From positions 1 to 35,503 of the IMG/VR virus record IMGVR_UViG_3300007276_000137: a stretch of 35,503 nucleotides of DNA; one strand, given 5' to 3'. Below the pieces are notes generated by a model. The model searched no databases and had not been told where the DNA came from. It saw only the letters and a list, made by a program, of their open reading frames with translations. The position numbers and the translations under genes are program-made. The DNA comes from a virus. Shown piece after piece: positions 1-35,503 of the stretch (its first letter is position 1; every line of letters starts with the position of its first letter).

Positions 1-3000
1 GCTCCAACAGAATTATTAGTCCAATTCATAAAGGTGTTTACTAATCTACCACCACCCATTGGTCTATTTCTACCAGTTTCCATACGGTACAACATGTCTT
101 CTAAAGCTTCTCTAAATTTAGAACCATATATAGCTTCTATCTTGTTTAGGTTCTCAGGGGAAAATATAATATCTCTATTTTCTTTCCATTCAGCAAGGAA
201 GTCGGATCTTTTGTCTCCAATAGCGCCATCACTTAATAAATCAGAAGCAATACTTTCGGCTAACCAATAGTCTTTGGGTTGCGAGTAACCGTCATCTTTT
301 TTAGATATTAAACCTATAGCATCTGCATACGCTTGTATCTCTTGATTACCTGTTACAACCTCTGTTAAAGCTTTTAAATCTCTTTTAGATAAACCAGGGA
401 TTTCAAATCCAGCTTTGTTCCAAAGATAAACTCTAGTGGCTTGGTCGTAAGTATAATCCAATCCTTCTATATTTTTATTTAACAGCTTTTTAACTTTAGG
501 AAACTTTTTATTTAAGTTTTCAAAATCATTAGCAGCGGTTTGTCTTGACGAGTTTAATTCATTTATACCTCTAGCAAATGGATCTATTAAAGCCTTTTTA
601 AAGAACGCCATATCAGCTTCTCCTTGTTTTCCTTTGCCTAAAAAGTTGTATAATAATCCTTGAAAATCTTGAGCCGATGCTGGTATTATACTTTTGTATT
701 TAGTTTTTTGACCCCTTAACCTTGCTTGAGCATCAGAAAATTGTTTTTCTGATTTTACACCTGTTGTTTCCTCTATTATATTATTAAAGTCAACATTCAT
801 GTTGCCAGATCTTTTAGCTTGTTGCACTTTTCTTTTAACGTCAAACTGTTCTAACATATTATCAACTGCTTGCACGTTTTGCATTGCATCGTCGGCAAAA
901 TAAAAATCATTATATCCTTCTGCTACTTTATCAGCAACCCACAATGCTTTTGCTTCTGAAGTAGAGTCTCCTAATCCAGTTATATTTTTCAATGGTACAT
1001 TTAAACCGTTTGCTTTCAAAAACTCAAATATAGATTGAGCAGAATCACCTGGTCGAGCTGTTAATACAAACATGTTTTCTGGACCAAACTTATCTTGAAG
1101 TTTTAAAGCTTTATTAAACAATCTAGCAACTTTACCACCTATAACCTGGCTAAACTCTGAAAAATCATGTTTCCAACCTTGATCTAATAAATCAGCTCCT
1201 TCTTTAGCAAACTCTTCTGCGGTTAGTTTTCTAACCACACCATCAGGAGATGTAGATATAACTTCAGACTTGCTAGTAGCTAATGTGTCATCAAAATCTA
1301 ATATAGTAATACCTCTGCTTGGGTTTTGAGATTTTCTAGCTACAGATATAGCTTTATCTAATCTTTTTGCGGTATCTATTTGTTGTGGTGTAGCTATTTT
1401 TAATCTACGTTTTATTTCTTTAATATTTTCTTTATTGAAGAACTTATTATTCATTCTATCTTGCGCACTTTGTCCATCTAATGTTTCAAATGAATTTATA
1501 TCTACAAATTGTTGATCTATTAAAGATATTATTCTAGCGGAACCTAATTCGCTTGTTGTACCAAGTATTTGATCTTGAACAAAAGACAAAGCTTCCGTAC
1601 CTAATGATTGTTCAAACTCAGCGGTAATTTCGTTTGCAATATCGTTAAAATTACCTATATCTTTTTTATCAAAAGCTTTTACAGCTTCAGTAGATATTTT
1701 ACCAAGTTCGCCAGCACTAGGCGTAACATGCTCTCCTTTTTGTCTCAATAACCCACCTTTATAATTTTTTACACCTTTACCACCAAATAGCATGTAAATT
1801 AATTCTTCTTCTAATGCCTGAGGCGTGTCTTCTAACAATCCTTCTTTTTGATATTTTCTAACTCTATCCTCAGCTATAACTCTTGCGGCATTATAATCTG
1901 GATGATTATTATTTGGTCTTATATTTTTAGCGCCTTTTGTCACGGATCCTCTAGAGAAAAAATATTCTGTTTGTACTTTTTTGTTTTTACCTCTACCTCT
2001 TTCAACTTCCGCAATCCACAAGCCTTGAGAACCATCTTGGTACTGAATCAACTCTAACGTGGATAAGGCTCTTTGCCCAGCCGTGTTACTTGTAGCCATT
2101 TGATTATAATAAAGCATACCAACCATCATGCTATTATCAACCATAGCTAGTTCTAAAAACTTATTTTGAATATATGCTAGTAGTTTAGGGTTGTTTTGAT
2201 TAGCACCCTCTATTTCGTCTTTATACTCTTCCCTTACTCTAGCTTTTTTATCGTCAGCTTTTATATCTAAAGATAATACTTTTTGAATTTTACCCATTAA
2301 ACCAATACCAGCATTTATAGTACGAGTTTTAGTTGGATCAAAACCTAATTTACCAGTATTAATTTTGCCATCTGCTAAAGCTTGTTTAGCTTCTTTAATT
2401 TTAGAATCAATAAGATTTCCTAATTCTTTCATAGCATTTTCAGCCTCCTTACTATATTCTCTTTTGCCCTTGCTATTCATATCAAAACCTCTATAACTAC
2501 TATCAAACCCAAAGAATCCTTTTGTTATAGCTGGTGATAAAAATATTTCTAAAGGCAATTCTTCAACTAGGTTCTTCATAGACTTAGCTGATTTTTCTCT
2601 AGCTATATTACCTTTGTTTTTATCAGCTTGAGCGAAAGCTCCTAATGATAAATATTCTTTTATAATTTTTTTAGTTTCTGGTTTTAGCTTTTTGTCTTTC
2701 AACAAACCTTCTAACCTTTCTTTGTATTTAGGTGAGTCTTTACTAAACATATCAGCCAATCCACTTTCTTCAAAAGAAATAATAAACTCTTGTGGTATAC
2801 CTGCTTTTAATATAGCTGCTTCAAACTCTAAAGTACCATAACCATATTTTATAGCTAAATCAACTACTTCAGATCCAAAATCCATTTGTAATCCAGCTGA
2901 TAGATTATAATTACCACTTCGTTTAGTAATACCTCTTTCTGTTTGTCTTACAAATTCTTCAACAAAGTTATTAGCTAATACTCTATCAAATAAATCTTGC

Positions 3001-6000
3001 CTACCAACAAATAAATCTTTAAGATCACCATCATTTATCATGTCAGCCTTAAAGACTTCTAATCCAAATTCTTGAGTTAAAGCGAGTTCTAGTTTTGTTA
3101 AACCACCTCTTCTTATATCAGTCATTGTTTCGCCTTTAGCGAAATTACTTAATAACATTGCTGGTGTTACTTGTTCGTTAGCCTTAGGATTTCTTCTAAT
3201 CTTTTGTTTACCATCAGTCATTCCTTTGTATGGACCTTCCTCACTAGATAACCAAGCTACAATATCACCTGGTTTTTTACCTTTTTTTCTACCTAAATGA
3301 TCTGTAGTATAACCAATGCCTACAACCTTTTTTTCAACAGCCATAGGTAAATTTTTAGATAACCATGTTGTTGTTAATGTTTGTAATATGGCTCTTTTAT
3401 TCTTTGGATTTCTTAAGTATGCTTCAACAGCAGCTGGATTATTACCTATTATTTCTTGTACAACTCTATGTAGAGGACCATGTTTAACCCCAAATTCTTT
3501 TTTAAGAGCAGCTATTAATGGTGTAACAGATCTATTCTTAGAAACAGCTGCGTTTAAATCTGGTAATTTACCACCCACAATAGTTGTTATCGCTGCTCTA
3601 ACAGCATCAACTTGTTCCTGTGTTAATTCTATATTATTTAAAAATGGAGTATTTAATTGATCTTGAACTTCAGGTGTTAATATATCATTGATAGCTTGAT
3701 CTGTCTCTGTAGTTACAATATTTTCAGCTTTAGATACATCTACTTTAAATCCTGTAAAATCAATAGTTGTATCTTTCAAAAACTCAGATAGTCTTTGAGG
3801 TAGTAATCCATTTATATATTTAGATATAGTATTTTCTTCTTGTGTTATTTCACCTGTTTTAGGATCTACAACATCTACCATTTCACCTTCTTTAAAACTA
3901 TCTATAACATCTATGATACCTCTATTACCATACATAGCGTTGGATTTAAAATCAGCTATGTTATTTCTTTTATCTTCTTGACTTACATTGCCATACTCAT
4001 CAACCCGGCCCAAATTAACACCCTTATTTTCTAAACTAGTTAAATATTTTCCAAGCATCGAATCATATAGTTGAGCTATATCGTTTTTCCAATTTGGATT
4101 TGAATCTTTAGCGGCATATAAGTTATTTACTTTTTTACCAGTTTCATTGGCTTGTTCGTGTAATAACGGTGATTTTATATTAGCAGATTTTTTAGCTTCT
4201 TTTAAGCCTTCTTGTTTGGCTTGTTCTTGTTCTCGTTTCTTAGCTGGATCTATTCTTCTTTTTTGTAACTCACCGAGTTTACCTTGTTTGAAGTTATCAA
4301 TATAGCTAGCCATGTAAACAGCAGCGTCTTTACCATTGTTTATTTTATAATCACCATTGAACATAGCTCTAAACTTATTCATCGTGCCTTGTCCTTCGTT
4401 TAGAATTTGTCTTACCTCTGAAGAGTATTTAGGTCTCTTTAATATATCTTGTACAGACTTAGTATATTCATCCCAAAATTGACTATTTTGTTCTTCTAAA
4501 GATTTCTCTGGATTATATTGAGCGTTGCCACCAACAAACCTCATTCTTAACATAGCGGCGTCATGTATGTCTTTATGATTTTCAGACATATAATTATGTA
4601 GATTTTTAGCATAACCTGTTAACTCTTTTAAGTTGGCAAATGTCAACTGATCTACAGCATGTGATATTTCATGTGACAAAACAGTACCTGCTAATATATT
4701 ACCACTTTCAATTTCTCCTAAAGCGGCATTTTTATCTTTAACTATGTATTTATCTCCAATTATAGCCCCATTAGTTTCACCCATCCTAAGTTCATCAATC
4801 ATGCCTTCGGCCTGCATGTCATAATTAGCCTCAATAAAATCTATTTCTTCTTGTTTTTGCTCTTTACTTAAATCTTTTCTTCTATTTACCTCATCAATTT
4901 CTTTCTTCTTTACAGCGTCATAAGCATTTAAAATATTAGTCTGTAAATCTTCATCTGTTTCAGCTATTTTTAAATCTAAATCTTTAAGGTTTATATCTTC
5001 TAATACTAGAGCGGCATTAATATTTTCTTTATTATTTACTATTAAACCAGTATTTTTACTTGTAATACCAAGTTGACCACCAATTCTAGCTAATAACTCA
5101 TCTTCTTTTTTTCTATTTCTTCTTTTTCTACCTGATTCTTCAAATGTCTTACCATTATATATCTGACGTTCCACATACTCTCTAACGCCATCATCTTTCC
5201 TAGCTAATGCCGCTTTATTTTTTTGAAGTTGATTTTTAATCTCTTGATGTACGGCTACAGCTAAAGCTTTAGGATCTTTTGCTAATTCAGGATCTTTTTT
5301 TAATAACCTATCTTTTATTTTTTTACCTTTATCACCATATAATCTTTCTACAGCGTTAGTATAACTTACGCTATTTAATATCTTGTTTTTAGCCTTTAAC
5401 GCGGTATCATATTCAGATCTAAACTTTTTACCCTCAGCTTTACCTAATGATAATGAGTATATGTGGCTTTGTATCTCTTGATCTTCGGGGCTTAACGTTG
5501 GGTCAATATTAGCTTGTTGGTTTAACTGGTTTAATTGATTACCAACTAACACTAGTTTACCAACATTTTCTCCACCCGCTAACATAGCGTTTAGTTCTAA
5601 TTCAGAAGAGAGTCCATACAGCTTGTCCATCTGCTCTTGTCTTTCTTCTGTTAATTGATCTCTTTGGTTTTGATAACCTTTTTTATTAGGATCTAAGTTT
5701 CCAAAATCATTATCTATACGTTTTAACTCTTGCTGAATAGCTATGTTTCGACCATACATATCTCTAGTAACATTATGCTGTGCTATTGTAGAATAAGCTA
5801 TACCAGGACCATTCATAGGACCAGCAACCATTATGGCTGCTATAGCAACGTCGTCTACTTGTGACCAATCAAAATCTTTATTTAGCATCGCGGATTCTAA
5901 TCCCATAGAGCCTAAATAAATTAGTTCTTCCTCGGCTACCTCCATACCAGTTCTGTATACAAACTTACCAAACCCACTAGCTGCGTTTTGATAACCATTC

Positions 6001-8933
6001 CTTGCACCAGCCCTTAAAACGTCATCTAATGGATTTGCAAAGTCATCAACCATTTTAAGTGCGTTTGGCAATGTACCAAGAAATCTAGTTACAGTACCTT
6101 CAATAGCGCCAGTACCAATTATAGTCACCCATTTTTTTAGTGGATCCATGGTACCGTCAGCAATAGTTCTTTCTAAAGCTATTCTACTTTTTCTATATAA
6201 TTCTGGGTCTAATTTATCTTGATTTAAATCTAATTCTTTTAATTGAATTTTTGCTTCGGCAGCGTAATCTTCTAATGTTTGTAGTTCACCTTTTTTACTA
6301 CCAGCGGATGTTATACCATAAAAACCTGGAATAACATTTTGTGCGATAGTAGCGCCTCTAACAGAGCCAAAAATAGTTGTAGCGCCATAAGCACCTAGTA
6401 CAGCAGATGCTATAGGAGCAGATTGCTGTCCCATTGTTCTAGTCATATTGAACAAAAAATTATCACGATTCCAAGCCTCGTCATAAGTTTGCATTGTTTC
6501 TAAATGAGCAGCGTCATAGTCTTGATTTTGATTTTTTCTTTTTAATGCCGCATCACTACCAAATAATATTGGAACGTCAAGCAACATGTTTTCAAAACTA
6601 TGACCAACATCATTTGATAATATGTTTACAAAATCATAATCTCTATCAGCAGCAGACTTTAACTGTAGCGATGGATCGTCTAAAGAAGAGTAATACTCAC
6701 TCCATTTAGTATTTAAATTATTTCTAGTTGTTTCAAAATCCCTTGCTATAATACTTGATCTCTTGCTTATTTTATTGAGTCTAGCTTGGTAATCAGCTTG
6801 TACTTCTGGGGAATTAGCTGTCACTATATAATAACCATCGTTGTCTCCAACTTGATTATACTCTATGTTAGTCACACCGTCACCCCCAGCTGATGCTATT
6901 ATATTATCTATATCTACTTGTAATTCATTTTGTTTTTCATCAAAACTTGGTTTAAAATATTCAGTAGCTTTCTCTAAATCAGCTCTTGTTTTTTCTAACT
7001 CTAACGATGTGGAATAAATACTAGATCGAACAACGTTTTGTAAACCGCTATTCTCCATTTCTTTTTCTAAATAAGTATTATTAATAGAAGCTTTTTTATC
7101 TATCGCGTATTTAGCAATTTTTTTATCTAAACCACCAGCTGTTTGATTCCCATCCCCATCAACATCTGGTTCCTCATATATATTTCCCCAAGCTGTTTGC
7201 ATTGCTGGTAAATACTTTTTTACAAAATCATCAGCGGTATCTCCTCTCATTTCTTGAGAACCATGAAAACTTCTTAAAAATTCTTCTGGATTAAAATTTT
7301 TAATTTTTTCACTTCTAGCTACAGTGTCGTCATCATCATTAAAATAGTCTTTAATAAAATCATGAAAACCCTCAGGCGCAACACTACCAGTATTAAACTC
7401 ACCAAATACATCGTTGGCCAAATTTTTCTCATAATATTCTTTAGCCGCCACATCTTTTGTTACATCCTCTACTTCTTCCTTAGCTTTTTCTTTAGCCGCG
7501 TTATTTAACTCTATAGCTTTCTCATACTGTTTTTTCTGTACTTCTTGGGATTTGGCCTTGTCTAAAGGATTGTCAATAAAATATTTTTTTAATTGAGAAT
7601 TAGTCCCTGTAAAAACTTCTTCTCCACCCACAGTAGCGCTGTATTCAGCGGGAAAAGTTCTTTCCGCGGTACTACTGTAAAACCCGTTTTTAGTTTTAGT
7701 TATCTCGTAACCACTTTCTTTAAATACGTCTAATGCGTCCTGGGATATATTGCCATAATCATCGTCTGAAGCTAAAACACCTATAGTTTTTTTAGTTTCA
7801 TCAGATAAACTATTTTGATAATCAAGTACTCTTTGTATCTTTTCTTTGGCTTCTTCTGCGCCCTTGTCTGTGAATGGTTTTAAATCTATATAAATAGGAT
7901 CTTCACCTGGCAGAGTAACGTTAACAGCGTTACCCATCATTACCCCAAGCTCCTTCACTTCTATACCTGAATTACTAAACTCTTTTGCAAATTGATCGTC
8001 TTTAAGATCTACAAGTTCATTTAAAGTATATTTTGCTTCACGATTTATACCAGTACTAATTTTTTCTTCTTCTGGTATTTCCTCTTCAATAGTTTCTTCA
8101 GTAGTTTCTTCGGTTACTTCTTTAGTTGTCTCTTCAGTTGTTGTTTCTACTTCTTCCGTAGTTTCTACTTCTTCAGTGATTTCGTCCGAAACTGGAAAAA
8201 ATGTATTCATGAAATCACCACCAGACTTACTGTATAGTTTTTTCTTTTTAAGCACTCTAAATAATTCCTGTTGATTTTCTACAGAAGAAAACTGCTCTTC
8301 AAATTTATTGTAATCACCGCTATAAAGATTCTTATTTTTTAAAGCATTAAATAATTGCTCTCTGTAACTAAGTTGTTCTGGCTTAACTTCTTCAACTGGA
8401 GGAGCGGTAGTTTCTTCAACTGGAGGGGTAGTTGTTTCTTCAACTGGAGGGGTGGCGGTTTCTTCTTCACCGGTATATCCAGCATATTCTAAAATAGATC
8501 TTTTAGTTACGTTACCCTCTTCGTTTTGCCAAGGTTCATTTTGATTTGAAATAATACCACCTTTTTCACCTTTAGGAATAATGTCATCCATACCCATGTT
8601 AGCAGCAGCTGGATAAGCTATAGTAATATAAGGATGTTGACCTTTTTTATGGTTCTGAGTAAAATACTTATCAACTAAATCTAACTGATCTATAGCCCCC
8701 ATACTAGATACCTCTTCTATATTTGTACCTAAGCCTTCAGCTGTACCAGGCATGAATTGAATCAAGCCAGTAGCGGAACTTGTGGGGTTTTTAGCTGATG
8801 TATCAAAGTTAGATTCCTTCTGTATAACATTTAATAGCTCTTCCACGGTAAAACCATGCTTGTCAGCTATCTCTTGAAGTTTTTCTTCAACACCATCTAT
8901 TTCAAGAAATTCTTTTTCTAATGTTTTGCTCAT
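1..8933 (-). CDS. Giant polyvalent virion/ejection protein: lytic transglycosylase + HExxH + HAD (3' end beyond window)
   Basis: An uninterrupted frame of 2977 codons starts at the ATG at 8933 and is still open at the left edge, so the C-terminus is missing. Residues 1-130 form an SLT-type lytic transglycosylase: catalytic Glu40 in QKESNFD, GLIQF at 56-60 and IAYPA at 105-109. Residues 159-182 are three PPVEET repeats, 194-245 two similar LY-containing repeats, and about 251-295 a Glu/Thr-rich linker. A hydrophobic stretch lies near 831-868. HEISH (1421-1425) is a zincin-type HExxH motif. Residues near 1870-1960 resemble domains of phage 'polyvalent' proteins. Residues about 2538-2698 carry all HAD motifs. 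It follows two smaller internal-virion-type genes, the position of T7 gp16, so I infer that it is packaged and ejected, cutting peptidoglycan during entry and delivering other activities to the cell. The domain calls are firm for SLT and HAD and weaker for the rest. Confidence 0.85.
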   Translation of the reverse strand, partial: MSKTLEKEFLEIDGVEEKLQEIADKHGFTVEELLNVIQKESNFDTSAKNPTSSATGLIQFMPGTAEGLGTNIEEVSSMGAIDQLDLVDKYFTQNHKKGQHPYITIAYPAAANMGMDDIIPKGEKGGIISNQNEPWQNEEGNVTKRSILEYAGYTGEEETATPPVEETTTPPVEETTAPPVEEVKPEQLSYREQLFNALKNKNLYSGDYNKFEEQFSSVENQQELFRVLKKKKLYSKSGGDFMNTFFPVSDEITEEVETTEEVETTTEETTKEVTEETTEETIEEEIPEEEKISTGINREAKYTLNELVDLKDDQFAKEFSNSGIEVKELGVMMGNAVNVTLPGEDPIYIDLKPFTDKGAEEAKEKIQRVLDYQNSLSDETKKTIGVLASDDDYGNISQDALDVFKESGYEITKTKNGFYSSTAERTFPAEYSATVGGEEVFTGTNSQLKKYFIDNPLDKAKSQEVQKKQYEKAIELNNAAKEKAKEEVEDVTKDVAAKEYYEKNLANDVFGEFNTGSVAPEGFHDFIKDYFNDDDDTVARSEKIKNFNPEEFLRSFHGSQEMRGDTADDFVKKYLPAMQTAWGNIYEEPDVDGDGNQTAGGLDKKIAKYAIDKKASINNTYLEKEMENSGLQNVVRSSIYSTSLELEKTRADLEKATEYFKPSFDEKQNELQVDIDNIIASAGGDGVTNIEYNQVGDNDGYYIVTANSPEVQADYQARLNKISKRSSIIARDFETTRNNLNTKWSEYYSSLDDPSLQLKSAADRDYDFVNILSNDVGHSFENMLLDVPILFGSDAALKRKNQNQDYDAAHLETMQTYDEAWNRDNFLFNMTRTMGQQSAPIASAVLGAYGATTIFGSVRGATIAQNVIPGFYGITSAGSKKGELQTLEDYAAEAKIQLKELDLNQDKLDPELYRKSRIALERTIADGTMDPLKKWVTIIGTGAIEGTVTRFLGTLPNALKMVDDFANPLDDVLRAGARNGYQNAASGFGKFVYRTGMEVAEEELIYLGSMGLESAMLNKDFDWSQVDDVAIAAIMVAGPMNGPGIAYSTIAQHNVTRDMYGRNIAIQQELKRIDNDFGNLDPNKKGYQNQRDQLTEERQEQMDKLYGLSSELELNAMLAGGENVGKLVLVGNQLNQLNQQANIDPTLSPEDQEIQSHIYSLSLGKAEGKKFRSEYDTALKAKNKILNSVSYTNAVERLYGDKGKKIKDRLLKKDPELAKDPKALAVAVHQEIKNQLQKNKAALARKDDGVREYVERQIYNGKTFEESGRKRRNRKKEDELLARIGGQLGITSKNTGLIVNNKENINAALVLEDINLKDLDLKIAETDEDLQTNILNAYDAVKKKEIDEVNRRKDLSKEQKQEEIDFIEANYDMQAEGMIDELRMGETNGAIIGDKYIVKDKNAALGEIESGNILAGTVLSHEISHAVDQLTFANLKELTGYAKNLHNYMSENHKDIHDAAMLRMRFVGGNAQYNPEKSLEEQNSQFWDEYTKSVQDILKRPKYSSEVRQILNEGQGTMNKFRAMFNGDYKINNGKDAAVYMASYIDNFKQGKLGELQKRRIDPAKKREQEQAKQEGLKEAKKSANIKSPLLHEQANETGKKVNNLYAAKDSNPNWKNDIAQLYDSMLGKYLTSLENKGVNLGRVDEYGNVSQEDKRNNIADFKSNAMYGNRGIIDVIDSFKEGEMVDVVDPKTGEITQEENTISKYINGLLPQRLSEFLKDTTIDFTGFKVDVSKAENIVTTETDQAINDILTPEVQDQLNTPFLNNIELTQEQVDAVRAAITTIVGGKLPDLNAAVSKNRSVTPLIAALKKEFGVKHGPLHRVVQEIIGNNPAAVEAYLRNPKNKRAILQTLTTTWLSKNLPMAVEKKVVGIGYTTDHLGRKKGKKPGDIVAWLSSEEGPYKGMTDGKQKIRRNPKANEQVTPAMLLSNFAKGETMTDIRRGGLTKLELALTQEFGLEVFKADMINDGDLKDLFVGRQDLFDRVLANNFVEEFVRQTERGITKRSGNYNLSAGLQMDFGSEVVDLAIKYGYGTLEFEAAILKAGIPQEFIISFEESGLADMFSKDSPKYKERLEGLLKDKKLKPETKKIIKEYLSLGAFAQADKNKGNIAREKSAKSMKNLVEELPLEIFLSPAITKGFFGFDSSYRGFDMNSKGKREYSKEAENAMKELGNLIDSKIKEAKQALADGKINTGKLGFDPTKTRTINAGIGLMGKIQKVLSLDIKADDKKARVREEYKDEIEGANQNNPKLLAYIQNKFLELAMVDNSMMVGMLYYNQMATSNTAGQRALSTLELIQYQDGSQGLWIAEVERGRGKNKKVQTEYFFSRGSVTKGAKNIRPNNNHPDYNAARVIAEDRVRKYQKEGLLEDTPQALEEELIYMLFGGKGVKNYKGGLLRQKGEHVTPSAGELGKISTEAVKAFDKKDIGNFNDIANEITAEFEQSLGTEALSFVQDQILGTTSELGSARIISLIDQQFVDINSFETLDGQSAQDRMNNKFFNKENIKEIKRRLKIATPQQIDTAKRLDKAISVARKSQNPSRGITILDFDDTLATSKSEVISTSPDGVVRKLTAEEFAKEGADLLDQGWKHDFSEFSQVIGGKVARLFNKALKLQDKFGPENMFVLTARPGDSAQSIFEFLKANGLNVPLKNITGLGDSTSEAKALWVADKVAEGYNDFYFADDAMQNVQAVDNMLEQFDVKRKVQQAKRSGNMNVDFNNIIEETTGVKSEKQFSDAQARLRGQKTKYKSIIPASAQDFQGLLYNFLGKGKQGEADMAFFKKALIDPFARGINELNSSRQTAANDFENLNKKFPKVKKLLNKNIEGLDYTYDQATRVYLWNKAGFEIPGLSKRDLKALTEVVTGNQEIQAYADAIGLISKKDDGYSQPKDYWLAESIASDLLSDGAIGDKRSDFLAEWKENRDIIFSPENLNKIEAIYGSKFREALEDMLYRMETGRNRPMGGGRLVNTFMNWTNNSVG
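835..1322 (-). other. HAD-superfamily phosphatase domain of the giant protein
   Basis: All four HAD motifs are present in order. Motif I is ILDFDDTLA (nucleophile Asp2546, acid/base Asp2548), motif II is FVLTARP (Thr2625), motif III is the Lys in SEAKALW (Lys2662), and motif IV is FADD (Asp2681, Asp2682). The spacing fits a small cap. The substrate cannot be predicted; small phosphorylated metabolites, nucleotides or polynucleotide 3'-phosphate are all possible for this superfamily. Confidence 0.82.
4600..4700 (-). other. HExxH (HEISH) putative zincin metallopeptidase motif in the giant protein
   Basis: The residues around 1421-1425 read LSHEISHAVDQ, preceded by a hydrophobic strand (ILAGTV). 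This is the usual zincin context: HExxH in a helix after a strand, with Ala/Val following the second His. The third zinc ligand cannot be assigned by eye. It may be a maturation or host-targeted protease, or an inactive remnant. Confidence 0.6.
8388..8459 (-). repeat. Three tandem 24-bp repeats encoding PPVEET linker units
   Basis: Units at 8388-8411, 8412-8435 and 8436-8459 each begin TTCTTCAACTGGAGG on the plus strand and differ only in the last third. They encode three PPVEE(T/V)-type octapeptides that form a stiff Pro/Glu linker after the transglycosylase domain. A partial further unit (TTCTTC) follows at 8460. The repeat stays in frame, so copy number can change without breaking the gene. 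Confidence 0.9.
8590..8870 (-). other. SLT lytic transglycosylase domain of the giant protein
   Basis: The motif order ES (Glu40-Ser41), GLIQF (56-60) and AxY-like IAYPA (105-109) matches the SLT/Slt70 family, where the Glu is the general acid that cleaves the MurNAc-GlcNAc bond. The domain sits at the extreme N-terminus, as in T7 gp16. It would open the peptidoglycan locally during DNA entry. Domain edges are approximate. Confidence 0.88.
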
Positions 8934-8946
8934 ATTATATTTTAAT

Positions 8947-10344
8947 CTATCCGCCTATATTGTCTATTGAATTATCCGCGTTTGCCGTAACAGCATCATC
9001 ATAATGTGTCTTGGCCTCAAGTTTGTAAAATTCCTTTAGTAATGATTTACCAAGTTCAATATTTTCTCCAGATAAAGCATTTTTAATAAGTTTATCAAGA
9101 TTTTCTTGTGTATTCCAATCATCTTCAGTTAATTTACCATCAGTACCAGTATCTAACTCATTTCTTTCTTCAGCGCTAATACCATCAAGAGCATCCATAA
9201 ACATTGTAAACATTGGTGTTTCTTTAGCACTTGTAAAACCACCCTCGCCGTATTCAATGCCATTTAAACTATCAGCTAATGAACCTTTAGTATTAGAACT
9301 ATGATAAAAAGCAATATCAAGAAATGTATTTTTATCAGTTATCTGTGAATCTACCGATCTATTAATTTCATTTTCAAAATTCCCAAAACCATATTCATAA
9401 TTATTTCTTATTAACTTTGGATCAATAAGAACATCCATCACCTCTCTTTTAGGAGATTTTGGTATGAATAAAGAATCGAGATCTCCTTTTCCTATTGTCA
9501 TATTTTGACCGTCTTTATTTTTAAAAGGTACACCATCCTTATTTACATATGTAAATATCATATTACCTTCGTCATCATAACCTTGAACAGCTCTACCACC
9601 ATCGTACTGAGCTAGGTTTGGATCTTTTTGTGCCACAGGATCTCCGTTTGCTAACATAGCTTGGGCAAAAAGCATTCCCTCCGCATTATACATACCCGAA
9701 GCGCTTGTATTTATATTGTCCTCTGCTAGTTTAGTCTTCATAGTTTCCTGAAAGGCTCCAAAATCAACATTTGATTGTCTTATATTGTCTCGTTTGTTTT
9801 TTAATCTTTGTTTTTCTTTCTTTTTTTCTTCATTAGTCCAAGGTTGCCCAGTGCCTTCGTTTATTGCATTCTTTTTCCACCAAGCGAGATCGGTTAGTTG
9901 CGTTCTTATATCGCGAAGCGTATCCTCTGTAGTCATAGGTTTTATAGCTTTTTCGTTACCATTATTATCAAAGTATGTAAATCTTTGCTCTGCTGGCACG
10001 TCTTCAATTTCTCCTGTTTTAGGATTTCTAGCTTTTACCATTCCAGATGTATTATCTGGGTTTACACCGCTCGTGTATTTTGAGTCAAAGTCTTTAATAG
10101 CATCGTTATTCCACTCAGGTTTTGAATCTTGTTTTGCGCTTTTTATTAGATCAGCACCTATATCACTCACTACTTTAATAGCTTTACCCCACATTTCACC
10201 TCTAGCCTTCGCCTCTTTGGCATAAGCCCCGCTGATACGTTCGTGAACACCACTAAGATCTTTAGGTACATTAGCTTTTGCCGCTTTCGTTGCCGCGCTA
10301 ACTAAATTTGCATCAGCACTACCTGATATATTTGAAATTGCCAT
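8947..10344 (-). CDS. Internal virion (ejection) protein, T7 gp15-position
   Basis: The open frame extends to 10410, but I chose the ATG at 10344 (MAISNISG). The upstream extension overlaps the preceding gene by 50 bases, is hydrophobic and unlike the rest, and the 10344 start has the AT-only leader and ATGGCA context seen at other starts here. The product has 465 residues, is hydrophilic, and has an Ala/Lys-rich helical N-terminus (about 1-75) and long charged stretches. Residues 398-409 form an EF-hand-like loop (DTGTDGKLTEDD). No catalytic motif is visible. It lies between a gp14-like gene and the giant transglycosylase protein, so an ejectosome role is inferred from position. I do not recognise a named family. 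Confidence 0.75.
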   Translation of the reverse strand: MAISNISGSADANLVSAATKAAKANVPKDLSGVHERISGAYAKEAKARGEMWGKAIKVVSDIGADLIKSAKQDSKPEWNNDAIKDFDSKYTSGVNPDNTSGMVKARNPKTGEIEDVPAEQRFTYFDNNGNEKAIKPMTTEDTLRDIRTQLTDLAWWKKNAINEGTGQPWTNEEKKKEKQRLKNKRDNIRQSNVDFGAFQETMKTKLAEDNINTSASGMYNAEGMLFAQAMLANGDPVAQKDPNLAQYDGGRAVQGYDDEGNMIFTYVNKDGVPFKNKDGQNMTIGKGDLDSLFIPKSPKREVMDVLIDPKLIRNNYEYGFGNFENEINRSVDSQITDKNTFLDIAFYHSSNTKGSLADSLNGIEYGEGGFTSAKETPMFTMFMDALDGISAEERNELDTGTDGKLTEDDWNTQENLDKLIKNALSGENIELGKSLLKEFYKLEAKTHYDDAVTANADNSIDNIGG

Positions 10345-10360
10345 ATTTATATTTGTTTTA

Positions 10361-11008
10361 TTAAAGTTTTGGAATAAAAGAAGTTGCTGTGTCAACAAAA
10401 TCACCAGCAATCTTCATATTTGCCGCACGATTTGCCGCTTTCATTTCCATATTTGCAGCTACAGCACTTTGTTGATTAGCAAACCCTGTTTGCACTTGTT
10501 CTCTAGCGCCTGCTAATTCACCATAGTCCATTCCCAATAGAGTTGATACTCTCCCGCTTTCAGCTTGTTGAACCATAGCATCGCCTTGTCTTTCTAAAGA
10601 TTGAACATCTCCAGCACCCTGTGCTATTAATTTTTGATTTGCCGCTTCTTGCTGCCCAATAGAAGCTGATATTTGTTGGGTTTGTAATTGACCTTGATTT
10701 GCCATAGCTTGCGCTAAGCCAGCTATACCAGAACCACCAGCAGCGCCTTTTAAATTTTGCATTATATCCGCTCTTTGCTGCATACCCTGTTGGGCTTGAA
10801 ATTGAGCTTGCTGTTGGTTAACAGTTAAATCTTCATATACATTTTCCATTCCAGCGTAAGGATTTTCAAACTGAAAACTTTCATATGCAGCACGAGATTC
10901 TTGAACGGCTGCTTGAGCCTGTTTCTCTGCCTCTCGCCCTTGCCTTAGTTGCTTGTCAGCAATGCCCCTCATATCATCATACATTCTTTCTCTACTTTTT
11001 TGTCCCAT
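10361..11008 (-). CDS. Internal virion protein, T7 gp14-like (Gln/Ala-rich)
   Basis: The product has 215 residues: a charged N-terminal helix rich in Arg, Lys, Glu and Gln (MGQKSRERMYDDM...), then long Gln/Ala/Met-rich low-complexity segments (QQQAQFQAQQGMQQ at about 65-78) and a Gly/Ala segment (GAAGGSGIAGLAQAM). This composition is typical of small internal virion proteins that form the outer-membrane part of the ejection channel in short-tailed phages. It starts 9 bases after the acetyltransferase stop and is followed by the gp15-position gene and then the transglycosylase gene, the same order as in T7. The function is inferred from composition and order. No enzyme motif is seen. Confidence 0.72.
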   Translation of the reverse strand: MGQKSRERMYDDMRGIADKQLRQGREAEKQAQAAVQESRAAYESFQFENPYAGMENVYEDLTVNQQQAQFQAQQGMQQRADIMQNLKGAAGGSGIAGLAQAMANQGQLQTQQISASIGQQEAANQKLIAQGAGDVQSLERQGDAMVQQAESGRVSTLLGMDYGELAGAREQVQTGFANQQSAVAANMEMKAANRAANMKIAGDFVDTATSFIPKL

Positions 11009-11017
11009 AATTATCTT

Positions 11018-11440
11018 TTATATATATTTAAATGCCTCGTGTTCTACGGGGATCATTGTCCAGTCTAAATTTTTATGTATATTAGACATGTGTGGATCTC
11101 CACAGACTGTAAATAATTGAGATACACCATATTTTTTAGCCTCTTCACTTGTTTTTTCTATCAAAAGTTCTATTAACTTTCTCCTATCTTTTTCTCTATA
11201 CTTTGGATTAGATACTAAGTTTGTTATCCAAGCTAGACGTTTCACATCTAATGACAAAAATAAAAAAACACAAGCAACAGGGGTATTATTTTTTTCTATT
11301 ATATAACATCTTTCATTTTTAGGTAACCAGTCTCTTTCTATGCCCTTTCCTCCGAATGATTTATCCCACCATTCCCACCACTTGCAACAAGTTTCATAGT
11401 CACCGTTTTTGAAAGATCTAAATTTTATATTATCTTCCAT
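11018..11440 (-). CDS. GNAT-type N-acetyltransferase, phage virion-module variety
   Basis: The product has 140 residues with a GNAT-like pattern: N-terminal helix and Trp-rich segment (CCKWWEWWDKS), strand IIEKNNTPVACVFLFL, strand LAWITNLVSNPKYR followed by a helix (motif A region, about 70-100), strand QLFTVC and a final IHKNLDW...FKYI segment. The usual R/QxxGxG/A acetyl-CoA loop is degenerate here (YREKDRRK), so the donor site may be altered. Similar small acetyltransferases recur between tail and internal-virion genes of marine phages, and their substrate is unknown to me. The leader before the ATG consists of repeated AAATT units. Confidence 0.72.
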   Translation of the reverse strand: MEDNIKFRSFKNGDYETCCKWWEWWDKSFGGKGIERDWLPKNERCYIIEKNNTPVACVFLFLSLDVKRLAWITNLVSNPKYREKDRRKLIELLIEKTSEEAKKYGVSQLFTVCGDPHMSNIHKNLDWTMIPVEHEAFKYI

Positions 11441-11491
11441 TTAATTTAATTTAATTTTACTTATATAGTCACAGTTTTCACCATTTTTTTA
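11441..11491 (-). other. 51-bp intergenic spacer with AAATT tandem leader
   Basis: The spacer between the tail protein stop and the acetyltransferase start ends in about four AAATT/TAAAT units directly before the ATG. No Shine-Dalgarno sequence, GC hairpin or clear promoter is visible. Confidence 0.6.
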
Positions 11492-13456
11492 CTATGGCGC
11501 AGAGTTAGAAAGTATTTTTTCAATATCAAGTCTTACGGTTGTATCTGCTGTGCCAGCTCTTATTATCTCTACATTGCCAGTTACGGTTGCTATTCTTCCA
11601 GTATTTTCCACGGTTAATGTAATTCCACTTTCTAAAGTTTGAGAGGCGTCAGCGGTCCAGTTGCCCGCTCCATCAGCTCCACCACCAGCTGTTACAAGTG
11701 GATTTTGCAACGCTGGATTAATACCTATACCACCAATTCTAGATACATTATTTATAACACCTTCTCTATCTGCAACACCTATCGTAGCGCTAGCACTAAC
11801 TGTTCCTGACGTTGTTGTTGTAGGCGCTGTTAACTCTACCTTTAAATCTGTTAACTTAATATTCCAGCCAGAAACTCTTAGTATTTCAGTTTCTCCATAA
11901 CCCCCAATCTTTAATGTGTCACCAGCTAACGCTAAAACTTGCTGGTTATTAAAAACAATATTACCAGCCTGTGTCGTTACCAATCCCTTTGTTATAGTTG
12001 GTTTTAAACCAACAGTGCTGCTAGCTGGTGCGGTATTCTTAGTTATAGTTTTCTCTTGTTCTGTTCCGGTAAAAATTGTTGATGTATCTGTGTAACGAGA
12101 AATTACAGTGCTAGCTGTAACATTTGTACCTGGCACAACTATCATACCCGCTTTAATCAAATTAACATAGTTATTTACGGGCCATTGGTAATTTTTTTGC
12201 GGTGTAAAAGTTAAAGGTTGATTATCACGAAATTGTATAGCTTGAGACATTGTAAAATCAGTGGCCGTACCACTAGTCTCTACAACTGTAACTGTTGTTA
12301 AACTTCTATTTACTTTAGAACTAAAAGTTAGTGTTGTGCCATCTTCAATAGCGGCACTTGAATCTAGTGAAAAAACATTTGTAGAATCAATAGAATCAAC
12401 AAGAAAAATTCCTTTGTCGAGAACAGCATTTCCAGTCACTTGATCTCCAACGGCCATTTTTGTAGCAACAGCACTATCCATAGTTATTGCAGTAGCACCA
12501 CCACTAAAATCGCCATTTACTGTATCTGTAGATGTGGCAGCTGTTACTTTATCACCAACTGCTATAACTGCAGATAAATCAGTATTATCCATCCTAACCA
12601 CACTACCACTAGTAATAGCACCATTAATATCATCCCCAGTAAAAGCATCTCTTCTTGTTGGATATTCATTTTCACCTGGTAAGGTAACTGGAGCAGATCC
12701 TATCGTTGGCGAAACAAAAGCTATAAAATCATCAGCCACGGGTTGTTTAACAATTCTGTACGCAGTGGTCACCGAAGATGTGGTTGTAAAGCTAAATGCT
12801 GTTTTTTTAGTTGATTTATATCTATTAGTATCAAGCGTTGCTGTACCTGCTGTAAGATCAACAGTGCCATTAGGAGAATAACCTTGTAAAGTTAAAGTTA
12901 TAGCAGCGTTTTGATATAATACCTTTTGCATCACTAAAGAGCTGGAACCGGTTGAACTGTTTAAATCAACACTACCATCACCAAACCTAACCTCGTTGTA
13001 CGGCGCGTGCACTGTACCTGGCATAGCATGTAAATAAATATCATATTGATCGTCACTACCTGTTACAGCTGGAAAAGTTATCGCGCCACCATAACGTCCG
13101 TTAGAAATTGTTTTTTGTAACGAGTCCACTGAGGTTTGAAAGGTATTTGTAACAAAATTATAATACTTACCAGTTGTACTATCTTTTATTTCTAACTTAA
13201 ACTCAGCACCATCAAGACCAACAATACTGAAACTCCTTTTTTCGCTTACCGCTGGCAAATCAGAATAATCAAAATCAAAACTTGTTATTACTTTTTTCCC
13301 ATCATTAATTGGTGTTAGATAATCGTGTGGCGCTGAGGAATGCTCCGCTCCAACCATAGCACCCTTATCGGGGTGCATGTGATAACTTCCGATATATTCT
13401 CTTCCATCTGGCAGGACGTACTCCTTACCAAAAGTGTATAAATTGTTTTGCGACAT
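11492..13456 (-). CDS. Beta-rich tail/fibre structural protein with YHMHPDKG N-terminal motif
   Basis: The product has 654 residues. The N-terminus (about 7-45) reads GKEYVLPDGREYIGSYHMHP then DKGAMVGAEHSS, a His/Gly-rich segment that I have seen at the N-terminus of other marine phage tail-associated proteins. The rest is Thr/Ser/Val/Gly-rich with beta-strand periodicity and very few charged helices, as in fibre or decoration proteins. Two segments (about residues 295-370 and 430-470) share an IGM/VGD-V-x-G...GT..V..I...LS pattern with the ring-type protein at 26008-27327. The C-terminus (EIIRAGTADTTVRLDIEKIL) is amphipathic. It lies downstream of the adhesins and before the ejection genes. 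A structural role is likely, but the exact position in the particle is unknown. Confidence 0.7.
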   Translation of the reverse strand: MSQNNLYTFGKEYVLPDGREYIGSYHMHPDKGAMVGAEHSSAPHDYLTPINDGKKVITSFDFDYSDLPAVSEKRSFSIVGLDGAEFKLEIKDSTTGKYYNFVTNTFQTSVDSLQKTISNGRYGGAITFPAVTGSDDQYDIYLHAMPGTVHAPYNEVRFGDGSVDLNSSTGSSSLVMQKVLYQNAAITLTLQGYSPNGTVDLTAGTATLDTNRYKSTKKTAFSFTTTSSVTTAYRIVKQPVADDFIAFVSPTIGSAPVTLPGENEYPTRRDAFTGDDINGAITSGSVVRMDNTDLSAVIAVGDKVTAATSTDTVNGDFSGGATAITMDSAVATKMAVGDQVTGNAVLDKGIFLVDSIDSTNVFSLDSSAAIEDGTTLTFSSKVNRSLTTVTVVETSGTATDFTMSQAIQFRDNQPLTFTPQKNYQWPVNNYVNLIKAGMIVVPGTNVTASTVISRYTDTSTIFTGTEQEKTITKNTAPASSTVGLKPTITKGLVTTQAGNIVFNNQQVLALAGDTLKIGGYGETEILRVSGWNIKLTDLKVELTAPTTTTSGTVSASATIGVADREGVINNVSRIGGIGINPALQNPLVTAGGGADGAGNWTADASQTLESGITLTVENTGRIATVTGNVEIIRAGTADTTVRLDIEKILSNSAP

Positions 13457-13480
13457 TATTTACTATTGTTAAAATTAATA

Positions 13481-13975
13481 TCAATAACCACCTCCAGAGC
13501 TACCTCCAGAACCACCTCCAGATCTATAGCTTGTGGTGTTTATGTTTGTTTGTACTACCTGCGGGGAAGGTGTTGTAGGTGGTGGTGATGGTGTAGTGGT
13601 AGGGGTATTAGCATCTTGTATAGGACTAAACACTTGCTCTGTACAACCACATTCTTCATTCATTTTTCTATTCCAACTTATTTTAGCTTCTATTATAGCT
13701 TTATGGTAGCCATCCCCATTTTTAATGTGAGGTTTTTCTAGCTCTTTATTTAAATATTGAAACCTATCTTTAAACATTTCACAGTTTATAGTGCTATACA
13801 CACGCCACATATTATCAAGCCAATTAAAAAAGTTAACTGTAAAATATTTTGTATACGTAGCGTGATAAGCCCCTAATTTACCGCCATTAACACCTTGGTA
13901 GGCGGGTTTAACGATGTCTTTAGCCCAATGAGAAAACTTTTCAAAATTACACGGTTTTAGAGATTTACTTGCCAT
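13481..13975 (-). CDS. Hypothetical protein with Pro/Thr linker and Gly-rich C-terminus
   Basis: The product has 164 residues. The first 115 form a compact, aromatic- and Lys-rich domain (FEKFSHWAKDI, KYFTVNFFNWLDNMW) ending in ECGC. It is followed by a Pro/Thr linker (about 124-137, PTTTPSPPPTTPSPQ) and a Gly/Ser tail GGGSGGSSGGGY. The linker and flexible tail suggest a tethered or multimerising small virion component. I do not recognise the family. It sits between the unknown 130-residue gene and the beta-rich tail protein, with 15 and 24-base spacers, and has the ATGGCA start context common in this operon. The stop is TGA, which is rare here. Confidence 0.75.
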   Translation of the reverse strand: MASKSLKPCNFEKFSHWAKDIVKPAYQGVNGGKLGAYHATYTKYFTVNFFNWLDNMWRVYSTINCEMFKDRFQYLNKELEKPHIKNGDGYHKAIIEAKISWNRKMNEECGCTEQVFSPIQDANTPTTTPSPPPTTPSPQVVQTNINTTSYRSGGGSGGSSGGGY

Positions 13976-13990
13976 ATTTTATTTTTTTAT

Positions 13991-14383
13991 TTATTTACTA
14001 CTTTCTGACACTTCTGATCCAATTGAAAATAACTCTATTTTATCTGTAGAATAATTTTCTAATTTTATTTCAGCGTAATACCCCTTTAAACTAGAGGAAT
14101 TTACTTCTTTGTTTTTAGCAAACATTATATAATCATTGGGTGATGGCGCTGGTGTTGCCACGTTTGATTCGTCGTACAGAACAATTATACTATAAGGTGG
14201 TACAGATAGTCCCGCATTACCATCGTTATATATAGCTGTTACAACACCAAATGTAACTATAGTGCCAACGTTATTAACGGTGTTAAATCCACCCGTGGTT
14301 CCATATGGAGAGTAATAAACCACATCCCCAATCTGTAAACTAGTGTTTACATCACTTGCAAATGTTAAAACTTGTGATATCAT
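13991..14383 (-). CDS. Hypothetical small beta-rich protein
   Basis: The product has 130 residues with alternating beta-strand pattern: an N-terminal strand (MISQVLTFASDVNTSLQIGD), Tyr/Gly turns (VYYSPYGTTGGFN) and a central hydrophobic strand (YSIIVLYD). There is no signal peptide, transmembrane segment or catalytic motif. The segment 'LQIGDVVYY...VGTIVTFGVVTAI' resembles short SH3-like or beta-barrel modules in phage structural proteins, but this is only a similarity of pattern. It follows the adhesin pair, so it may be a small adhesin-associated or decoration protein. Function unknown. Confidence 0.68.
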   Translation of the reverse strand: MISQVLTFASDVNTSLQIGDVVYYSPYGTTGGFNTVNNVGTIVTFGVVTAIYNDGNAGLSVPPYSIIVLYDESNVATPAPSPNDYIMFAKNKEVNSSSLKGYYAEIKLENYSTDKIELFSIGSEVSESSK

Positions 14384-14439
14384 AATTATTTTTTATTTTT
14401 TTAAAAAAATCTATTGGATTTTAAATTAATTTGTTAAGT
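14384..14439 (-). other. 56-bp AT-rich intergenic spacer
   Basis: The spacer between the second adhesin stop and the next start contains a T7/A7 palindrome (TTTTTTTAAAAAAA). It has no GC stem, so I do not call a terminator. No Shine-Dalgarno sequence precedes the next ATG. Confidence 0.55.
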
Positions 14440-16989
14440 CTATAAAAATTTTCTATAGATAATTAAACCACGCAGTGGAGTGCCTATCTCTGTTTTTAGG
14501 CTGCATACTACTCCTGACAGATATTTCCTTGAAAGAGCTGTAAAATCTCCAGGCCAAGTACTATCGCATTCACTAGAGGTCCAAAAATAGTAATTACTAT
14601 CTGCTGGGCCGGCAGGAAAAAGGCCAGGATAAAGTATAGTTCCACCCCCTGGGAAAATTAGTGGGAATTCATTATAAGCGGGTAAATACCAATCACTATA
14701 ACCATTAATAGTAGCCGTACTGGCAGCGTAAGCTGCTTCTGCATTTGCTCCATCTTGAGCTACAATTAAAGCAGTATTATTAGCACCGTCATCCAAGTCG
14801 GTGCCACAGTCGTTATCTATAGAGCTCCAATTAAAGCCCGTTTGGCCAATATGATTTCCGTAATTAAAACCTACAGTACCACCATCGGTTTCATCTATAC
14901 CATTGTTAAATTCTAATATATAACCGCCTTCGTAAAAATCACCTAATTGTAAGGCAAAAGTACACGAACCATCATCCCAAGAAGCTGTAGAGTCGTAATT
15001 TGTGGCCGTGGAATCCGTACAACCAAAGTTTCCTTCGTATACAACAGGGATAGCACGTGTTTGGGATTGGAAATTGTTTTTGATTCGCGTTTTTATAGTT
15101 CCATCCCACCAAGAGATTGTGGTGTACCTATTAATTGGATCATTATCAGCCTCGTTACTAGTCATGTATTGTATAATAAGACCACTGTCAAGATCACATT
15201 TAGTAGAAAATGCCCCCCACCCCGTACCTGGGTAAAATGGGCTACTATAGCAATTCTCACTCGTAGCGTTCATTCCCCCAAAACTGGTACTAGGGCAATT
15301 ATAATTTGAACCTGGTCCAAGGTTATTCCACACAGCAAAAAGTTCATCTACAGAAGGTATGTGCCAATCAGCCGTGCCAACTTCGCTTTGAAACTCAGTG
15401 CTCTTTGCCCAGAAAGCCGGGCTTTCGTTGTGGTAAGAACTCCAACCCGAGCCCCATGGACACTGTACGCCAATCGCGTTCGCAGTCGAACCACCAGTGG
15501 CTAGCATATCTTCAGTGTTTTGATATCCCCAACCGGCTTTCTGTGACTGAGCGCTAGATAAATTACCACTTGGATTCGATCCTGGCACCAACGCCTCATC
15601 GCCCCAATTTGTTGGAAAAACCGGTCCCATGCCAGATTGAATATATGTACAGGTTGTAGATTGTGACACAGCCATCTCCACAGTTTTAATAGAGGCATAC
15701 ATTCTTCCACAATCACCCGTTGCCATACCTGAATCAGGTTCGTCATATGAAAACATTGCTAATCTTGCTGAAAGCGTAGGGTGAAGATCACCTATAGTGT
15801 ATGTAACCCCACTTAAATCCGTGCACGTTGGCGTTGGGTCTGGATAAGTACATGAACCATCGTCTACTGTGGCGTTTGGATCATAATTACATGCTGTACT
15901 GTCTGTACAACCATGTAACGTTAAACAAGAACCATCATCACATGTAGCTAATGGATCATACTCTACATACCCAACTGTTGTACAACCATCAACACAACAC
16001 GAACCATCGTCTACAGTAGCCGTGGGATCATAATTTGAAACTGAAGCATCTGTACAACCCGGAGTATTAGCGGTTAAGCAATAAGAACCATCATCACAAG
16101 TATAACTTGCGTCATATTCTAAATACCCAGCTGTCATGCAACCATCAATACAACAAGAGCCATCATCTACTTGTGTTTCATTAGCAGCTGGTGTTCCCAT
16201 CCAGTTAGACACTGTTGGATCTGTACAGCCATACACCGTGTAAACACAACTTCCATCATCTTGTGTGCTAACCGGATCGTAGTTATCTGCTGTTGCGTCA
16301 GTACATCCGTATACAACTGTATAAGTACAAGAGCCATCATCTTGATTTGCCGTAGGATCGTAGTTATCCGCTATTGGATTAGTGCAACCTAGAATAGTAG
16401 TAACACATTCCATGCTTGAGCCTGGCTGAGCTTGGTAGTTTGCTAATGGATTATAATTTATATCTCCCGAAGTAGTACATCCAACTATAACCGGCTCGCA
16501 ACAACAATTAGTTCCAGTTTGTGACCCAAAACAACCGGGTCCATTTGTATCATCACAAGGAGCTGTAAATCCAGAATCTGAGTTCCAGTAAATTGGGTAA
16601 GGAAACAGAGATCCATCTCCTATTAAAGCTGTGGTTGTTACCGTGCAACCATAAGTAGTTAAAGTTAAACAATCAGCTGGATTTGAAACGTTATAAATAG
16701 CGTCATATTCTAAATAATCAGAATCCATACAACCAACATATAGACAACTACCATCGTCAACAGTTACACTGGCGTTATAATTAGCCGCAGATGGATCTGT
16801 ACAACCAGTAATCCCATAAACACATGAACCATCATCCCACGTAGCATTGACATTGTAATTAGTAGCCGTATTATCTGTACAACCTGGAATTCCTGAACCT
16901 AAATTATAAGTGCTAACTAAATTACCCAACCCCTGGAAAGAAGAGTCGGCATTATCAAAGCCACCTATGCCAAAATTACTTATTGCCAT
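14440..16989 (-). CDS. Adhesin/receptor-binding protein A: Cys-rich DDGSC repeats plus two Lcl/DUF1566-type domains
   Basis: The product has 849 residues. After an N-terminal docking segment (FDNADSSFQGLGNL, 11-24), residues about 36-380 hold 12 Cys-bounded repeats of the GCTDxTAxNYxPxAxxDDGSC type, several degenerate, plus a shared Cys-rich insert ending CCCEP. Residues about 395-650 are a divergent Lcl-like domain (ADWHIPSVDELF). A 13th repeat leads to a second Lcl/DUF1566 domain (681-849; YEGGYILEF, GYSDWYLPAYNEF, YFWTSSE, PLRGLIIYRKF). Such domains adopt a C-type-lectin-like fold and bind ligands, while the repeats probably form a disulphide or Ca-stabilised stalk. It is the paralogue of the next upstream gene with the same domain order, so the two look like alternative host-receptor binders. 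The phage role is inferred; the domain reading is strong. Confidence 0.85.
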   Translation of the reverse strand: MAISNFGIGGFDNADSSFQGLGNLVSTYNLGSGIPGCTDNTATNYNVNATWDDGSCVYGITGCTDPSAANYNASVTVDDGSCLYVGCMDSDYLEYDAIYNVSNPADCLTLTTYGCTVTTTALIGDGSLFPYPIYWNSDSGFTAPCDDTNGPGCFGSQTGTNCCCEPVIVGCTTSGDINYNPLANYQAQPGSSMECVTTILGCTNPIADNYDPTANQDDGSCTYTVVYGCTDATADNYDPVSTQDDGSCVYTVYGCTDPTVSNWMGTPAANETQVDDGSCCIDGCMTAGYLEYDASYTCDDGSYCLTANTPGCTDASVSNYDPTATVDDGSCCVDGCTTVGYVEYDPLATCDDGSCLTLHGCTDSTACNYDPNATVDDGSCTYPDPTPTCTDLSGVTYTIGDLHPTLSARLAMFSYDEPDSGMATGDCGRMYASIKTVEMAVSQSTTCTYIQSGMGPVFPTNWGDEALVPGSNPSGNLSSAQSQKAGWGYQNTEDMLATGGSTANAIGVQCPWGSGWSSYHNESPAFWAKSTEFQSEVGTADWHIPSVDELFAVWNNLGPGSNYNCPSTSFGGMNATSENCYSSPFYPGTGWGAFSTKCDLDSGLIIQYMTSNEADNDPINRYTTISWWDGTIKTRIKNNFQSQTRAIPVVYEGNFGCTDSTATNYDSTASWDDGSCTFALQLGDFYEGGYILEFNNGIDETDGGTVGFNYGNHIGQTGFNWSSIDNDCGTDLDDGANNTALIVAQDGANAEAAYAASTATINGYSDWYLPAYNEFPLIFPGGGTILYPGLFPAGPADSNYYFWTSSECDSTWPGDFTALSRKYLSGVVCSLKTEIGTPLRGLIIYRKFL
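15849..16884 (-). repeat. Protein-level repeat array (12 DDGSC units) in adhesin A
   Basis: Twelve coding repeats of about 20-35 residues each start at GC(T/M) and end at (D/E)DGSC or a shorter Cys end. They diverge at the nucleotide level and are not identical DNA repeats. A 13th unit sits between the two lectin-like domains near 14950-15025. Confidence 0.9.
16918..16959 (-). other. Conserved N-terminal docking peptide of adhesin A
   Basis: This encodes FDNADSSFQGLGNL, identical in protein to the segment at 19505-19546 in adhesin B, yet 7 of 14 codons differ, all synonymously. It is likely the shared attachment point to the tail. Confidence 0.7.
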
Positions 16990-17044
16990 TTTTTAGTTTT
17001 ATAATGTATATAATTTGTTAACATTTTATAATATATTAAATTTA
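16990..17044 (-). other. 55-bp AT-rich spacer between the two adhesin genes
   Basis: Almost only A and T, with two copies of ATTATAAAA and one GTTAAC. It could be a weak promoter or simply a leader; nothing decisive is visible. No Shine-Dalgarno sequence before the ATG. Confidence 0.5.
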
Positions 17045-19579
17045 TTAGAATTCCCTAACGGCTTTTGCATTAATTGGGTTAGTGTTTCCTATAATATTTC
17101 CCGTGTCCGCCAGCTTGCCTTCGACCAAGGTGGAAATAGCTGAATAGTTAGCATCTGGAATGCAAACATATGCAGAAATGACAGGATCAGTAGGATTTTC
17201 TGTAGAAGTCCAATAATTTGCGTTTAAATTAATATTTGCGTTAGTAACAACGGCTTCAGAAAGCATTGCCGTTGCAAGCTCCATTGTTGAAGGTAAAAAC
17301 CAATCAGCGTAACCATCATTAGTATAATCATTGGCATAGCTAGCGGCCTTAGCGTCAGCGCCATCACTATCAATAATCAAATCGGTATTAGTTTGACCAG
17401 TTCCAATTGCAGTATTAGCCGATGTGCCACAATTATTAAAAGATGTATTATTCCATACGGTTTCCTCTAGCTCGTCTTGCGATATGATATAACCACCACC
17501 CGTTATGTCAGTATTATTGTTAAGATAAAATATTATACCTCCTTGATAGTAATCACCTACCCCTAAAAGTGTTGTGCAAGAACCATCATCCCAAACAGCG
17601 TTTGGATCATAATCTGAATATATAGCATCCGTACACCCAGCAACACCTTCTCTTCTTATACCTCTAACGGTTTTTAGAGCGTCTTTATCGCTAGCGCTAA
17701 TAATGGAAGTGGAAAAATCAACGTGACTCGTATCATCAACCCCCGATTCAGTAGAAGACCAGTACGTGTCGCTAATAGATGGATTATCCACCATCTCAGC
17801 TGGATCTGTAAAGCAAAACAAATTATTCTGTCCGAGGTTTTGGTCAATCGTAAATAACTCGTTTATAGAAGGTAAATACCAATCTGAAAAACCACCACTT
17901 GTAGTATTATCAATACTATACGCTGCATTAGGTACGCAACCCATGGGAGCATTATCTACTATATCTCGCGAGTTTTGGTACCCTGAACCTATAGCAGTTG
18001 TCAATTGACCAGCGCTATTATAACCAGTAGGGAAAAACTCTCCACAGCTGTTATTATTGTGCCAAGCTGTTGAATATATTGGTGGGACAGGATCTACAAT
18101 TAAAGCGCCACAAAGAGTACCCACATCTGAATTTGTAACCTGGTCTAAATGAAATATTATACCACCTTGGTAGGTATCACCTATTGATATAGTGTTTCCT
18201 ACCACTCCAGCTGCATCTATAAACGTACAAGACTCGGGGTCAGCGCCATAACAACAACTACCGTCTTCATAGTTAGCTGTAGGGTCGTAGTTATTGGCTG
18301 GGCCTACCCATGATACTGGTCTACCAGTATAGTTAGGATCTGTACCGTCATCCATACACCCAGGCACTCCTAAAGTAACACATTGATCACTATTAGGATC
18401 ACAAGTATAACTTGCATCGTACTCTAGATATGCTGAATTAGTACAACCAATAAGACCCGAACAAGAGCCATCATCACAAGTAGCTAAAGGATTATAATTA
18501 CAAGATGTAGAATCCATACATCCTAAAAGACCACTACATGAACCATCATCACATGTAGCTAAAGCATTATAATTACAAGCCGTAGGATCTGTACAACCAT
18601 CAATACAACAAGAGCTATCATCTGTAGTAGCATAATAATTAAGACCATCAACTGGATGAAGGAAAACACTATAATTAGATGCTGTAGGGTCCGTACAACC
18701 CGTGTAAGTACATAAACCATCATCATTAGTAGCCGTATCGTCGTAGTTGTCAGCCGCTGGATCCATGCATCCTGGGTAAACACAACTACCATCCTCAACT
18801 TGAGTTACGTTAGATGGTGGCGCTCCCATGTAGTTAGAAGCTGTTGGATCAGTACACCCGTAAGCGGTGTAAGTACAAGAACCATCATCTACATTAGCCG
18901 CAGCGTTGTAGTTGTCAGCCATAGGATCTGTACATCCATAACTTGTAGCAATGCAAGCAAGATCAGAACCTGGGTATGGCTGGAAATTAGCGGTTGAATC
19001 ATAATTAATAGCCGTAGCATCTGTACAGCCTACGATAGTTGTTTCACAGCAGCAATTAGCAGTTCCATTAGGAATACCACCAACACAATCATCACTAGCA
19101 CCGGGTTGAGTTCCATCACAAGGCACTTGGCCAGCGATAGTATTTCCATTCCAGTACAATGGATATAACAAATTACTTGTGTTATTATCACCTATATTTA
19201 TAGTTGTTACAATAGTACAACCATAGGTGATTAGTGTTAGGCAATATGTATTGCCAGGGTTGTTATTTGCAGGTGGCACTTGGCTAGCATCATACTCTAA
19301 ATACAACGGATTATCACAACCATTATATAAACACGTGCCATTATCTACATTAGCAGCTGGGTCGTAACCTCCGCTTGCATTTGGATCCGTACATCCATAA
19401 ACAACCGGAACACAGCTACCATCGTCTTGAGTTGCATTTGGATTGTAATTAAATGAACCAGGCGTAGTACATCCCAATATAATTCCAAGTGGACCTGTAG
19501 TAATTAGATTTCCCAATCCTTGAAAAGAAGAATCAGCATTATCAAAAGAATCTTTGCCAAAACTATTTATTGTTGCCAC
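17045..19579 (-). CDS. Adhesin/receptor-binding protein B: Cys-rich DDGSC repeats plus two Lcl/DUF1566-type domains
   Basis: The product has 844 residues and starts at a GTG (19579) that lies 13 bases inside the end of the muzzle gene, which suggests translational coupling. The docking peptide FDNADSSFQGLGNL is at 12-25. Residues about 36-455 carry 13 Cys-rich repeats (for example GCTDPMADNYNAAANVDDGS), with the same atypical third, fourth and fifth units and CCCE insert as adhesin A. Lcl/DUF1566 domain 1 covers about 461-645 (YQGGIIFHL, GFSDWYLPSINELF, YWSSTESG, VRGIRREG). Another repeat follows, then Lcl domain 2 at about 672-844 (YQGGIIFYL, GYADWFLPSTMEL, YWTSTE, AKAVREF). This is a stalk with two lectin-like heads and probably binds a surface glycan or protein. 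Its first lectin domain is closer to consensus than that of adhesin A. Confidence 0.86.
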   Translation of the reverse strand: MATINSFGKDSFDNADSSFQGLGNLITTGPLGIILGCTTPGSFNYNPNATQDDGSCVPVVYGCTDPNASGGYDPAANVDNGTCLYNGCDNPLYLEYDASQVPPANNNPGNTYCLTLITYGCTIVTTINIGDNNTSNLLYPLYWNGNTIAGQVPCDGTQPGASDDCVGGIPNGTANCCCETTIVGCTDATAINYDSTANFQPYPGSDLACIATSYGCTDPMADNYNAAANVDDGSCTYTAYGCTDPTASNYMGAPPSNVTQVEDGSCVYPGCMDPAADNYDDTATNDDGLCTYTGCTDPTASNYSVFLHPVDGLNYYATTDDSSCCIDGCTDPTACNYNALATCDDGSCSGLLGCMDSTSCNYNPLATCDDGSCSGLIGCTNSAYLEYDASYTCDPNSDQCVTLGVPGCMDDGTDPNYTGRPVSWVGPANNYDPTANYEDGSCCYGADPESCTFIDAAGVVGNTISIGDTYQGGIIFHLDQVTNSDVGTLCGALIVDPVPPIYSTAWHNNNSCGEFFPTGYNSAGQLTTAIGSGYQNSRDIVDNAPMGCVPNAAYSIDNTTSGGFSDWYLPSINELFTIDQNLGQNNLFCFTDPAEMVDNPSISDTYWSSTESGVDDTSHVDFSTSIISASDKDALKTVRGIRREGVAGCTDAIYSDYDPNAVWDDGSCTTLLGVGDYYQGGIIFYLNNNTDITGGGYIISQDELEETVWNNTSFNNCGTSANTAIGTGQTNTDLIIDSDGADAKAASYANDYTNDGYADWFLPSTMELATAMLSEAVVTNANINLNANYWTSTENPTDPVISAYVCIPDANYSAISTLVEGKLADTGNIIGNTNPINAKAVREF
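18254..19474 (-). repeat. Protein-level repeat array (13 DDGSC units) in adhesin B
   Basis: Thirteen coding repeats starting GC(T/M/D) and mostly ending DDGSC, plus one more near 17570-17635 between the lectin-like domains. Unit-by-unit peculiarities (YLEYDA unit, CCCE insert, the long unit with a xNxTQVxDGSC ending) match adhesin A in the same order. Confidence 0.9.
19505..19546 (-). other. Conserved N-terminal docking peptide of adhesin B
   Basis: Encodes FDNADSSFQGLGNL, the same 14 residues as in adhesin A (16918-16959), with seven synonymous differences and no amino-acid change. The flanking residues differ. Confidence 0.7.
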
Positions 19580-22500
19580 GCTTTACCTCTTATATAATTA
19601 AACCACTTACCTTCTTTTTCTATAAACTCATTTAAAGTTCCTACTTCTTTATCTGTTTCAATTGTATTCACAAACCAGCCTGAAGAAGAAGATAAATTAT
19701 AATAATTTTTATCATTTATTTCGCCTATAGAGTTTGTGTAATTTGGAATTCCATTAGCATCAAAAGTACCATTCCAAGATGTTACATCCCAAATATCATA
19801 TTTATCTTGCACCATAGCGCTTGATTGGATGCTATTAACCCTAGATTGTGAACCTTCATAGTTTAAAGTATGAAATGTCTTTATAGAGCCAGGCATATCG
19901 TTTATTATAACGTTTATACTAGAAGGGGAAGAAGTGTTGTAAAAAGTGTTCCTATTAACTGTCTCATCATGGTGACGCCACAGATTACCTTCCTTAATAG
20001 TATAATATTCATTAGCACAACTTAATCCATTTTCAGGAACAAATGATTTAAAGCTAACCCAACCTTTTACATCTTCCCTATATGTGACGGTTTTATTATT
20101 ATCTTTTAATGTGATATTGTACTCTTGTTTACGATCATCATAACTACCTACTAATTTATTACTTAATTTTAAATTATCTCTAAACCAATCTTTCATACCA
20201 GCGGTAGATATAGGTGTCAACCCATCCATAGAAAGTCTCATCACAGCGCCTCTTACTTTGTCAGTAAAATAAGCTCTGTAGGCTTCTGATGCAAACGATT
20301 CTGGATTTTTAGATATACCAAACTCACCAGAATAAGGAATAGCTTGACCTAAAACTTTGTTCGTTGAAGTTACGTTAGTATTACCATCAGCATTAAATAA
20401 CGCATCTTTATTTGCTAATATCTTTAAAACTCTATCTTCGCAAAGCGTTATTAAATCACCACCCTGTCCCCAACCGGCTTTTAACTTTTGTATACTACCG
20501 TACGTGGGGTTTATGTCTTTAGTTATTTTTTCAGCAGCTATAAATTGATTTAAATTATTAACTCCAGATGTAGAATTGTACAAGCCAGAGTATATTAAAC
20601 CATATTTTCTATGTTCTTCTCTGTATCCATCACTAAGAGTAGTAGATACTTTTGGACCTTTGTCAATATACACAGAATTAAAAGTATCTCTAATTCTGTT
20701 TGATTCAACGCCATTTCCATACGCATAACAGTTATGCCAACCTAATCCTACTTTATTATTTTTAACGTCTGCATCAACTTTAAAACTATAACTAGTATCA
20801 GAAGGCCCTGGTATTATAGGCTCTCCTAAACCAGAAAATTTAGCCGTTGTATATGTGCCATCAGGTCTGGTAAAATAAATAAGCATGTTTGGGCCAGCAA
20901 ACTCATCTACCAACAAAACGTCTAATTGACAAATATCATCTTCCCATCCAACAACTACACCCTTTCCACCACTTATAAACCCAGGGAATTTACAAGTAAC
21001 AATGCTACCAATAGGAGCAAAATCAACTCCATAATTTTTAACATTAATAGGTAGTGTATCACTAATTTCGTGAAAAATATCTACACCTTCACTAGTTTTA
21101 GGTTCTGTTTCAAAAACAGCTGGATTTTCTGGAAACGGTATGTCATTATCATTAGTGTAGTTTTGAGATACAATTTCAATAGGACATCTATTTGTGCTAG
21201 TTAAATCTACATTATTTCCAGAAACTGGTTTTACTAAAGGATTAAAATTACCTAAATTATCCGCCGGACTACCACCAGTAACAATATCTTCTAAATATAA
21301 TCTAAAAGTAATTCTACGGTTAAAGTGTGGTTTGTGAAGCCATTTCCTCCAATTGGGTTTCCAAGGAACGTAATTATAATCAAATATTCCCGTCCCTGTA
21401 TATTCTACCTCATTGTAAATAGACTCATGTTTAGAAAATGGATAATCTATATCATAAAGCCCTTGGCTGTAATTTAATTTGTAAAATTTTTCTACATTTT
21501 TTATTTTATATATTCTAGGGTTACCACTAGGTCCAGAAGTATCTTCTTTAAATCTTATATGATTACCTATGGTTAATAAATCGGCAAATATTTTAGCATC
21601 AGCATCCATTGCGTCCCCAATGTCATTATTATTAACTAGATTACCATTGGAACCAGATATTTTCCAATAATCTCTCCAGTAAGTGCACTGCGTGTGTATT
21701 GCCAGCCAATCATTGAGATTCGGATGCTCTTGATCCGTCCAATCTATACTAGTTGTACCAGCATTAAAATCAGCTCTACCTGTCCCAACGTAAGATAAAT
21801 CTATGTAGTCATTTTTTACACCATGTCCTTCGCTAAAATATTCATAGGAACTCGTATCGGTACCATGTGCTAAACCTGGAACGCTTGGAAGAGAGCCTTG
21901 AGATACTGTAGAGTTAGCGTTATGATTTCTGGTAAAGTCGTTTGCACTTGCAAAATGATAACCACCATAAGTAGTAGATACTTGGTTTGGAAAAGAACCA
22001 GTGACTTCATGATTCAGATAATTAGCACCGTGAACATGTTCATCGTCATAGCTCCCACCAAATTTACCCCAATAAGGTTCTTCTCCAGTAGCAAACGCTT
22101 CGTCTATAACCCATCTAGATCCACCTTCTGTTAAATCCGCATATATTTTCTGCCAAACATACCAACTCCAATACTCATCATCAGTATAAGGCTTCCCATT
22201 GTGTGCTGCATTTGCATAACAAGGATACCCACCAAATGTCCCGCTGTTAAAGCAATTGTGAGGCCATCCATTAGCCACCATGTCATTAATTGCGTCTTCA
22301 TGTTCAGTCCAGGTATAGTATCCATCCCAAACAGTGCCCATGTTTAGTGAATTTTCATTAAAATCTTTTAAATAACCAGCTTCAGCTGTTTTAAGAACAG
22401 TTGTGTCAGCAAATTCCCCTTGTTGAAATATAGCCTCATTAATAGCTTGATCTTTTAATATTTTAGCAAAAAATCTACCTTGAAAAAGGGCTTTATTTTG

Positions 22501-25500
22501 TATTATTTCTTGCGCTATTTCAAGAGATATTTGATTATCACTAGCGTTACTAACACCTCCAAGTAAAAAATCAGGATCACCAATAGCACCACCACCAACA
22601 GGGTCTGAATTATGCACCCACGCTGCGTCAGCCTCAAAAGGTTTTTTGATTCTTACCTCGTAGTGAAAACCATCCTTCTTCTTTGTGATATTATCTATTT
22701 CGTACCAATCCGTTTGTTCACCTGTAATATTACCACTCAAATCAGTTGTTAACAACCTAAGAAATAAAGGACCATTGTTTAGAGCACCACCACCTCTACC
22801 ATCATCACCCGGTGAATTATGCCGTTTATGTATGTCTTGTAATATCGTATTTTCTAAAGCCCCTTGATTTATTCTAAACTCTTTCGCACCTTCAACAGGT
22901 ATAAGATCCGTTTGATCGAATAAAACAAACGAACCAGTATCTTGACCAGCTCTACCTAAAATAGATTTTCTAGTTTTTATATATTCAGGAGCTTCATTTT
23001 TAATATCTATAATTTTATATACTTCATTGCTAAGTTCAGCGTCGTTAGATTTATATCTCTTTTTTAAATGCAATGATGTATCTAAATCTAATTTATTTCT
23101 ATCATTAGATGGGAAAGCCAACCAAACATTATCATCTTTAGCATCAAAATATCTATCTAAAGATAGATTATAATACTCTGAATACGTGTCTTTTATGTAA
23201 AATTTATGATGAGTTGCCCAAGGAGGAGGAGAGTTTAAAGGTTTTATCTCTATTTGGGTTGGGGTGCTAGAGTTTAATTTAGCAACGGATATAGAAGCCG
23301 AAGCATCTGACAACACTGGAGTTTGCCTATTGTATTGATCACAATACACAACACCCAATTGGTAATCTCTTATGGATTTAATAGATTTATAAGTGGAATC
23401 TTGTACTCTAGGTCTTAACGTAGTGGTGAAGCTAGGTCTCAAGCCATACAGATTGTAGTTCTGCAAGTAATTACCATATACAATTCTATTTCCAGTTACC
23501 TCTTGACTAAGTGCTTTTTTAGGAACATTATCCCAAGGTCTTAATAATTGGTTGGAAGGTAAAACAGATTTTATAGTTTCCTCACTTATTAAGTATGAAT
23601 TCGATGACCAGTAAACATCAGTAGGCACAATTTCATCAACTATATAAACATTTGGAGAATCAGATTCTTTATATAAAATATCAACTTGCACAACTCCATC
23701 TGGTATATTCCCTGGAACTATACCGTTCAATGTTAACTCTCTTAATTGATTTTGCATACCTAGATTATAACCTTTGTTTGGTAAATAATCATAATCACCA
23801 GGCATAAAAGCAGGTTCAGAAAAAGGACCATAAGTAGAATATTCCCCATCTTGATATTTGTACCTCAGGGCAAATCTTGGAAATTTTAATTTATATAGCT
23901 TTTCGTAACTCTTATCTAAATCTACAGCATAGTTTTCTAAAACGTTTGTTACAGTGTCTGATATAGATACTATAGAACAAATATATGTCAAACCTGATTT
24001 TTCCTCTATAATAAGTCTAATTTCTGGCTGTGTAATAGGATATAAACCACTACTACTGCCACTTCCAAAGCTCGAGTTAGTTTTTAAGAACAAAACGTCT
24101 CCAACTTTGTAATTTAAAGTACCGCCAGTAGCGCTACCTAAAACAATTTCTATTTCGTCATTAATTGAATAACTACTTGAAAAAGCAAAAGTTGTTGTGC
24201 CGTAAGAATTACCGGCTCTTTGTCCAACCATACTGAGCGTTGGACTTGATAATGGAGATTTCTTAATTACCGTTATATGCTCTTCTTTAACAGGTTTAGC
24301 TAATCCACCTAGATCTCTGCTAGGATTTTTAAATTGAGTGTGAGTTTCACCAGTATAAAGAGTACCCTGAACACTACGTGGTATATTTATTTTTTTAGGT
24401 TCAGAGCCTAATAAATTGTTACTTGAGTCATAATAACCATCCGTCCAATATAACATGTCATCTACAATGTTTATGCCAGTTATAAGATTGTTATTATTGA
24501 AATTTAGCACCCTAGGTCCCTGCCATATTAAGTTTGTGTAAGTGTTTAATGCAAGGTTAAGAGTTGTGTCTAAATTAGCATATATTTCGCTTCCATTATA
24601 CATTTGACCGTTTTCCTCTACTTTAAAGCCCTGCATAAGCAACTCATTATCACCAAGAATAAAAGGACCATCACCCGCACAAGCGCCAGGAGTTCCCGAG
24701 GGATGTGGGCTAGCCATTGTAATTGAGTTAGTCGCAACATCAATCGTGTCAACACACAGAAGCTTCTCATCTTCCGCCATCCCTACAACAAGTAAATCTC
24801 CAACGGTAAAATCACTAACATCATAAGCATTTGGATTTGGCAATCCATTAATAGGATTAGTTGCTCCCCAAACTAACATATTACCGTTAAACGAATCCGT
24901 AGTACCCGCTGGTAGTAGATATTGAATACTAGAAGCTATTAAATCGTCATTTACGTTTGTTACTCCATTCTGATCCCAATCCCAAAGATGAGCATAATAC
25001 TTACCAGTAAGTGGGCCTAATTGAAAATCAGCATCTGGAATAAATGGAGCAAAAGGCACTATTGTTTGGTCTAAAACAAGTTTAAAGCCAGATACTGATG
25101 GATCAAAACCGTTTGTAATATTTTCAGTCCACGCTGAAGCCGCGGTTACAGTAAAAGGACCTTGTGGATTACCACCAACTCCAACTCCTGATGCATCGAT
25201 ATTAATTGTAATTTCCGCACCAATATATTCAGACGCAGTGTTAGGAGCCATCCAAGTACAATTACTAATATATACAGTGTTACTAGAGGCGTCTTGAATT
25301 ACTCCACCAGCATTAACACCTTCTACCCAAAACTCATGACAAGGTGCCATTCCCGAATTAAACCCACCCCAACTCAGTTGCCACACTGTTGATAATTGCG
25401 GGGTATTTATTGCTTCTTTTTCGTATGAAAACATTATTAATTGCCCGTGACTTAAGAAATCTACAACAGCCGTGTTAGAAGTATCTCCACCACTGGTAAC

Positions 25501-26004
25501 ACCAGTAACTGTCCAACCTTTTTCTATTTGACTAAACCCTACGTCTGAAACATTTAATTGATCTACATTTAAATTTTCAAAATTAGTAGTTGTAAAAGCG
25601 TAAATATCAACAAAAACAGGTTCACAACCAGAGCCATCAATTGCATTACTATTAGTACGCATGATTATATCTTTCAACGTTGTTGTTGAACTCCAGTCAG
25701 GAGTAACATCAGCATTGTAACCAGAAACTAGCCAATATAAAGCGTCATTTTTTTCGTCCGCAATAGACCCAACTGTAGTCGCGCCTACAGGAATAGGGTT
25801 TGACAATTGCGATGACAAATAAGTGCCGCTATAATCACAAGGCATTGAATTCCCTAATATATTTTCAACAGCACCAACATCTGATGATTCCGATGTAGAC
25901 ACTTGTATGTTCTGAGCATCTCTATATTCACCTAGTGGAACAATTCTCTCATCGAGATCTTTGTTCATTTTACCCTTGGTAAAATTACGCTTTATCTCCG
26001 GCAT
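19567..26004 (-). CDS. Muzzle/tail stabilisation-type protein (crAss-like/marine Bacteroidetes phage family)
   Basis: The product has 2145 residues. The N-terminus (about 6-52) reads NFTKGKMNKDLDERIVPLGE, then YRDAQNIQVSTS and VGAVENILGN, the signature I associate with the 'stabilisation' (muzzle) proteins of crAss-like and related phages. A propeller-like strand (NIVDDMLYWTDGYYD) lies near 500-520. The C-terminal part (about 1780-1990) has GLIYSGLYNSTSGVNNLNQF, GDLITLCEDRVLKILANKDA, GISKNPESFASEAYRAYFTD and DGLTPISTAGMKDWF, again family-typical. A Trp/Tyr/His-rich middle (about 1125-1450) looks like a lineage-specific insertion. In the family this protein closes the tail below the ring proteins and carries fibres. 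The start is 3 bases after the ring-type gene, and its stop overlaps the GTG of adhesin B. Family assignment is from memory of its sequence style. Confidence 0.85.
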   Translation of the reverse strand: MPEIKRNFTKGKMNKDLDERIVPLGEYRDAQNIQVSTSESSDVGAVENILGNSMPCDYSGTYLSSQLSNPIPVGATTVGSIADEKNDALYWLVSGYNADVTPDWSSTTTLKDIIMRTNSNAIDGSGCEPVFVDIYAFTTTNFENLNVDQLNVSDVGFSQIEKGWTVTGVTSGGDTSNTAVVDFLSHGQLIMFSYEKEAINTPQLSTVWQLSWGGFNSGMAPCHEFWVEGVNAGGVIQDASSNTVYISNCTWMAPNTASEYIGAEITINIDASGVGVGGNPQGPFTVTAASAWTENITNGFDPSVSGFKLVLDQTIVPFAPFIPDADFQLGPLTGKYYAHLWDWDQNGVTNVNDDLIASSIQYLLPAGTTDSFNGNMLVWGATNPINGLPNPNAYDVSDFTVGDLLVVGMAEDEKLLCVDTIDVATNSITMASPHPSGTPGACAGDGPFILGDNELLMQGFKVEENGQMYNGSEIYANLDTTLNLALNTYTNLIWQGPRVLNFNNNNLITGINIVDDMLYWTDGYYDSSNNLLGSEPKKINIPRSVQGTLYTGETHTQFKNPSRDLGGLAKPVKEEHITVIKKSPLSSPTLSMVGQRAGNSYGTTTFAFSSSYSINDEIEIVLGSATGGTLNYKVGDVLFLKTNSSFGSGSSSGLYPITQPEIRLIIEEKSGLTYICSIVSISDTVTNVLENYAVDLDKSYEKLYKLKFPRFALRYKYQDGEYSTYGPFSEPAFMPGDYDYLPNKGYNLGMQNQLRELTLNGIVPGNIPDGVVQVDILYKESDSPNVYIVDEIVPTDVYWSSNSYLISEETIKSVLPSNQLLRPWDNVPKKALSQEVTGNRIVYGNYLQNYNLYGLRPSFTTTLRPRVQDSTYKSIKSIRDYQLGVVYCDQYNRQTPVLSDASASISVAKLNSSTPTQIEIKPLNSPPPWATHHKFYIKDTYSEYYNLSLDRYFDAKDDNVWLAFPSNDRNKLDLDTSLHLKKRYKSNDAELSNEVYKIIDIKNEAPEYIKTRKSILGRAGQDTGSFVLFDQTDLIPVEGAKEFRINQGALENTILQDIHKRHNSPGDDGRGGGALNNGPLFLRLLTTDLSGNITGEQTDWYEIDNITKKKDGFHYEVRIKKPFEADAAWVHNSDPVGGGAIGDPDFLLGGVSNASDNQISLEIAQEIIQNKALFQGRFFAKILKDQAINEAIFQQGEFADTTVLKTAEAGYLKDFNENSLNMGTVWDGYYTWTEHEDAINDMVANGWPHNCFNSGTFGGYPCYANAAHNGKPYTDDEYWSWYVWQKIYADLTEGGSRWVIDEAFATGEEPYWGKFGGSYDDEHVHGANYLNHEVTGSFPNQVSTTYGGYHFASANDFTRNHNANSTVSQGSLPSVPGLAHGTDTSSYEYFSEGHGVKNDYIDLSYVGTGRADFNAGTTSIDWTDQEHPNLNDWLAIHTQCTYWRDYWKISGSNGNLVNNNDIGDAMDADAKIFADLLTIGNHIRFKEDTSGPSGNPRIYKIKNVEKFYKLNYSQGLYDIDYPFSKHESIYNEVEYTGTGIFDYNYVPWKPNWRKWLHKPHFNRRITFRLYLEDIVTGGSPADNLGNFNPLVKPVSGNNVDLTSTNRCPIEIVSQNYTNDNDIPFPENPAVFETEPKTSEGVDIFHEISDTLPINVKNYGVDFAPIGSIVTCKFPGFISGGKGVVVGWEDDICQLDVLLVDEFAGPNMLIYFTRPDGTYTTAKFSGLGEPIIPGPSDTSYSFKVDADVKNNKVGLGWHNCYAYGNGVESNRIRDTFNSVYIDKGPKVSTTLSDGYREEHRKYGLIYSGLYNSTSGVNNLNQFIAAEKITKDINPTYGSIQKLKAGWGQGGDLITLCEDRVLKILANKDALFNADGNTNVTSTNKVLGQAIPYSGEFGISKNPESFASEAYRAYFTDKVRGAVMRLSMDGLTPISTAGMKDWFRDNLKLSNKLVGSYDDRKQEYNITLKDNNKTVTYREDVKGWVSFKSFVPENGLSCANEYYTIKEGNLWRHHDETVNRNTFYNTSSPSSINVIINDMPGSIKTFHTLNYEGSQSRVNSIQSSAMVQDKYDIWDVTSWNGTFDANGIPNYTNSIGEINDKNYYNLSSSSGWFVNTIETDKEVGTLNEFIEKEGKWFNYIRGKAWQQ

Positions 26005-26007
26005 ATA

Positions 26008-27327
26008 TTAGTGTTTTATTTGTTTTGATTTACCTCTTAAAATTTGAGTGATTTCTTCTAATTTAATATTAGATAATCTTAGTTTTGCTTTTCTTGTTTC
26101 AGCAAATTTTTCTTTTTTATAACGTCTAACGACATATTCTGGTATGTTAGCTCTTGTAGATACAATACCATAAATTATCCATTTGTAAAGAGCTTCTTCT
26201 GCAAATTTATGAACTTGCATTTCATTATCCTTTCCAAGACTATCGCTTATATAATCTAAGATCACAGTTTTACCAGAAATATTAGAGCTAAAATGAATTT
26301 TTCCAGAAGCACAATCTATATAATAAGATCCGTTAACTTGAGCATGTTGAGGATCTAATCCGTATCTCTGCCCATCGACTGGCCAATAAGTATCATCCTC
26401 GTAATCATCATTATTATTTTCAGAAGGCGTGTTTGATTTGTAACTAGTCCACGTATCTGTATCCGCAGCGTCAGGAGAAACAAAAAGTATTTCACCGTCA
26501 GTTATAGGCCCGGTTGTAGGTAAAGAACTAACAAGTATAGTCGTGCCACTAACGTTTAATATAGTGGTGCCAGCGGGAAAATCCGCATGATATAATACCA
26601 TGCCTATTTCAAGGTTTTCTAAATCAGATGCTGTACCTGTTATTTTATAATCATTTAACGAGTTATTCCAAGATAAGTTCTCTATTATATGAGAAGACTT
26701 TTGTGGTAGTATTAAAGAACCGTCAGTTTTAGTAAATGTTAAAGTAGCGTCAGCAACAGTTATATCAGGTGCGGTTGATACAGTTATAGTTGTTAAACCA
26801 GCGCTGTTAGATATTGCGGTTACTGTAACGTTAGGGTAAAGGGAGCCACCGGTTACAACCATACCAATTAATATATCTTTATACTCCTTGTCTAACGTGA
26901 TATCTTTATCACCATCAGTCATACTGCCAATGGCTTGTAATTTAAAATCTCCATTAGCATCTTGTAGTGGGTTAGAAGATGGGTTTGACGTTTTAGAAGT
27001 AGGGTACATTAAATGCTTTATACCAGCAGAATCTACCCAACTTACTTTAGTATAATTGACATAATCTTGTGGTAACGGCATTTGAAGCGCTGCTGGCACA
27101 GTAAACTCTTGCGCTTTACAAGATTTAAAAGTATCAAATGATAATTCCTGCATTGCTCTTTGAGCATGAAAAGCAACATCAACTCTTTTAACTCTAGGGA
27201 TTATTTTATCTTCACCCACGTAGGCAATTATAAATTGATTTATTACATTATCTAATGATGTAAATTGATAATTACCATAATTATTTCCCGCGTAATACGA
27301 TTGAGGTGTTTGTGTTATTAATCCCAT
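26008..27327 (-). CDS. Connector/ring-type structural protein with two inserted beta modules
   Basis: The product has 439 residues. The N-terminal part (about 25-110) is helical and conserved-looking: LDNVINQFIIAYVGEDKIIP, VDVAFHAQRAMQELSFDTFK, then MPLPQDYVNYTKVSWVDSAG. The C-terminal part (about 345-439) is helical and basic (HKFAEEALYKWIIYGIVSTR..VRRYKKEKFAETRKAKLRLSN). The outer parts fit the tail-tubular/ring adaptor proteins of short-tailed phages. The centre holds two beta modules (about 130-200 and 225-285) with IGMVVTGG and IGMVLYHADFPAGTT. It lies 4 bases after the smaller connector-type gene and 3 bases before the muzzle gene, which fits the head-to-tail interface. Confidence 0.78.
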   Translation of the reverse strand: MGLITQTPQSYYAGNNYGNYQFTSLDNVINQFIIAYVGEDKIIPRVKRVDVAFHAQRAMQELSFDTFKSCKAQEFTVPAALQMPLPQDYVNYTKVSWVDSAGIKHLMYPTSKTSNPSSNPLQDANGDFKLQAIGSMTDGDKDITLDKEYKDILIGMVVTGGSLYPNVTVTAISNSAGLTTITVSTAPDITVADATLTFTKTDGSLILPQKSSHIIENLSWNNSLNDYKITGTASDLENLEIGMVLYHADFPAGTTILNVSGTTILVSSLPTTGPITDGEILFVSPDAADTDTWTSYKSNTPSENNNDDYEDDTYWPVDGQRYGLDPQHAQVNGSYYIDCASGKIHFSSNISGKTVILDYISDSLGKDNEMQVHKFAEEALYKWIIYGIVSTRANIPEYVVRRYKKEKFAETRKAKLRLSNIKLEEITQILRGKSKQIKH

Positions 27328-27331
27328 TTAT

Positions 27332-27994
27332 TTATTGTTTTTCTTGCATGATTTGTGCTGCTTCCATTCCTTGCCCAGCTTTCATTATATCATCTCTTCT
27401 CATAGATACACCGGTAAATTTCAATATTTTATAAACTAATTCGCTTTCTTCCGATTGATGTAATTGGAAGTTAATTACTTGACTATTGTCATACATGGCT
27501 TTGCCATTTACAACGACATAAGACCATTTAGGTGTAATTGGTTTTTTTATGTAATTACAAGTAACCGTAACCGCAGGGTAGGTTTGGATTGTAGTTTCAT
27601 TAAGTCTAACATATACCGGCCTAGTAGCTGTAGGGTTCAGTAGCGGTGTATTTTGTATATACAAAAGTTCGTTTGGTTGAATCTCTTCTACCTCTACCCC
27701 ACCCGCAATAACCGTTCCTAATCTATACATATTGTTTGGTAAAAGTCCACTCGGAACTGAGCCTGTGGTTTCAAATACAGATATTTTTTCATTTAAATTG
27801 TCTCTTATATCACTATATTCGTTTGAATTACCAAGTTTTAATAAGTAAAAATTCATATCATAGAAATACTGCTCAAATATTTCTTGTTGAGCTTGGTCAG
27901 CAAACAAATTAAACTCTTGAGGTGTAATATAACCTCTTTGTTCTTTGTTAGCAAACATTAAAACTTTTTGATATACTGTATCTATACTTACCAT
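27332..27994 (-). CDS. Connector/ring-type structural protein (smaller)
   Basis: The product has 220 residues, with an N-terminal helical segment SIDTVYQKVLMFANKEQRGY followed by ITPQEFNLFADQAQQEIFEQ. This pair is conserved, as I recall, in neck proteins of marine Bacteroidetes phages. A beta-rich middle follows (YRLGTVIAGGVEVEEIQPNE, PVYVRLNETTIQTYP) and then a helical C-terminus (ESELVYKILKFTGVSMRRDD). It precedes the larger ring-type gene by 4 bases and follows the small CGC gene. The likely role is one of the stacked rings between portal and muzzle. No enzymatic motif is present. Confidence 0.75.
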   Translation of the reverse strand: MVSIDTVYQKVLMFANKEQRGYITPQEFNLFADQAQQEIFEQYFYDMNFYLLKLGNSNEYSDIRDNLNEKISVFETTGSVPSGLLPNNMYRLGTVIAGGVEVEEIQPNELLYIQNTPLLNPTATRPVYVRLNETTIQTYPAVTVTCNYIKKPITPKWSYVVVNGKAMYDNSQVINFQLHQSEESELVYKILKFTGVSMRRDDIMKAGQGMEAAQIMQEKQ

Positions 27995-28003
27995 AATTTC
28001 TTT

Positions 28004-28168
28004 TTAGTTATTATAAGGGAAAAATCTATTTAGAGCTTGTTGTCTTTTATTGCAGCCACAATCTTTACCTGTTGCTTTAGCAACTGTATCTACTACTTTC
28101 TTTATTCCAGTTGCTTTTGTAATTTTTGCCACTGTATCGCCCAAACCTTTTGATTTTTTCTTTTCCAT
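28004..28168 (-). CDS. Small 54-residue basic protein with GKDCGCNKRxxxLN motif
   Basis: A complete frame from the ATG at 28168 to the TAA at 28004 encodes 54 residues, starting MEKKKSKGLGDTVAKITKAT and ending LNRFFPYNN. It contains two similar segments (DTVAKITKATGIKK and DTVAKATGKD) and a CGC motif followed by basic residues. Leader ATTATATTATATGG matches other starts in the operon. I recall short proteins with this GLGDTVxKxTKATGIKK...CGCxKRxxxLNxxFP pattern near structural genes of Bacteroidetes phages; their function is unknown. The two close Cys and the Lys/Arg content suggest metal or nucleic-acid binding, but no full zinc-finger set exists in one chain. Confidence 0.82.
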   Translation of the reverse strand: MEKKKSKGLGDTVAKITKATGIKKVVDTVAKATGKDCGCNKRQQALNRFFPYNN

Positions 28169-28179
28169 ATAATATAATT

Positions 28180-28218
28180 TGTAGTTTGCAATCGCCCCGT
28201 AGAGCGACTGCGTCTACA
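28180..28218 (-). ncRNA. Intergenic RNA hairpin between virion-module genes
   Basis: In the transcript the sequence folds as TGTAG (28218-28214), AC, GCAGTCGC (28211-28204), 8-nt loop TCTACGGG, GCGATTGC (28195-28188), AAA, CTACA (28184-28180). The 8-bp stem is complete on the transcribed strand because one pair is G-U; on the other strand the same position is an A-C mismatch. No U-tract follows, so it is not a classical terminator. It begins 6 bases after the upstream stop and ends 11 bases before the CGC-protein ATG, so RNA processing or translational control is plausible. Confidence 0.65.
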
Positions 28219-28224
28219 GTTAGA

Positions 28225-29079
28225 TTAATTTAATCTTTTTTCAATATTGGAGTAAATCTCCATACCTTCGTCAGTTTTAAACCAAGCGGCTAAAGCTGAG
28301 TAAGGGTGTTCGTCAAACGGAACGTTCATTAATTTTCTATCATTAGAGCCCCATGAAAAAGTTCTTTGATCAGAAGATAATTTTAATATTCCCATTTCGG
28401 TTGCTTTGATACCAAAGTTTCTAAGAACAACGTTGTCGTCATTTGCTAGCTCTAAGAATAATTCTGGATTTTTCTTAGCATATAACAGCACGTCTCTTTT
28501 AAGTTCCTTAGAACTCATCTCTGACACCTTAGATCCTAACTCTACGCGCATAACAGCTTCCGCTAAATCAATATCCATCTGCCTAGCTGTTAACATTGCA
28601 TCTAATTCAATATTTAAAACGTCTAAATCTTCTGTTGCTTGTTTCTTTTCAGATATTTCAACCCAAGATTTACCGCTTTGTGGATGGTATTTAGATAGCA
28701 TTTTTTGAAGAGTAACTTTGTTTTTAGGAACATTAAGAATTCCATTTCTAAAAATAATTCTTCCTCTAAGAACATCTCCCTTCATTTCGTCTACAAAAAC
28801 TGTATTTTGATTCTCAGCATACATTATTTCTCTTTCGTAACCTACTTCTTCGTCAAAATAGTACAAACCTACACTTTTAAACCAGTGAGACAGTGGTTGT
28901 TTACCATCTGTTAGCTTGTACATTCTATCTTTAATTTCCCAGTCATTTATAATTTTGTTAACCGGATCTTTTCTTGTTGATTTTTTTGTTTCAACAACTG
29001 GCGTTTCCACCATAACTTCTTCGAAGTCTTTTTCTATTAAAGGCTCTACGTCCTTTTGTATTTTTTGTTTTTTTGCCAT
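28225..29079 (-). CDS. Hypothetical virion-module protein downstream of the capsid gene
   Basis: The product has 284 residues. The first 40 are charged and low in order (MAKKQKIQKD.. EEVMVETPVVETKKSTRKDP). The remainder is a mixed alpha/beta protein with RGRIIFRNGILNVPKNKVTL near 105-124 and a helical C-terminal half (MSSKELKRDVLLYAKKNPEL; NFGIKATEMGILKLSSDQ; PFDEHPYSALAAWFKTDEGM). I recall similar proteins right after the capsid gene in uncultured marine phages, but their function is not known to me. It lies just after the capsid-gene terminator, so its level is probably lower than that of the capsid protein. A head-completion or packaged role is possible. Confidence 0.75.
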   Translation of the reverse strand: MAKKQKIQKDVEPLIEKDFEEVMVETPVVETKKSTRKDPVNKIINDWEIKDRMYKLTDGKQPLSHWFKSVGLYYFDEEVGYEREIMYAENQNTVFVDEMKGDVLRGRIIFRNGILNVPKNKVTLQKMLSKYHPQSGKSWVEISEKKQATEDLDVLNIELDAMLTARQMDIDLAEAVMRVELGSKVSEMSSKELKRDVLLYAKKNPELFLELANDDNVVLRNFGIKATEMGILKLSSDQRTFSWGSNDRKLMNVPFDEHPYSALAAWFKTDEGMEIYSNIEKRLN

Positions 29080-29090
29080 AATATAATATA

Positions 29091-29143
29091 TAATAAAATT
29101 AATAAAAATAAAAGGGAGTGGAGACTAAGCTCCACCCTCTTTT
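29091..29143 (-). terminator. Rho-independent terminator after the major capsid gene
   Basis: Transcribed strand: AAAAGAGGGTGGAG (29143-29130), loop CTTAGT (29129-29124), CTCCACTCCCTTTT (29123-29110), then the U-rich run TTTTATTTTTATT. The 14-position stem has one A-C mismatch and one G-U pair. It begins 13 bases after the capsid stop (29157) and lies 30 bases before the next ATG. It probably lets the capsid mRNA accumulate while reducing read-through into the connector genes. Confidence 0.85.
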
Positions 29144-29156
29144 AAAATAAATGTGC

Positions 29157-30629
29157 TTACGCAGCTCCTTTGAATAATACAAAGTTATTAGCACCTTGAG
29201 TAACTAGACATCTTTCAGAAAGCATGTGCATTTCCATTGCATCTAAATCAGAAGTAACAGCTCCAACTGAACCAGTAGTCCAAGATTTGAATTTTCTACT
29301 TTCTAAATTAGAAGCTCTGTATCTAACGTGCAAGAATGGTCTCTTTAAATTTCTACCTAAATTTTGGTCATAAACCGAAGAAACTCCAGCAGGAATCAAT
29401 ACCCCACGTATTGCATTAGTTGCATCAGTAGCATTAATTAAACCTCTAGTAGAAGCATCATTTAAGTATTTAAAGTCAGACTTGTAGAAGTCATAAGAAC
29501 CTCTACGGAATCCAGTAAAACCTAAGTTAAGAGCCATGTCTTCAGAATTGTCAAATACTCCGTAAGAAGTACCACCAGAACCGTAAGAATTTTGAGCAGC
29601 TAAGATATCGTCAAGCTGTAAACTAGTAGTTCTATCCATAAACATCATGTTTTCTTCAATAGCACCGTTAGCATCAAGCTCAGCGATCAACTCATCATAG
29701 TCTCCCATGTTAGCCATAGTGTTAGCTACGTTACCTCTAGTTTCTAAAGCATCAAATAAACCTTCAGTACCAGTAATAGAACCACCTTGATGACCACCAG
29801 AAGTAGTACCAGGACCGTCTACAGATTCTAACATTGCCATTTCTAAGTAATCAGCGAAACGAGCTTTAGTGTCACCAGCAGCTTTTAAATACCACATGTA
29901 ACCATTTTGCCCGTCTTCACCAGAAACTTCAACCCAACCAATTTGAGAAGCGTCAGATCCTGAAACCTCATACTTGTCTTTTAAGATGATTGGCTTGTTA
30001 GTTCTAGATGTGAACGATGGTTTGTTAGCACCAACTCTACCTTCAACGCCTTTAGCGTATTCAGAACCGTAAACTAATACAGATACATCACCAGCAGCTA
30101 AAGAACTAGTAGCGATATTTGCACCGTCATAACGTTCCCAAGTAACTTTACCAGAGTTAGCCGCAGTTGAACCATCAACAGCTGCTACAGCAGTAACGTA
30201 ACCTCTTGCAGTTGCATCAGAGTCTGATACTAAAATCATATCACCTGGTCTAATACCGTGAAGTATAGCTGAAGTTGTACTTGTTACTGATTTACCATCA
30301 GCATCCGTAGTACCTGCATCAAAAGTTAATGTTCCAGTTGTTGTTGAAACCGTTAAAGCAACAGCTTTATACGATAAGTGTAATCTACCTTGCTCTGACC
30401 AAACTACTTGATCAGCAGCCATAGCTTCTTCAGCACCTACTTGTGCTAAGAAACCTGAAATTGTTCTATTACCAAATACCTCTGCTTCCTTCTCCATAAG
30501 GTCTGGTAAATATTGTTGCGCCCAACCATCACTTGAACCTGCCGTAGCAAAGTCAATATAGTTAGTAGCAAGCGTTTGTTTTAGTGGAGCCGCTGTGTAT
30601 CCAGCAGCCGCCACGCCTGTAATTGCCAT
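29157..30629 (-). CDS. Major capsid protein (HK97-fold type)
   Basis: The product has 490 residues. It has an Ala/Gly-rich N-terminus (MAITGVAAAGYTAAPLKQTL) and a helical N-arm (WAQQYLPDLMEKEAEVFGNR). A Ser/Thr/Asp/Gly-rich insert at about 95-200 (SAILHGIRPGDMILVSDSD) is likely a surface-exposed decoration domain. The C-terminal part has LESRKFKSWTTGSVGAVTSD and SERCLVTQGANNFVLFKGAA, which fits the A-domain and P-domain strands of this phage class. The position after portal and scaffold-like genes, the even GC-richer codon use (GTA/GCT/CCA-rich) and the private terminator support a highly expressed capsid gene. The fold is inferred from family context. Confidence 0.86.
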   Translation of the reverse strand: MAITGVAAAGYTAAPLKQTLATNYIDFATAGSSDGWAQQYLPDLMEKEAEVFGNRTISGFLAQVGAEEAMAADQVVWSEQGRLHLSYKAVALTVSTTTGTLTFDAGTTDADGKSVTSTTSAILHGIRPGDMILVSDSDATARGYVTAVAAVDGSTAANSGKVTWERYDGANIATSSLAAGDVSVLVYGSEYAKGVEGRVGANKPSFTSRTNKPIILKDKYEVSGSDASQIGWVEVSGEDGQNGYMWYLKAAGDTKARFADYLEMAMLESVDGPGTTSGGHQGGSITGTEGLFDALETRGNVANTMANMGDYDELIAELDANGAIEENMMFMDRTTSLQLDDILAAQNSYGSGGTSYGVFDNSEDMALNLGFTGFRRGSYDFYKSDFKYLNDASTRGLINATDATNAIRGVLIPAGVSSVYDQNLGRNLKRPFLHVRYRASNLESRKFKSWTTGSVGAVTSDLDAMEMHMLSERCLVTQGANNFVLFKGAA

Positions 30630-30649
30630 AATTAATTTTTTTTAAATTG

Positions 30650-31864
30650 TTATCTATTTTTATTTTTAATTTTAAACTTAAAATCAGAAGAATTATCACC
30701 TAGCACTTTGAACTTCGTACCACCTGCTTCAATTTTTCCATGACTTTGCCTTGGATTCATATTCACGTTTTTGGCTTTAGCAACACTATCTTTCATAGCG
30801 TCAGCTTTTCCTTGTTCGTAAAAGTGTTTTGCAACAGCATCTGCATTCATTGCTGTATATAGAGATTTGTGATAACCCTTAGCATCTGATAAAGTAGAAT
30901 TTTTATCCAAAAACTTTTTGGTAAAATTATTTATATCACTTTGAGTGTTCTTAACCTCTTCAGCATTGTTTACGTTAAACCTGTATTTTTTATCACCGAC
31001 GTTATATTCAAAACCTTTGAACTTGTCGTTAAAAACCTGTTCAGTTTTCTGTGTAAAAATATCAGAGTTCTTTTTAACTGTTTTCTGAGTTGCTTCTGAC
31101 TCCTTGTTGTATCTATTAAAGAAATCTACAGCTTTTTGCTGCTCATTTGTGAGCTTGCTTCCAGCTTTAATATCTTCATAGTATTTGGACTTTTGCCCGT
31201 CCAAGTGGCTTTTAGCGTTGGCAACTTGCTCTTTTAACGCTAATTTTTTTCTTCGTATATCTCTTTCATCGTCCGCATCTTCATCGAAAGAGAATTCATC
31301 TTCCATAAGGAAGTTAATTTCTTCTGTGTTTAAATGAGGTTTTGTTTGTTTATAATACTCATATAATAAATCCTGATTATCCATGTTGCTATAATCCTTA
31401 TTGAGTTTAACGTAGTCATTTAAATCTCCACCAGTCTCTTCCATAAAGTCGATTAACTTTTGAATATTTTCTGGTATTGGTTTACCCGTAGCTTCTGCCT
31501 CGGCTACAGCCTCTTCAACTTGCTTTTCTACCTCAGTTGCTTCTTCTTCAGTGGAATCTTCAGTAATTTCTTCTAATACTGAAGTTTCTTGTGTTTCTGC
31601 TTCCGGTTGTACTTCTTCTTGTTCTTGTGTGGGCTCGGCATTTTCAGGCTCTGCAACCACTCCGCTGTCGTCAGCGTTATCTTCTTTAGTTTCATTTTTC
31701 TCTTCTTTTGGTGTTGGTGGTTTGTTTAAATCTACTTTTATAACACTATCATCCCCATCAGATTCAAATTTACTTTCATCAACTTTCACCACATTTTCAT
31801 CACCTGGATCTTGTTGGTTTTGTTGTGTAGTTTTTTCAACTACTTCTTCTAATTTTTCTTCCAT
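30650..31864 (-). CDS. Scaffold-like capsid assembly protein
   Basis: The product has 404 residues. About the first 125 are strongly acidic and of low complexity (EEKLEEVVEKTTQQNQQDPG; many TEE/EAE units). The middle is helical (EEINFLMEDEFSFDEDADDE, RRKKLALKEQVANAKSHLDG). The C-terminal 40 are basic with little structure (DFKFKIKNKNR). A long acidic, helical protein with a basic C-terminal tail between portal and capsid genes is the classic layout of scaffolding proteins, whose tail contacts the capsid shell. The AT-only leader TTATTATATTATGG precedes the start. The call rests on composition and order; no protease motif is visible. Confidence 0.72.
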   Translation of the reverse strand: MEEKLEEVVEKTTQQNQQDPGDENVVKVDESKFESDGDDSVIKVDLNKPPTPKEEKNETKEDNADDSGVVAEPENAEPTQEQEEVQPEAETQETSVLEEITEDSTEEEATEVEKQVEEAVAEAEATGKPIPENIQKLIDFMEETGGDLNDYVKLNKDYSNMDNQDLLYEYYKQTKPHLNTEEINFLMEDEFSFDEDADDERDIRRKKLALKEQVANAKSHLDGQKSKYYEDIKAGSKLTNEQQKAVDFFNRYNKESEATQKTVKKNSDIFTQKTEQVFNDKFKGFEYNVGDKKYRFNVNNAEEVKNTQSDINNFTKKFLDKNSTLSDAKGYHKSLYTAMNADAVAKHFYEQGKADAMKDSVAKAKNVNMNPRQSHGKIEAGGTKFKVLGDNSSDFKFKIKNKNR

Positions 31865-31891
31865 AATATAATATAATAATAATTAATAATT

Positions 31892-34309
31892 CTAACTAGG
31901 TTCAAACGCGCCTAAATCAAATCCTCCGCCTAGTATATCATTACCTGCAGACTCAAAGTTTTTAGGTGGTTTTCCACTATTTCTTTGCTCAATCATTTCT
32001 GACTGTTGTGTAGCTTGTATTTTTGTTCTCTCGTCTTTTCTATCTTCTTTTTGCTTTTCTCTATCTTTCATTCCATCAACCTCAACACCTTTTAATTGCA
32101 TATTGTATTGGAACTCCAGAGCCATTAATTCTTTTTTCATTTCAACCTCTTGCATCATTTTTTGAGCTTCCATTTGAGCTTCTACTTGCATAAGTTCAGC
32201 TTTACTAGCATTTATAGCTTGATTTTTTTGAATATCAGCTTGAGCTGCGGCTTGAGCCGCTTGTGCATTAGATTGTGTTTGAGCTTGTATATTTTCCAAT
32301 TGCAATTGTCTATCTCTGTCTTGTTTCTTTTTTCTTCGTATTTTTAAAAGTTGATTTGCTAGTTTAACATTTCTTATTTCCCTAAGATCAATAGCATCTT
32401 CTAGTTCTATACTTTGTTGCTGAAGAGCCATTTGAATATTGTTTTCAAGTATTTGTTTTTCCTCTTCGTCTGGTTGTAATTCTATAAAAATACCAAAATC
32501 ATAAAGGTGTAAACTTGACATTTCTTCTAAAGTTGCTACATTATGAACTCCTATAGCTTGAATAAACGCATCTTTAGTTGGTGAATATTCTATAATATCA
32601 GATACTCTTAATGATAAACACTCTGCGATTTCAGCAGTTAAAAATAAACCCGATTGCAATATATGTCTTGTTGCTGTATTACTATTGGCAGCAGCTAATT
32701 TCTGAACTCCAACTAAAGCATTTTTATCCGGCATACTACCATCTCTAGCTTCATTAAGTCCAGTTACATCTCTTATCATTTGTAGATAGTAATTATAATT
32801 ACCAATAAGAGCTTGCATTTTATTACCACCAGATCCAGATGTGATTTCTTGAATAGGTACTTTACCTGGATTCATATCGCCATCTTGAGTAAATGATCTA
32901 CCTATAACAGAACCAGTTTGAAAGAACATGTTAAGCGCTTCCTGGGGATTGTAGTTTGTTCCGTTGCCTAAATCAACTTCTGCTAAACCATCCGCATCTA
33001 AATAAACGCCATCTGGAACCATCCGCGCCATTACTTGTTGCAACTTAAGATGTGTTAATTGAATCATGTCAGCAAAGCCAGTTACACGTTTTACTAATGA
33101 ATCAATTTTACCATTATACATTCTCGGTGCTACAATAGCATAATTCATTTTTACTTTTGTGAAATCACTTTTAGGGCGCATCATATTTGATGCCATTTCC
33201 CATTTAAGCAATTTATCTGTACCTAAAATCATAGCGCCATCGTATAGACATTCTATAGATCTTAATAATCTAGAATATCCACCTTCTTTTTCTGACGGCG
33301 GGTTAAACGTGTCATCTTTAGGTATAATTTTATTAGCACCAGTACCAGTTTCTTTTACTTTATAAACTTCGTTCATATATGTTTTGTAATTAAAATACAA
33401 AACTTGAATAGTGTTGTTGTCTTCTTTATCGTAACTATTCGTTGAATTATAATTTGATCTATTATAAGATTTATTTTTCATTATATCTTCAAGATCACTT
33501 TCTGTTAAGTGTGGGAATTGTTTTGCTAATTCATTAACTGGAATTGTTTTTACTTCGCCAACATAATATATATCTTCAAAGTACGGCGAATCCGTGTAAG
33601 AATAAACAAGATTCGCTGGATCAACATAATCCACAGTAACACCTTCAGAAGTGTTGAAAGAAGTTTTTACAGCACCAATACCAAGAACCGTTAAGTCATA
33701 ATAAAATCTTTTCTTAATCAGCTCGTAATTATTGCCCTCAAATAAAACACTTAGCGCTTGTTCTTCCGCTAATTCTATAGACTGCTTATAGGTCAATTGC
33801 ATGTGAAGTTCTAGCTCTTCTGTTGATTCTGGCAACTCCTCCCCCGTGTCTCTCATGTCTATACCATAATCATTCGCTATCTCATTATCAAAAGCCTCCA
33901 TTTCCATGTCTTTCATTACGGATTCCATGTACTCTGTTCTTTGTGTTACACTAAACGGATCTTGTGCAAAAGCTTTTATATCATAAGTTCTTTCGGCTAT
34001 ACCATTAACTACTATGTCTACAAATTTAGAAATAATTGGAACTGGTTTCCAGTCTAAATTTAAATAGGACAAATCACCGTTTATAGATAACTCATCCTTA
34101 TATTTTTGTATAGACTGCTCGCCTCTAGCGTACAATCTTAGATTATGAAAATTATTTTGATTAGATCTATATCTATTAAGACTTCTATCGTTGTTGAACC
34201 ACTCTTGCTCAATAGCTTTAGCTACTTTTAAACCATAATCATAACTTAGCTTTTCAGCGTCACTAACTGTTTGACTCGGGAAATAACTTTTCATGCCAGA
34301 CTCTGCCAT
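31892..34309 (-). CDS. Portal protein
   Basis: The product has 805 residues. The N-terminal region has RYRSNQNNFHNLRLYARGEQ and the segment WKPVPIISKFVDIVVNGIAE (about 87-106), the portal signature I associate with crAss-like and related phages. Near 340-500 are the wing and stem strands and helices (WEMASNMMRPKSDFTKVKMN; KLQQVMARMVPDGVYLDADG). From about 640 to 770 there is a long Gln/Lys/Glu-rich coiled coil (QLQLENIQAQTQSNAQAAQA; MEAQKMMQEVEMKKELMALE), the usual C-terminal helix or barrel of short-tailed portals. It ends with GGGFDLGAFEPS. The start is 5 bases from the TerL stop. It forms the dodecameric DNA gate at one capsid vertex. The call is strong. Confidence 0.88.
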   Translation of the reverse strand: MAESGMKSYFPSQTVSDAEKLSYDYGLKVAKAIEQEWFNNDRSLNRYRSNQNNFHNLRLYARGEQSIQKYKDELSINGDLSYLNLDWKPVPIISKFVDIVVNGIAERTYDIKAFAQDPFSVTQRTEYMESVMKDMEMEAFDNEIANDYGIDMRDTGEELPESTEELELHMQLTYKQSIELAEEQALSVLFEGNNYELIKKRFYYDLTVLGIGAVKTSFNTSEGVTVDYVDPANLVYSYTDSPYFEDIYYVGEVKTIPVNELAKQFPHLTESDLEDIMKNKSYNRSNYNSTNSYDKEDNNTIQVLYFNYKTYMNEVYKVKETGTGANKIIPKDDTFNPPSEKEGGYSRLLRSIECLYDGAMILGTDKLLKWEMASNMMRPKSDFTKVKMNYAIVAPRMYNGKIDSLVKRVTGFADMIQLTHLKLQQVMARMVPDGVYLDADGLAEVDLGNGTNYNPQEALNMFFQTGSVIGRSFTQDGDMNPGKVPIQEITSGSGGNKMQALIGNYNYYLQMIRDVTGLNEARDGSMPDKNALVGVQKLAAANSNTATRHILQSGLFLTAEIAECLSLRVSDIIEYSPTKDAFIQAIGVHNVATLEEMSSLHLYDFGIFIELQPDEEEKQILENNIQMALQQQSIELEDAIDLREIRNVKLANQLLKIRRKKKQDRDRQLQLENIQAQTQSNAQAAQAAAQADIQKNQAINASKAELMQVEAQMEAQKMMQEVEMKKELMALEFQYNMQLKGVEVDGMKDREKQKEDRKDERTKIQATQQSEMIEQRNSGKPPKNFESAGNDILGGGFDLGAFEPS

Positions 34310-34314
34310 ATTTA

Positions 34315-35503
34315 TTATTTGATTATTTGTGAATTAGTTCCAGTATTACTATACTTAGAAATATTTATATTTAGTTTAGGTTTTTCAACCTTAGCGTTTG
34401 GTGCATACAAATGTCTATTGTTGGCCATTATAGCTAAACCAGAACTTATTGTTGCATCATACTTTGTTCTTTTGTTTATATCAAATCTACTCCAATCATT
34501 TAATAAATCATTGAAGTATAAATCTCCAAAAGTTCCATCTTGTCTCATGCCCACGTGATCTTGGATGTACATCTCAATTGCAGCAGCATGAGCTTGTTTT
34601 ATATCTTCCGAGGAATTAGGTATTCCTCCAACTTCTTTTTCAGCTACAGATAATTTATTCCATGATTTATCAGGACGGTTCATACTAAAACCTCTGTAAC
34701 CTCTACGCCTCAAGTAATACAAGAGACGAGGTTTATTGTTTTCCGCAAGTATAGGCATTCCATAAAATACTAATGCCATTAATACATCTTCAAAAAATAT
34801 CTCAGCCGTAGGTGGTCTTGATAAGTATTCTAAAAAAAAGCTATTCGCAGGAGCGTCCTCCATGCTAAACCTGGTTAAGCCGTGTAATGCTCCTTTAGAA
34901 CCTTCTCCATCTACGGTCCCTGATATATCATAAGAGTCACAACCAAATGCTCCCATGTGTTCATTACCAGGATATTTTATACCATTTTTAAGTACCACTC
35001 TATTCTGTAATTGCTGAGGTGGAACCCAGCTAACTTTAAACCTACCCTTTGGATCTGGATAGAATATTACTTGTGAATCTTTAATACCGTTTACCCATTG
35101 AAAATTACCTTGAGTAATTCCTAAGGTTTTAGACATTTCTTCGTTATAATCTACTTGTTCATATATTTTAACTAAATTAAATATACTATTTTTTGTTTCA
35201 TCTCTAAATGCATGCTCTGTAGTTCTTGGGAATTGACGGTAAAATTCATTTAAAGCATCTTGATCATCTTTTAAACCATCTACTTCGTTCTGCCAATTAT
35301 CTATTACACCTATATCTATTAATTCACCGTCTGGGGCGAAGACATCGATATCAGGAGTAATGAAAACTGGAATTCCGTACTCATCAATAAATCCTTCGTA
35401 GTTCCACTCCATTGGGATAAACAAAGAGTATAAACCAGATTTTGTCTGACCGTTTCTATTTCGCTTAGTGACATCTGATGCATTGTATAATTTTTTGAAG
35501 TTA
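34315..35503 (-). CDS. Terminase large subunit, C-terminal part with nuclease domain (5' end beyond window)
   Basis: An open frame of 395 codons runs in from the right edge. The earliest start inside the window is a TTG at 35424, but the frame continues upstream without a stop (KRNRNGQTKSGLYSLFIPME), so the N-terminal ATPase lies outside. The linker YRQFPRTTEHAFRDE is typical of TerL. The RNase H-like nuclease is seen as GAFGCDSYDISG (first Asp), YGMPILAENNKPRLLYYL (Glu) and RTKYDATISSGLAIMANN (last Asp). It cuts concatemeric DNA and drives packaging through the portal, whose gene follows after 5 bases. The C-terminus is Lys/Asn/Ser-rich, perhaps contacting the portal. Confidence 0.88.
   Translation of the reverse strand, partial: NFKKLYNASDVTKRNRNGQTKSGLYSLFIPMEWNYEGFIDEYGIPVFITPDIDVFAPDGELIDIGVIDNWQNEVDGLKDDQDALNEFYRQFPRTTEHAFRDETKNSIFNLVKIYEQVDYNEEMSKTLGITQGNFQWVNGIKDSQVIFYPDPKGRFKVSWVPPQQLQNRVVLKNGIKYPGNEHMGAFGCDSYDISGTVDGEGSKGALHGLTRFSMEDAPANSFFLEYLSRPPTAEIFFEDVLMALVFYGMPILAENNKPRLLYYLRRRGYRGFSMNRPDKSWNKLSVAEKEVGGIPNSSEDIKQAHAAAIEMYIQDHVGMRQDGTFGDLYFNDLLNDWSRFDINKRTKYDATISSGLAIMANNRHLYAPNAKVEKPKLNINISKYSNTGTNSQIIK

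Follow-up and report, generated by a model that had tools for sequence, protein, structure and literature searches.

In the survey of polyvalent proteins by Iyer et al., the polyvalent MPTases are defined by an HExxH motif and a Glu, and a profile search led from them to lethal factor, of zincin type (PMC5512222). Among podoviruses, crAss001 gives a structural precedent for cargo that is stored and extruded (PMC10172136), and the phages Calle and Gundel are podoviral as well (PMC8776804). Giant proteins that end the virion gene cluster are annotated as structural in the cultured phages elemoE (gp18), phi38:1 (gp101), phi19:3 (gp129) and phi13:2 (gp127), labels that could stem from similarity transfer. 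Gundel_1 gp74, also annotated structural, sits before its terminase, and the phi46:3 counterpart is annotated as hypothetical. No virion data on these counterpart giants were found in the literature searched.

The window, which is the whole 35,503-base virus record analysed here, contains a giant of this kind (Table 1). The sequence-only reading had described a single frame open at the edge, and the frame indeed reaches the contig edge with no stop. The residues named in that reading are all exactly placed, namely E40, HEISH (1421-1425), DFDDT (2546-2550), LTARP from 2624 (T2625), K2662 and FADD from 2679 (D2681/D2682). By chance, a protein with this composition would be expected to contain 0.014 HExxH and 0.12 DxD[DG]T motifs. 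Complete giants among the relatives have about 2030 to 3830 residues and stop some 850-950 residues past DFDDT; therefore, about 440 C-terminal residues are probably missing from the window giant. Its chain carries disparate enzymatic domains (SLT, zincin-like and HAD) in a late, structural gene context, and this combination supports the proposed placement among polyvalent proteins. The identities of the three domains, their conservation and the kept gene position are supported and form the established part of our reading.

Table 1. Features of the window; residue k of the giant starts at base 8933-3(k-1).
Feature	Coordinates	Strand	Details and basis
Giant polyvalent protein gene	3..8933	-	2977 codons; 3' end cut by contig edge
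N-terminal lytic transglycosylase (SLT) module	8484..8933	-	Residues 1-150; catalytic Glu40 at 8814-8816; Pfam, PDB, L197 homology
Zincin-like metallopeptidase domain	4176..5063	-	Residues 1291-1586; HEISH at 4659-4673; alignment, profile, model
Probable third zincin ligand, Glu1489	4467-4469	-	Invariant Glu in alignment of relatives
HAD phosphatase-like domain	834..1316	-	Residues 2540-2700; conservation, model, structural matches
HAD motifs	1284-1298 (DFDDT), 1059-1061 (Thr2625), 948-950 (Lys2662), 888-893 (Asp2681/2682)	-	
C-terminal module	3..833	-	Conserved, mainly helical, truncated in window; alignment, model
Gene just upstream of giant	8947..10410	-	487 codons; ATG at codon 23 likelier start than TTG
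Gln/Ala-rich protein, internal-virion type	10361..11008	-	215 aa; homologues 43-62% identity
Acetyltransferase-like gene	11018-11440		Within virion cluster
Two long repeat proteins	14440-16989, 17045-19579		Arrays of Cys-containing 'GCTDPxAxNYDPxATxDDGSC' repeats

Relatives were recovered only with short domain queries, a pattern search with the whole protein having yielded none. The HAD region, searched against viral contigs, yielded 565 relatives, 80 of which were kept. A second search, with the alignment of the HAD and C-terminal regions as query, kept 80 of 471 and gave 52 further distinct giants. Together, these place a core of zincin, HAD and C-terminal module in more than 130 uncultured marine viral contigs, where the giant is last in the virion gene cluster. 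Conservation along the giants is strong in the HAD and the C-terminal module (2531 to the end), while everything before is diverged, with a mean identity of 8% for the N-termini overall. The C-terminal module of the complete relative L010 contains hydrophobic segments. In terms of isolated phages, tblastn in 50,697 phage records gave no match to the HAD region and none of note to the HEISH region.

Pfam returned no match for the HEISH and HAD regions of the window giant, and both domains were recovered through its relatives. Across 15 proteins, a further 12 (seven of them HAD giants) and 78 N-termini, Pfam found nothing consistent except DUF5763 tails. These lie at the C-termini of 6 of the 15 complete giants (best 2.2e-8; residues 3386-3417 in L002). 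One family member has an LPD14 match. PADLOC and Rfam gave no matches. Several virus fragments (L125-L132) were binned in metagenome-assembled genomes (MAGs) of Maricaulis, Woesearchaeota, Ilumatobacteraceae, Aliivibrio and Bacteroidetes, probably by misbinning. A prophage or host link through such contigs was considered and dropped, these being fragments only; because they scatter over unrelated taxa, we claim no host from them.

Conservation in the giants peaks in the HAD. D2546, D2548, T2625, K2662, D2681 and D2682, which make up HAD motifs I-IV, do not vary in any of the 141 proteins compared; finding the domain relied on the DxDxT match but not on the T, K and DD. The dN/dS of the HAD against the two nearest relatives is 0.08-0.09, a rough value as dS is saturated. 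Foldseek alone found nothing significant for the predicted model (pLDDT 80, pTM 0.55), and the VIA comparison of model residues 34-205 returned mainly HAD enzymes (Z 7.4-10.4), with a Rossmann-like HAD fold. The HAD domain claimed from sequence is supported by its six catalytic residues and these structural matches, which point to a phosphatase-like domain with presumed catalytic activity.

The zincin-like domain claimed at HEISH is also supported. In an alignment of 73 relatives with a mean column identity of 15%, the only invariant residues are the H, E and H of the motif and a Glu 67 residues past the motif E, which was not a selection criterion for the alignment. In its numbering and that of the model (A3), these are H131, E132, H135 and E199, and the Glu is on the helix (194-208) that follows the motif helix (125-141), as expected for a zincin. 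Among the 77 first-set relatives with the region in frame, 73 have HExxH and four have HDxxH at the same place. A profile built from this set matches 48 of the 52 second-set giants (E 1e-20 to 1e-81), and every matched region contains H[ED]xxH; the remaining four comprise two truncated upstream and two in which HExxH stands where expected. Several MAG contigs match the profile too.

The AlphaFold (AF2) model of this region is compact (pLDDT 82, pTM 0.78), with a beta-hairpin, the HExxH helix and the Glu-bearing helix. Its top VIA match is lethal factor residues 57-263, the only listed match to span the whole domain, at a Z of 7.4 that falls in the range a chance arrangement can produce. Foldseek gave nothing significant in PDB or BFVD, the top BFVD row being an elemoC structural protein (E 0.29). 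Searches of PDB sequences with the zincin and HAD regions, both as single sequences and as profiles, returned only noise. The zincin dN/dS against the two nearest relatives is 0.34-0.49, again rough with dS saturated. The conserved residues support a zincin-like metallopeptidase domain, for which the model suggests a zincin-like fold; peptidase activity is presumed.

The SLT is the only domain of the window giant that sequence databases recognise, and the claim that it is real stands. Pfam assigns PF01464 at 2.5e-7 (30.7 bits against a cut-off of 21.3), with E40 within IQKESNF; the PDB sequence search finds one lytic transglycosidase (9udh, 1.3e-10), and PHROGs places the region with baseplate-hub and transglycosylase families. 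The combination of three domains, noted as worth describing, is present in the window giant but atypical of its family. The zincin-HAD core is widespread, while the SLT occurs in 2 of 128 giants, the window giant and L197, the only carrier among the 127 relatives whose N-terminus is complete (homologous to the window SLT, 5e-39). The next-nearest copies are in proteins of about 800 residues, on contigs with no HAD giant. By sequence comparison, the SLT is an optional N-terminal module, and the system can do without it, since nearly all relatives lack it.

In relatives, the HAD has an insertion site at the tip of a beta-hairpin just after motif I. In six (L128, L129, L148, L186, L220 and L221), the insert there measures about 200-240 residues and has the signature of a P-loop kinase. 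The four inserts run against Pfam (L128, L148, L186 and L221) match AAA_33 (4.6e-17 to 1.8e-8) and Zeta_toxin, and those of L129 and L220 were assigned to the kinase by evident similarity. In L202, the insert at the same site has a weak ART-PolyVal match (0.0016, under the curated cut-off); with the single LPD14 match, it may weakly tie the giants to polyvalent proteins.

Extra domains of about 140-370 residues are found between the HAD and the C-terminal module of L059, L072 and L132, flanked by a repeat of the linker at the HAD end. Giants L002-L081 contain 172 copies of [FY]S[KRQ][SAGN], clustered immediately on either side of the HAD, against 51 in shuffles, a count that shared ancestry inflates. 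This concentration could mark a processing or a recombination border. FS[KR]S was not retained as a cleavage motif beyond an idea; it is enriched in the family, but the window giant lacks it at its own HAD borders.

The giant was said to follow two internal-virion-type genes, and it does come directly after two small genes of virion type, closing the structural cluster. Most relatives examined have homologues of the 215-aa protein upstream of the giant and a gene of about 330-620 codons just upstream of it; the usual order is the 215-aa-type gene, the gene of about 330-620 codons and, last in the cluster, the giant. The terminase, portal and capsid genes of the window are of flavophage type, the closest terminase being that of MW202828 (63%). 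The acetyltransferase-like gene has a matching position in MW202828 and L126, and relatives of the repeat-protein genes sit downstream of the giant in other contigs.

As for the cultured flavophages, the zincin of the elemoE giant is homologous to that of the family (hhalign 94.6%, 6.8e-8), and the HEFGH regions of the Gundel and MW202828 giants match it less surely (30-80%). The MW202828 giant (L082, 741-12320; 3859 aa) has two HEFGH motifs, the second fitting the zincin profile better (80% vs 30%). No HAD was found in the cultured flavophage giants by the profiles used.

We consider it fairly likely that the giant is a large polyvalent protein from a podovirus of flavophage type, packaged and ejected with the DNA, bearing SLT, zincin and HAD phosphatase actions. 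Packaging in the virion is probable. Together with ejection and action before phage gene expression, we infer it from synteny with the giants annotated as structural in cultured flavophages; the catalytic activities, the substrates and the order of events are likewise our inference. The giant would be made late and packaged in the head, then ejected with the DNA and probably ahead of it. The N-terminal SLT would exit first and open the peptidoglycan, and the helical C-terminal module may be an anchor in the head or part of a trans-envelope conduit. The zincin may cut the giant into separate domains, at assembly or after entry, or cut a host protein. A freed HAD would be an active Mg-dependent phosphatase in the newly infected cell, with a nucleic-acid end or a nucleotide as its most plausible substrate.

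Other explanations touch single parts of this proposal. The zincin could serve as an effector against a host protein, cleaving it after entry while the giant remains one chain, which we regard as possible but rather unlikely. Polyvalent MPTases have been proposed as effectors too (PMC5512222), and the zincin is more diverged than the HAD, as an arms race would lead one to expect; however, its central place in nearly all members and the clustering of FS[KR]S-type motifs at the HAD borders suit self-processing, though shared ancestry inflates the motif count and the window giant lacks the motif there. It is improbable that the giant serves assembly only, as a scaffold or in head completion, with the HAD active in the dying producer cell and nothing injected. 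The late position in the structural cluster says only that the giant is made late, but a peptidoglycan-cutting N-terminus on a large, cargo-like chain fits ejection, and podoviruses carry such cargo, as in crAss001. That an error in contig assembly joined the SLT to the giant is very hard to credit. None of 78 first-set relatives has it, including the nearest, L002, yet the reading frame of the window giant is continuous and L197, an independent contig, has the homologous SLT at the same N-terminus.

In the case of the HAD, the alternative is a polynucleotide 3'-end-healing phosphatase of the T4 Pnkp type, delivered with the genome, which would mend phage DNA ends or the host tRNAs that defence nucleases cut; a kinase insert would make a relative a complete kinase-phosphatase. 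Pnkp1 (10.1) and T4 Pnkp (10.0) are among the top VIA matches, but the LNS2 domain of Nir2 scores equally (10.4) and many HADs lie within 2-3 Z. By hhalign, the HAD aligns with 11 phage Pnkp-type phosphatases at 89.8% (1.8e-6; unrelated pairs 0.2-1.3%) and with T4 Pnkp alone at 22%, against 0.1-0.3% for E. coli GmhB and SerB, two single proteins that are the only controls of this kind. One member has a weak match to TIGR01664 (DNA 3'-Pase). The AAA_33/zeta-type kinase lies within the HAD at six loci, but it matches zeta toxin as well, and an ART-like domain occupies the same site; the kinase, too, may simply be an inserted effector. The link to Pnkp phosphatases is suggestive only, and we find this alternative unlikely. 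More doubtful is the broader conjecture that a clade of uncultured marine phages delivers a nucleic-acid end-healing phosphatase whose loop is a swappable cargo site (kinase, ADP-ribosyltransferase), with some members kinase-phosphatases and the resident zincin freeing the modules.

If the giant is packaged, these phages would eject a phosphatase, an enzyme class unnamed in the main text of the polyvalent survey (PMC5512222). The HAD is under stronger constraint than the rest of the giants across a large group of uncultured marine phages. A conserved core, a swappable N-terminus and a loop that accepts effectors would make a natural experiment in the refitting of phage entry proteins, and the link to the cultured elemo phages puts the virion question within experimental reach.

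Compared with known systems, the giant resembles the large polyvalent proteins that phages and conjugative elements encode (Iyer, Burroughs and Aravind 2017, PMC5512222) in its giant multidomain chain, its central zincin MPTase with HExxH and Glu, its optional lysozyme or transglycosylase domain and its late structural context. An ART-PolyVal-like insert and LPD14 are shared as well, each in a single member here. That class is known; what the literature searched does not contain is a HAD core with an insertion site, and the words haloacid and phosphatase are absent from the survey's main text. The giants of Flavobacterium elemoE (gp18), Cellulophaga phi38:1 (gp101) and Tenacibaculum Gundel_1 (gp74) have the same place in the gene cluster, that of elemoE with a homologous zincin and that of Gundel with a weakly homologous C-terminus (3.8e-7), but the profiles used match neither a HAD nor an SLT in them. 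The N4-type virion RNA polymerase of Schitoviridae is also a giant enzyme carried in the virion and has a zincin domain (PMC5512222), whereas the window giant has no RNA polymerase domain recognised by Pfam or PHROGs. Finally, T4 polynucleotide kinase/phosphatase shares the HAD fold and, with six relatives, the presence of kinase and HAD on one chain; in these the kinase is inserted in the HAD and not ahead of it, and the HAD of the window giant has no kinase.
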